Assembly: GCA_030430205.1 (NCBI GenBank)
Contig: JAUIGE010000046.1
Span: forward strand, 1-47,847
Reading direction: 5' to 3'
DNA length: 47,847 bases
Origin: Bacteroidia bacterium
GTDB taxonomy: Bacteria; Bacteroidota; Bacteroidia; J057
The notes beneath the pieces were generated by a model. That model did no database searches, was not told the origin of the DNA, and saw nothing but the letters and a program-made list of their open reading frames with translations. Position numbers and translations under genes: made by a program. Positions 1-47,847 of the stretch are shown here, in pieces. Every line of letters begins with the position of its first letter. Within the stretch, counting starts at the first letter, position 1.

Positions 1-1
1 C

Positions 2-100
2 TTCGAGGAGAAATCTCATGAACTCATTAAAATACTGATTATCAATAACTCAGGAGATTTCTCTTCGCAAAGCCTCATCGAAATGACAAACCCTTTTTAG
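2..100 (+). CDS. C-terminal end of an unknown protein (partial)
   Basis: An open frame enters from the left edge and ends at TAG after 32 codons. The visible tail is mostly polar with a short hydrophobic stretch (LIKILII). No domain can be recognised from so little sequence. It could be the end of a real gene or a chance frame. Confidence 0.3.
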   Translation, partial: FEEKSHELIKILIINNSGDFSSQSLIEMTNPF

Positions 101-160
101 TGATTCCACTAAAGATCTCGATGAACCGATTTTGTTTAAATAGAAGTCAAAAGGGGTACC

Positions 161-316
161 ATGAAATATTCCATTGACCATCAGTATTTTACAGAAAAAG
201 TATTCCAGCTTCTTTCCCCTGAATCATTCAAAAATGAACACCTGGATGGTCCAGAATGGAACACATTAACAAAAGTCATCCGAGATTATTTCCGCTCTTA
301 TTTGGAATCATTCTAA
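161..316 (+). CDS. small hypothetical protein, 51 aa
   Basis: A short ATG frame encoding a charged, aromatic-rich peptide without signal peptide or membrane segment. AAGGGG lies 5-10 bases before the ATG and could act as a ribosome binding site, although Bacteroidota depend little on such sites. It may be a small gene or the 3' remnant of a longer one. No family is recognised. Confidence 0.3.
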   Translation: MKYSIDHQYFTEKVFQLLSPESFKNEHLDGPEWNTLTKVIRDYFRSYLESF

Positions 317-349
317 AAAGAAATAATTTTGCGCCCGAAGCGCGCTTAT

Positions 350-364
350 TTAGAATTAATCTAA
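350..364 (+). promoter_or_regulatory. possible metal-regulator operator upstream of the iron-uptake operon
   Basis: TTAGA-ATTAA-TCTAA is a 5-5-5 inverted repeat, 34 bases before the DUF4856 start. It resembles operators of DtxR-type metal regulators. The downstream genes (imelysin, TonB receptor) fit iron control. Assigning it to a DtxR or Fur protein is inference. Confidence 0.35.
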
Positions 365-397
365 TTTAATATTACATAACCTAAACTAAATATACTC

Positions 398-1504
398 ATG
401 TATAGAATTCCCTCTCAACTTATTGCCCTTGTATTGGGGCTCAGTCTCATTTTTACCGCTTGCCAGGAAGATGATCCCACACCTTCTTACGAAATTCCTA
501 CTTCCTACAACTTCACCCATGTCAACTATTCGGGCCAGACCCAGCGTCTGAACATGATGAGTGAATTGAACAGCTATATGTCTACTGCGAAAGTTGCCGG
601 TACGGCCCTGGATGCGACCCGTCTCAAGGCGATGTACGCCAACGACGCCGCAAACGCTCAGTTTGCGGGCACCTATGAAGCCAGCAAGCAGCTCAAAAGC
701 AAAACGCTCGAAAGCGAGCAGGCGAAATTTGAAGCATTGCTGGAGGAACTGGCTGCTGCCAGCCAATCGACAGTCGCTGGTTCAGCGGGCGTTTCGGGTG
801 TTATTGAAAGCCTGGATGGCGCAAAAAGATACCTCGTCGGAGAGGACGGGCTGGATCATGCCCAGCTGATTCAAAAGGGCCTGATGGGCGCTTGTTTTTA
901 CTATCAGTCAACCGCTGTGTATTTCGGTGAGGAGAAAATGAATGTAGACAATGTGGAAATCACCGAAGGAGAAGGCACTGCGATGGAGCATCATTGGGAT
1001 GAGGCATTTGGCTACCTGGGCGTGCCCAAAGATTTTCCTTCCAATACCGATGGTCTGAAATTCTGGGGAAGTTATCTGAATGAAAGAAATGATGTCCTCG
1101 GCAGCAATGCTGCCGTCATGAATGCCTTCCTCAAAGGCCGTGCAGCCATCTCCAACGATGATATCGCGACCCGCGATGAGGCGATCAGCGAGGCGCGCAG
1201 CGCCTGGGAGCTGGTGGCTGTTGGCTCCGCCCTGCATTATCTGAATAGCGGCATCGCCAATTTTGACGATATGGCGCTCCGTGCACACGGACTTTCTGAA
1301 TGTCTCGGCTTTCTGTATGCCCTCAAATTCAATCCTGAAAAAGGCATAAGCAACAGCCAGATAGATGCGCTTTTGACGCTGGTGGCAGGCTCTGCTGATT
1401 TTGATAAAATGAATTTGTATCAGACGACTAAGGCCAATTTGCAGCAGGCGAAGGATGAGCTGGCGGCGGCTTTTTTGTTGGATGATAAAAAGGACTTGTT
1501 TTAA
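398..1504 (+). CDS. DUF4856 domain lipoprotein
   Basis: A 368-aa lipoprotein. The N-terminus is a short signal peptide ending in a lipobox (LIFTAC, Cys at about residue 22). The mature part matches the DUF4856 pattern, with YxFxxVxYSGQTQRL near residues 37-52 and a helical body rich in Ala and Glu. In Bacteroidota DUF4856 proteins are often encoded beside imelysins and TonB receptors, as here, and are thought to be outer-membrane or periplasmic parts of iron uptake. It is the first gene of a four-gene rightward cluster, but repeats separate the members, so co-transcription is unproven. Molecular function is unknown. Confidence 0.8.
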   Translation: MYRIPSQLIALVLGLSLIFTACQEDDPTPSYEIPTSYNFTHVNYSGQTQRLNMMSELNSYMSTAKVAGTALDATRLKAMYANDAANAQFAGTYEASKQLKSKTLESEQAKFEALLEELAAASQSTVAGSAGVSGVIESLDGAKRYLVGEDGLDHAQLIQKGLMGACFYYQSTAVYFGEEKMNVDNVEITEGEGTAMEHHWDEAFGYLGVPKDFPSNTDGLKFWGSYLNERNDVLGSNAAVMNAFLKGRAAISNDDIATRDEAISEARSAWELVAVGSALHYLNSGIANFDDMALRAHGLSECLGFLYALKFNPEKGISNSQIDALLTLVAGSADFDKMNLYQTTKANLQQAKDELAAAFLLDDKKDLF

Positions 1505-1510
1505 AGAATT

Positions 1511-1609
1511 TTGACGCAGATTGACGCAGATCATTATGATTTAAGATGTTTGAGAAGGTTCTTTAACATAAAAAATCATAATTATCAGTGTGAATCTGCG
1601 TCAACTCTT
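1511..1609. repeat. foldback repeat of the GACGCAG family (copy 1)
   Basis: The left arm begins TTGACGCAGATTGACGCAG and runs into ATCATTATGATTTAAGATG. The right arm is its approximate reverse complement (ACATAAAAAATCATAA, then TCTGCGTCAA). Together they can form a hairpin between the DUF4856 and imelysin genes. Related copies lie at 4164-4263, 13322-13372 (one arm), 36421-36697 and 40291-40674. Confidence 0.75.
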
Positions 1610-1630
1610 CTACTATTTACCCCCCCTCTC

Positions 1631-2713
1631 ATGAAAAAAATCATTTTCCCCCTCCTCCTCTCCCTCCTGCTCTTCGCCTGCAAAGAAGACGACAAAGGCG
1701 ATCCCTGCGATATCACTTTCGATCAGGCAGCCATGTTTGCCAATATTGCCGACAAGCTCATCCAGCCAGCGCTGGCGGAGTTTCAGGAGGCAGTTGGCAG
1801 TTTGCAGGTGGCAGCGGACAGCTTTACGGCTTCGCCGGATGAGAGCGGACTGGAGGCTGTCCGCGATGCCATGAAAGCCGCATGGCTGAGCTGGCAGGCG
1901 GTAGCGCCTTATAACTTTGGACCGGCGGAGACGGTCTTTTTGCGCAGCAGCCTGAATAATTTTCCTGCAAATACAGCTGAAATAGAAGAAAACATTGCCT
2001 CCGGCAATTACGATTTCAATCTACCGGATGCCTACGACAAAGGCTTTCCTGCGTTGGACTATCTGCTTTTTGGGCTGGGGAATAATGAAGCTGAAATCGT
2101 GGCTAAATACGCCCCTGGCAATGCCTATTCGCAGTATGTAAAAGATATTGTCACGGATATCCAAAGTCGGCTGAATCAGACAAAAGCGGAGTGGGCGAAT
2201 GGCTACCGCAACAGTTTTGTGCAGAATACCGGCACGGCTGCCGGCACTTCGCTCAGCCTGCTGATCAACCAGCTCAATGCCAACTACGAAATCCTCAAGC
2301 GCGACCGCATCGGTCTGCCTTCCGGCGTGCTTACGCTTGACATCGCCAATCCAACCAAGGTGGAGGCTTTTTACAGCGGTCTTTCGCTGGATCTTGCCAT
2401 CGCCTCGCTGGAGGCCAGCATCCTGCAGTATACAGGCGGCAGTGGGCAGGGATTGGATGATTTGCTGCAGGCAGCGGGCGCGATGAAAGGCAATGAGACG
2501 CTGGATGCCGTCATCCAGGCGCAGTTTGCCAAAGCCATGAATGCCCTGCAAGTGCTCCCCGCACCACTCTCCGCCACGGTCGAAAACGACCAGCAAGCTG
2601 TGCAGCAGGCCTATGCAGCGCTCAGCCAGCAGTTGGTGCATACCAAGACGGATATGCCGTCTGTGCTCTGTGTGGCGATTACTTATGTGGATAATCCTAG
2701 TGATTCTGATTGA
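1631..2713 (+). CDS. imelysin family lipoprotein
   Basis: A 360-aa protein. The start is the ATG at 1631, because it opens a signal peptide with a lipobox (LLFAC, Cys about 17); upstream codons of the same frame fall in repeat DNA. The body is an imelysin-type helical domain. The family GxHxxE motif appears here as GFPALD, so the usual His is replaced by Pro and Glu by Asp, a variant I believe is common in Bacteroidota imelysins. Imelysins are implicated in iron or heme handling. Flanked by a DUF4856 gene and a membrane gene, followed by a TonB receptor, it likely acts at the outer membrane in metal uptake. Confidence 0.88.
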   Translation: MKKIIFPLLLSLLLFACKEDDKGDPCDITFDQAAMFANIADKLIQPALAEFQEAVGSLQVAADSFTASPDESGLEAVRDAMKAAWLSWQAVAPYNFGPAETVFLRSSLNNFPANTAEIEENIASGNYDFNLPDAYDKGFPALDYLLFGLGNNEAEIVAKYAPGNAYSQYVKDIVTDIQSRLNQTKAEWANGYRNSFVQNTGTAAGTSLSLLINQLNANYEILKRDRIGLPSGVLTLDIANPTKVEAFYSGLSLDLAIASLEASILQYTGGSGQGLDDLLQAAGAMKGNETLDAVIQAQFAKAMNALQVLPAPLSATVENDQQAVQQAYAALSQQLVHTKTDMPSVLCVAITYVDNPSDSD

Positions 2714-2805
2714 GAAGAGAGAGCAGAGAGCAGAGAGCAGAGAGCAGAGAGCAGAGATTAGAGAGCAGAGATTAGAGAGCAGAGATTAGAGAGCAGAGAT
2801 AAGAG
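2713..2805. repeat. GAGCAGA/GATTAGA short tandem repeat
   Basis: About 90 bases of imperfect 7- and 14-base repeats (GAGCAGA, later alternating with GATTAGA) fill the gap between the imelysin and HTTM genes. It is nearly all purine on the + strand. Such tracts change length easily. No function is evident. Confidence 0.85.
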
Positions 2806-2810
2806 AATTG

Positions 2811-4202
2811 ATGCGAAGAAGAATAGATATAGCGCCTTTGGTTACTTTCCGAATATTATTCGGGGGCTTGATGGCTTTTGGGGCTATTCGCTTTATGGTG
2901 AGTGGTTGGGTAGAAAAGCTCTATGTGGAGCCGCAGTTTTTCTTCAAATTTTATGGATTTGAATGGGTGCAGCCATTGGGGGAGACGGGCATGTATATGC
3001 TTTATGGGCTGATCGCCTGCAGCGCGATCCTGATCATGCTGGGCTTGTTTTACCGCCTGGGGGCGGTTTTGTTTTTTCTCAGCTTTACTTATGCTGAGCT
3101 GATCGATGCCACGCATTACCTCAACCACTATTACCTGGTGGTACTGCTGGGCTTTTTGCTGATTTTTCTGCCCGCCAATCGGGCGCTTTCTCTGGATGTG
3201 CGCCGCAATCCGAAGTTGCGGCAGGAGAGCGTGCCTGCCTGGTGTATTTATATCCTGATCTTCCAGCTCACGCTGGTCTATACCTGCGCAGGTATCGCCA
3301 AGCTCAATCCTGACTGGCTGTTGCGCGCCATGCCGCTGGCGGTTTGGTTGCCGGAGCATACAGATATGCCCCTGCTGGGGCCGCTTTTTGAACTCAGCTG
3401 GATGCCTTTTGCATTCAGTTGGATAGGCGCGATCTACGATCTGACGATCGCTTATTTCCTGATGTGGCGCGTCACGCGCCCTTACGCCTATATCGTCGTG
3501 ATAATCTTTCACACGATGACGCATTTGCTCTTCAACATCGGGCTTTTTCCGCTTATCATGACAATGAGTACCCTGGTATTTTTTTCGGGGGAATGGCATC
3601 AAAAACTCCAAAGCGTTTTCATACGCTTCTTCCAAGCCTTTTTTCATAAAAAAGAAAGCCCTCAATCGCCCTCGAACTCCGAACTCAAACTCAAACTCAA
3701 ACTCAAGGAAAACTCTTTCTTCAAAAGAAGAATTACATCTATCGCCCTTGCGATTTACCTCCTCCTCCAACTCCTCCTCCCTTTCCGCTACCTCCTCTAT
3801 CCGGGCGACCTCTTCTGGACGGAAGAAGGCTATCGTTTCTCCTGGCGGGTGATGCTTTTGGAAAAAGCCGGACAGGCCACATTTTATGTGGAAGATCGGG
3901 CAAGTGGACGCAGGTCCGAAGTGATCAACAGCAACTACCTGACAGCCTTTCAGGAAAAGCAAATGGCGATGCAGCCTGACTTTATCCTGCAATACGCGCA
4001 TTTCCTGGCTCAGGAGTTTGAGGAAAAATACGGCCTGGAAGACCCGCTTGTCCGGGCGGATGTCTTTGTGGCTTTGAATGGAAAGGCGAGCCAGCGGCTG
4101 GTGGATCCCGAGGTGGATTTGACGCGGGTGCGGGATGGCTTTGGGCATAGGGAATGGATAATGAAGAAGTCGACGCAGATTTACGCTGATCATTATGATT
4201 AA
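2811..4202 (+). CDS. HTTM domain membrane protein (vitamin K-dependent carboxylase-like)
   Basis: A 463-aa multi-pass membrane protein. The ATG at 2811 is chosen over the TTG just before it. It begins with a polar stretch and then several hydrophobic helices, with the HTTM-type motif DATHYLNHYYLV near residues 100-112. The soluble C-terminal third includes residues expected after an HTTM core. HTTM proteins resemble the membrane part of gamma-glutamyl carboxylase, but bacterial substrates are unknown; in Bacteroidota they commonly sit beside imelysin genes. Two oddities: residues SNSELKLKLKLKE come from a GAACTC-type microsatellite (3671-3706), and the last dozen or so residues and the stop lie inside a GACGCAG repeat. 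Confidence 0.82.
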   Translation: MRRRIDIAPLVTFRILFGGLMAFGAIRFMVSGWVEKLYVEPQFFFKFYGFEWVQPLGETGMYMLYGLIACSAILIMLGLFYRLGAVLFFLSFTYAELIDATHYLNHYYLVVLLGFLLIFLPANRALSLDVRRNPKLRQESVPAWCIYILIFQLTLVYTCAGIAKLNPDWLLRAMPLAVWLPEHTDMPLLGPLFELSWMPFAFSWIGAIYDLTIAYFLMWRVTRPYAYIVVIIFHTMTHLLFNIGLFPLIMTMSTLVFFSGEWHQKLQSVFIRFFQAFFHKKESPQSPSNSELKLKLKLKENSFFKRRITSIALAIYLLLQLLLPFRYLLYPGDLFWTEEGYRFSWRVMLLEKAGQATFYVEDRASGRRSEVINSNYLTAFQEKQMAMQPDFILQYAHFLAQEFEEKYGLEDPLVRADVFVALNGKASQRLVDPEVDLTRVRDGFGHREWIMKKSTQIYADHYD

Positions 4203-4263
4203 GAATATGTAAGAGAAACAGCGTCAATCATAATCATCATAATCAATCTGCGTCCACTCTTCG
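4164..4263. repeat. foldback repeat of the GACGCAG family (copy 2)
   Basis: The left arm starts GAAGAAGTCGACGCAGATTT and the right arm ends AATCTGCGTCCACTCTTC. The left arm overlaps the 3' end of the HTTM gene and supplies its stop codon. The right arm ends shortly before the TonB receptor start at 4279. Confidence 0.75.
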
Positions 4264-4278
4264 CTTTACAAAAAACAA

Positions 4279-6486
4279 ATGAAAAATAGCATCATCATAT
4301 TCTTCCTTTTTAGCAGTTTCCACTTCCTCTGCGCGCAGCAGGACAGCGCAGCATACCAGCTCGACGAAGTAGAAATCCGCAACAAACAAGCCCCCTACAG
4401 CCTGCGCAGCCTGCGCAATGTCGAAGGCACCGCCATCTACGCCGGCAAAAAAACGGAAGTCATCCAGCTCTCCAACATACAGGCAAACCTCGCCACCAAC
4501 AACGCCCGCGAAGTCTACAAAGGCGTGGCGGGCCTGAACATCTGGGAAAGCGATGGCGCTGGCCTGCAGCTCAGCATAGGGGCGCGCGGCCTCGACCCCA
4601 ACCGCACTGCCAACTTCAACACCCGCCAAAACGGCTACGACATCAGCGCCGATGCGCTGGGCTATCCCGAAAGCTATTACACCCCGCCTACGCAGGCGCT
4701 CAAGCGCATCGAAATCGTGCGAGGCGCCGCCTCGCTGCAATACGGCCCGCAATTTGGCGGGCTGCTCAACTTCGTCTTCAAAGAAGGCGAAAAGGACAAA
4801 AGCTTCAGCTTTCTGACTGAAAACACAATAGGCTCCTTTGGCTTCCTCAGCAGCTTCAACAGCGTCGGAGGCGAGAAAAACGGCTGGAATTACTACGCCT
4901 TTTTTCAGCGAAAACAAGGCAATGGCTGGCGCGCCAACGAGTCTTTTTTCCAAAATACCGCTTACGCCAAAGTCTCCAAAGAGATCAAAGACAAACTGAA
5001 AATAGGGGTCGAAACGACCCACATGAACTACCTCGCCCAACAGGCGGGCGGCCTGATGGACTTTGAATTTGCGCAGGATGCGCAGCAGTCGAAGCGCACG
5101 CGCAACTGGTTTCAGGTCAACTGGAATCTCGCGGCCCTGACCGCCGACTGGCGCATCGGCGAGCGCACGCGCTTCAACAGCAGGACCTTCCTGCTCCATG
5201 CCCAGCGCGAAGCGCTGGGAGAACTGGGGCCGATTCATCGGCCGGATCCCCTGCGCGAGCGCGACCTCATCCGCGGTCTGTACCGCAACTGGGGCACGGA
5301 GGCACGCCTCATTCATCGATACAATATGTTCCAATTGCCCAGCAATTTTTTGGTGGGCGCGCGCTACTATCAGGGCTACTCCCAGAGCATGCAAGGCCTG
5401 GCCAGCGATGGCAGCGATGCGGATTTCCGCTTTTTGAATCCGGCGGATCCGGAGCGCTCATCCTACGAATTTCCCTCTCAAAACCTCGCTTTTTTCGTCG
5501 AAAACCTCTTTTACCTTTCGCCCAAATGGACCGTCACGCCCGGCATACGCATCGAGCATATTGAGACTAATTCAGAAGGCTATTTCAAGCGGCAGGTGTT
5601 TTCGGGGGGGCAAATGATATTTGAGGAAAAAAACGAAGAGATGCGCGAAAACAGCCGTTCTTTTGCCCTCCTGGGGCTGGGACTAGGGCATAAGGTGAAA
5701 AGAAATATGGAAGCCTACTTCAACTTTTCCCAGAACTACCGTTCCATCAACTTCTCCGATCTGGCGATCGTCAATCCGAATATTATCGTCGATTCCCTGC
5801 TCAGGGATGAGCGCGGTTTCAACGCGGACCTGGGGCTGCGGGGGAAAATTGCAAAAGACAAAATCCAATTTGACTTCAGCGCTTTTTTCCTGAGCTATCA
5901 GGATCGCATCGGTCTGGGCGAAATCATCCAAAGAGATCGCTTCGGCAGCGAGCAGGCCATTTCCTTCCGCACGAATATCGGCGATGCGCGCATCCTCGGC
6001 CTGGAGTTTTACGGTGAAACCGATCTGCTAAAATGGTTTTTCTCAGACTCCAACTCGAACTCAAACTCTCCTCCCTCCCTCCTCCTCTTCCTCAACGCCA
6101 GTGCCTTGCACGGCCTCTATACCTCCGGCCGCCCGGAGGTCGTCGGCAATCAGGTGGAACTGATTCCTCCCTTCAGCCTGAAAAGCGGCCTCAGCTTTCG
6201 CTACCAAAACTTCAAAGCGAGTATCCAGGGCAGCTACGTAGCTGAGCATTTCAGTGACGCGACCAACGCCACCTATGTGGTGGATGCGACCCGCGGGTTG
6301 ATACCCGCCTATACCGTACTGGACTTCTCCCTGGGCTATGCCCTGGGTCGCTACCGCCTGCAAGGCGGTGTGAATAATCTGACAGATGCGCGTTATTTTA
6401 CGCGCCGGGCGACGGCTTATCCTGGGCCGGGGATTATTCCGGCGAATGGGCAGAGTTTTTATGTGACGCTGGGGGTTAGTTTGTAA
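4279..6486 (+). CDS. TonB-dependent outer-membrane receptor, FecA-like
   Basis: A 735-aa outer-membrane protein with a signal peptide (to about residue 19), a plug domain (LDEVEI, then the RIEIVRGAASLQYGPQFGG signature near residues 147-165) and a beta-barrel ending in YVTLGVSL. Plug-barrel receptors import iron complexes or other scarce nutrients using TonB energy. The plug resembles FecA-type siderophore or citrate receptors, and the imelysin/DUF4856 genes upstream support iron or heme uptake. The substrate cannot be read from sequence. An in-frame microsatellite (about 6046-6070) adds DSNSNSNSPPS to a barrel loop. Confidence 0.88.
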   Translation: MKNSIIIFFLFSSFHFLCAQQDSAAYQLDEVEIRNKQAPYSLRSLRNVEGTAIYAGKKTEVIQLSNIQANLATNNAREVYKGVAGLNIWESDGAGLQLSIGARGLDPNRTANFNTRQNGYDISADALGYPESYYTPPTQALKRIEIVRGAASLQYGPQFGGLLNFVFKEGEKDKSFSFLTENTIGSFGFLSSFNSVGGEKNGWNYYAFFQRKQGNGWRANESFFQNTAYAKVSKEIKDKLKIGVETTHMNYLAQQAGGLMDFEFAQDAQQSKRTRNWFQVNWNLAALTADWRIGERTRFNSRTFLLHAQREALGELGPIHRPDPLRERDLIRGLYRNWGTEARLIHRYNMFQLPSNFLVGARYYQGYSQSMQGLASDGSDADFRFLNPADPERSSYEFPSQNLAFFVENLFYLSPKWTVTPGIRIEHIETNSEGYFKRQVFSGGQMIFEEKNEEMRENSRSFALLGLGLGHKVKRNMEAYFNFSQNYRSINFSDLAIVNPNIIVDSLLRDERGFNADLGLRGKIAKDKIQFDFSAFFLSYQDRIGLGEIIQRDRFGSEQAISFRTNIGDARILGLEFYGETDLLKWFFSDSNSNSNSPPSLLLFLNASALHGLYTSGRPEVVGNQVELIPPFSLKSGLSFRYQNFKASIQGSYVAEHFSDATNATYVVDATRGLIPAYTVLDFSLGYALGRYRLQGGVNNLTDARYFTRRATAYPGPGIIPANGQSFYVTLGVSL

Positions 6487-6543
6487 GAACAAATAAAATC
6501 CTGGATACCCCATACTCAAACATCTGTATCAAATATCGCTTAA

Positions 6544-7098
6544 TTAACCCCCGTCTTCATAAAAGAAGATGTGGGCGTAACCGAATTCCACAAACATGAC
6601 CAAACTCTTCCGAAAAGCTTTTTTCAATTGCTTGATATCTTCCTTGGTTAGGTCATTCAAATTTGCATCAATAATCGCCCGCAAAGCGGGTTTATAATTC
6701 ATATTTCTGCAATAGAGTTTTCCCTTATACCGGATGACGGGCAGATACGCATATTTCACAAGTGGGCCGCACATAATCACGCCAACAGGGCGGTATATAA
6801 AAATACCATCGCTAGAAGTACTGTCATGCCGATTTGGTTTGTCAAAAGGACTTAAAAAGGGAAGGTACTTTGTCGGACCATCCTGATAATAAAAGAAGGA
6901 GGTGGTTTCTGGGTTTCTATTTCCATACCATTGTTTCTCGCTTTGTTTGGACGGAAAACCATCATCCTTGATTCTATGAAAAGCACAAAAAAGAAATTTT
7001 TGATCTTCTTCAGAGAAGCCTTTAGGGGATAGATTTTGAGCAATCATAGGCCCAAAAGATAAGACAAACAGAAGAATATGAATGATTGTAGCAGGCAT
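6544..7098 (-). CDS. secreted hypothetical protein, 184 aa
   Basis: It starts with a likely cleavable signal peptide (HILLFVLSFGPMIAQ). The mature part is rich in aromatic and basic residues and contains two cysteines. No catalytic motif is recognised. It is convergent with the TonB receptor and divergent from the toxin-antitoxin pair, with an 83-base gap to the latter. Confidence 0.6.
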   Translation of the reverse strand: MPATIIHILLFVLSFGPMIAQNLSPKGFSEEDQKFLFCAFHRIKDDGFPSKQSEKQWYGNRNPETTSFFYYQDGPTKYLPFLSPFDKPNRHDSTSSDGIFIYRPVGVIMCGPLVKYAYLPVIRYKGKLYCRNMNYKPALRAIIDANLNDLTKEDIKQLKKAFRKSLVMFVEFGYAHIFFYEDGG

Positions 7099-7181
7099 TT
7101 TGGCAGAAATTTAGGCTTGTTTCAATTTGCAAAAATATAGCTCCACATGCATTTTTTTCGTAAATTAATGTCTGATAATAA

Positions 7182-7409
7182 ATGAAAAATATGTCAATTA
7201 AGCCAATCATAGAAAAAGAATTAGCAAAGATGAGCCGCGCAGAACGACTTTTCCTGGCACAATACATTATTGAAAGCCTTCGGGAGGAGGAAGGAGATGA
7301 TGTATCTCATGAACAATTAGCTGAATTAAGCCGTCGATCTCAAAGTCTCAGGAATGGAACGGCTGAATTTGTTAGCTGGGAAGAAATCAAATCTGGATTG
7401 AAGAAATAG
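7182..7409 (+). CDS. antitoxin-like addiction module component
   Basis: A 75-aa protein resembling the short addiction-module component family (TIGR02574-like). It has an amphipathic N-terminal half (KMSRAERLFLAQYIIESL) and a basic C-terminal tail ending in WEEIKSGLKK, as seen in partners of RelE/ParE toxins. The toxin starts one base after its stop. A second ATG at 7191 is an equally possible start. It should neutralise the toxin, but whether it also binds DNA is not evident. Confidence 0.72.
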   Translation: MKNMSIKPIIEKELAKMSRAERLFLAQYIIESLREEEGDDVSHEQLAELSRRSQSLRNGTAEFVSWEEIKSGLKK

Positions 7410-7410
7410 C

Positions 7411-7710
7411 ATGTACGGAATCAGATACCTGAAAGAAGTCAGGCAAGAAATTAGTGATGCCTTTGTTTGGTATGAAGAGAAAAAAGATGGTTTTGGAGAT
7501 GACTTTGTTGATACCCTGGAGGCCTTAATAACAAGAATCAAAGCCAATCCCTTTGCTTTCCCCATAGTAAAAGACGAAATGAGAAAAGCAGTTATGTCTC
7601 GCTTTCCCTATAATGTTTATTTTGAGATTGTAGAATTGGAGCTTGTCGTTATCGCAGTGTTTCACACTTCTCGCAACCCCAAAGATTGGCAAGATCGGGA
7701 ATTGGATTAA
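7411..7710 (+). CDS. RelE/ParE family toxin
   Basis: A 99-aa protein with the RelE/ParE fold pattern: N-terminal helices (EVRQEISDAFVWYEEKKDGFG), a middle region with FPIVKDEMRKAVMSRFPY, and the terminal strands VVIAVFHTSRNPKDW. Members are mRNA interferases (RelE) or gyrase poisons (ParE); the FPYNVYFEI and FHTSRNPKDW signature is common to a broad ParE/RelE subgroup, so the target is open. It appears intact and is likely co-translated with the antitoxin, one base apart. Confidence 0.8.
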   Translation: MYGIRYLKEVRQEISDAFVWYEEKKDGFGDDFVDTLEALITRIKANPFAFPIVKDEMRKAVMSRFPYNVYFEIVELELVVIAVFHTSRNPKDWQDRELD

Positions 7711-7752
7711 AAATTATCCTAATTTCGGGGTTTTAGCAAGGAATTCCTGCAA

Positions 7753-7820
7753 AACCATGGAAGAACCCAAACTCACCCGAATCAACAAATACCTCAGCGA
7801 GGTCGGCTACTGCTCCCGGC
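7753..7820 (+). repeat. 68-bp direct repeat, left copy (partner at 9045-9112)
   Basis: Bases 7753-7820 are identical to 9045-9112, which span the last bases before and the first 64 bases of rluF. The two copies flank the ATPase gene at 7907-9025. After the repeat the sequences diverge, apart from a shared TGCC. Confidence 0.92.
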
Positions 7821-7837
7821 CTGCCAAGTCCCCCTAA
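7757..7837 (+). pseudogene. 5' remnant of rluF (26 codons)
   Basis: The frame begins [20 protein letters not shown], identical to the first codons of the intact rluF gene at 9049, then diverges into RPAKSP and stops. It holds only the start of the S4 RNA-binding domain and lacks the catalytic domain, so it cannot be functional. Confidence 0.88.
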
Positions 7838-7868
7838 TCACCAAAAAGCATAACAATTAGTGTTTGTA

Positions 7869-7896
7869 TTCACCAAAAGTTATTATTTTTGGTGAA
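7869..7896 (+). promoter_or_regulatory. palindromic operator over the ATPase promoter
   Basis: A perfect 10-base inverted repeat (TTCACCAAAA and TTTTGGTGAA, 8-base spacer) ends 10 bases before the ATPase ATG. A -7-like box TATTTTTG (7884-7891) lies within it and TTTG (7863-7866) could be the -33 element. A half-site TCACCAAAA also occurs at 7838-7846. A protein bound here would block transcription. Confidence 0.65.
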
Positions 7897-7906
7897 AAGG
7901 AATAAT

Positions 7907-9025
7907 ATGTTTAAGAGAACGCTCAGTGAAATCGTTACCAATAAGGTAGGCAAAGGAAAGGCAATCATGATAATCGGCCCTCGGCAGGTTGGGAAAACAA
8001 CTCTCATCTTACAGGAATTGGAAGGAAGTGAGTATCAATTTTTTGATGGGGATGATCCCACCGTAAGAAGACTATTAAAAGAACCAAATACAGAACAAAT
8101 AAGAGCGATATTAGGAAAAAGCAAGATTGTTTTTATTGATGAAGCTCAAAGGATTGAAGGAATAGGATTGACATTGAAGATCATTACAGACCAGTTTAAA
8201 GACGTTCAATTATGGGTAAGTGGTTCTTCCTCTTTTTCTTTGTCACAAGAATTGAATGAACCCTTAACAGGAAGAAAGTGGAAATATGAATTGCTGCCTA
8301 TTAGTTGGGAAGAATTTGAAGACCATATAGGATATTTGAAGGCAGACCAGCAATTAGAAACCCGATTATTATATGGTTTTTACCCTGATGTTTTGAATAA
8401 TCCAGGAGAAGAACAGGAGATATTAAAGAATCTTGTTGATAGCTATCTGTATCGAGACATCCTTTCCTATGCAGAAATAAGAAAGCCAGAGGTATTAGAG
8501 AAGCTGGTTCAGGCTTTGGCATTTCAGGTGGGAAGTGAAGTGAGTTATAATGAACTTGCACAGTTAATTCATGTAGACAAAAATACAATCAGTAGGTACA
8601 TAGATATTTTAGAGAAAGGATATGTGATATTCAAATTAGGCAGTTTTAGTCGTAATCTGCGGAATGAGATTAAGGTAAACAAGAAAATCTATTTTTATGA
8701 CAATGGGGTAAGAAATATGATCATTGGCAACTTCAATGATTTGTCCCTGAGAATGGATAAAGGCGCTTTATGGGAGAACTTTTTGATATCAGAAAGGCTC
8801 AAGCAAAATAATTACAAGAGGAGTTTAGCACGATCATATTTTTGGAGAACCCGACAACAGCAAGAGGTTGATTATGTTGAAGAAATAGGAGGCGAAATAC
8901 ATGGATATGAATTTAAGTGGAAGCCCGGGAAACAGGTTCGTTTGCCGAAAACGTTTATTGAAAGGTATGATGCGAGTGAAATGGTTATCAACCGGGAAAA
9001 TTTTAGAAAATTTGTGAAAATATAG
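7907..9025 (+). CDS. AAA family ATPase with DUF4143 nuclease-fold C-terminus (copy 1)
   Basis: A 372-aa protein. The ATG at 7907 is chosen because earlier start codons lie inside the operator palindrome. Walker A is GPRQVGKTT (residues 24-32), Walker B VFIDEAQ (75-81), and a sensor-like WVSGSS follows. The middle contains a winged-helix-like segment ([20 protein letters not shown]). The C-terminus has EVDYV with D322 and the E335-x-K337 pair, the pattern of PD-(D/E)XK nuclease folds, known from DUF4143. The cellular role of the family is unknown; neither nuclease nor DNA binding is proven. The gene lies between two copies of the rluF 5' end, so it was probably acquired. Confidence 0.85.
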
Positions 9026-9044
9026 TCAGCAGTAAGACAAACCC

Positions 9045-9112
9045 AACCATGGAAGAACCCAAACTCACCCGAATCAACAAATACCTCAGCGAGGTCGGCT
9101 ACTGCTCCCGGC
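9045..9112 (+). repeat. 68-bp direct repeat, right copy (5' end of intact rluF)
   Basis: Identical to 7753-7820. This copy is continuous with the full rluF frame and so carries the functional gene start. Confidence 0.92.
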
Positions 9113-9783
9113 GTGCCGCCGACAAACTCATCGAAGAGGGTCGCGTCACCCTCAACGGCAAAGTGCCCGAGATGGGCACCAAAATAGCTCCCGGTGACGA
9201 AGTCCGGGTGGACGGGAAATTGATTTCCGAGCCCCAGAGTAAACCCGTTTACCTCGCTTTCAACAAGCCCGTGGGCATCGTATGCACCACAGATACCGGC
9301 GTGGAGCGCAACAACATCATTGATTTCATCAACTATCCCAGCCGCATTTTCCCCATCGGGCGGCTGGACAAGCCCAGCGAAGGCCTCATCTTCCTCACCA
9401 ACGATGGCGACATCGTCAACAAAATACTGCGCGCCCGCAACAACCACGAAAAAGAATATATCGTGACCGTCAACCGGCCCATCACCAGGGATTTCATCCA
9501 AAAGATGAGCAAAGGCGTGCCGATCCTCGATACGGTCACCAGGCCTTGCAAAGTGAAACAAATCAACCGATTTGACTTCAACATCATCCTCACCCAGGGC
9601 CTCAACCGCCAGATCCGGCGCATGTGCGAGTACCTGGAGTACGAGGTCGTCAGGCTCAGGCGTGTACGCATCATGAATGTCAAGCTCGACCTGCCGGTAG
9701 GCAAGTGGCGCGACCTGACGGAAGCTGAGCTGAAAGAGATCCACCGCCTGGTGGCGGATTCGGCGAAGACTTTCGAAGGGTAA
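9049..9783 (+). CDS. rluF: 23S rRNA pseudouridine synthase RluF
   Basis: A 244-aa protein with an S4 RNA-binding domain (residues about 5-55) followed by the RsuA/RluB/E/F catalytic domain. The catalytic motif [10 protein letters not shown] is present, with Asp107 as the nucleophile, and the family tail [11 protein letters not shown] is intact. RluF makes pseudouridine in 23S rRNA (position 2604 in E. coli). The start is the ATG shared with the duplicated remnant upstream. Codon use is GC-richer than in the flanking ATPase genes, consistent with a core gene between acquired genes. RluB or RluE cannot be excluded from sequence alone. Confidence 0.88.
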
Positions 9784-9786
9784 ACT

Positions 9787-9849
9787 GATAATATTTGGAT
9801 AGGTTCCAAATATTATCGGATAATATTTGGATTTAAACCTAATATTATC
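9787..9849 (+). promoter_or_regulatory. double palindrome upstream of the second ATPase gene
   Basis: Perfect inverted repeat GATAATATTTGG (9787-9798) and CCAAATATTATC (9806-9817). The same left arm recurs at 9819-9830 and pairs imperfectly with CTAATATTATC (about 9839-9849). Two adjacent palindromes therefore sit 27-89 bases before the start at 9876. The sequence differs from that of the other ATPase operators here. Confidence 0.7.
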
Positions 9850-9875
9850 ATTTTTACCTAAAATCAAGTATCAAT

Positions 9876-11102
9876 ATGCTTCAGGAAAGGGCAAGTTTTG
9901 CAGATATTCATCAGCATGTCTCCGATAAAAGATATACTATCATTACGGGTGCAAGACAGGTAGGGAAAACATCCCTCTTACGATTATTGTATCAGCAATT
10001 AAAATCGGAGGATAAACAGGTCTTCTTTTTCACTTTCGAAAATCATGAGATTTTAGATTCTATTAATCAGAACCCTGAGCACATTTTCAAGCAAATTCCC
10101 ATTATTCCTCAACCTCTCCTCAAAGGAAAGTCAGAGAAGGTAATATATATCCTGATTGACGAAGTGCAGTATGCTGCTGATCCAACTCATTTTTTGAAAT
10201 ACCTATATGATATATATGAGGAGAATGTAAAGATCGTAGCTACTGGTAGCAGTGCATTTTATATAGATCGTAAGTTTAAAGATTCCCTTGCCGGCCGAAA
10301 ACGCGTTTTCAACCTTTATCCTTTATCTTTCACTGAATATCTGTCATTTAACAAGCTTGCTGAACTAAATCAGGAATTGGAGGTCATGAAAGCGCGACCT
10401 GCATATCAATCTCCAAATAGGGCGCTTATCCAGCATCAATTCATGAAGTACCTCCAATATGGAGGGTATCCGGAAGTAGTTTTAGCTAAAGGGGAAGATG
10501 AAAAGCAGATCTTGTTGAATGAATTAAAAAACGCTTATATCCAGCGAGATATTCAGGGATCAGGCGTAGGCAAAGGAAATAAGTTTTATGTACTCCTTCA
10601 ATTGTTAGCGGATCAGGTAGGCGGTGTGGTTAACAGAAATGAACTTGCCAATACCATTCAGATCGATTTTACCACGGTAGATCATTACCTCTATGTTCTC
10701 GAAAAATGCCATCATATCCATCTCCTAAAGCCTTATTTCCGCAACCTCCGCAAAGAACTCACCAAAATGCCCAAAATATTTTTCAATGATTTGGGTTTGC
10801 GCAATGCCTTATTGAATCGCTTTGGAGCAGTAGAAAATCGTCCTGACAAAGGGGCATTACTGGAAAATTACTATTTCCTGGCATTTCGTCAGCAATATGC
10901 CCTCAACCAAATCATGTTTTGGCGGACGGCCGATAAACAGGAAGTTGATTTTGTGATCGAAGAAAGCTTCAATCAGGGAAAAGCCTATGAGATTAAGTGG
11001 AATCCGGGGAGTTTTAAGCCAGATAAGTACAAGAAATTTATGGCGACTTACCCTGATTTTGAGCTTACTTGTTTGGGTGTGGATGATTTTTTTAAGGGTT
11101 AA
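9876..11102 (+). CDS. AAA family ATPase with DUF4143 nuclease-fold C-terminus (copy 2)
   Basis: A 408-aa protein of the same architecture as the gene at 7907 but only distantly similar. Walker A is GARQVGKTS (25-33), Walker B YILIDEVQ, sensor-like VATGSSAFYI. A winged-helix-like segment (NELANTIQIDFTTVDHYLYV) and the nuclease-like EVDFV...YEIKW tail follow (D358, E372-x-K374). Family function is unknown. The palindromes just upstream suggest autoregulation or regulation by a partner. A terminator-like hairpin follows at 11173. Confidence 0.85.
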   Translation: MLQERASFADIHQHVSDKRYTIITGARQVGKTSLLRLLYQQLKSEDKQVFFFTFENHEILDSINQNPEHIFKQIPIIPQPLLKGKSEKVIYILIDEVQYAADPTHFLKYLYDIYEENVKIVATGSSAFYIDRKFKDSLAGRKRVFNLYPLSFTEYLSFNKLAELNQELEVMKARPAYQSPNRALIQHQFMKYLQYGGYPEVVLAKGEDEKQILLNELKNAYIQRDIQGSGVGKGNKFYVLLQLLADQVGGVVNRNELANTIQIDFTTVDHYLYVLEKCHHIHLLKPYFRNLRKELTKMPKIFFNDLGLRNALLNRFGAVENRPDKGALLENYYFLAFRQQYALNQIMFWRTADKQEVDFVIEESFNQGKAYEIKWNPGSFKPDKYKKFMATYPDFELTCLGVDDFFKG

Positions 11103-11172
11103 ACCCCAACACAAGCGCGTAGTAAATTCCTCTTCCACGGAGATCAGCTGGTAAGGGTGAAAAGCGCCCTGC

Positions 11173-11210
11173 GGCAGGATAAAGATGCATGCTTGCATGA
11201 TCTGCCTTTT
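11173..11210 (+). terminator. possible terminator after the second ATPase gene
   Basis: GGCAG (11173-11177) pairs with CTGCC (11202-11206), with a smaller GCATGC/TTGCATG palindrome in the loop, followed by six T. It lies 71 bases after the stop codon. The stem is short, so confidence is modest. Confidence 0.35.
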
Positions 11211-11333
11211 TTGGCGGTTAGGCGGTAGGTTTGGGAGATACGATAAACAAGCCAAACGGCCTCTCTTTGAATTCTCAAAAAAGCCAAGTACTTTACTACT
11301 TATAATAGCGGAAACCGTAAAGCCAGATAAAAA

Positions 11334-11546
11334 ATGAAAATTACAGACAGTGCAAATGAACTTATCATTTCAATCCCTAAAGGGGTTTTTGATATTAGTG
11401 AAATTCAGGATTTTATTGATTTTCTGAGATATAAATTCATTGTTTCAAAAAGTAAAGCTTCAGATAATCAAATCCAGGAATTGACGGATGAAATAAATAA
11501 TGACCTGGGAAAAATCAATGAAAAGAGGCTTAAAGGAGATTCATAA
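11334..11546 (+). CDS. small antitoxin-like protein, partner of a decayed PIN toxin
   Basis: A 70-aa protein (MKITDSANELIISIPKGVFD...) with a short strand, then a helical, charged C-terminus. Small genes of this type often precede PIN-domain toxins in Bacteroidota, and here a PIN frame starts exactly at its stop codon. Its antitoxin role is inferred from that arrangement. Confidence 0.5.
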   Translation: MKITDSANELIISIPKGVFDISEIQDFIDFLRYKFIVSKSKASDNQIQELTDEINNDLGKINEKRLKGDS

Positions 11547-11743
11547 AAATCGTAATTGACACAAACATTTTAATCAGTACATTAATGAGTTCCGAAGGTA
11601 TTGTCGGAACTTTTCTGCTTAAAGAGTTACGTAAAATCGAAAAATTCTCATGCTATTATTTGTATATAGAAATCTTCGATAAAAAGGAAAAGATCATAAA
11701 GTATTCAGGCCTTTTCTACAAGCCCCCTACCCCCCCCCCTCCC
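11543..11743 (+). pseudogene. truncated PIN-domain toxin with an ATA in place of the start codon
   Basis: Translation from 11543 gives IKIVIDTNILISTLMSSEGI, the classic N-terminus of a PIN ribonuclease (VIDTNILIS includes the first acidic metal ligand). The expected ATGA overlap with the upstream stop is replaced by ATAA, so the first codon is ATA. The domain is lost after about 55 residues (near IIKYSG), where the frame runs into a C-rich tract with ten consecutive C and then unrelated sequence. The other PIN acidic residues are absent, so it is almost certainly inactive. Confidence 0.72.
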
Positions 11744-11845
11744 CAGGATTCGATAAACGCAACACAAAAGCAGCAAAAGAAATCTCCAAAACGTCATGTA
11801 AGAGCTATTGAGGTGAATAGCCTTTATCATAAAAAAATCCTTACA

Positions 11846-12241
11846 ATGATGACATCCCCAACCTTCCTAAAATCGGCGATTAGCCTCCTGATCTTTTTCA
11901 CCCTTGTTTCCTGCACAAAAGACAGGATTTCCAGGGCAGAGGATACAGAATTCTGTTCTTTCGTAGACAGCCAGGATTTTGACCAAACGGCTTCTATCAT
12001 AAACGACTTTCTTGAAGGCCAAAAAAAGAACGAGGACACAGAAAACCTGGAGGCACTAAAAGATTGGCTGGCATGTATAAGCTGTGTCGGGGAGGTGGAA
12101 ATACTTTGCAATTCATGCATATATACACTTCCCACACAAAGTGAATTGAGGGTTGAGTTTATTGCGAATGGGCAAACGATCATAAAGGTTTTGGATATTC
12201 GGATGGGCGAAAGGCTGAGTTTTGTCAGGTATCATGACTGA
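11846..12241 (+). CDS. cysteine-rich hypothetical lipoprotein, 131 aa
   Basis: The start MMTSPTFLKSAISLLIFFTL opens a signal peptide with a lipobox (LVSC, Cys about 23). The same frame extends upstream into the PIN remnant, so the ATG at 11846 is used. The mature part holds several cysteines (CISCVGEVEILCNSC), which could form disulfides or bind metal. No family is recognised. Confidence 0.6.
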   Translation: MMTSPTFLKSAISLLIFFTLVSCTKDRISRAEDTEFCSFVDSQDFDQTASIINDFLEGQKKNEDTENLEALKDWLACISCVGEVEILCNSCIYTLPTQSELRVEFIANGQTIIKVLDIRMGERLSFVRYHD

Positions 12242-12272
12242 GGGATGTTGATAAAAAAATTACGGATATTGA

Positions 12273-12998
12273 ATGAAACATCACATTTATCTAATCATTC
12301 TACTCCTGATATTGGGAGCAAATTTGGTAGCTCAAAGTTCCAATGAGGAATTAATTTTTGAAATGGGAACTGAAATGGATACCATCATATTTGATGAAAA
12401 TCTATGCGAAACGGCCAAAAATATAGCCAGGAGCGACATTGAAAATGGAAGGTATGCCGCTTTTTTACATGGACTCGACGGAGACAATTCGCTAACTTTC
12501 GAAAGATTGATGATAAGAAAATACGGAGTTTATGCTTATCACACAGGTTTGTGCATGGGAGATGAATTCATGAGTTGCTATAGTGAGATTTCCATTCCCT
12601 TAATTAAAGAGAGATTGGGTGAAGATATTTTTGAAAGGACAAATCTTGAAGCAATTGAATTGGATAAGGAAGGAAAAGGTGATAGAGAAGCATTTTATAA
12701 AAATGGGCAGTCAGAATTTGTGAAATTGTTCCATTGTGAATTAGAGAATGAATGGCTGAAGCAATACAAATCAAAAAAAGATCGGCCTACGTTTTTGCTG
12801 ACGCTAAAAGTTGATAAAGAAGGGATAATATTTGACTCGAATATTGAGTCTTTTGAAGACGAAAAAGTAACCAAGGAAGTAAATAGAATAATCGAAATAT
12901 TGCCCTTGCTTCAACCTGCAACGGAGGATGGCAAAACCATAGAAGGGGAAATTTCCTTTTTTCTTGATCTGCATAAAAAATGGAAAAGATGCCGTTAA
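12273..12998 (+). CDS. secreted hypothetical protein with TonB-C-like tail
   Basis: A 241-aa protein with a signal peptide (to about residue 20, NLVAQ). The first part has scattered cysteines. The last 70 residues (TFLLTLKVDKEGIIFDSNI... LPLLQPATEDGKTIEGEISFFLDL) resemble the TonB C-terminal domain pattern seen in many Bacteroidota secreted proteins. A TonB-like role would need an N-terminal membrane anchor, which is not clearly present. Function is uncertain. Confidence 0.55.
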   Translation: MKHHIYLIILLLILGANLVAQSSNEELIFEMGTEMDTIIFDENLCETAKNIARSDIENGRYAAFLHGLDGDNSLTFERLMIRKYGVYAYHTGLCMGDEFMSCYSEISIPLIKERLGEDIFERTNLEAIELDKEGKGDREAFYKNGQSEFVKLFHCELENEWLKQYKSKKDRPTFLLTLKVDKEGIIFDSNIESFEDEKVTKEVNRIIEILPLLQPATEDGKTIEGEISFFLDLHKKWKRCR

Positions 12999-13006
12999 GG
13001 AGGCCC

Positions 13007-13047
13007 TTCCCCCCCTAAAAATCCCGCTTCCCCGATATCCGGTAAAT
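13007..13047. repeat. 41-bp copy of the 3' end of nosY
   Basis: Matches 13371-13411 (the last codons and stop of nosY) with one T/C difference. On the minus strand it still reads ...YRISGKRDF-stop. It lies 323 bases beyond the end of nosY. Confidence 0.85.
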
Positions 13048-13370
13048 ATCAACATAGGGCAAAGCCCTATAGTAGCCAGTCCCCGAAAAACCGTGAGAGC
13101 CCTGCAAGGGCGAAGTATCAGGTATATCGCCCTTGCAGGGCTACTATGCGAAACCTGTCTGTAACAGGGCCTTGCCCTGTGTTAACGTCTGTCGCCTCTT
13201 CGAGGCTTTGGGAATTGCTTAAAGAAGTGGTTTTCACAAATAGCTGGAGCGGATTTCTGGCCTAGCGGCTGGCTTTGCGCGTAATCCGCTCCATCTATTC
13301 AACTCTTGATTCGCATAAATTCTTAAAACATAAAAAACCATAATAACCCGCGAAAATCTGCGTCCACTCT
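13048..13370. repeat. palindrome-rich insertion between nosY and its duplicated tail
   Basis: This gene-free stretch holds several hairpins: AGGGCAAAGCCCT (13056), a longer pair CCCTGCAAGGGCGA / TCGCCCTTGCAGGG (13101-13141), ACAGGGCCTTGCCCTGT (13164), an element with GGAGCGGATT...AATCCGCTCC arms (13244-13293), and one arm of the GACGCAG family (13322-13372). No protein-coding frame is credible. It looks like a mosaic of non-autonomous repeats. Confidence 0.7.
13244..13293. repeat. GGAGCGGATT hairpin repeat (copy 1)
   Basis: Inverted arms CTGGAGCGGATT and AATCCGCTCCA bracket GGCCT and GCGCG segments. The reverse complement of a closely related 51-base unit is found at 31157-31207. Confidence 0.7.
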
Positions 13371-13378
13371 TTCCCCCC

Positions 13379-14161
13379 CTAAAAATCCCGCCTCCCCGAT
13401 ATCCGGTAAATCCGCCACACCGGCACCCCAATCCAAAGCAGCAGACAGCCGACAGAAAGCAGTATGCCCATGGATGAGCCAAAAAACTGCTGAAAAACAG
13501 CACCCGTATAGCCCAGCAAAGCTGCGATGTCCAGTTTCAACAGGATCAGCATACGCGACAGGTCTATCGGATTGAGCAGGGATGCGCCCAGCGCAAAATT
13601 ATCCAGCGGGTAATCCCGAAACCACATCATCGCGACCAGAAATAGCCCGTCATAGATGACGGCAAAAAACAGCCAGACGAGGATCGTCAGGCCAAAGCCT
13701 TTGAGCTTGTTGTCATGCTTGAGGGCAATCAGAAAGGCGAGCGCCGAGAAGATAAAGGAGAGCAGCAGGCCCACCAGTAGCAGGGTCAAAAAATGCCCCA
13801 ATTGGGCAGAGCCCAATATGCCAAATACCAGAAAGGGAATACCGATTCCCAGCAGATAGCTCAGCGCCAGCGAGCTGGCCACACCCAGGTACTGCCCCAG
13901 AAATATCTGGCGGCGAGGTATCGGCTGCGCCAGCAGCAGCTCCACAAACTCCCGCGAGTTGTAGCTGTAAATCACGCTAAACATGCTCGCAATCAGCGGC
14001 ACCAGCAGCAGGATGATGTTCATCAGGCTGATGACTACCTTGGAAGTATCCGGCGTAAGCGTCAGCAAGGCAAAAGTCAGAAGTAAATAAAACGCCAGGT
14101 AGACCAGCGTCCAGCGGCTTCTGATGAGATCGAAAAAGCTATATTTGAATATTTTGTTCAT
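13379..14161 (-). CDS. nosY: NosY, permease of the NosDFY maturation complex
   Basis: A 260-aa ABC-2 type permease with about six hydrophobic helices and the conserved cytosolic stretch NSREFVELLLAQPIPRRQIFLGQYLG (residues about 68-93). NosY with the ATPase NosF and the periplasmic NosD assembles the copper centre of nitrous oxide reductase. The gene overlaps the 3' end of nosF by 23 bases, indicating translational coupling. It is the last gene of the nos operon. A 41-base copy of its 3' end lies downstream beyond an insertion. Confidence 0.92.
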   Translation of the reverse strand: MNKIFKYSFFDLIRSRWTLVYLAFYLLLTFALLTLTPDTSKVVISLMNIILLLVPLIASMFSVIYSYNSREFVELLLAQPIPRRQIFLGQYLGVASSLALSYLLGIGIPFLVFGILGSAQLGHFLTLLLVGLLLSFIFSALAFLIALKHDNKLKGFGLTILVWLFFAVIYDGLFLVAMMWFRDYPLDNFALGASLLNPIDLSRMLILLKLDIAALLGYTGAVFQQFFGSSMGILLSVGCLLLWIGVPVWRIYRISGRRDF

Positions 14162-14876
14162 GATGTGGGTTATTTTCCGTGCGCATCATCATGCGCGCAA
14201 TGGCAGTCTCCAGTTGCGAGGCATGATACTTTTCCTTCAGCTCATCACAACTTCCTTCGAAGTGTATGTGCCCATCCAGCAGAAATACGATGTCTTCTGC
14301 CATCTCCTCCACAAAGCTCATGATATGGGAAGTGATCAGGATAAGTTTGCCTTTTTCGCGCTCTTTGAGGATCAGTTCTTTGAGGCGAAGGGTCGCCACG
14401 GGATCGAGGCCCGAGGTGGGCTCATCGAGGATGATGATGGGGCTGTCATACATGAAAGCCTGCACCAGGTTGACCTTTTGGCGGGTACCGCCGGAGAGGT
14501 GGCCGAGCCGCGTCTCCATAAATGGCTCCAGCTCAAAACGCGCAATGAGCGCGTCAGGGTATGCTTTGCGCGTGCGCAAGTCCTGGATCATCCGCAGCAA
14601 TTCGCGCACTTTCAGGTTTTCGGGAAAGCGGGCGATCTGGGACAAATAGTCTATTTGGTCACGGTATTTGTGTTTGCCGCGTATCGGCTGGCCCTGCACG
14701 GAGATCGTGCCCTGATCGGGGATCACCATGCCGAGTATGCTTTTGATAAGCGTTGTTTTGCCAGAACCGTTGGGGCCCAGGATGGCGGATATATTGGCCG
14801 CCTTGAGCTCCAGGCTGACGTCTCGCAAGACTGTGTTTTTTCCAAAGGACTTAGAGAGATGCTCAATGGAAATCAT
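14139..14876 (-). CDS. nosF: NosF, ABC ATPase of the NosDFY complex
   Basis: A 245-aa ABC ATPase. Walker A is GPNGSGKTT (34-42), signature motif LSGGTRQK (127-134), Walker B with D-loop ILDEPTSGLD (149-158). It drives NosDFY-dependent maturation of the nitrous oxide reductase copper site. It lies 10 bases after nosD and overlaps nosY, as expected within a nos operon. The short C-terminal extension after the nucleotide-binding core lacks recognisable motifs. Confidence 0.93.
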   Translation of the reverse strand: MISIEHLSKSFGKNTVLRDVSLELKAANISAILGPNGSGKTTLIKSILGMVIPDQGTISVQGQPIRGKHKYRDQIDYLSQIARFPENLKVRELLRMIQDLRTRKAYPDALIARFELEPFMETRLGHLSGGTRQKVNLVQAFMYDSPIIILDEPTSGLDPVATLRLKELILKEREKGKLILITSHIMSFVEEMAEDIVFLLDGHIHFEGSCDELKEKYHASQLETAIARMMMRTENNPHHEQNIQI

Positions 14877-14886
14877 GAGAGGAGGG

Positions 14887-16140
14887 TTAATGTGTGAAAG
14901 GAATGTCTATCTCCCGCATGCGCGGGGCATGATCCTGCACCTGTGCAGGCGTGAGAATGGGACTGATTTTTTCGGAAAAATTGATGATATCTACAAAGGT
15001 GGAACGCAGCAGGACCATGGTCTCTGGCGTCTGATCCACCACATAACTAAACAGTTTGACAGGGCGAAAGGGCACATCGCCCACTCCATCCCGGTCCAGG
15101 TCATATCCTGTATATTCACTCCAGTAATTGCCATCAAAGCGGTTGTAGGTGCCTTTGCCAGTCTGGGCAAGGTCGAAAGTATTGGAGATGAAATTGTTGC
15201 CGGAGACATCATTGTCCATGCAGCCACCGGCGATTTTGATCGCCCAGCCGTTGTGGCGAAATACATTATTCAAATAATGAATGCGGTTGGAGCCTTCCAC
15301 ATAAATCCCGATGGTATTTTCCTCAAAAACATTGCGCACGATGTCTGCATCATTGATTTCTTTGAGCAAAAGGCCATAGGCCGCCCCGCCCCAATTGTGT
15401 TCGAAGTGATTCTCCCACATATTGATTTTCTTCGAAAACATCACCGCTACGCCCGCGCCATTGTTACGAAAAGTATTGTGCTCATAGCTGTCATTATTCG
15501 AAAACATAAAGTGCAGGCCATAGCGCAGCTGGTTCTCGCTCACATTGTGGCGCACGATGCTGCTATCGACAAATTCGAAGTAAATGCCATCGCGATGCCC
15601 CGACACATGGTTGTTTTCCACCACCAGCTTGCGGCAGTACCAGGCGTGAACGGCATTGCCGGAAGAGGCTTCATTTTTGGCCTGGGCCTTCATGACATTG
15701 CCTACGACTTTCCCTTCCCGGGCATGCTCCAGATACACCCCAAAAAAGGTGTCAGTTAATTTGTTGTTTTTGACAAGAAAATGCTTTGCCTTTTTGATGC
15801 GGATGCCGGCGCGATCTTCGAGATAGCTGGTGCCCACATTTTTGATGTGGAGGCCTATCAGGCTGACGCGATTGGCCGTGACGGTGATCACCTCCGTCTC
15901 GTTTTTCCCATCGATCACGGGATAGCCTATCCCGATGACCGTCAGGGCTTTGTCGATCAGGATATTTCCTTCCTGATACAGACCGCTGTGAATAAAAAGG
16001 GTATCCCCTGCCTGAGATGCTGCGATGGCTGGTTTGATGGCTTTATAAGGACAAGTTGCACACACATCCAGACGTGCATCGACCTGGCCCAGCAGCAGGC
16101 AGAGGATTACCAAAAGGAAAAGCTTTTTAAGAAGCATCAT
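14887..16140 (-). CDS. nosD: NosD, periplasmic beta-helix maturation protein
   Basis: A 417-aa exported protein with a signal peptide (to about residue 22) and a right-handed beta-helix (CASH/NosD repeats), seen as repeated segments such as NNHVSGHRDGIYFEF, SENQLRYGLHFMF and FEENTIGIYVEGSN. The family tail NYWSEYTGYDLDRDGVGDVPFRP is intact. NosD delivers or holds copper for assembly of the nitrous oxide reductase centre, together with NosF and NosY encoded directly downstream. Two adjacent Met codons are possible starts. Confidence 0.93.
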   Translation of the reverse strand: MMLLKKLFLLVILCLLLGQVDARLDVCATCPYKAIKPAIAASQAGDTLFIHSGLYQEGNILIDKALTVIGIGYPVIDGKNETEVITVTANRVSLIGLHIKNVGTSYLEDRAGIRIKKAKHFLVKNNKLTDTFFGVYLEHAREGKVVGNVMKAQAKNEASSGNAVHAWYCRKLVVENNHVSGHRDGIYFEFVDSSIVRHNVSENQLRYGLHFMFSNNDSYEHNTFRNNGAGVAVMFSKKINMWENHFEHNWGGAAYGLLLKEINDADIVRNVFEENTIGIYVEGSNRIHYLNNVFRHNGWAIKIAGGCMDNDVSGNNFISNTFDLAQTGKGTYNRFDGNYWSEYTGYDLDRDGVGDVPFRPVKLFSYVVDQTPETMVLLRSTFVDIINFSEKISPILTPAQVQDHAPRMREIDIPFTH

Positions 16141-16144
16141 GCGG

Positions 16145-16453
16145 CTATTTCGTTGGTTCGAGGATCACGGCATCCACTACATGCACGATACCGTTGCTGG
16201 CCTTGACAGAGCCGAGGACCTTGGCACCGTCCACAAAAACATCCTCCCCTTTTCTTTCTACTTTGACATATCTGCCTGTAGCCATATATACATTCTGACC
16301 ATCTTTTAGTTGGTCTTTGGTAAAGCTACCCGGAGAGGCGTGTCCTTTGATGATGCGCGCCAGGGTAGGCAGATTTTCTTCCTTCAACAAATTTTCCAGC
16401 GTGCCTGCGGGAAGTTTATCGAAAGCAGCATTAAAAATGAGGTGATTTCTCAT
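16145..16453 (-). CDS. N-terminally truncated fasciclin (FAS1) domain protein
   Basis: 102 aa covering roughly the C-terminal two thirds of a FAS1 domain: AAFDKLPAGTLENLLKEENLPTLARII, then ASPGSFTKDQLKDGQNVYMATGR and GIVHVVDAVILEP. A full domain is about 130-140 residues and is normally preceded by a signal peptide; both the signal and the first strand/helix are missing, and translation starts MRNHLIF just before the conserved core. Its ATG overlaps the nosL stop (ATGA), so it is still coupled. Fasciclin genes occur in some Bacteroidota nos clusters. Without a signal it would stay in the cytoplasm, so it may be a decaying gene. Confidence 0.68.
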   Translation of the reverse strand: MRNHLIFNAAFDKLPAGTLENLLKEENLPTLARIIKGHASPGSFTKDQLKDGQNVYMATGRYVKVERKGEDVFVDGAKVLGSVKASNGIVHVVDAVILEPTK

Positions 16454-16887
16454 TCGGTTATGTGTTTTTGAATACTATTCCAATCATAAAGCTGGCCGCC
16501 TTTTGCGCTTTGCATGGCTGTTGCAGCCTCTTTTGTAGCAAAGGCAGTAAGAAAAGCACCCATAGGGCTGGGGATATTTTTGCTGATGAGAAAATGACTT
16601 TTCTCCGCAGGGATCAAAGCCGCAGGCTTTTCGTAATCGTTGACCAGCAAATGGGCAAAAGCCCTTTCGCCTTCCTCCGACTCCGCCACATAATTGATCA
16701 TACACTCGATCGCATCGAAGGTATAGACCCTTCCCTTGGTAGTCACAAGCTCAGCAGCATGCTGCCGATCCACCACCGTCATTTTACAAAAATGACAGGC
16801 ATCATGACCAAAGGCGATAGCCCGGGGCTCCGGCTTGCAAGCTGTCAGCGACAGCAGGATCAGGATAATTATAAATACATTTTTCAT
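16450..16887 (-). CDS. nosL: NosL, copper-binding lipoprotein
   Basis: A 145-aa lipoprotein with a lipobox (LTAC, Cys17) and the copper(I) motif DACHFCKM (C31, C34, M36). NosL supplies copper to nitrous oxide reductase, and its TFDAIECMINY region is typical of the family. It sits between the nosZ-linked membrane gene and the truncated fasciclin gene, with an ATGA overlap to the latter. A 16-base tandem repeat separates it from the upstream gene. Confidence 0.92.
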   Translation of the reverse strand: MKNVFIIILILLSLTACKPEPRAIAFGHDACHFCKMTVVDRQHAAELVTTKGRVYTFDAIECMINYVAESEEGERAFAHLLVNDYEKPAALIPAEKSHFLISKNIPSPMGAFLTAFATKEAATAMQSAKGGQLYDWNSIQKHITE

Positions 16888-16922
16888 CCAGAAAAAAATT
16901 TCAAAATTCTTCCATCTGCAAA

Positions 16923-16978
16923 TCCTCTCATCTACTCATCCTCTCATCTACTCATCCTCTCATCTACTCATCCTCTCC
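16923..16978. repeat. 16-bp tandem repeat in the nos operon
   Basis: Three exact copies of TCCTCTCATCTACTCA plus a partial copy. The last bases form the end of the upstream membrane gene (…RLRRRG-stop on the minus strand). It lies between that gene and nosL and could affect operon message stability or length variation. Confidence 0.88.
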
Positions 16979-17543
16979 TCCTCAACCGCCAGGCCAGGCC
17001 CGCCAACAAAATCGAACAGCCCGCTATTATCCCACTTGTATGTGGCAGGGAAATAGCCGTGAAATTGATAATGTCTTTTTTCCCAAAAAGAGGCGGCTGA
17101 AAAGAAGCTCCCGGAATCTTGATGGGGGCATTGGGACTCAGGCTATGCCCATAGTCGTATTCCCACAAATAAAAATCATAGATGCCCAGGATAGCCAGGA
17201 TGACAAAAAGGATTGCCCAGCCCAGGTAAACACTTGCCTTATTGATACCCGCAGCCACCAAACCCAAACCTATCATCGCGAAGATGATGTAAGGGAAGTA
17301 AGTCAGCTCCGGTATGGAATCCGGCTCTATAAACTTCATCCCTATATAGTGGTTCAGGATGTTGATATTCTGGAGCGTGCCGGGCGAGTCCCCACCGATC
17401 TTATTGATGTATATGAACAGGTCCACACCTTCCGGATATTGCGGTGCGATAAGTGTTATCCGCCACATGGGCCAGATAAAGAGGGTAATAAGGCTGATGG
17501 CCGCAAGGGCCATCAGCATACGTGGAATTTGTTTTTTAATCAT
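16968..17543 (-). CDS. nosZ-associated membrane protein of unknown function
   Basis: A 191-aa protein with an N-terminal hydrophobic helix, a periplasmic region (PQYPEGVDLFIYINKIGG...NINILNHYIGM), two or three central helices and a C-terminal helix with a basic tail. Proteins of this kind recur next to nosZ in clade II clusters; I recognise the YPEGVDLFIYINKI and NILNHYIGM pattern but know of no defined role. It starts two bases after the nosZ stop, so it is likely made with NosZ. It may help in electron delivery or assembly. Confidence 0.72.
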   Translation of the reverse strand: MIKKQIPRMLMALAAISLITLFIWPMWRITLIAPQYPEGVDLFIYINKIGGDSPGTLQNINILNHYIGMKFIEPDSIPELTYFPYIIFAMIGLGLVAAGINKASVYLGWAILFVILAILGIYDFYLWEYDYGHSLSPNAPIKIPGASFQPPLFGKKDIINFTAISLPHTSGIIAGCSILLAGLAWRLRRRG

Positions 17544-17545
17544 TC

Positions 17546-19546
17546 TTAATTCATTGCTACGCCTTCCTTGAACTCATCCCCCAATCCCCACTTCAGAGGT
17601 GTATTGGAGTTGGCTGGAGATACACGTATGTATCCTTGCATTTCCTGGTGAAGCGCTGAGCAAAAGTCTGTACAATAGAACGGAATAACGCCTACGCGAT
17701 CAGGCTCCCAAAGTAGGGTCTCAGTCTGACCAGGCATGATCAGCAACTCTGCATTGTTGGCGCCCATCACGGCAAAGCCGTGAGGTACGTCCCAGTCCTG
17801 CTCCAGGTTGGTGACATGGAATAAGACTTTGTCTCCGACTCGCACACCTTCGATATTATCCGGTGCAAAGTGCGAGCGGATGGTCGTCATATAGACATGC
17901 ACGGTTTTGCCGTCACGCTCGACGCGTGCGTCTTTTTCGCCCATGGCACGGTAAGGGTGCTTGTTGTCTTCTATGCGGTAAAACTTCTTGGACTTAGACA
18001 CGATGCGGTCGGCAGAGATGCCCTGCGCATAGTGCGGCTCTCCCATGGTAGGGAAGTCCAATAAGAGTTTCATCTTATCGCCAGAGATGTCATACAACTG
18101 TGCAGAATGCGCCATCTCGGGGCCGGTAGGCAGGTAGCGGTCTTTGGTGATCTTGTTAAGCGCCACCATGTATTTGCCTTGTGGCTTTTTGGAGTCGCCA
18201 CCAGGAATCATCAGGTGACCTACAGAGTAGTAACAAGGGATGCGGTCCAGCACTTCCCATGTACCGACTTTCCACTTCACGATTTCTGAAGAAATAAAGA
18301 AGGTAGTATAGGCATTGCCCTTGGCATCAAACTCGGTGTGAAGCGGGCCCAGACCGGGCTCTTTGACGACACCGCCTACGACTTCGTCGAATTTCAAAAC
18401 AGGCACGCCTGCGATCTCACCATCAAAAGCTTTGTTCTCAATAGCTGCCTGCATTTTGGTGAAAGAGTGTACAGTCAGGTCAGCTGAAAGCTTACCATTG
18501 CCGACGATGTACTCACCCGTAGGGTCTACGTCTACGCCGTGAGGCGACTTGGGAGTAGGCAGGAAGTACACCAGACCCGGGCAGTCTGCCGGAGTCAGGA
18601 CTTTGACAGATTTGACTTCCTTGGAAGTTGCCATGTGTGTATGGTCGTCATACTCATTGTTGAAGTATCTGGCAGGAACTTCCTTGTATTTACCTGAAGC
18701 GATAAACTCTTCCGCCTTTTTCCAGTTGATGGCAGCGATGAAGTCTTTGTCGTTTTGTGAGGCGCTTACCTCCAGGAGGGTGTTTTTTTGCTCTGTATTA
18801 TAAGAGGTAAAGAAAGTCCATCCATGAGATTTACCTTTGCCTGAGTGAGCCAGGTCATAGTCAAAAGCAGGAAGGAGGATCTGGAAAGCGATTTCCATGT
18901 CTCCGTCTTCGCCCACTTTGATGAAAGTCAGCATGCCTTTGAAGTTCTCAGCATAGCTGTCGATGGATACGTCAGCCTGAGGATAAGGCACGCTAAAGCG
19001 TGTTCCCGCTACGACATACTCTGTGTTCTCGGTAGTAAAAGGTGAAGAGTGGTTACCACCGCTATTGGGGATCTCGATGATCTCCGCAGTCTCAAAGGTT
19101 GAAAGGTCGAGTCGCGCAACACGTGGGGTATTATTGCCATTGATAAATAACCAGCGTCCATCGGTCTCGCCATTGGTCTGCGAAAGCTCAGGGTGGTGGC
19201 TGTCGTCCCATGGCACAAAGCCAAAGGAGGTGTTGAGCATAGGTTTGGTCTCTTCGTTGAAACCATAGCCTTTTTCAGCATCTACTGAAAAGACAGGAAT
19301 GATTTTGAGCAAGCGGCCGGATGGCAAGCCATATACAGAGACCTGTCCGCTAAATCCGCCTGAGAAGAAACCGTAAAATTCGTCATGCTCACCTGGTGCG
19401 ACATATACAGCTGAAGCTACATCGCCGCCACTCAGCGTGGCGCTGGATTGAGTGCTTCCCTGCTGGCCACAACTGGCCAAAAGTCCGAAGGATACGAGCA
19501 GTATCAAGGACCAGAAGAAACGAGAAAAATGCAATTGGTTTTTCAT
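17546..19546 (-). CDS. nosZ: nitrous oxide reductase NosZ, clade II (Sec-dependent lipoprotein form)
   Basis: A 666-aa enzyme that reduces N2O to N2 in the periplasm. It starts with a Sec-type lipoprotein signal (LLASC, Cys26) rather than a twin-arginine signal, typical of clade II. The beta-propeller carries the His motifs expected for the CuZ site (DDSHH, DDHTHM, KSPHG, GPLHTEF, AHSAQ, GEPHYA). The C-terminal cupredoxin domain holds the CuA motif CTDFCSALHQEM (C625, C629, H633, M636) with an upstream His in DVPHGF. It is the first gene of the leftward operon with nosL, nosD, nosF and nosY. All key motifs seem intact. Confidence 0.97.
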   Translation of the reverse strand: MKNQLHFSRFFWSLILLVSFGLLASCGQQGSTQSSATLSGGDVASAVYVAPGEHDEFYGFFSGGFSGQVSVYGLPSGRLLKIIPVFSVDAEKGYGFNEETKPMLNTSFGFVPWDDSHHPELSQTNGETDGRWLFINGNNTPRVARLDLSTFETAEIIEIPNSGGNHSSPFTTENTEYVVAGTRFSVPYPQADVSIDSYAENFKGMLTFIKVGEDGDMEIAFQILLPAFDYDLAHSGKGKSHGWTFFTSYNTEQKNTLLEVSASQNDKDFIAAINWKKAEEFIASGKYKEVPARYFNNEYDDHTHMATSKEVKSVKVLTPADCPGLVYFLPTPKSPHGVDVDPTGEYIVGNGKLSADLTVHSFTKMQAAIENKAFDGEIAGVPVLKFDEVVGGVVKEPGLGPLHTEFDAKGNAYTTFFISSEIVKWKVGTWEVLDRIPCYYSVGHLMIPGGDSKKPQGKYMVALNKITKDRYLPTGPEMAHSAQLYDISGDKMKLLLDFPTMGEPHYAQGISADRIVSKSKKFYRIEDNKHPYRAMGEKDARVERDGKTVHVYMTTIRSHFAPDNIEGVRVGDKVLFHVTNLEQDWDVPHGFAVMGANNAELLIMPGQTETLLWEPDRVGVIPFYCTDFCSALHQEMQGYIRVSPANSNTPLKWGLGDEFKEGVAMN

Positions 19547-19687
19547 GAAAATATTGTTGGATTAAAGGATTCGTTTTTACTTACAGTTACTATGTTGAAT
19601 AAAACACGATAAAAGAGGTGTTTGTCTTTTATTCGCAAGTAGGTGAGTAGTCCAAATCTCTGAAATGACTTTTGTTATATTAACTTA

Positions 19688-19699
19688 TGATAACGATCA
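19688..19699 (+). promoter_or_regulatory. possible CRP/FNR-type site in the nosZ-rrf2 intergenic region
   Basis: TGATAACGATCA is TGAT-N4-ATCA, the core of FNR/CRP-type sites (usual TTGAT-N4-ATCAA). Its centre lies about 42 bases before the start predicted from the box at 19724-19731, the usual place for an activator. It also lies 142 bases before nosZ on the other strand. No FNR-like gene is in the window. Confidence 0.4.
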
Positions 19700-19700
19700 C

Positions 19701-19731
19701 TTGCCAGGGGAGCTGATTTGCTATATTTTTG
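19701..19731 (+). promoter_or_regulatory. predicted Bacteroidota promoter for rrf2
   Basis: A -33-like TTG (19701-19703) is followed after 20 bases by TATTTTTG (19724-19731), matching the TAnnTTTG -7 consensus. The leader to the rrf2 ATG at 19849 is about 110 bases. Confidence 0.45.
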
Positions 19732-19848
19732 CGCCGGATAACGCAAGTTCTCGTTCTTTGACTTGCACTGTCTGGATAAGCTTCGGAGAGAATAAAAGCC
19801 ACAAAAGTATTTTATTCATTTTTTGCTTTCATCCATCAAACAGTAAAT

Positions 19849-20274
19849 ATGTTTTCTAAAGCCTGCCGATACGCCATAAGGGTTGCCTTGTATTTAGCCA
19901 CACATTCTCATCTTCAAGCCAAGTTTGGGGTAAAAGTTCTCGCAGAAAGCCTGGATATTCCTATGCATTTTCTGGGGAAAATATTGCAGCAAATGGTGCG
20001 GGAGGGTTTGATAAGTTCTTCCAAAGGTCCCGGAGGAGGTTTTTACCTCACTGAGGCAAACCGTAGCATCACCCTCAGACAGATCGTGCTGAGCATGGAT
20101 GGGCCGGAAGTTATGGAAGGCTGCGTGCTGGGCTTTCATGAATGTAATCATGAACATCCCTGTGCGATGCACAGCTTATATAATGCCTATCGGGAAGGCT
20201 TTTTCAATTTACTGGATGATCAGACTGTGCAAGAAGTTGCTGAACGAATCAATAGGCGAGATGGTGATTTTTGA
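19849..20274 (+). CDS. Rrf2 family regulator with Fe-S cysteines (NsrR/IscR-like)
   Basis: A 141-aa Rrf2 regulator. The N-terminus is a winged helix (RYAIRVALYLATHS..., LAESLDIPMHFLGKILQQMVREGLISSSKGPGGGF). Three cysteines, C92, C99 and C105, follow the Rrf2 spacing used to bind a [2Fe-2S] or [4Fe-4S] cluster (NsrR uses a similar triad). Such proteins sense NO or cluster status. It is divergent from nosZ and upstream of the cytochrome c gene, so it likely controls N2O or NO genes. Whether it is a true NsrR orthologue is not certain. Confidence 0.85.
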   Translation: MFSKACRYAIRVALYLATHSHLQAKFGVKVLAESLDIPMHFLGKILQQMVREGLISSSKGPGGGFYLTEANRSITLRQIVLSMDGPEVMEGCVLGFHECNHEHPCAMHSLYNAYREGFFNLLDDQTVQEVAERINRRDGDF

Positions 20275-20317
20275 CGCCATCAATCCCTTTCCTTTTCACA
20301 CACAATTAATTTGATTC

Positions 20318-20785
20318 ATGAAAAAATTCGCATTTTTTGTACTGATCGTTCTGGTTGTTGCTGCCTGCAGCAATGGCAATTCAGAAGGAGGCGAAAAGAA
20401 GCTTTCGCCCAGTGAGATGGCCAAGCAGGCCCCCAAAGCCGACGACGGCAAAGGCATCGGTGAGATCACCGAAGTCAAGCTCAATAGCCCCCTCGACCAG
20501 ACCATGGTCACCCGTGGCAAAAGCATCTATGAGATGAAGTGTGCCGCCTGCCATAAGCTCACCGACCAGCGGGTCGTAGGACCAGGCTGGAAAGGCCTGA
20601 CTACCAAGCGCAAACCTGAGTGGATCATGAACATGACCACCAATGTAGAAGCCATGCTGGAATCTGACCCTACTGCCAGAGAATTGCTCAAAGAGTGTCT
20701 GGTGCGCATGCCCAACCAAAACCTCTCCATCGGAGATGCCCGGGATGTGCTGGAGTTTATTTATGCAAATGACGGTCACGAGTAA
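20318..20785 (+). CDS. c-type cytochrome lipoprotein, likely electron donor for NosZ
   Basis: A 155-aa lipoprotein (VAAC, Cys17) with one heme-binding CAACH motif (C75, C78, H79) and a probable distal ligand in LVRMPNQ (Met about 130). Single-heme cytochromes c encoded beside clade II nosZ are thought to pass electrons to NosZ. It lies 43 bases after rrf2 on the same strand and 8 bases before the next membrane gene, so the three are probably co-expressed. Confidence 0.88.
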   Translation: MKKFAFFVLIVLVVAACSNGNSEGGEKKLSPSEMAKQAPKADDGKGIGEITEVKLNSPLDQTMVTRGKSIYEMKCAACHKLTDQRVVGPGWKGLTTKRKPEWIMNMTTNVEAMLESDPTARELLKECLVRMPNQNLSIGDARDVLEFIYANDGHE

Positions 20786-20793
20786 GTCTTTCT

Positions 20794-22026
20794 ATGATCA
20801 GTAAATGGCTTAAAATAGCCTTTGGTAACTTCCTCCTCGCGGCATTGCTGGGTGTTTTGCTCCGCTACGCCTTCGTAGAAGAAATTCCCTGGATGAAATT
20901 TCGCCATGTCATGCATGGCCACTCTCATGTGGCCATGCTTGGCTGGCTTTATCTGGCATTTTATGCCTTGCTTATTCATGCCTTTTTACCCAAAGAAGCG
21001 GGTGAACGGCCTTTTTACAAAAATGTATTCTGGCTAACCCAGTTCAGTGTGCTGGGGATGCTTATCAGTTTTCCGATCTCGGGCTACGGCCTTGTTTCCA
21101 TCTTTTTTTCGACCCTACATGTTCTCTTTTCCTACCTATTTGTGGTCCGTTTTATCAAGGACCTGGATCAACATCATATAGATCGCCCTATATCTGTGCG
21201 CTGGGCTAAAGGCGCTTTGGTGATGATGGTCATCTCCAGCCTGGGCTTATGGGGCCTCGCCCCTGTGATGATACTGGACCCGGCCAAAGGCACTGCCTAT
21301 TATATGGTCATCCAGTTTTACCTGCATTTTCAGTTCAACGGCTGGTTTATTTTTGCTGCGCTGGCCCTCTTTTTTCGGATGCTGGAGCGCAAACGCATTC
21401 AGCCTGACCCTCGCCTGGAGAAGCGTTTCTTTATTCTGCTGATTGCCTCTTGCTTAATTACCTATGCGCTGGCGCTCACATGGGCCAATCCCAAAGATTA
21501 TCTTTTTTACATCAATGGCAGCGGGGTGCTGATCCAGGTGGCAGCCTTGCTGTTTTTCTGGCGGCTGTTGCAGCCGCATTGGGGAGCCCTAAAAGCAGAA
21601 TTTCCCCTGTGGGTAAAATGGCTGTTGCTGATAGCCTTCCTCTGTTTTTCTGTAAAAATCCTTGTGCAGGCAGCGGTGGTGATCCCCTTTATTGCACAGG
21701 CGGCCTATACGATCCGCAACTATGTGATCGGTTTTTTTCACCTGATGCTGCTGGGCATAGCTACACACATGATCCTCGGCTTTGCCGTTTGGACGCGGCT
21801 GTTGCCGGTTTCTTCCCTGATCGTACGTCTGGGATTGATATTGTTTATGGCAGGCTTTGCGCTGAGTGAAGCCGTGCTCTTCCTGCAAGGCAGCATGTTT
21901 TGGGCAGCCATGGGCTTTTTGCCCGGCTATTATCTCCTGTTGACCTTGGTTTCGGCATTGATGCCGCTGGGACTGGTGTTGATAGTGGGGAGTTTTGTTA
22001 CTCCACGATCTCAATCGCTGGATTGA
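20794..22026 (+). CDS. multi-pass membrane protein, possibly related to heme-copper oxidases
   Basis: A 410-aa protein with about 11-12 hydrophobic helices. His-rich helices (HVMHGHSHVAMLGWLYLAF near residues 38-56, FFHLMLLGIATHMILGF near 323-339) resemble the heme-ligand helices of heme-copper oxidase subunit I or NnrS-like proteins. No clear copper-site motif (HPEVY, HHM) is present. In a cluster with rrf2, cytochrome c and nosZ it may move electrons or bind NO or heme. The oxidase relationship is an inference. Its 3' end overlaps the convergent lipoprotein gene by 29 bases. Confidence 0.6.
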   Translation: MISKWLKIAFGNFLLAALLGVLLRYAFVEEIPWMKFRHVMHGHSHVAMLGWLYLAFYALLIHAFLPKEAGERPFYKNVFWLTQFSVLGMLISFPISGYGLVSIFFSTLHVLFSYLFVVRFIKDLDQHHIDRPISVRWAKGALVMMVISSLGLWGLAPVMILDPAKGTAYYMVIQFYLHFQFNGWFIFAALALFFRMLERKRIQPDPRLEKRFFILLIASCLITYALALTWANPKDYLFYINGSGVLIQVAALLFFWRLLQPHWGALKAEFPLWVKWLLLIAFLCFSVKILVQAAVVIPFIAQAAYTIRNYVIGFFHLMLLGIATHMILGFAVWTRLLPVSSLIVRLGLILFMAGFALSEAVLFLQGSMFWAAMGFLPGYYLLLTLVSALMPLGLVLIVGSFVTPRSQSLD

Positions 22027-22534
22027 ATTGCCCGTCATAAGCAGACAAATGCTCATCGTTGCGATAGTATTTGATCGAGGCCCAATATTCATTGCAATCA
22101 CCCAAAGCAAGCAGAAATTCTACTGTGAATTTATCTGTGCCATAGGTATCCTTTTCGATATAATAATCATAGCGGTAAGTGCGTCCCAATAGGGCGACCG
22201 GATTCGCTTTGAAATTGGTGCTGTCGTAGAACTTTTCGGTATAATGGAAAGGGCCAAATTTGTTATCCGCATATCCCGGCTCAATCCGGGTATACTGAAT
22301 ATTGGGGCGCTCTCCACCATCAAAATCAACGTAGACCGTGATATTGGCCTTGTTGTAAATGCTTTTGAGGTAATTTTCACCATCTGGCGTTTTGTATTCT
22401 ACGGTGAAAGATTGGCTGCCAATCTTGGGGTCTGGCTCAGGTACACATGGCTCCTGACAAGCTGTCCAGAAAACAGAAAAAAACAGCACAACCAAAACGA
22501 AAGAAGAAGCAAAAGGAAGTTTTAACAATTTCAT
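21998..22534 (-). CDS. hypothetical lipoprotein, 178 aa
   Basis: A signal peptide ends in a lipobox (FWTAC, Cys about 26), followed by Pro-rich CVPEPDPK. The body is beta-rich with alternating polar and aromatic residues (QSFTVEYKTPDGENYL, TVYVDFDGGERPN). No family is recognised. It converges with and slightly overlaps the end of the upstream membrane gene. Confidence 0.65.
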   Translation of the reverse strand: MKLLKLPFASSFVLVVLFFSVFWTACQEPCVPEPDPKIGSQSFTVEYKTPDGENYLKSIYNKANITVYVDFDGGERPNIQYTRIEPGYADNKFGPFHYTEKFYDSTNFKANPVALLGRTYRYDYYIEKDTYGTDKFTVEFLLALGDCNEYWASIKYYRNDEHLSAYDGQFNPAIEIVE

Positions 22535-22656
22535 AAGGGAAAAATTGAGATTACCGTCAAAGATAAAAAGGATTATTCGGATATTGCACGAATATTCAAC
22601 GTAATCTCAGCCCTGAAAATTTGTTTTCATACGCTTTTCAACCGAAAAGAATCAAA

Positions 22657-23955
22657 ATGTCCTATAAGCAAAAAGTGCGAAAAAACACCTATCCCAGCCT
22701 GGAAGCGAAAGTAATTGAACTTCCCAACGGCATTCGGATAGTGTATAAATATGTTCCTTATACTCTGACTGTTCATTGTGGATATATCCTGAATGCGGGT
22801 AGCAGGGATGATGGAGCCGAGAGCATGGGCCTTGCGCATTTTATTGAGCATAGCATTTTCAAAGGCACCCAAAAGCGCAAAACTTTCCATATTCTCAATT
22901 ACCTCGAATCCGTGGGCGGGGACCTCAACGCCTATACCACCAAGGAAAAGACCTGCGTATATGCCTCGCTGCCCGCCTCCTATGCGGAGCGTGCCACGGA
23001 GCTGCTGACAGATATTGTCTTTCACTCTACCTTCCCTGAAAAGGAACTCGACAAGGAGCGCTCAGTCATCGCTGAAGAAATTGATATGTACCGCAATGCG
23101 CCGGAAGAGGCGATTTTTGAAGATTTTGACGAAGTCGTTTTTCCCAAACACTCGCTGGGAGACCCTATTTTGGGGACCAAAGAAAGTGTTCAGGGAATCC
23201 GTCGGGACCATATTTTAAAGTTTATCCAGGAAGGCTATACCGCCGGCAATGTCGTTTTTGGCCTGGTAGGCAATGTGACCGAGGCGACGCTTCGCCGCAT
23301 CATCTCCAAATATCTCTCGCCGCAGGTCCTGCCTACGGGCAAGCGGGAGCGCATCGCTCCGGCTCCCTATCAGCAGGAAATCCGCGAAACCGAAATCCCT
23401 TTCAGCCAGGCGCACGAAGTGCTGGGTGGCCGCTCATTTCCGCTGGAGGAAGCGGGCTACTACCCCATGGTCCTGCTCAGCAACCTGCTGGGTGGCCCCG
23501 CGATGAACTCCCGCCTCAACCTCAACATACGTGAAAAACACGGCCTCACCTACAGCATCAGCAGCTTTTACAACCCCTATGAAGACAGCGGCCTCTGGGG
23601 CATTTACTATGCCTGTGATGTCGCCAACCTTAAGCGGGTACGCCGCCTGGTAGACAAAGAACTCAAGCGCATACGCGAAGAAAAACTGGGCGGCCTGCGC
23701 CTGCAACAGGTGAAAAAACAGCTCGTCGGGCAGTTTACCCTGAGCTACGAAAACCTGCTCAGCCAGATGCTGGGCCTCTCCAAAGATGTGCTCGACTATG
23801 GCGAGATCCTGCCCTTCGATGTCTACATCCAAAAGATGGAAGCCATCTCCGCCGAGGAGTTGCAGGACACCGCCAATGAGATATTTTCGAAGGAAAATAC
23901 CAGCCGCCTGACCTTTATGCCCGAACCCGACGAAGAAGAGGACGAAGAAGCATGA
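22657..23955 (+). CDS. M16 family zinc metallopeptidase
   Basis: A 432-aa peptidase of the M16 (pitrilysin/processing peptidase) family. The inverted zinc motif HxxEH is HFIEH (H61, E64, H65), with the third ligand Glu near residue 141 in AEEIDMY. The family's second, inactive-type half follows (GGPAMNSRLNLNIREKHGLTYS). The start is the ATG at 22657 rather than the TTG at 22621, because conservation begins at SYKQK. M16 enzymes degrade peptides. It is a standalone gene followed by an inverted repeat. Confidence 0.93.
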   Translation: MSYKQKVRKNTYPSLEAKVIELPNGIRIVYKYVPYTLTVHCGYILNAGSRDDGAESMGLAHFIEHSIFKGTQKRKTFHILNYLESVGGDLNAYTTKEKTCVYASLPASYAERATELLTDIVFHSTFPEKELDKERSVIAEEIDMYRNAPEEAIFEDFDEVVFPKHSLGDPILGTKESVQGIRRDHILKFIQEGYTAGNVVFGLVGNVTEATLRRIISKYLSPQVLPTGKRERIAPAPYQQEIRETEIPFSQAHEVLGGRSFPLEEAGYYPMVLLSNLLGGPAMNSRLNLNIREKHGLTYSISSFYNPYEDSGLWGIYYACDVANLKRVRRLVDKELKRIREEKLGGLRLQQVKKQLVGQFTLSYENLLSQMLGLSKDVLDYGEILPFDVYIQKMEAISAEELQDTANEIFSKENTSRLTFMPEPDEEEDEEA

Positions 23956-23978
23956 ATCGATTCAGATCTAACAATAAT

Positions 23979-24045
23979 GAACGGAGTGACGCGGAGGCGG
24001 AGAGGAAGATGATCCATATCTCTCCGCCTCTCTGCCTCTCCGTTC
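23979..24045. repeat. inverted repeat between M16 and methyltransferase genes
   Basis: GAACGGAG (23979-23986) pairs with CTCCGTTC (24038-24045), and AGGCGGAGAG pairs with CTCTCCGCCT inside it. It is a strong stem without a T run after it, so it may be a processing or repeat hairpin rather than a terminator. Confidence 0.7.
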
Positions 24046-24066
24046 AAATTCTAACATGATGAGAGC

Positions 24067-24702
24067 ATGAAATTCCTGTCAGAAGCCCTTCAGGCCTATG
24101 TAGCAGCGCACCGCCCTGCCGAGCCGCCCCTCCTCGCCGAACTTCGGCGCGAGACACACCTCAAAATCCTCTATCCGCAGATGATCTCATCTGCCATACA
24201 GGGCCGTTGGCTCGCCTTTCTCAGCAAACTGCTCCGTCCCCGCCGCATCCTCGAGATCGGCGCATTCACTGGCTACGCCACCCTCTGCCTGGCCGAAGGC
24301 CTGGCCCCCGATGGGGAGATCATCTCCCTCGAACAAAATCCCGAGCGCGAATCCCTGATTCGCAAGTATGTCGCTAAAGCCGGGCTCAGCGAGCGCGTAG
24401 ACCTCCGCATCGGCGATGCGGCCGCCCTGCTCCCGGAGCTATCAGCTCCTTTCGACCTCGTCTTCCTCGACGCCGATAAGGCGAACTATCCGCTCTATTT
24501 TGAGCTGGTGGTGCCGCTGCTGCGCAGCGGGGGCCTGCTCATCGCCGACAATGTGCTCTGGCACGGCCACGTGCTGGGCGAAGGGACGAATAAGGAGATT
24601 TTGGGGATCAAGGCATTTAATGAGGCCGTGATGGCGGATGAGCGGGTGGAAGGGATGATTTTGGGGGTGGAAGATGGGTTGTTTTTGGTGCGGAAGTGGT
24701 AG
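24067..24702 (+). CDS. class I SAM-dependent O-methyltransferase (catechol OMT-like)
   Basis: A 211-aa protein of O-methyltransferase family 3. The SAM-binding motif I is LEIGAFTGYATL, an acidic residue follows in SLEQNP, and the metal-binding region has VFLDADKANY and IADNVLWHG. Members use a divalent cation and methylate catechols or related oxygen acceptors; the bacterial substrate is usually unknown. The start at 24067 keeps the family N-terminus (AELRRETH). It is preceded by an inverted repeat and followed by a long gap with CGAAACC repeats. Confidence 0.9.
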   Translation: MKFLSEALQAYVAAHRPAEPPLLAELRRETHLKILYPQMISSAIQGRWLAFLSKLLRPRRILEIGAFTGYATLCLAEGLAPDGEIISLEQNPERESLIRKYVAKAGLSERVDLRIGDAAALLPELSAPFDLVFLDADKANYPLYFELVVPLLRSGGLLIADNVLWHGHVLGEGTNKEILGIKAFNEAVMADERVEGMILGVEDGLFLVRKW

Positions 24703-24813
24703 ATTACTTTTTTCGGAAGGATATTTGTATAATAAGAAACGATTCTCCGTTTTCAGAGTACAGTTCCCAATTGAACCCCAAACTCGAAACCCGAATCTCG
24801 AAACTCAATTCCC

Positions 24814-26739
24814 ATGATACGCAAAACAATACTAGCAATCACTCTCCTCCTCCTCTCCGCAAGCATAGCCTTCGCCCAGGAGATTCCCGACCGCATTGAA
24901 TACTGTGGCATTACGCTCAAGCTGACGCCGGGTGCCAAAGTCAAGCTGAAGGCTTATATCAACGCCATTTATGAGAGCCCTCGCTTTTTCAATACCATGG
25001 TGGAGAAGGCTGATACCTATATGCCTTATATAGAGGAGGCTTTTTCGGATGCGGCTTTGCCGGAGGATTTGAAGTATCTGGTGATACAGGAGAGCTCGCT
25101 GAAGGCGGATGCTGTTTCGGATTCGGATGCGGTGGGCTACTGGCAGTTTAAGCTGGATCCGGCGCTGGAGTATGGACTGCGGGTGGATGAGTTTGTGGAT
25201 GAAAGGCAGCACATTTTCCGTGCGAGCCAGGCTGCTGCGCAGTATTTCCACAAAGCCAACTATGACTTTGACAACTGGGTGTATGCTGTCGTGGCCTATT
25301 ATGAAGGCCTGACTGGGGCGGTTCGCTATACCGATCCGGTATACTATGGCAAGACCGAGATGGTCATCACAGAGCAATTGCACTGGTACGCCATGAAGGC
25401 GATCGCTCATAAGCTGGCTTATCAGGTGGCTTTGGAGATGGAGCGCGCGCCGCGCGTCTGGCTGGAGGCGAAAGCCTCAAAGGGAGAGGCCCAGATCGCT
25501 GCGATCTGTGATCAAAATGGCCTTCCGCCGGAGCTTTTCATAGAGTATAACAAATGGGCGGTCAACCGGACCGTTTTACCCAAAGGGGAATCTTTGACCT
25601 ATTATATCCCGCATTTCTCCGAGCCTTATCCAGGCCATAAGCCTGACCCCACAAAGAAAAAATCTCTGGCACAAGCCAGCACCAAAACCGAAGAACCTCC
25701 TGCCCAAAAGCAGGAAGAAAACATCTCGTCAGATTTGCCGACGGAGCAGACTCTCGCTGGGCAAGAGCAGGGTAAACCTGCTGAAAACCAGCAACTTGAC
25801 GAGGACAAGACAGATGTCCCCCCTGCCGAAATGGCCGTAAAGGAAGAAGCTGAAACTCCTGAAATGGAGCCTGCTTCCTCAAAGCCCAAAAGGGCTTTGA
25901 GGGGTGAAGCCATGAAGGTTTCGGAAGATCCGGACCTGGATTATGCTTTGTTTTTTGCAAAAGCGGATTTGAACTATGGAGAGGATTTTATCCTGGTGGA
26001 AGCGGGTGTTTCTCTGGGGCAAATCGCCAAACAATACAAAGTGCCTTTGGGAAGGCTGGCGAGCTGGAATGGCTTCCGCGGCGGGCAGTTGCCGGAGGCG
26101 GGTAGCTACCTCTACCTGAGCAAGCCTGAGAAGGTGGCTTTTCACATCGTTTCGGCAGGCGAAACAGTGAATCAAATCGCTGCTCAGCATAAAACTTCTG
26201 CGAAAGCCATTTACAAGAAAAACCGCTATGCAAAAGGTCAGAGGGACATTTATATTGGCCAGAAGTTGTATGTAGGGGGAAAGAAGCCCAAAGGCGAAAA
26301 AATCATTATCCTGCAGGCAGACAATCCTTTTAAAGAAAAGGAAGAAGTGGTAGGCATTCCTTTTACCCAGACAAATAAACCAGAGGAAAAGCCAGTCCTC
26401 AAGCATGGACCTGCGGAAAATACGCAAACTCATTCTCAGCCGGTTCCCCCCCCTGAAAACCCTACACTTCCGGGCAACCAACAATCGCCAGGCGATGAGG
26501 CAGCAGAGGAAACAGAGCAGGAAGACCTTCCACCCCGTGACTACAGCGGTCCTAAAACCCGTTGGGTAAACCATACTGTTTCGACAGGTGAGACGCTCTG
26601 GAGCATTTCTGTGACCTACGGCACCAAAGTCGAGATCATCAAACTGATCAATAAAATGCCCAATGACAGCCTTTCACAGGGCATGGTGTTGCGCATTTTG
26701 GCGAAAGAAGACAAGCTGAAGGAATTAGGGATTGAGTGA
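24814..26739 (+). CDS. MltD-like lytic transglycosylase with LysM repeats
   Basis: A 641-aa exported protein (signal peptide to about residue 21). The soluble transglycosylase domain has the catalytic Glu93 in VIQESSLKADAVSDSDAVGYWQF. After a Glu/Pro-rich linker (about 275-370) there are three LysM-type modules: one near residues 390-435, then FHIVSAGETVNQIA and NHTVSTGETLWSISVTYG at the C-terminus. LysM binds peptidoglycan glycan strands, so the protein likely cleaves cell-wall glycans. The linker codes for many E/Q/P residues and could be flexible. Its last 15 bases overlap the convergent M50 gene. Confidence 0.92.
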   Translation: MIRKTILAITLLLLSASIAFAQEIPDRIEYCGITLKLTPGAKVKLKAYINAIYESPRFFNTMVEKADTYMPYIEEAFSDAALPEDLKYLVIQESSLKADAVSDSDAVGYWQFKLDPALEYGLRVDEFVDERQHIFRASQAAAQYFHKANYDFDNWVYAVVAYYEGLTGAVRYTDPVYYGKTEMVITEQLHWYAMKAIAHKLAYQVALEMERAPRVWLEAKASKGEAQIAAICDQNGLPPELFIEYNKWAVNRTVLPKGESLTYYIPHFSEPYPGHKPDPTKKKSLAQASTKTEEPPAQKQEENISSDLPTEQTLAGQEQGKPAENQQLDEDKTDVPPAEMAVKEEAETPEMEPASSKPKRALRGEAMKVSEDPDLDYALFFAKADLNYGEDFILVEAGVSLGQIAKQYKVPLGRLASWNGFRGGQLPEAGSYLYLSKPEKVAFHIVSAGETVNQIAAQHKTSAKAIYKKNRYAKGQRDIYIGQKLYVGGKKPKGEKIIILQADNPFKEKEEVVGIPFTQTNKPEEKPVLKHGPAENTQTHSQPVPPPENPTLPGNQQSPGDEAAEETEQEDLPPRDYSGPKTRWVNHTVSTGETLWSISVTYGTKVEIIKLINKMPNDSLSQGMVLRILAKEDKLKELGIE

Positions 26740-27660
26740 TTCCCAATCTGTCCACAGGGCCGACAGGATGATCGGCCCGATAAATAACAAAATCCAGACG
26801 AGCAGAATGGCCGTTCGTTCGGAAGGACTGAGGTCTTCTGCCGGTGGCTTTTGTAGCATAAAGCGAACCTGAGCCTGAATGCGATCTTCTGATAGCAAAG
26901 AGTCAGGACTGATATTTCCCTGGTTGTTTTTGAAAAAAGGCGTGCTCTCAATCAGGGCTTCACGGATTTTTCCATATTCCTCATCCGTCAGTTCTTCATA
27001 ATTTTTTTTGTAACTGATACCGTTCTCAAGCAATATCTTGCGGATGCGGTCTATGCGCATGCGGGCACTCACACTCATAACCAAAAATATAGGTACAATG
27101 AGCAAAAAGTAATTGGCTGTGATCAGGGCAAGCATCGCCAGCAATACACTTATGAGAATCATGAAGACAATCTGGATCGTATGATTTCGGTCGAAATAAA
27201 GCGTCTCTAACAGCCTGCCGCCATCCAGTGGGGTGAAAGGAAGCAGGTTAAAGACATTGAGGAAAAGGAAAATCTGCGCAGGCAGCAGCAGGTCGGGCTG
27301 CTCAAACTGACGCGAAACCCAATAGAGCAACAAGCCAAAAACAAGGCCCGGTACAGGCCCGGCCATGATAATCGTCAGGCGCTGTTTTTGGGAGATATCC
27401 GTTTTTTCGCCATCCAGATAAGTAGCCAAAAGAGGGACAAAAAACATTCCTCCATCTTTATAGCCCAGCCGCTGCATATAGATAAAATGCCCCAACTCAT
27501 GGATCGCCAAAACGCCCAGCATCACGACCAGAAAGCGCAGGTCCTGCCCAAAGAGCAGGAAAAACAATAACAAAAAAATACCCAGGCTCGTCAATGAGCG
27601 ATTGGTAGAGGGCTTGCCCTCTTTAGGTAATGGCGGCTTTGGCGGGAAGGAGTTTTCCAT
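26725..27660 (-). CDS. M50 family site-2-type metalloprotease
   Basis: A 311-aa membrane protease. HELGH (54-58) provides zinc ligands, and the distal motif LDGGR follows near residue 165. Several helices surround it, and the C-terminal part is soluble with a final helix. M50 proteases cut proteins within membranes. Other M50 relatives have housekeeping roles, so the target is unknown. It has a proline-rich N-terminal segment of about 20 residues. Confidence 0.88.
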   Translation of the reverse strand: MENSFPPKPPLPKEGKPSTNRSLTSLGIFLLLFFLLFGQDLRFLVVMLGVLAIHELGHFIYMQRLGYKDGGMFFVPLLATYLDGEKTDISQKQRLTIIMAGPVPGLVFGLLLYWVSRQFEQPDLLLPAQIFLFLNVFNLLPFTPLDGGRLLETLYFDRNHTIQIVFMILISVLLAMLALITANYFLLIVPIFLVMSVSARMRIDRIRKILLENGISYKKNYEELTDEEYGKIREALIESTPFFKNNQGNISPDSLLSEDRIQAQVRFMLQKPPAEDLSPSERTAILLVWILLFIGPIILSALWTDWESLNP

Positions 27661-27744
27661 ACCTTAAAATTAGCATTTTTATCTGATAAAAAAGGGATGC
27701 TCCCTGCCGAAGATGCTTGTAGTATGCTTGAAAATGTTTCCCAC

Positions 27745-27778
27745 AAAAAAATGCAGAACCCACAAACAGGGCTCTGCA
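27745..27778 (-). terminator. intrinsic terminator of the T9SS gene
   Basis: On the minus strand TGCAGAGCCC pairs with GGGTTCTGCA around a short loop (27752-27778), followed by seven T. It lies 30 bases after the stop of the gene at 27808-29580. No matching T run is present for the opposite strand. Confidence 0.7.
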
Positions 27779-27807
27779 ATGTCCAAAAATGATAAAACTA
27801 CCTCAAA

Positions 27808-29580
27808 TTAAAGAATCGTAATTTTTCTGGTCCAATGCTTTCCTGCGGTCTGCATGAGAAGGATATAGGTGCCTGCGGGCAATTGCCCTATTTGCCATTG
27901 CAAATATTCGGTTTTCATTTCTGTCTGCAGGATTTGCTGACCGTGGCCATTGAAAAGAGATATGTGAAGCGGTTCAAATGCTTGTCTGTCCATCCAGCGA
28001 AAGCAGAGGTAGTCTGTGCATGGATTGGGATAAGATGCAAGCTGCAGGGGGGCTAAACGGTTTTTGTCAATCGCTGTATTGAAGTCAAAAAATGTCTGAA
28101 GATCCAGCTTGACAAGGTGCATTTCATCCTGCTGATTGAAGCTGTAGAGGGTGTCGCTGCCAATTTTCAGGCTGCCATAATAGTGCCCGCTCAGGAGGAG
28201 TTTTCCCTGGTTGTCAACAAGCATATCCTTGCATAACCAGTCCATAGCGGGCTGTGAGAGGTATTCATCTATGACAAAACCCACATCCAGATACTGGCCT
28301 TCTGCATCATAGGCAGCGATAAACTGCCTAAAACCTTCTGTTGAAAAATCAGGCATCGCTAAGGTATCTCTTCCTCCAAACACCATATAGTTTCCAAAGC
28401 CACCATAAGTTCCGGTGATAAATGTTTTTCCATCCGCCTGGGTCACCATTCTCATGTTGAGGTCGGAGATGCCACCTGTAGCAGGAAATTCTCCGGAAGC
28501 TATTTCCCTGATATATTGGCGTTGGCCCATTGCATTGTATTTAACCAGGAGATACCGCCCTTTTAAGTCAGCAGGGAAAAAGCTGGTATCGGGAAAGTGA
28601 AGGGTTCCACCTGTCCGAAGGGTGAGATAGCTGTTGCCCTGGCCGTCCAGGCCGAAGGAGTGGGGAAGCTGCGAAAGAGAGTTGGCGCGTGCCGCTGTCC
28701 ACCACTGCAAATCGCCCATATCATCTACTTTCATAAGGAAGTAGGGATCACCTCCTATACCCGGAGCGATCAGGCTGTCCTGACCATAGTACATCTTATC
28801 CGCGCACTTGCCGTGCAGGTAGATGCTGCCGCTGGCATCCATCTCCATGCTTACCGCATCCACAAAAAGGAGTTTCCCATGTGCATCTGTATGCCGAAAC
28901 CACATCAGCGAGCCATCTGGTCTAAATTTGGCCAGAAACATCATCTGCTCATCCCCATTGTTGGTGTTGTACATTTGCCCCTCGATGCTTACCGCTTCTA
29001 CCATATCTCCGAAAAGCAGAATGTTGCCTCCGGCATCAACGAGCATGTCTCTCGGCCGCACATGTTGGTTGCTCGGTGCATCCGTAGCCAGGATGCGGAC
29101 GGCCCAGATGGGCACGCCATCATCGCCAACTTTGGCGAGAAAAGTGCTGGGAGAAGCATTGCCCATCAGGCTGATATTGCCAAAATTGAGGATTGTATTG
29201 CTGTTTGTGTGGACATATTCTCCTGCAAAATAAATGTGGTTTGAGTCGTCCACAGCCACACAATGGCTTTTGTTATTGGAATTGCCATCGACTCCCAATG
29301 CCCACTGTGCCTGGCCCTGGCTGTTATATTTTGCCAGAAATACGGGACCTTCATCCATCCTTACCAGGGAGATGGTATCAAAGGAAGTCATATTGCTAAA
29401 TTCTCCGGTGATGAAGATATCTCCATCCCCATCCAGGGCCATATCCTGGCTGAAGGTATTTCCGCCACTACGCGCTGCCACGGGCAGCATTTGCTGAGAA
29501 GCGGTGACCCAATCGACCTGAGCAGTCAGGATATGAAAACTGAGGAAAAGCAAACTGATGGATAGATAATATTTTTTCAT
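27808..29580 (-). CDS. secreted beta-propeller-like protein with T9SS sorting domain
   Basis: A 590-aa exported protein with a signal peptide (to about residue 21, FHILTAQ). The body has repeats typical of SBBP-type or beta-propeller modules (DGDIFITGEF, SNHIYFAGEY, GGNILLFGDM, SGSIYLHGKC, QGNSYLTLR). The C-terminus (YPNPCTDYLCFRWMD... LPAGTYILLM) is a T9SS type A sorting domain, so it is exported to the cell surface. Function of the repeats is unknown. The start is the ATG at 29580, since upstream codons do not extend the signal sensibly. Confidence 0.88.
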   Translation of the reverse strand: MKKYYLSISLLFLSFHILTAQVDWVTASQQMLPVAARSGGNTFSQDMALDGDGDIFITGEFSNMTSFDTISLVRMDEGPVFLAKYNSQGQAQWALGVDGNSNNKSHCVAVDDSNHIYFAGEYVHTNSNTILNFGNISLMGNASPSTFLAKVGDDGVPIWAVRILATDAPSNQHVRPRDMLVDAGGNILLFGDMVEAVSIEGQMYNTNNGDEQMMFLAKFRPDGSLMWFRHTDAHGKLLFVDAVSMEMDASGSIYLHGKCADKMYYGQDSLIAPGIGGDPYFLMKVDDMGDLQWWTAARANSLSQLPHSFGLDGQGNSYLTLRTGGTLHFPDTSFFPADLKGRYLLVKYNAMGQRQYIREIASGEFPATGGISDLNMRMVTQADGKTFITGTYGGFGNYMVFGGRDTLAMPDFSTEGFRQFIAAYDAEGQYLDVGFVIDEYLSQPAMDWLCKDMLVDNQGKLLLSGHYYGSLKIGSDTLYSFNQQDEMHLVKLDLQTFFDFNTAIDKNRLAPLQLASYPNPCTDYLCFRWMDRQAFEPLHISLFNGHGQQILQTEMKTEYLQWQIGQLPAGTYILLMQTAGKHWTRKITIL

Positions 29581-29675
29581 AAGGTAAAAATTTGAGAATA
29601 ACATGCCTGGGCATAGCCAGCCAGCTATGCAGAATGAGAAGTTAGAAGGGGGGAGTTTCTGGTTTGGTGTCTCTT

Positions 29676-29701
29676 TAACCCGAAACCCGAAACCCGAAAC
29701 A
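29676..29701. repeat. CGAAACC microsatellite upstream of the T9SS gene
   Basis: TAACCCGAAACCCGAAACCC and a partial further unit. A longer related stretch lies at 24770-24808 and in-frame relatives occur inside genes at 3671, 6046 and 42606. Confidence 0.8.
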
Positions 29702-29709
29702 ATTTCCGG

Positions 29710-30708
29710 TTAGTTTTTATCAAAAACGTCCAGCGTGGTATAGCTAATACCCTTGCGCTTCGCAAAATGCGAAGCATTGACGCTCACGCCTTCCTTTACC
29801 AGGGTGGTCTCCTGGGTGATCTCCGAGCCAAAGGCTCGGGTATGTGACTTGTAGACAAGTCCTTTGTGCATCCAGCTGCGTACCTGCGCCATGCGCTTGC
29901 CCTCTTCATTGTACATATTGGCGTCGTAGACTTCACAGACCACGCCCTGGACTCTGTCCGTGCCTCTGCGTTCCACTTTCGTATTCATCCCCTGTGCCAT
30001 GGATTCTGCCATTTCTTCGATTTCCTGCTCACTCATGCCATTGTAGATTTCGCTGGCGGGATTGGCCATGGCTGTACCTGTGCCTTTGGCAGGGTCAATG
30101 CTAAAGAGCGAATCGCCAAGCATCAGGCTGATGGTATAGGAACTTTCATTATTCTTGATGCCCATCATATTGACTGACTGCTCACTGTGTTGGTAGCGAA
30201 CCTGGCGGTTGCCATAGTCATCAAAGTAAAGGGTATCCAGCTGGTGGATTTTCATCATTTTGTTATCGGTTTTTGTAACCGTTACGATCATCCCAGAGGC
30301 TACGCCAAAGGGCCCCTTGCCGGTTACGCCTTTGTCGGCAGAGCCGCCGGAGAAATTGCCTTCAGGCAAGGGCTCCATCTCTTTGCCCATGCCCATGATG
30401 CCGGACAGGTCTATATTGGGCGAGCTGTTCATAGATTCACTCTCTGTTTCCGATCCGGAATTACCCGAGCTGGGCGCATCCGTAGGCCTCGTCTCGCTGG
30501 AATTTTCTTCTTTTTCCTTTTTGATCGCTTCTTCTGCCGCATCTTCAGCCTTGTCCAGCACTTTTTCCATCGCCTGGTCTATCTTTCGATCGGCGCGCTG
30601 CTTGACTTTATTTTCAAATTTTCTCAAAATTTTCTCCTGAGCATTTGCCTGAGGCATGGCAAAGGAAAGACACAATAAAAGGGCGAAAAGGCTTACAATT
30701 GTTTTCAT
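29710..30708 (-). CDS. secreted hypothetical protein, DUF4412-like
   Basis: A 332-aa exported protein with a signal peptide (to about residue 23, QANA). Residues 25-65 form a charged, Ala/Glu/Lys-rich helix, likely coiled coil. A middle Ser-rich linker follows. The C-terminal part has the pattern of DUF4412-type proteins (YFDDYGNRQVRYQ, VCEVYDANMYNEEGKRMAQVRSWMHKGLVYKS). Function unknown. It has a promoter-like element upstream at 30742-30772. Confidence 0.7.
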   Translation of the reverse strand: MKTIVSLFALLLCLSFAMPQANAQEKILRKFENKVKQRADRKIDQAMEKVLDKAEDAAEEAIKKEKEENSSETRPTDAPSSGNSGSETESESMNSSPNIDLSGIMGMGKEMEPLPEGNFSGGSADKGVTGKGPFGVASGMIVTVTKTDNKMMKIHQLDTLYFDDYGNRQVRYQHSEQSVNMMGIKNNESSYTISLMLGDSLFSIDPAKGTGTAMANPASEIYNGMSEQEIEEMAESMAQGMNTKVERRGTDRVQGVVCEVYDANMYNEEGKRMAQVRSWMHKGLVYKSHTRAFGSEITQETTLVKEGVSVNASHFAKRKGISYTTLDVFDKN

Positions 30709-30741
30709 GGTTTGAAGTAATTATGATTTTTGGATGTAGTA

Positions 30742-30772
30742 CAAAGATAAAAAATGGCTTTGCAAGAGACAA
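30742..30772 (-). promoter_or_regulatory. predicted promoter of the DUF4412-like gene
   Basis: On the minus strand TATCTTTG (30742-30749) matches TAnnTTTG, with TTG (30770-30772) 20 bases upstream. An ACCCCAAATGAG motif (30777-30796 region) sits just upstream of it. Confidence 0.45.
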
Positions 30773-30776
30773 TCAC

Positions 30777-30801
30777 TCATTTGGGGTATTTCTAATCACC
30801 C
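30777..30801 (-). promoter_or_regulatory. CCCCAAATGAG motif upstream of the DUF4412-like gene
   Basis: Minus strand AAATACCCCAAATGAG is followed by TGATT. A near match occurs at about 33604-33628 on the plus strand (AAATACCCCAAATGAG then GGATT). Its position just above the -33 element suggests an activator site. Confidence 0.35.
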
Positions 30802-31156
30802 ACCCTCACACATACTCCCTCTCCCACTCTTCAGTGCTATTGACTAAAAAATTTGTAACCAGGGATCCAGTCCATCCACCAGTACAAATTTTAGCAGTAC
30901 CGTTGCTGCCACTGCCCCAATTTCAGCCCACCTTCTCCGAAGGGGAATCTCCATCTTCTCATCTGCTAATTTGCCCATCCATGTCATTAATTTATACTTT
31001 AGACTGTGTGAAATGTTCTGTAAATAAAACCATATAAGAACACAGAAGAAAACCTCCTTTTTTGACCTTAGATGCCCTCAAATGCCTTATATGGTTCAAA
31101 AAAATGGCCAGAAGTCGAAACGGACATTCTATCAGGTCTAAAGTATAAGGAAACTT

Positions 31157-31207
31157 CTGGAGCGGATTACGCGCAAGAGCCCACCCTAAGGCCGAAATCC
31201 GCTCCAG
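31157..31207. repeat. GGAGCGGATT hairpin repeat (copy 2)
   Basis: A 51-base unit with CTGGAGCGGATT and AATCCGCTCCAG arms, in the opposite orientation to 13244-13293. The rest of the 30709-31339 gap shows no credible gene; it holds a promoter-like site and this hairpin. Confidence 0.7.
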
Positions 31208-31274
31208 CAATTCGTTTTTTGCTGCTAAAAGCAGCTTGTATTTGCTTTTCAAAGAAAAGCTGACGTGGATGTAG

Positions 31275-31310
31275 CCTGCGCTGAACTTGATTCAGTGGCT
31301 CTTGCGCAGG
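31275..31310. terminator. hairpin downstream of the Ycf48-like gene
   Basis: CCTGCGC (31275-31281) pairs with GCGCAGG (31304-31310), with an inner CTGAA/TTCAG stem. No T run follows directly on the minus strand, so it may be a repeat hairpin or a weak terminator. Confidence 0.35.
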
Positions 31311-31339
31311 ATGCGGATGGCATTAGTCTTTTTCATCCC

Positions 31340-33550
31340 CTAATTTAATACAATCAGTCGCTTCACAAAAAGCTCCTCACCCACTTTCAGTCGGTACACA
31401 TAAAAGCCTTGGGCCAGGTTTCCCACTTCCAGCAGTTGTTCATATTTCCCGGCTTGCCTTTTCTCCTGAATCAAGGTCTGAATCAGCCTGCCGTTCCAAT
31501 CATAGATTGCCAGATGCACCTGCGCGGGCGCTTTCAATTCAAAAGGAATCGTCGTAGACGAGTAGGTGGGATTGGGGTAGCAACTACCCAAATCGGCGAG
31601 CCGGGGCCGCTCCAGCTCCTCATCTATCGAAACATTCGTTTTGACATGTCCATCCGTATGCAGGATGGTGCCAAATTCGCCGACGGCCCAGCCCTTGAGC
31701 GAGTCAAGGAAGTAGCAGCCCCAAAGCGGAAAATTCGTTCCGCTATTTTGTTCTATCCAGGTATCGCCAAAATCCGGCGAGTAATAAATCACACCATTGA
31801 AGCCTACAGCTGTCACGCCTATGCCGCCCGATCCGTTTTTGTTGGAAGCAAAATCAGCACGGGTAAGCGATACATCTGTAAAATCAATTTCTGCTGCCTT
31901 GGGAGGAGAAACGTCAAACCAGCTGTCACCCCTGTCCTGCGTTCGCAGGACCACACCATGGTTGCCCACAGCAACTCCAAAACTGTCGTCTATAAAGCTC
32001 ACGGAAGTGAGCCACTCCTGGGTACCGCTGCTGAGCGGATTCCAGGTATTGCCAAAATCGGGGCTTCTGATGATGGTGCCAAAGCCTCCGACAGCGAAGA
32101 TGGTGCTGTCATTGGGCATTTCCACATCGAGTAGCCAGTTCGTGGTATTGCCATTTTTCTTTACCCATGTCTTGCCGCCATTTTGGGTGCAAAACAGGGC
32201 TCCATCCAGCCCCACGGCAAAGCCCCGGAGTGAATCGTAAAAGGTGATATCAAAAAATTTGAAGGGAGAAGGCACGCGCTGCGGCGTCCAGCTGATACCA
32301 CTATCCACCGAGCAAAAGATGCGGGCCGTATCGAGATAGGTGCCTCCGGCAGCCCATAACTTGTTGCGCTGCTCTGGAAGACGGGTAGTAGTGACACTTT
32401 CAAAAGGATGAAAAGTGGGGGGGAAAGGAGGGGATATCCAGTCTTTTCCGCCATTGGGTGTCCGTAGGACTGCACCAAAACCTCCTACAGCAACACCAAA
32501 ACTGTCATCCAAAAAAGCAACATCTGTAAAGTTGGGAAAAAAACCAATCTGAAAAGGGGTAAAGCTGAGTCCCCCATCATCGGTGCCAAATTGCAGGCCA
32601 TTTCCTCCCCCAAAATAGGCTTTTGAACTATCAGGAAAAGCCACGGTCAGTATCTCTCTGTTGAGGGGAGAAGGGGGAGTAATAAGGGACCAGGTATCAC
32701 CGCAGTCTTTGGTGCGGAGGAGGGTGCCAAGGGGACCGGTGGCAAAGCCATTGTTTCCATCAAAAAACCAAACATCAGTGATGTTCACCGTGACCGGTGA
32801 GATGGGCTTGCTCAATGTTTGCCCTGCCGTTGTGGTGGAAACGATGGTGCCTTCGTCACCAACCAAAATAGCTTTGTCGGGATCTTTTTCCGGCATCCAG
32901 ACAGCATTGATATTGATGCCTGTGAAGGCAGCATTTCCTCCTCCCCAGGGAGAGAAATTCTTTCCACTATCCCCACTAAAAATAATAGGCGGCCCTCCAA
33001 AGGAAGGAAAAGAATCACCTACGATGCTGCCAAAATCAGGAGCGGGAAAGAAAACATCATTGAGGTTGGATTTTAAGCCTGGAAAAGGGGTGTACACCCA
33101 GGTATTGCCTCCATCATTGCTCCTGATGATGGTGCCTGTATCACCGACGCAAATGATTTTTTTCGCATTCAGTATGCTCACGCCCCGCAAGGTATCCTTT
33201 CTGCCACTGTTCAGTTTCTTCCAGCTCTTCCCGCAATCGCGGGTTGACAGAATCGTGCCATCTGTCCCGGTAGCTATGCCCAGGGTGGAATCCCTGAAGT
33301 GAATGGCGTATAGATTCGCCTTTGTGCCGCTTTCCTGCTTTTCCCAGTTTTTGCCACCATCTTTGGTCTTGAGGATAGTTCCGGCATCTCCCACCATAAG
33401 GCCTGTATTTTTATCTAAAAAGAAAGAGTTTCGGAGGGTATTTCCCTGGGGGAAGGGGTTTTGCCAACGCCAATCCTGCTTTTGAGCAGGAAGAGAAAGG
33501 ATCGCCAGCAAAAGACCCAAAAGTAAGATCGGTTGAGTTGATTTTTTCAT
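31340..33550 (-). CDS. secreted protein with YCF48/BNR-type repeats and T9SS sorting domain
   Basis: A 736-aa exported protein (signal peptide to about residue 22). It has many copies of a YCF48/BNR-like unit, such as GLMVGDAGTILKTKDGGKNWEKQ, GIATGTDGTILSTRDCGKSWKKL and GWAVGEFGTILHT, forming one or more beta-propellers. The C-terminal sorting domain (CYPNPTYSSTTIPFEL... ARGFYVYRLKVG-like) targets the T9SS. In photosynthetic organisms Ycf48 aids photosystem II assembly, but in T9SS bacteria the repeat is a generic scaffold, so no function is assigned. The end lies after a hairpin (31275-31310). Confidence 0.88.
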   Translation of the reverse strand: MKKSTQPILLLGLLLAILSLPAQKQDWRWQNPFPQGNTLRNSFFLDKNTGLMVGDAGTILKTKDGGKNWEKQESGTKANLYAIHFRDSTLGIATGTDGTILSTRDCGKSWKKLNSGRKDTLRGVSILNAKKIICVGDTGTIIRSNDGGNTWVYTPFPGLKSNLNDVFFPAPDFGSIVGDSFPSFGGPPIIFSGDSGKNFSPWGGGNAAFTGININAVWMPEKDPDKAILVGDEGTIVSTTTAGQTLSKPISPVTVNITDVWFFDGNNGFATGPLGTLLRTKDCGDTWSLITPPSPLNREILTVAFPDSSKAYFGGGNGLQFGTDDGGLSFTPFQIGFFPNFTDVAFLDDSFGVAVGGFGAVLRTPNGGKDWISPPFPPTFHPFESVTTTRLPEQRNKLWAAGGTYLDTARIFCSVDSGISWTPQRVPSPFKFFDITFYDSLRGFAVGLDGALFCTQNGGKTWVKKNGNTTNWLLDVEMPNDSTIFAVGGFGTIIRSPDFGNTWNPLSSGTQEWLTSVSFIDDSFGVAVGNHGVVLRTQDRGDSWFDVSPPKAAEIDFTDVSLTRADFASNKNGSGGIGVTAVGFNGVIYYSPDFGDTWIEQNSGTNFPLWGCYFLDSLKGWAVGEFGTILHTDGHVKTNVSIDEELERPRLADLGSCYPNPTYSSTTIPFELKAPAQVHLAIYDWNGRLIQTLIQEKRQAGKYEQLLEVGNLAQGFYVYRLKVGEELFVKRLIVLN

Positions 33551-33773
33551 TTTCCAGGCAAGTTATGGGTGTGAAGGACAAAACAAGCTGATAATCAAGA
33601 TACTAAAAATACCCCAAATGAGGGATTTTCATGTGGAAGTGAGAAAATGACACATTTATTAAAAAAATTCAATCTTTAAGTTAAATAAAAATGATTATAA
33701 TGGCAATTAATTAAACTTTTTAGTTGTAAAAATGAATTCATAATACTATATTTACCCTACGTTCTTTACCTGC

Positions 33774-33781
33774 TAACTTTG
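33774..33781 (+). promoter_or_regulatory. predicted promoter of a candidate structured RNA
   Basis: TAACTTTG fits the TAnnTTTG -7 box, with TTTA (33751-33754) 19 bases upstream as a weak -33 element. Predicted start about 33787. Confidence 0.4.
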
Positions 33782-33786
33782 CTTGA

Positions 33787-33993
33787 TTGTTTTATTTGCT
33801 TGAAAGTTTTCGGAAGGAAAACATGTTGATGCGAAACGGATAGCCAAAGGCTTCCGTAAAAGAGTGCAGATTCCCTGCACAAGATAGTCTCTCTACAATA
33901 GTGACATGCTCACGGCACAGCTATTTTTCCGATCCAAATTGGAGCGAAATGCTATAAATGGCTTTTATCCAGGATCGGAAGACTATCTTTTTA
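33787..33993 (+). ncRNA. candidate structured RNA or leader, about 207 nt
   Basis: Hairpins occur in series on the + strand: GTTTTC/GAAAAC (33806-33822), ACGGA-(T)-AGCC/GGCT-TCCGT (33836-33857), GTGCAG/CTGCAC (33864-33880). Then AAGATAGTC (33881-33889) pairs with GACTATCTT (33981-33989) and closes a junction with AATAG/CTATT (33897-33925) and TTCCGATCC/GGATCGGAA (33927-33980, extended by TGGA/TCCA). The 3' strand ends in a T run (terminator-like). No known RNA family is recognised. It may be a free RNA or a regulatory leader for the gene at 34021. A DNA palindrome cannot be excluded. Confidence 0.45.
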
Positions 33994-34020
33994 ATATATT
34001 TACCCCATAACCTAAAAAGC

Positions 34021-34467
34021 ATGTTTCAATTCTTGTTTCCTCGACCCAAAAGAAAGCCCCACAGCTTTCCGGTTTTGGAAGCTAGTGGAATCAAAGACCG
34101 CTACCTTCACCGCACCTCCCGCTTTATGCGGGTAGGGAAGGAGTTGAAGGTATTGAACTCGGATCACAATCCCAGCGTGATCCCCATGACTCCCTGGGAG
34201 GAACATGTTTTTATGCGTGCAGTAGGGGATATGACTGTAAGCCAAATGATAAGGGATATTGAAGCTCAATACAAAGCTTCTCAGAAAGTCCCTGAGAACC
34301 TGGATAAGGTTCTACTTGATCTGCTTGAAGTGCTGATTAAGGACAGAAGAATCATCGAACTCAGTGAGACCCCTGTCACCCTGCCCTATTACCTCAGCAT
34401 GCCCATCCACTTACAGGATGAAAAAAAGGCGCGTGAAATGATGCAGAGAGACAACTTTACGGATTAA
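34021..34467 (+). CDS. hypothetical protein, possibly PqqD-like
   Basis: A 148-aa protein. The ATG at 34021 is chosen because the frame upstream overlaps the structured segment and is AT-rich. The C-terminal half (VGDMTVSQMIRDIEAQY... LDKVLLDLLEVLIKDRRIIEL) resembles the PqqD winged-helix pattern (D.T..EL...L...Y.....V...L..L...GLL) of peptide-chaperone domains in radical SAM systems, but no radical SAM gene is nearby. It precedes a T9SS protein by 87 bases. Function is uncertain. Confidence 0.45.
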   Translation: MFQFLFPRPKRKPHSFPVLEASGIKDRYLHRTSRFMRVGKELKVLNSDHNPSVIPMTPWEEHVFMRAVGDMTVSQMIRDIEAQYKASQKVPENLDKVLLDLLEVLIKDRRIIELSETPVTLPYYLSMPIHLQDEKKAREMMQRDNFTD

Positions 34468-34554
34468 TTTGAGGATGAAGCAGCGAGGCCAGACCGAATG
34501 CCGTCTTTAGGGAGAGCAACCTTCTTTTTTATTTTCACTTCAATTTACTTGGCT

Positions 34555-36414
34555 ATGAAATTATCCTTACACACCCTGCTAGTTGGTTTGTTTTTTTTGT
34601 GTAGTACACAATTACTTCAGGCTCTGCATCCGGCATACTATGCTCCCCTCCACGACCACCTGGTCGAAGTCAACCAGGAATGGCTTCACCAGGCCGAATC
34701 TTTGGGCGAACTCGCCTTGCCGGCAAGTTTTGCCAATGATACAGAGCGGATCCAAAGACACCTCTGGTGGGTAGAAAAAATCCTCCGCGAACGTACGGCT
34801 GAACTTTCCCTTTCTCCTGAGCAACGCCAGCAAAGGTTGGCCTTGTTGGATGCACTTCGCCTATACCAGGAAGCAGGTAATTTTCCCCAAAATACACGAC
34901 ACAGCTATCGGATTCCTTATTTTATAGATACCTACGGCACGCCCTGTGCAGTGGGCCAACTGCTGATAACAAGCGGTTTTGAAGAGGTTGCCGAGCGCGT
35001 GCGTGCCGAAATGAACAATGCCTACGTACGCGAAATTCCTTTCGGGGAATTGCCAGCCTGGGCCGAAGCCCATGGCTTCAGTCTGGCCGAACTCGCCTGG
35101 ATACAGCCAGGCTACCCGCCTTCCACCTTGTGGAAGGCTGTCGGTGGCACAGGCGCCAATGCGCCCGCTGATGTAATCATAGAAGATCCTGCCGATGGCA
35201 GCCTGCTTATCTTTGGTGCCTTCACACAATTCAATGGCGTAGCCTGCCATGGCGCAGTGCGTGTGAGCGAAAGTACTACTACAGCTCTCGACACCTTCCC
35301 TCTTAGCGGAGCGAAAACGGCCGTAGTATACCAGGGGGATATCTGGGTGGGAGGCTCTTTTCCCGGACAAATGGGAAATATCTACAACCTGATGCGCTGG
35401 GATGGCAGCAAATGGGAACAAAACTATGTAGGATTTGGGGCCGTAAATTGTCTTCACATCCACAATGGAGAACTCTACGCCGGTGGCGATTTCCTGAGCA
35501 GTATCTATGATAACCTGGCGAAATACGATACAACCAGCGGATGGTGGGCGCCATTTGGCTCCTATCTCGGCTCTATCGATGCGATCTGCAGCTACCAAAA
35601 TGAATTGGTCGTAGGGGGGAGTTTTGTTACCAATAACCCCAGCCAAATGTCTTATATCTCCCGTTGGGATGGCAGCCAATGGCAGCCGCTTCAGACCGGC
35701 GGAGATACATTGGACGCACCCGTCAAAGCCCTTTTCGCTGATGGCCAAAAATTGTACGCCGGTGGCGAAATCGCCAACCGGGATGGCGGAGATCATTTTG
35801 GCCTGGCCAGATTGGAAGTAGCCTCACAAGGCTGGGACTACCTGCTTCCCAGCTATTCCACTGTTTTTCCAATCCCTTCTGTCGACACAACCAGCTTTTA
35901 TATATCTGATATAGAGGTATTTGAAAGTCAGGTGTATGTTTCAGGCAGTTTTTTCACAAGCTTCTCTCTGATAGAGGGAACCAATTTTGGGGTTTATGAT
36001 TCCTCCTTTGGAGGCTTTATTGATCCGATGGGCGTTTTCAATCGTCCCGTCGCAGATATGCTGATGTCAAATAAGAAACTGTACGCTACAGGCGATTTCA
36101 CTTTCCCAATGGGGTATGTGGTGGAGACTTCTGATCTGGCTAGTGGCCTGCCCAATGATCTCCCCTTTGACAAACTCACTATTTTCCCCAATCCAGCGCA
36201 GGACTTTGTACAATTAAGGTGGGAACTCCCCTCCCCGGGCATGAACATCCAGTTGGATGTCTATGATATTTCAGGCCGAAAATTGCCTGTACGATATGAA
36301 GCAGGTCTTCGCTCTATCCGTCTTTTCCGCGATCAACTTCCCGCTGGAGCGTATGCATTCGTCTTGCGTGATGGAGAAAAAGCACTGAATCGAGGGCGCT
36401 TTATTTTCCGATGA
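34555..36414 (+). CDS. secreted T9SS protein with propeller-like repeats
   Basis: A 619-aa exported protein (signal peptide to about residue 25). The N-terminal domain (RIPYFIDTYGTPCAVGQLLITSGFEEVAERV... AWIQPGYPP) is a recurrent module of Bacteroidota surface proteins. The centre contains kelch or delta-60-like repeats (GELYAGGDFLSS, NELVVGGSFVT, KLYAGGEIANR, KLYATGDFTFP). The C-terminus (FPNPAQDFVQLRWELP... LPAGAYAFVLRDGEK) is a T9SS sorting domain. The ATG at 34555 opens a good signal peptide; an in-frame ATG at 34498 gives a less typical start. Function unknown. Confidence 0.85.
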   Translation: MKLSLHTLLVGLFFLCSTQLLQALHPAYYAPLHDHLVEVNQEWLHQAESLGELALPASFANDTERIQRHLWWVEKILRERTAELSLSPEQRQQRLALLDALRLYQEAGNFPQNTRHSYRIPYFIDTYGTPCAVGQLLITSGFEEVAERVRAEMNNAYVREIPFGELPAWAEAHGFSLAELAWIQPGYPPSTLWKAVGGTGANAPADVIIEDPADGSLLIFGAFTQFNGVACHGAVRVSESTTTALDTFPLSGAKTAVVYQGDIWVGGSFPGQMGNIYNLMRWDGSKWEQNYVGFGAVNCLHIHNGELYAGGDFLSSIYDNLAKYDTTSGWWAPFGSYLGSIDAICSYQNELVVGGSFVTNNPSQMSYISRWDGSQWQPLQTGGDTLDAPVKALFADGQKLYAGGEIANRDGGDHFGLARLEVASQGWDYLLPSYSTVFPIPSVDTTSFYISDIEVFESQVYVSGSFFTSFSLIEGTNFGVYDSSFGGFIDPMGVFNRPVADMLMSNKKLYATGDFTFPMGYVVETSDLASGLPNDLPFDKLTIFPNPAQDFVQLRWELPSPGMNIQLDVYDISGRKLPVRYEAGLRSIRLFRDQLPAGAYAFVLRDGEKALNRGRFIFR

Positions 36415-36420
36415 AATTAT

Positions 36421-36697
36421 TTTGACGCAGATTTCTTAGTAACGAGTCAAAAATAAATGGCTCCAATAATTGATTTTGTATACAAAGAAAAGAGTGGACG
36501 CAGATTTACGCTGATTGTTATGATAAAATTATGTTTGGACCCTAAAGAGGTTACATGTTTATGATTGGGTCATTTCTTAAAACATAAAAAATCATAAAGA
36601 TCTGTGTAAATCAGCGTCAACTCTTCCTCTTCAAATTGGAGCTACTTATTTTTGCTCTTTTACTTATTCATAAACATCATAATTAATCTGGGTCAAA
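36421..36697. repeat. nested foldback repeats (GACGCAG family)
   Basis: Outer arms: CAAAAATAAATGGCTCCAAT (about 36448-36467) and its near reverse complement at about 36635-36655, with TTTGACGCAG at the left edge and CTGGGTCAAA at the right. Inner arms: GAGTGGACGCAGATTTACGC (from 36492) and CATAAAAAATCATAAAGATC to AAATCAGCGTCAACTC (36581-36623). The stretch from the T9SS stop to the DinB start is entirely of this type; no gene is visible. Confidence 0.75.
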
Positions 36698-36710
36698 AAT
36701 TCTTGTTAAC

Positions 36711-37229
36711 ATGAGCACCCATTCTCATGAGCTAACAGCTCTCCTGCTCGCCGAAGTCCATCGAAGAATCTTCGACGAAGGCTACAGCCGCATCCACAAT
36801 TGCTTCGCAAGACTCAGCGATGAGCAGATATGGCTGCGCCCCAATGCACAACTTGCCAGCATGGGCAACCTCGTCCTGCACCTTTGCGGCAATGTGCGAC
36901 AGTGGGTGCTGAGCGGCCTCGGCGGTGCCGAGGATAGGCGCCTGCGCGATAGCGAATTTGACGAGCGGGGACCGCTGCCGAGGGAAGAGCTGTTTGCGCG
37001 CATGGCAAAGTTGCAGGAAGAAATAGAAGCATTCTTCGAAAACATTCAAGCCGGGCAGTTGGCTGAGACCTACAAAGTACAGGGTTTTGATGAAAATGGC
37101 ATTTCCATTCTCGTGCATGTCACAGAGCATTTCTCCTACCATATAGGGCAGATCGCATGGTATACAAAGATGCTCACGGAGGAGGATTTGGCGTTTTATG
37201 GTGGGGTGGATTTGAACCTGAAAGGGTAA
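36711..37229 (+). CDS. DinB/YfiT-like family protein
   Basis: A 172-aa four-helix-bundle protein of the DinB family. Conserved residues include NLVLHLCGNVRQW and the metal-binding HVTEHFSYHIGQIAWYTK (His triad). DinB-like proteins bind a divalent metal and include thiol-dependent transferases, but most have no known function. The start at 36711 (MSTHSHELTALLL) is within the foldback-flanked region. It is followed by an oxidoreductase 46 bases away. Confidence 0.82.
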   Translation: MSTHSHELTALLLAEVHRRIFDEGYSRIHNCFARLSDEQIWLRPNAQLASMGNLVLHLCGNVRQWVLSGLGGAEDRRLRDSEFDERGPLPREELFARMAKLQEEIEAFFENIQAGQLAETYKVQGFDENGISILVHVTEHFSYHIGQIAWYTKMLTEEDLAFYGGVDLNLKG

Positions 37230-37275
37230 GAAGAAGAGTAGACCGCCTCTCGCCTCTTTTCCCTATCTTAGCCCC

Positions 37276-38280
37276 ATGAAAGTCATAGAAATAAAAGCAG
37301 GCGGAGGCCTGGAAAATTTACATATCGCTGACCGGCCAGCCCCTCAGCCCGGTACGGGCGAGATCGCAGTTCGCTGGCATGCGACCTCCCTCAACTACCA
37401 CGATTACCTGGTCGCCACGGGCGGCATCAAAGTGCCAAAAGGGCGCATCCCCATGTCCGATGGGGCAGGGGAAGTGATCGCCTGTGGTGATGACGTGCAT
37501 AGCTGGAAAGTCGGAGACAAGGTCATGTCCATGTTTTTTCCCAACTGGACAGATGGGAAGCCATCTTTTCAAAAGACGGTAGGCATCTCGGGAGAAACGC
37601 TTGATGGCTTTATGGCAGAGCAATCGCTTGTCAAAGCTTCTGCTGTGACAGCCATGCCCGAGGGTTACAGCTATGCTGAGGCCGCCACCCTGCCCTGTGC
37701 CTGTGTCACCGCCTGGCGCGGCCTGATGGTCGAAGGAGGCCTTCAGATGGGTGAGAGCGTATTGATAGAAGGCACAGGCGGCATGTCTATCTTTGGCCTG
37801 CAACTCGCCAAAGCCGCTGGCGCGCGCGTGTTTGCGACCAGTTCTTCGCCTGAAAAGGCGGAACGCCTGCGGGCTTTGGGAGCCGAGGCAGTCGTCAATT
37901 ACAGAGAAGATGAGCGCTGGGGAAAAACCATTTTTAAGATGTCCCATGGGGGCGTAGATCACGTCCTCGACGTGGGAGGAGGTTCCACCATGTATCACTC
38001 CATCGAGGCCGCCGCCATCAATGGAAATATCATTTCCATCGGTATCCTCAGCGATGGCCGCAAAGGGGAAATCACTTTCCCCAAACTCTTTTTCAAACAT
38101 CTCCGCATGACAGGCATAGCCGTAGGCAGCCGCGTGATGCAGGAGGAGATGGTCCGCGCCATCAACCTCAGCGGCTTGAAGCCGATCATTGACAAAAGCT
38201 TTGCTTTTGATGAGCTGGCGGATGCTTTTAGGTATCAGGCTTCAGGGAAGCATTTTGGGAAGATTGTGCTGGAGTACTAA
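37276..38280 (+). CDS. zinc-type alcohol dehydrogenase or quinone oxidoreductase (MDR)
   Basis: A 334-aa MDR protein. The N-terminal GroES-like domain (WHATSLNYHDYLVATGGIKVP, PMSDGAGEVIACGDDVHSWKVGDKVM) lacks the classical catalytic zinc Cys and His set, so a quinone-oxidoreductase-type or other NAD(P)-dependent activity is likelier. The Rossmann motif is GTGGMSIFGLQLAKAAGARVFATSSS. Substrate unknown. The gene ends within four bases of the convergent ATPase gene. Confidence 0.88.
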   Translation: MKVIEIKAGGGLENLHIADRPAPQPGTGEIAVRWHATSLNYHDYLVATGGIKVPKGRIPMSDGAGEVIACGDDVHSWKVGDKVMSMFFPNWTDGKPSFQKTVGISGETLDGFMAEQSLVKASAVTAMPEGYSYAEAATLPCACVTAWRGLMVEGGLQMGESVLIEGTGGMSIFGLQLAKAAGARVFATSSSPEKAERLRALGAEAVVNYREDERWGKTIFKMSHGGVDHVLDVGGGSTMYHSIEAAAINGNIISIGILSDGRKGEITFPKLFFKHLRMTGIAVGSRVMQEEMVRAINLSGLKPIIDKSFAFDELADAFRYQASGKHFGKIVLEY

Positions 38281-39719
38281 AAGACTTCAGAAAATAAATC
38301 ATCCATAGTGAGCTCCTTAGAAATAAGTTCCATGCTGTGGCTATTGGGAATCAAGCCAAAAGTGGAGATTAAGATAAAAAACAACTGTTTTTTAGTTTGC
38401 GTAACCTCCCTAAATACGCGACGCTTATTCCTTAAATTCTCAGCATACCCTTTATCTATGGAAAAAGCTTCGTTGTAATATTTCACCTCAATCAGGTTGA
38501 TGACATGATCATTGCGATCTATCAAAAGATCGATTTGTGCTCCAGCCGAGGTTTCGTTTCCCTTATGATAAAAGGAGGAAGAAAGGGAATATATTCCTGA
38601 GATACCCAATGCTTTTTTGATTTGGGGTATGTGTTGTAAGCACATATTTTCAAAGGCAAAACCACTCCAGGTTTTATAGAGTTGCGTTTGGCTCAGGTGA
38701 TGCCACACATCATTTCCTTCGTGTTCCTGACCTTCTATAAATTTCAGGTAGAATAAGGAGTATTCATCGGTCAGGCGATATAGTTTTGATTTCTTCTTTT
38801 TTCCAAAAGGGCGATAATTAGAGATAAATCCAGCATGTATCAATTCTTCCAAAACCCGGGATAGGTTTCCTCCTTCCACCAATCCAGACAATTGAGCTAT
38901 TTGTGTTCGGGTAAGTCCATGCCATTTGGTGGCTAATGCCCTGATGACAGAGATATGCCTTTCCGCATTTGCAAAAAGGGCGGGGTATAAACGCAAAAAT
39001 TCATTTTTCAAGCGGGCATTCGGCACAAAACAAATTTGGTTAATATTCTGAATGGCGCTTTTTCCTCCTTTGATTTCCTTTAAATAATGGGGTATTCCCC
39101 CCAAAGCCATGTATAGTTGAATGATTTGATACCTGTCAAAGTGAATATTCCGGGCTTGTAAAAAGGCCTCCGTTTCATTCAATGTAAAAGGATTAAGTTG
39201 TATCTGTTTTGTGATTCGATTATGAAGGCCTCCTTTGTTGTTGACAACTTTTTGGATCATCCAGGAAGCTGCCGAGCCACAGATGACCACGACAATATTC
39301 TGTTTAACCGCCCAGCTATTCCAAAAATAGCTCAAGCCATTCAGGAAACCTGACTTATGTGTAGCCATCCAGGGGAGTTCATCCAAAAAGACAACCTTTT
39401 TTTCAGATAGATCTTCTTGTTTTAGAAAGGAGATCAATAATGCAAAAGCCTGCAACCAACTTTCGGGAGGTTTGATGGGAAAAACATTTCTTGATGCCTC
39501 AGCCAATTGGAGAGCGAAATTTTCTAACTGGTCTTTTTTCGAGGCATTTTGTAAACCTGTTATTTCAAAAGCAATCCGATTGCCATAAACAGAATTGATG
39601 AGGTAGGTCTTCCCGACCCTGCGCCGCCCGATTACGGCGACCATTTCAGATTCAGGGGTCTCAAGTGCCTCTAATAGAATGGCTTTTTCTGCTTTTCGAC
39701 CAATAAATAGGTTATTCAT
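38277..39719 (-). CDS. AAA family ATPase with nuclease-fold C-terminus (DUF234-like, copy 3)
   Basis: A 480-aa protein starting at MNNLFIGRKAEK (39719), because earlier codons cross palindromic repeats. Walker A is GRRRVGKT (31-38), Walker B VVFLDELPWM, sensor-like VVICGSAASWM. A helix-turn-helix-like segment follows (GLTRTQIAQLSGLVEGGNLSRVLEEL). The C-terminus has QIDLLID (D397) and LIEVKYY (E411-x-K413), a PD-(D/E)XK-like pattern of archaeal-type ATPases (DUF234-like). Function unknown. Two palindromes precede it. It is more distant from the two DUF4143 genes than they are from each other. Confidence 0.82.
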   Translation of the reverse strand: MNNLFIGRKAEKAILLEALETPESEMVAVIGRRRVGKTYLINSVYGNRIAFEITGLQNASKKDQLENFALQLAEASRNVFPIKPPESWLQAFALLISFLKQEDLSEKKVVFLDELPWMATHKSGFLNGLSYFWNSWAVKQNIVVVICGSAASWMIQKVVNNKGGLHNRITKQIQLNPFTLNETEAFLQARNIHFDRYQIIQLYMALGGIPHYLKEIKGGKSAIQNINQICFVPNARLKNEFLRLYPALFANAERHISVIRALATKWHGLTRTQIAQLSGLVEGGNLSRVLEELIHAGFISNYRPFGKKKKSKLYRLTDEYSLFYLKFIEGQEHEGNDVWHHLSQTQLYKTWSGFAFENMCLQHIPQIKKALGISGIYSLSSSFYHKGNETSAGAQIDLLIDRNDHVINLIEVKYYNEAFSIDKGYAENLRNKRRVFREVTQTKKQLFFILISTFGLIPNSHSMELISKELTMDDLFSEVF

Positions 39720-39749
39720 GATAGCATATTTACGTGCTAAAAATAAAGA

Positions 39750-39837
39750 TTTTTCCACTAATAAAATCATATCCGTGGAAAAATGCGGGTCGAAAGGCAT
39801 AGATTTTTCCACAGATAAAAATATATCCATGGAAAAA
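39750..39837 (-). promoter_or_regulatory. pair of palindromes upstream of the third ATPase gene
   Basis: TTTTTCCAC (39750-39758) pairs with GTGGAAAAA (39775-39783), and a second unit TTTTTCCAC (39804-39812) pairs with ATGGAAAAA (39829-39837, one mismatch). Each unit spans 34 bases, start to start 54 bases apart, at 31-118 bases before the start codon. Confidence 0.75.
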
Positions 39838-39865
39838 TCTCAATAAATCATACTGACTAGGGAGC

Positions 39866-40231
39866 TTATTCCTTGGAATACTGCGATTCCTGCCTGTCAA
39901 ACATCTCATTCAGGCTATTGCCCCGGACGCTATTAAGCACATCTTCTGTGATGTCGGTGCCGCCTCCGAAGTTTTTGATAAAAGAGCCGATCGTATATAT
40001 CGGCCCCCAGGGCAAACCCCACCAGCCCAAAATCAGGCTGAGGCCGGAGTACTTCAGGCCGCTGGTGATTTTTTCGTTGCCTTCTACATAATAGATATTG
40101 CTGGGCCTGCGAAATGTCATCACAACAATCGAAATGGTGTATTGATACATGACAAAGCGGCCTCCATGCTGGACGGCCTGCTCGAAGTCTGAGGAAGTTT
40201 GGCCAAGGAAGTTTTTGATTTTCAGGGACAT
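39866..40231 (-). CDS. small conserved membrane protein of unknown function
   Basis: A 121-aa protein with one or two hydrophobic segments and a conserved centre (GGRFVMYQYTISIVVMTFRR, GLSLILGWWGLPWGPIYTIGSFIKNFGGGTDIT). The WWGLPWGPIYTI signature is shared by a family of small bacterial membrane proteins with no known role. It starts with a good ATG at 40231 and is divergent from the repeat island. Confidence 0.68.
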   Translation of the reverse strand: MSLKIKNFLGQTSSDFEQAVQHGGRFVMYQYTISIVVMTFRRPSNIYYVEGNEKITSGLKYSGLSLILGWWGLPWGPIYTIGSFIKNFGGGTDITEDVLNSVRGNSLNEMFDRQESQYSKE

Positions 40232-40290
40232 AGGTTAAGGATTAAGGTTTTGTATATGGGATATTGGCGATAAAGGTAAAATTATTTTTG

Positions 40291-40674
40291 AAGAGTGGAC
40301 GCAGATTTACACTGATTTTTATGAGAAGATTATGTTTTAACGACTGCTCGATTTAATCTTAGTACAGGACAAAAAATGAAACGCATGAATGATGAACATC
40401 CCCAAAGTCCCGAAGGGACGCCATATGCTACGATCGGGCAAAGCCCGATCATTCGGGCATTCACACCAGGCCTTAAAGCCCTGGAAGGGCGATATATTAG
40501 GTATGGCGTCCTTTCAGGACTTCTATTGGGGGCATTTACCTTCATGGGGCTTCGCCCCATGCTATATTATAGCGTCCCTTCGGGACGTTGGGGGACTTTC
40601 CTGAAAAATTGTCCTGTACTGCTCGATTGAACATAAAAAATCATAATAATCTGCGAAAACCTGCGTCAAAAATC
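40291..40674. repeat. GACGCAG foldback with a nested MITE-like element
   Basis: The left arm AAGAGTGGACGCAGATTTAC (from 40291) and the right arm (ACATAAAAAATCATAATAAT to CTGCGTCAAA, to 40670) are of the GACGCAG family. Between them the direct repeat ACTGCTCGATT (40343-40353 and 40618-40628) flanks the 260-bp element described next. No gene is visible in 40232-40678. Confidence 0.78.
40361..40620. mobile_element. MITE-like element, copy 1 (260 bp, terminal inverted repeats)
   Basis: It begins AGTACAGGACAA and ends TTGTCCTGTACT, a 12-base perfect terminal inverted repeat. It contains several internal hairpins (GTCCCGAAGGGAC, ATCGGGCAAAGCCCGAT, CCCTGGAAGGG, GTCCTTTCAGGAC, ATGGGGCTTCGCCCCAT, GTCCCTTCGGGAC). 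There is no transposase gene. A copy with high similarity is at 46849-47119. Confidence 0.85.
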
Positions 40675-40678
40675 ATCC

Positions 40679-43600
40679 CTACATATTTCTCCGATACTGC
40701 CCACCCACCTCATACAAAGCATTCGTAATCTGTCCGAGCGAACAGACCTTCGCCGCCGACATCAGCTCCTCAAAAATATTTTGATTGTGCAAGGCAGCCT
40801 GCTGCAAGCGATGCAGACTGGCTTTCGCCTCTTCTTCATTGTTTTTGTGAAATTCCTGCAGCATGCTGATCTGGTATTCCTTCTCCTCCGTGGTGGAGCG
40901 GATAACCTCTTTAGGCACAATCGTCGGTGAACCATCATCTGAGAGGAAGGTATTGACCCCGATCAACGGCAGCTCGCCGGTATGCTTGAGGGTCTCATAG
41001 TACATGGATTCTTCCTGAATCTTGCCGCGCTGGTACATGGTCTCCATGGCTCCGAGCACGCCTCCGCGCTCCGTGATGCGGTCAAACTCCGCCATGACGG
41101 CTTCCTCGACCAGGTCGGTGAGTTCCTCGATGATGAAAGAACCCTGCATGGGGTTCTCGTTTTTGGCGAGGCCCAACTCGTGGTTGATGATCATCTGAAT
41201 GGCCATGGCGCGCCGCACAGATTCTTCTGTGGGAGTCGTGATGGCCTCGTCATAAGCATTGGTATGCAGGGAGTTACAGTTGTCGTAGATGGCGTAAAGC
41301 GCCTGCAAAGTGGTGCGAATATCGTTGAATCCGATCTCCTGGGCGTGCAGCGAACGACCTGAGGTCTGGATGTGGTATTTCAACATCTGGGCGCGCTCGT
41401 CAGCGCCGTATTTGAGTTTCATGGCCTTGGCCCAAATCCTCCGTGCTACACGGCCGATCACCGCATATTCGGGGTCGATGCCATTGGAAAAGAAGAAAGA
41501 AAAATTGGGTGCAAAAGCGTTGATATCCATCTCGCGGGAGAGGTAATATTCAACATAGGTAAAGCCGTTGGCGAGGGTAAGCGCAAGCTGCGTAATAGGG
41601 TTGGCGCCAGCCTCAGCGATGTGGTAGCCGGAGATAGAGACAGAATAAAAATTGCGGACATTGTGGTCGATGAAATACTGCTGCACATCGCCCATTACCC
41701 GCAGGGAAAATTCAGTGGAGAAAATACAGGTATTCTGCGCCTGATCTTCCTTCAGAATATCCGCCTGCACCGTGCCCCGCACCGACGAAAGCGCCTTCGC
41801 TTTCAGTTTTGCATACACATCTGCCGGCAAGACCTGATCGCCGGTCACTCCCAGCAACAACAGTCCCAGCCCATCATTGCCTTCCGGCAATTTCCCCTGA
41901 TAAACCGGTACTTTCGATCCTTTTTCCTTGTAGATACGCGCTATTTTCGCCTTCACCTCATCGACCATATTGTGCTCCTGTATGTACTTCTCGCACTGCT
42001 GGTCTATGGCTGCATTGAGAAAAAAGCCCAAAATCGTGGCCGCAGGACCATTGATGGTCATCGACACAGAGGTGCGCGGATCGCAAAGATCAAAGCCGGA
42101 ATACAGCTTTTTCGCATCATCCAGGCAGCAGATGGAAACGCCGGAATTGCCGATTTTTCCATAAATATCAGGGCGATGGTCGGGATCTTCTCCATAGAGC
42201 GTCACCGAGTCAAAAGCGGTAGAAAGGCGCTTGGCCGGCAAGCCCAGCGAGACGTAGTGAAAGCGTTTGTTGGTCCGCTCCGGACCGCCTTCTCCCGCAA
42301 ACATGCGGGTGGGATCCTCGCCAGCGCGCTTAAAGGGGAATACCCCTGCCGTATAGGGAAATTCTCCCGGCACATTCTCCTGCATGCTCCAGCGGAGGAT
42401 GTCTCCCCAGCCTTTGAAGCGCGGCAGCAAAACCCGCGGAATGCGGCTATGGGAAAGCGATTCAGAAAAGGTTTTCACTCGGATATCCTTGCCCCGCACC
42501 TGGTAAACATATTCATCAGCGGCATAAGCTGCTTTTTTCTCTTCCCAGCCTTCCAACAGGCGAAGAGCCTGACCGTCGAGGTCCTGGCGGAGGGTAGAGG
42601 AGAGGGTTTCGAGTTCTGGGTTTTGGGTTTCGAGTAGGCTATTGGCTCCTTCCACCTGAAAGAGCTTATCAGCTATTTCTGCCTGCTTTTCCACCCACTC
42701 GTCATACTGACGGATGCTGTCCGTGATCTCGGAGAGGTAGCGCACGCGGCGTGGCGGGATGATGTATATTTTTTCGGACTGCTCGTCGGAAAACTCCATG
42801 GAGGATTTCAGGTCAGCGCCTGTGCGCTCTACGAGGGTATCCATGATCAGGCGGTAGAGGCGATTGGTGCCCGGATCGTTAAATTGGGAGGCGATGGTGC
42901 CGATGGCAGGCATCTCATCTGGCGGAGTATGCCAAAGGCCGCGGTTGCGTTGGACCTGCTTTTTGACATCGCGCAGCGCATCGAGCGCGCCTCGCTTGTC
43001 AAATTTATTGACAGCGATCACATCGGCAAAATCGAGCATATCGATTTTTTCGAGCTGCGAGGCAGCGCCATACTCGGGCGTCATCACATAGAGCGATACA
43101 TCCGAATGATCGACGATCTCCGTATCAGACTGGCCGATGCCGGAAGTCTCGAGGATGATCATATCATACTGCGCCGCTTTGAGGATATTGAGCACTTCTA
43201 TGATGTGCTTCGAGAGGGCCAGGTTGGACTGGCGGGTCGCCAGGGAGCGCATATAGACACGCTCCGTATTGATGGCATTCATGCGAATGCGGTCTCCCAG
43301 CAGGGCTCCGCCCGTCTTTCGCTTGGAAGGGTCCACCGACACGATGGCCAGCTGCTTGTCGGGAAAATCCCGCAAAAAGCGACGAACAAGTTCGTCCACC
43401 ATCGATGACTTGCCCGAACCACCGGTTCCGGTGATGCCCAGCACAGGCGGCTGCGGCATGCCCTGCATGCGCTTGCGCACATCTTCCATGATGGGTTCTA
43501 CCACCTCGGGGTTGTTTTCAACAGCCGAAATCAGGCGCGCGATGGCGCGGTCGCTGACCTGCTCGCGTACTTTGGTGAGCATGGCTGCGCCATTGGCCTT

Positions 43601-44110
43601 GGCCTTTTTGGCACTTTTCCCCAAAGCATCTTCTACGGCATGCTGCCATTTGTCTACATCCAGGATTCCTGTCGGATAATCTGCCTGCTGCATGAGGTCA
43701 TTGATCATGCCTTGCAGGCCCATCTCGCGCCCGTCGTCGGGCGAGTAGATGCGGGTGATGCCGTAGGCATGGAGCTCGGCGATCTCATCCGGCAGGATGA
43801 CGCCTCCGCCACCGGCGAAGATTTTGATGTGGCCGCAATTGCGCTCCTGGAGCAGGTCGTGCATGTATTTCATGTACTCCACATGGCCTCCCTGGTAGGA
43901 GGTCAGGGCGATGGCCTGCGCATCTTCCTGGATCGCAGTATTGACGATCTCCTGGACGGAGCGGTTGTGACCGAGATGTATCAGCTCGGCACCTGTCGCC
44001 TGCAGGATGCGGCGCATGATATTGATGGCAGCATCATGCCCATCGAAAAGCGATGCAGCGGAAATGATGCGGATTTTATGCTTGGGTCTGTATGGTTTTA
44101 CTTGTTGCAT
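40679..44110 (-). CDS. icmF: fused isobutyryl-CoA mutase IcmF
   Basis: A 1143-aa protein with three parts: a B12-binding domain ([13 protein letters not shown], His25 the likely lower cobalt ligand), a MeaB-type GTPase chaperone (Walker A GTGGSGKS 228-235), and the acyl-CoA mutase barrel in the C-terminal half. IcmF interconverts isobutyryl-CoA and n-butyryl-CoA, and the GTPase loads and repairs the cofactor. The order B12-GTPase-mutase identifies IcmF, not separate methylmalonyl-CoA mutase subunits. Residues [12 protein letters not shown] come from an in-frame CGAAACCC microsatellite (42606-42637) in the linker, which may vary between strains. Confidence 0.93.
42606..42637. repeat. microsatellite inside icmF
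   Basis: TTTCGAGTTCTGGGTTTTGG then TTTCGAG on the plus strand, the complement of the CGAAACCC repeats seen at 24770 and 29676. It is read in frame by icmF. Confidence 0.75.
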
Positions 44111-44318
44111 GATGTTGTGGCGTTTGAGGGGGCAAATTTACGGAAATTTTGGGAGGTATGCGGCACGCTCCAGCCCGATGAGCATGATCTTTTTATCTGA
44201 ATCAATCCTTGATTCGCATAATTTGATAAAAGAGGAGGTCTATGAGTGTATCGTATGTGGCTCCGAATTAGATCAGGAATGGAATTTCGAAAAAAAAGGA
44301 AACTAATTTTTTTTATCC

Positions 44319-44341
44319 TATCTTTGTGAGTGAATATTCAC
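44319..44341 (+). promoter_or_regulatory. promoter and operator of the TetR operon
   Basis: TATCTTTG (44319-44326) is a TAnnTTTG -7 box. Directly downstream the palindrome GTGAATATTCAC (44330-44341) would cover the transcription start, and the extension TTTGTGA/TCACAAA suggests a longer symmetric site. TetR proteins usually bind such operators near their own promoter. Confidence 0.65.
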
Positions 44342-44354
44342 AAACAAACATAAT

Positions 44355-44942
44355 GTGACCACAACCATCACCCCCCGCCAGCTCGAAATCATAGAGGCAT
44401 CCGCCAAAATCCTGACCTATTCAGGCATAGGCAGCCTGACGATCAAAAATATCGCAAAGGAGATGCAATTTGCGGAGAGTGCCGTATACAGGCATTTTTC
44501 GAGCAAGGAGAAGATTGTCGAGGCCATGTTGGAATATCTGGCGCAGGAGATGGATACAAGGTATGCCCTCATCCTCTTGCCGGGAGCGGAGCCGATCGAT
44601 AAGCTGAAGCTTATTTTCAGCAGTCATATTGACTTTTTTGCGGCGAAGCCTTTTTTCATTGGGGCGATATTTCCTGATGGGCTATTGGGGGGAAGTATGC
44701 TTATCAATGATGCAATCCTGCGCCTCATGGCTACCATGAAGAAGTACCTCATCCCTATCCTGGAGGACTGTATTGCAACGAATGCGATCAAAAATGAGAT
44801 GGCGGCTGAGGACTTCGCACATCTGTTGATGGGCAGCTTTCGCTTGCTGGTACTCAAATGGAGGCTTACAAATTTCGCATTTGATTTCTCCCAAAAGGGA
44901 AACGAACTCATAACAAACACCATAAAATTAATCACACCATGA
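44355..44942 (+). CDS. TetR family transcriptional regulator
   Basis: A 195-aa TetR protein. Its helix-turn-helix is IEASAKILTYSGIGSLTIKNIAKEMQFAESAVYRHFSSKEKIVEAM (about residues 12-57). The start is GTG at 44355, because the nearby ATG (44353) is followed directly by TGA. It probably represses its own operon through the GTGAATATTCAC palindrome just upstream. The last codons overlap the next gene (ATGA). The operon content (NorE/NorF-like genes) suggests response to NO or related stress, which is inference. Confidence 0.88.
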   Translation: MTTTITPRQLEIIEASAKILTYSGIGSLTIKNIAKEMQFAESAVYRHFSSKEKIVEAMLEYLAQEMDTRYALILLPGAEPIDKLKLIFSSHIDFFAAKPFFIGAIFPDGLLGGSMLINDAILRLMATMKKYLIPILEDCIATNAIKNEMAAEDFAHLLMGSFRLLVLKWRLTNFAFDFSQKGNELITNTIKLITP

Positions 44943-45352
44943 AATGGATTCTCATGACAGCCATCATGCTGTCGCTTTTTGCTTGTAACTCAAGCCAAAC
45001 ACATGACACAGGCGACTCCACCAACGCCATCTCACTCAATGATGGCGAAAAATGGGTCGTCAACGCTGAAATGCGCCCTTTTATCCAAAAAGGGAATGAC
45101 ATCCTTACGGACTATATCGATGCCAATGGCACAGATTATCAGACTTTGGCAAAAGACCTAAAAGCGCAAAACACCGAGCTGATTAAGAGCTGTACGATGA
45201 AGGGCAAAAGCCATGATGAATTGCACAAATGGTTGCACCCCCACATGGATATGATCAGCAAGCTGGCGAAGGCAGAAAACCTGGCCGCGGCCAATAGACA
45301 GATTGAACAATTGAAAGCATCATTCAACACTTACCATACTTATTTCAAATGA
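44939..45352 (+). CDS. hypothetical lipoprotein in the NorE/NorF operon
   Basis: A 137-aa lipoprotein (LFAC, Cys about 16) with a mostly helical mature part including HDELHKWLHPHMDMISKL. The clustered His and Met residues might bind metal or heme. No family is recognised. It overlaps the TetR stop by ATGA and the cupin start by ATGA, so it is expressed with both. Confidence 0.65.
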   Translation: MKWILMTAIMLSLFACNSSQTHDTGDSTNAISLNDGEKWVVNAEMRPFIQKGNDILTDYIDANGTDYQTLAKDLKAQNTELIKSCTMKGKSHDELHKWLHPHMDMISKLAKAENLAAANRQIEQLKASFNTYHTYFK

Positions 45353-45636
45353 ATTTAAAAACAGTACATCCCGCTGACAAAGGCGTTGCTGCAAAGGTGA
45401 TTTTCAAGACAGAGACCGGCAATGCCATGGCCCTTCAAATTCTTGAAGGGGAGACCTTGCAAAAGCATTTCACAGCAACCAAAGGCTTCCTGCTTTGTGT
45501 TTCAGGGGAAGTTTTATTTGAATACGAAAGAGGAGAGTCCATAGCCCTGGCCGCAGGAGACTTCCTGGAAATCATACCCATGGAAAAACATTGGGTGAAA
45601 GGCGTGAAATCAAGCCATCTTGTTTTGATGAGATAG
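45349..45636 (+). CDS. cupin domain protein
   Basis: A 95-aa single cupin: KGFLLCVSGEVLFEYERGESIALAAGDFLEIIPMEKHWVKG carries the two conserved cupin stretches, with His in the second. The first conserved His pair is incomplete, so metal binding is uncertain. Cupins are found in many NO-related Bacteroidota operons. It lies between the lipoprotein and the subunit III-like gene. Confidence 0.8.
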   Translation: MNLKTVHPADKGVAAKVIFKTETGNAMALQILEGETLQKHFTATKGFLLCVSGEVLFEYERGESIALAAGDFLEIIPMEKHWVKGVKSSHLVLMR

Positions 45637-45641
45637 GGAGA

Positions 45642-46220
45642 ATGAATCAGCAAATAGAGTATAAAAACGTATTCTATCCTCCGGGAGGCCTCCTCCTCTG
45701 GATGATCATTGCACTGGAGCTAACAACCTTTGGCATTGCATTGCTCGTCATGCTTTTCTTTGCAAAAGAAGATCCGGTATTATTTCACGAATCCAGGTTG
45801 CAGCTCAACGTCACAATCGGAACCATCAATACGGTTCTGTTGTTGACAAGCGGCTTTTTCATGGCCAATACGGTTCATGAATTGAGGCAAAACAACCGAT
45901 CAAAAGCCCAGAGATACCTGCTACTTACCATGCTGTTTGGGCTGCTGTTTCTGGTCTTAAAAGTGATAGAATATGCTGCAAAAATAGAGGCCGGATTAGT
46001 CATGGATACAAATGACTTTTTCGGTTTTTACTGGATGCTCACATTCTTTCATGTCATCCATGTGATCGTAGGCCTGGTGATTTTATCCACTGTGCTGTGG
46101 GGAATCCGAAAGGCGAATCAGCCCCTTAAAATGGAGCATGTAGAAGGCAGTGCCGCCTTTTGGCACATGTGTGATTTGATCTGGTTATTGCTATTTCCTG
46201 TCATCTATCTAATCCTGTAA
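45642..46220 (+). CDS. heme-copper oxidase subunit III-like protein (NorE-like)
   Basis: A 192-aa protein with about five membrane helices, resembling cytochrome oxidase subunit III and NorE: NVTIGTINTVLLLTSGFFMANTVHEL and FYWMLTFFHVIHVIVGLVIL, HVEGSAAFWHMCDLIWLLLFPVIYLIL. NorE-type proteins assist nitric oxide reductase function but are not its catalytic subunit. The ATG at 45642 is chosen since the conserved part starts MNQQIEYKN; the frame extends upstream into the cupin gene. NorB and NorC are absent in the window. Confidence 0.82.
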   Translation: MNQQIEYKNVFYPPGGLLLWMIIALELTTFGIALLVMLFFAKEDPVLFHESRLQLNVTIGTINTVLLLTSGFFMANTVHELRQNNRSKAQRYLLLTMLFGLLFLVLKVIEYAAKIEAGLVMDTNDFFGFYWMLTFFHVIHVIVGLVILSTVLWGIRKANQPLKMEHVEGSAAFWHMCDLIWLLLFPVIYLIL

Positions 46221-46222
46221 GC

Positions 46223-46468
46223 ATGACAAAAAGAAACATCATCACCTGGGGGGTACTCATGATCCTGACAGTCATTGCAGGCCTGGTTTCCAGCGCTTCC
46301 ATCCCCTTTCTGATTCCAATCATATTACTGTTGGCCTGCCTCAAAATCATGGGCGTAACTTTTAGCTTTATGGAAATGAGGAAGGCAAATCCTTTTTGGA
46401 AAGTGCTGATTGTAGGGTATTTGATTCTTTTTTGTGGGATTACGCTTATTGCCTTGGGAATGGGATAG
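46223..46468 (+). CDS. small membrane protein, cytochrome oxidase subunit IV family (NorF-like)
   Basis: An 81-aa protein with three hydrophobic helices (WGVLMILTVIAGLVSS, LIPIILLLACLKIMGVTFSFMEM, VLIVGYLILFCGITLIAL) and the family feature KIMGVTFSFMEMRKA. It follows the NorE-like gene after two bases. NorF-like proteins pair with NorE. It is the last intact gene of the operon. Confidence 0.8.
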   Translation: MTKRNIITWGVLMILTVIAGLVSSASIPFLIPIILLLACLKIMGVTFSFMEMRKANPFWKVLIVGYLILFCGITLIALGMG

Positions 46469-46491
46469 GCAGCCAACAGATAACATAAAAT

Positions 46492-46824
46492 TTGACCCTC
46501 ATCCGCTTTGAAGTGGAGAAAAAGCGGAATGACGGCGAATTTGAAGCCGTAGGCGAAGTCGCCTGGGAGGGAAATGGTGCCTACCATTTCACGGATGAAA
46601 GCGGCATGGGAAATGTCAATCTGTACAGATTGAAACTTGTGCTGGCCGATGGCCGGATTGTATGGAGCGAAGAAGTCGAAATCAGGATGGACTTTGTTGA
46701 CAACCATCACTTCGACCTTTTCCCGAATCCAACTGCCGGACAGTTCCAGGTAAAGGCCCTATTCCCCATAGAAGAAGCCTATTTTCCCCACCTCTCCCCA
46801 CCTCTGTCTCATCATCCGAAATAA
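46492..46824 (+). pseudogene. fragment of a T9SS surface protein
   Basis: The frame has FEVEKKRNDGEFEAVGEVAW, YHFTDESGMGNVNLYRLKLV and a T9SS-type DLFPNPTAGQFQVKA, then runs into unrelated residues and stops. This is the end of a large surface protein with the body missing and the sorting domain cut after about 15 residues. No start with signal peptide exists. It follows NorF by 23 bases and precedes a MITE-like element. Confidence 0.8.
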
Positions 46825-46848
46825 ATGCCTTCTACTATGCATGCGCTT

Positions 46849-47119
46849 AGTACAGGACAAAAAATAAAACCCATGAATGATGAACATCCCCAAAGTCCCG
46901 AAGGGACGCTATATGCTACGATCGGGCAAAGCCCGATCATTCGATTCACACCAGGTCATAAAGCCCTGAAAGGGCGATATATTAGCTATGGCTTCCTAAG
47001 ATATGCCGTCCTTTCAGGACTTCTATTGGGGGCGTTTACCTTCATGGGGCTTCGCCCCATGCTGAATATGGCGTCCCTTCGGGACTTTGGGGGACTTTCC
47101 TGAAAAATTGTCCTGTACT
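46849..47119. mobile_element. MITE-like element, copy 2 (271 bp)
   Basis: Starts AGTACAGGACAA, ends TTGTCCTGTACT, and shares most internal hairpins with the element at 40361-40620. Flanks give no visible target duplication. It replaces the 5' end of the RCC1 gene. Confidence 0.85.
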
Positions 47120-47847
47120 GAAATACATACATCTATTACAAAACTCCTCCTTGTTGCCTTTTTTGCCGCTTCAGTGGGCGTCGTTACTTACTCTGTTAAG
47201 TCAACTTCGCCTTCATCAGCAGCAGCGGTTTCCACAGAACCCCTTGCTGCCCCTCAACCGATAAGGGTATATGGAAAGGGCACCTTCCCGGGTATGACCC
47301 CGCCCCCGCCCCCCGGTAGCATGAATGAACTCTTCGCCTGGGGATATGATGCCTATGGTCAGCTGGGCGATGGGGGGACAAATACCAACCAAAGCAGCCC
47401 GGTGCAGGCGGGTACAGCAAACAACTGGACGGCCATCGCAGTGGGACGAGATCACTCCCTGGCCATCAACAGCAATGGGGAGCTCTTCGCCTGGGGATCT
47501 GATGCCCAAGGTCAGCTGGGCGATGGGGGGACAAATACCGACCAAAGCAGCCCGGTGCAGGTGGGTACAGCAAGCAACTGGACGACCATCGCTGCGGGAG
47601 CTTATTACTCCCTGGCCCTCAACAGCAATGGGGAGCTCTTCGCCTGGGGATGGGATGGCTATGGTCAGCTGGGCGATGGGGGGACAAATACCAACCAAAG
47701 CAGCCCGGTGCGGGTGGGTACAGCAAGCAATTGGACGGCCATCGCAGCGGGAACTTATCACTCCCTGGCCATCAACAGCAATGGGGAGCTCTTCGCCTGG
47801 GGATGGGATAGCAATGGTCAGCTGGGCGATGGGGGGACAAATACCGA
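47108..47847 (+). CDS. RCC1-repeat surface protein, 5' end disrupted and 3' end off window
   Basis: The open frame carries a hydrophobic export-like segment (SITKLLLVAFFAASVGVVTY), a linker rich in Ser, Pro and Gly, then RCC1/ATS1 propeller repeats of 51 aa (NELFAWGYDAYGQLGDGGTN and copies). The frame runs off the edge. There is no ATG upstream because a MITE-like element ends here; candidate starts are TTG at 47087 or 47108. Either the element supplies a new start or the gene is dead. RCC1-type propellers in bacteria are surface or secreted proteins of varied roles. Confidence 0.72.
   Translation, partial: MSCTEIHTSITKLLLVAFFAASVGVVTYSVKSTSPSSAAAVSTEPLAAPQPIRVYGKGTFPGMTPPPPPGSMNELFAWGYDAYGQLGDGGTNTNQSSPVQAGTANNWTAIAVGRDHSLAINSNGELFAWGSDAQGQLGDGGTNTDQSSPVQVGTASNWTTIAAGAYYSLALNSNGELFAWGWDGYGQLGDGGTNTNQSSPVRVGTASNWTAIAAGTYHSLAINSNGELFAWGWDSNGQLGDGGTNT
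47327..47847 (+). repeat. 153-bp tandem coding repeats (RCC1 propeller)
   Basis: The motif GA(A/G)CTCTTCGCCTGGGG recurs at 47327, 47480, 47633 and 47786, exactly 153 bases apart (51 codons). The copies are nearly identical in DNA, suggesting recent duplication or conversion. The array continues past the window. Confidence 0.9.

Follow-up and report, generated by a model that had tools for sequence, protein, structure and literature searches.

A predicted three-way junction RNA upstream of an orphan gene in a Bacteroidia genome

In Flavobacterium psychrophilum, 85 new independent RNAs with a median length of 176 have been reported, and 18 of the 45 non-antisense RNAs are strongly structured (PMC9723704). 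The consensus of the phylum's -7 box is given as TAnnTTTG (PMC7366714, PMC9723704), and the box is placed at -12 to -5 (PMC9723704).

In this work, we have analysed a candidate RNA with several likenesses to these systems, which lies in a window of 47,847 nucleotides, i.e., the whole of contig C57 from a 7.2-Mb Bacteroidia genome. An earlier sequence-only reading had proposed a structured RNA or regulatory leader here. The folding calculations, the promoter-like box and the Rfam searches support a structured, gene-free transcript candidate without Rfam match.

Locus layout and predicted fold

The candidate stands between two divergent genes, 31340-33550 (-) and 34021-34467 (+), with 470 bases between them. 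Since the gene starting at 33550 runs in the opposite direction, the promoter of gene 34021 is expected within 33551-34020. The position of the start codon of gene 34021 is backed by homologue alignment, and about 30 nt separate it from the end of the structure.

The -7-like box of the sequence-only reading is actually a full fit to TAnnTTTG (TAACTTTG, 33774-33781, +), from which a transcript start near 33786 is predicted, but it has no -33 TTG 17–22 nt upstream. As TAnnTTTG occurs 43 times in the window, both strands together, this box alone is little proof. Further upstream, a TTG (33724-33726), a 20-nt spacer and TATATTTA (33747-33754; 7 of 8 letters of TAnnTTTG, the two free letters counted) make up a site (33724-33754, +) that is promoter-like by consensus match, though such a match alone is no proof; the site is flagged as sigma-70-like too, one such site being found against a shuffle mean of 2.0. 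A second -7-like TATATTTA, without TTG upstream, is seen at 33995-34002 (+), within the right copy of a direct repeat that flanks the structure. The two copies (TACTATATTTACCC, 33744-33757, +; TAATATATTTACCC, 33992-34005, +) are identical at 13 of 14 positions and lie 248 nt apart. A repeat pair as good appears in 11 of 400 shuffles of 33560-34030, and the motif occurs twice in the window with up to two mismatches, which 15 of 100 shuffles match.

At the other end, a short, terminator-like T run is located at 33987-33992 (+), with three T outside the stem. The 3' end of the closing stem reads CTT and is followed by TTTAATATATTT; that is, two of the five T are inside the stem, and UUUAAUAUAUUU remains after it. 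The T run of the sequence-only reading is therefore present in a short form, while a strong terminator is not demonstrated, and a terminator at the end of the closing stem looks plausible and weak. A terminator scan of the plus strand did not flag the structure, its loop limit of 3–8 excluding such a junction.

The predicted fold consists of serial hairpins followed by a three-way junction. Hairpin 1 (about 33795-33835, +) is weak and its shape varies with the chosen ends, so among the three hairpins originally described only the second and the third stand firmly. Hairpin 2 (33836-33857, +; ACGGA/TCCGT plus AGCC/GGCT) shows a mean pair probability of 0.97, and hairpin 3 (33864-33880, +; GTGCAG-ATTCC-CTGCAC), which directly abuts the closing stem, shows 1.00. 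The closed junction with two branches and the TGGA/TCCA extension had been described correctly in all its parts and in its place (33881-33989, +). It is formed by the closing stem AAGATAGTCT/AGACTATCTT (33881-33890/33980-33989, +), with 10 of 10 pairs, by branch A (33897-33925, +), with AATAGT/GCTATT at 33897-33902/33920-33925, and by branch B (33928-33979, +), with TCCGATCC/GGATCGGA at 33928-33935/33972-33979, extended by TGGA/TCCA (33940-33943/33968-33971, +). When the ensemble of 33761-34060 is calculated, the mean pair probabilities of the junction helices are 0.91–0.99, except for one inner helix of branch B with 0.78; bar this helix, the junction taken together with hairpins 2 and 3 spans 0.91–1.00.

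We have compared the fold strength with dinucleotide shuffles, the check that the sequence-only reading had suggested, and the fold passes it with z between -4.78 and -5.4. For 33774-34000 (+), the energy is -67.9 kcal/mol (z -4.78) and none of 200 shuffles is as stable; the same holds for 33786-33992 (+) (z -5.2, 0 of 500) and for the junction 33881-33990 (+) (z -5.4, 0 of 300). The minus strand is less stable than the plus strand, with z -3.34 for the whole region (1 of 200 shuffles) and z -3.5 for the junction, as against -5.4. For 33786-33880 alone, the strands are alike (z -3.3 and -3.4). The statement that the stems are unlike chance palindromes holds for the whole fold, which none of the 500 shuffles equals, but not for the closing helix alone, as a perfect junction-closing helix of at least 10 pairs arises in 24 of 500 shuffles. 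Of 1000 shuffles, 6 reach the observed number of exact inverted repeats of 8 bases, 10 do so for 9 bases, and 20 for 10 bases.

Because the site was chosen by eye, tiles from the whole window are the fair control. Among 868 plus-strand tiles of 110 nt, each with 40 shuffles, the core tile 33881-33990 ranks 7 by z. Three of the six tiles with lower z are in repeat elements (13036, 13091, 46916), two overlapping ones are inside a coding frame (20846, 20901), and one has an inverted repeat that is partly intergenic (9736). Overall, the predicted fold is real, significant and unexplained; its kind is known, the instance is new, and any function is putative.

The window contains further repeats. 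Of all 868 tiles, the one that folds most strongly (z -9.5) belongs to the palindromic element at 13000-13230, which has z -6.0 over 241 nt and pieces in common with other repeats of the window. Two copies of another element, 40358-40621 and 46846-47120, are 91–97% alike in ungapped blocks and carry the terminal inverted repeats AGTACAGGACAA/TTGTCCTGTACT. Both matches to Acido-Lenti-1 (RF01687) in the window, 40543-40587 and 47043-47086, are located at an equal internal place in these copies, so this "RNA family" is here a part of a MITE-like element. A repeat family around AAGAGTGGACGCAGATTTACGCTGAT / ATCTGCGTCCACTCTT occurs in direct and inverted orientation between genes (1506-1604, 4165-4261, 13320-13371, 36490-36625, 40290-40674). 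The 73-nt direct repeat 7753-7825 / 9045-9117 is 99% identical; the frame 9049-9783 starts inside the second copy, and the pair may be a partial gene duplication. In addition, a 27-nt inverted pair (30768-30794 / 33604-33630, 89% complementary) around CTCATTTGGGG sits upstream of the genes starting at 30708 (-) and 33550 (-), and is a possible regulator site.

Searches for relatives

At the gathering score, no family of Rfam 15 matches the region, in agreement with the sequence-only reading, which had recognised no known RNA family. With E up to 10, the search of 33550-34060 gives one match of 14.9 bits outside the structure (33604-33632, -), and that of 33740-34020 gives bxd_1, an animal lncRNA, at 33896-33986 with E 1 and 13.4 bits, the cut-off being 75. 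Both are taken as chance, neither having an E below 1.

In its own genome, no second copy of the structure was found: the other matches within 33774-34000 have E 0.22 or worse among the 13 of 23 candidates scored, and with a longer query they have E 0.54 or worse among all 28 candidates. At the sequence level, this single copy speaks against the mobile palindromic repeat that the sequence-only reading had named as the alternative.

We have also searched the DNA of related genomes, in samples (genus, family, order, class, 60 relatives) that overlap, the genus being represented by one other species. The two genomes of the genus yield the sequence itself and short chance or coding matches, without a credible homologue. 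Among 60 relatives including its own genome, 45 have a match at E up to 1, at most 13 candidates being scored per genome; all the non-self matches among these are of 39 query bases or fewer, and none is a credible homologue. The best of them (G019, E 0.001) was rejected, being part of a 231-codon open frame. For 395 class genomes, own included, the best two candidates per genome contain at E up to 0.001 only the sequence itself and one coding match (G333, E 1.1e-4, 81% over 51 query bases), which is part of an open frame at least 669 codons long.

R1 is in effect a single-sequence covariance model, as its alignment consists of the window sequence and the sequence's own copy (L001). It finds only the sequence itself in 22 order genomes (E up to 0.1) and in 395 class genomes (E up to 0.05, stricter filters). 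The best other match in 13 family genomes (G001 C31, E 0.197) is just behind a coding frame with most outer pairs broken, and was assigned to the chance tail; two further R1 matches (L040 and L034, 11.1 bits each) are simple hairpins. A plasmid collection and a phage collection give no match, and two exact patterns have 0 matches in viral contigs. A fast-evolving structure could escape these searches.

The downstream gene and readings of the structure

Gene 34021 (34021-34467, +) encodes an orphan protein of 148 aa. With its own genome counted, 7 of 395 class genomes have relatives of it, as do 4 of 395 genomes of a phylum sample; none was found in viral contigs. The homologue in the congener (G001) has 33% identity. 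For the AlphaFold model (pLDDT 83.0, pTM 0.72), the top fold match is a methyltransferase C-terminal domain (Z 9.5), and further matches are TbiB1 (Z 9.1 over 81 residues), lasso synthetase B1 (Z 8.5), the RRE of PbtF (Z 7.3) and PqqD (Z 5.7). According to these matches to RRE (RiPP recognition element) folds, the modelled product is a PqqD/RRE-like winged helix with a putative function. Foldseek returns nothing at E up to 0.001. The PqqD models of Pfam match 2 of 6 family members and those of NCBIfam 3 of 6, all weakly (best E 0.0031 and 0.0062, respectively), and the protein of the window itself has no profile match.

A 34-aa ORF (33906-34010), which ends 10 nt before the gene, was considered as a possible precursor or leader peptide. 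Its codon score of 0.03 is unsupportive, being near the lower edge of the gene range and intergenic-like (gene pieces: 5th percentile -0.01, median 0.56; intergenic: median -0.03, 95th percentile 0.32). In the frame 33958-34467, an N-terminal extension of gene 34021, the coding signal is absent (-0.09).

Of the eight homologues found, five were examined; the gaps between these genes and the next ORF upstream are 0 (overlap), 20, 21, 142 and 689 nt. The homologue loci contain no R1 match at E up to 5, and the RNA thus does not accompany the gene. The gap of 689 nt belongs to the congener (L032) and has hairpins of its own, with z -3.08 over 484 nt and z -5.9 for one of 15 tiles, and neither similarity nor a common structure with the window structure is found there.

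Tentatively, we prefer to read the structure as a structured 5' leader, specific to the lineage, for gene 34021 with its orphan RRE-fold product, with a weak terminator and the possible release of a ~205-nt RNA, a reading that is quite possible though short of probable. From the sequence, the predicted fold and its place, we infer the course of transcription, termination and regulation as follows. RNA polymerase would start at the TAACTTTG promoter or the upstream TATATTTA promoter, and the nascent chain would fold, the hairpins first and the closed three-way junction after them. At 30 nt before the start codon, the closing stem and the U-rich stretch after it may then stop part of the polymerases, which would lower the expression of gene 34021 and release the ~205-nt RNA. 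In favour of it, the fold is beyond chance and stronger on the plus strand, the strand of gene 34021. The gene needs a promoter, most simply within 33551-34020, and the better promoter boxes are upstream of the structure, which makes the leader the more economical reading, with an independent small RNA close behind. Against the leader stand the weak U run, the missing -33 element of the 33774 box, and the -7-like box at 33995, which could serve the gene alone. In addition, R1 and the DNA searches find no homologue of the structure, and R1 finds none upstream of the homologous genes, which counts against a leader class.

We have also examined whether the leader could contain a switch. With the closing stem forbidden, the energy changes from -67.3 to -52.3 kcal/mol (a cost of 15), and no alternative partner for either arm appears in the equilibrium fold; a switch or built-in antiterminator is thus not evident. 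In the nascent chain ending at 33979 (194 nt), 33786-33793 pairs weakly with 33881-33888 in the 5' arm of the closing stem; this transient pairing is displaced once the 3' arm is made, and is taken as a lead only.

The RNA, some 205 nt long and running from 33786 to about 33991, might instead be an independent, trans-acting intergenic small RNA with its own promoter and terminator, gene 34021 having its promoter at 33995-34002. This is somewhat unlikely. Such RNAs are common in the phylum, and a -7 box, a compact fold, a T run and no clear coding signal coincide on one ~205-nt unit; yet no relative is found even in the one congener compared, the boxes at 33774 and 33995 both lack the -33 TTG, and the terminator is weak.

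That the structure is the relic of a unique or decayed insertion, i.e., a mobile palindromic element with a 14-bp target duplication, seems improbable. The direct repeat TACTATATTTACCC/TAATATATTTACCC would be the duplication, but it may be merely two promoter boxes. Several MITE-like elements are present in the window and some of them fold as strongly, whereas the structure has one copy found in its genome, no match in the phage or plasmid collections and no terminal inverted repeats, no inverted pair joining the ends of 33758-33991. A MITE or dispersed palindromic repeat was rejected on the copy number and the absence of terminal inverted repeats.

Chance hairpins without function are likewise judged improbable. 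They would agree with the conservation not being seen, with the 24 of 500 shuffles that have a junction-closing helix as long, and with the 6 of 868 window tiles at lower z; of these six tiles, however, three are in repeats, two share a coding frame and one has an inverted repeat that is partly intergenic, and none of 500 shuffles folds as well.

If transcribed, the structure would be one more lineage-specific structured RNA, from a little-studied Bacteroidia family. As no relatives are found, the candidate teaches little until its expression or a close relative is found. It adjoins an orphan RRE-like-fold protein without evident peptide partner; that the protein binds the RNA junction and autoregulates via its own leader instead of recognising a peptide, which would make a new RNA class, seems very improbable.

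Comparison with described RNA systems

6S RNA is laid out as a closing stem, an open central bubble and an apical stem. We weighed a 6S identity since neither RF00013 nor RF01685 matches in the candidate's own genome. The candidate is alike in its similar length, its one copy and its closing stem, but instead of the open central bubble, a junction with two branches is predicted, all bases on its 3' side being paired. The models RF00013, RF01685 (6S-Flavo) and RF01693 (Bacteroidales-1) do not match the region at E up to 10, with a sensitivity that is limited: RF00013 is found in 0 of 13 family genomes, and RF01685 in 1 of 13, below its cut-off, and in 0 of 14 controls. On the fold and the models, the 6S identity was set aside. 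Separately, a probable divergent 6S RNA is seen in another genus of the family (L055:1480-1651, -), with 34.2 bits for Bacteroidales-1 and 32.8 bits for 6S-Flavo, both below the cut-off; at E up to 0.1, the other 12 family genomes have no match to RF01685, and all 13 are without one to RF00013.

Type III toxin-antitoxin loci (ToxIN), as presented in PMC8860590, are similar in having a promoter, a short repeat, a terminator-like end and a small ORF downstream. The candidate differs from them in its repeat, a 17-nt unit that is present in only 1.9 copies and overlaps the -7 box, and the fold matches of its downstream protein are RRE and other winged-helix proteins. Such a locus is unsupported; PADLOC assigns 0 families to 7 members of the downstream protein family, an unlisted family being possible.

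With attenuated or riboswitch-type 5' leaders, the candidate shares a structured form on the same strand as the gene, 30 nt before the start codon, and a terminator-like end. It is unlike them in that no competing antiterminator was found in it, it has no known aptamer, and it was not found beside the homologous genes.

The last comparison is with the small RNAs of Bacteroidota. Among the Bacteroides small RNAs in Rfam (e.g., BTnc060), none is above the cut-off on the candidate, which, unlike the described RNAs, is known from its sequence alone and without relatives found. On the other hand, the candidate resembles the Rfp set of Flavobacterium psychrophilum (PMC9723704) and the small RNAs of Bacteroides thetaiotaomicron (PMC7366714) in its length near 200, its TAnnTTTG -7 box, its strong fold and its intrinsic-terminator-like end.
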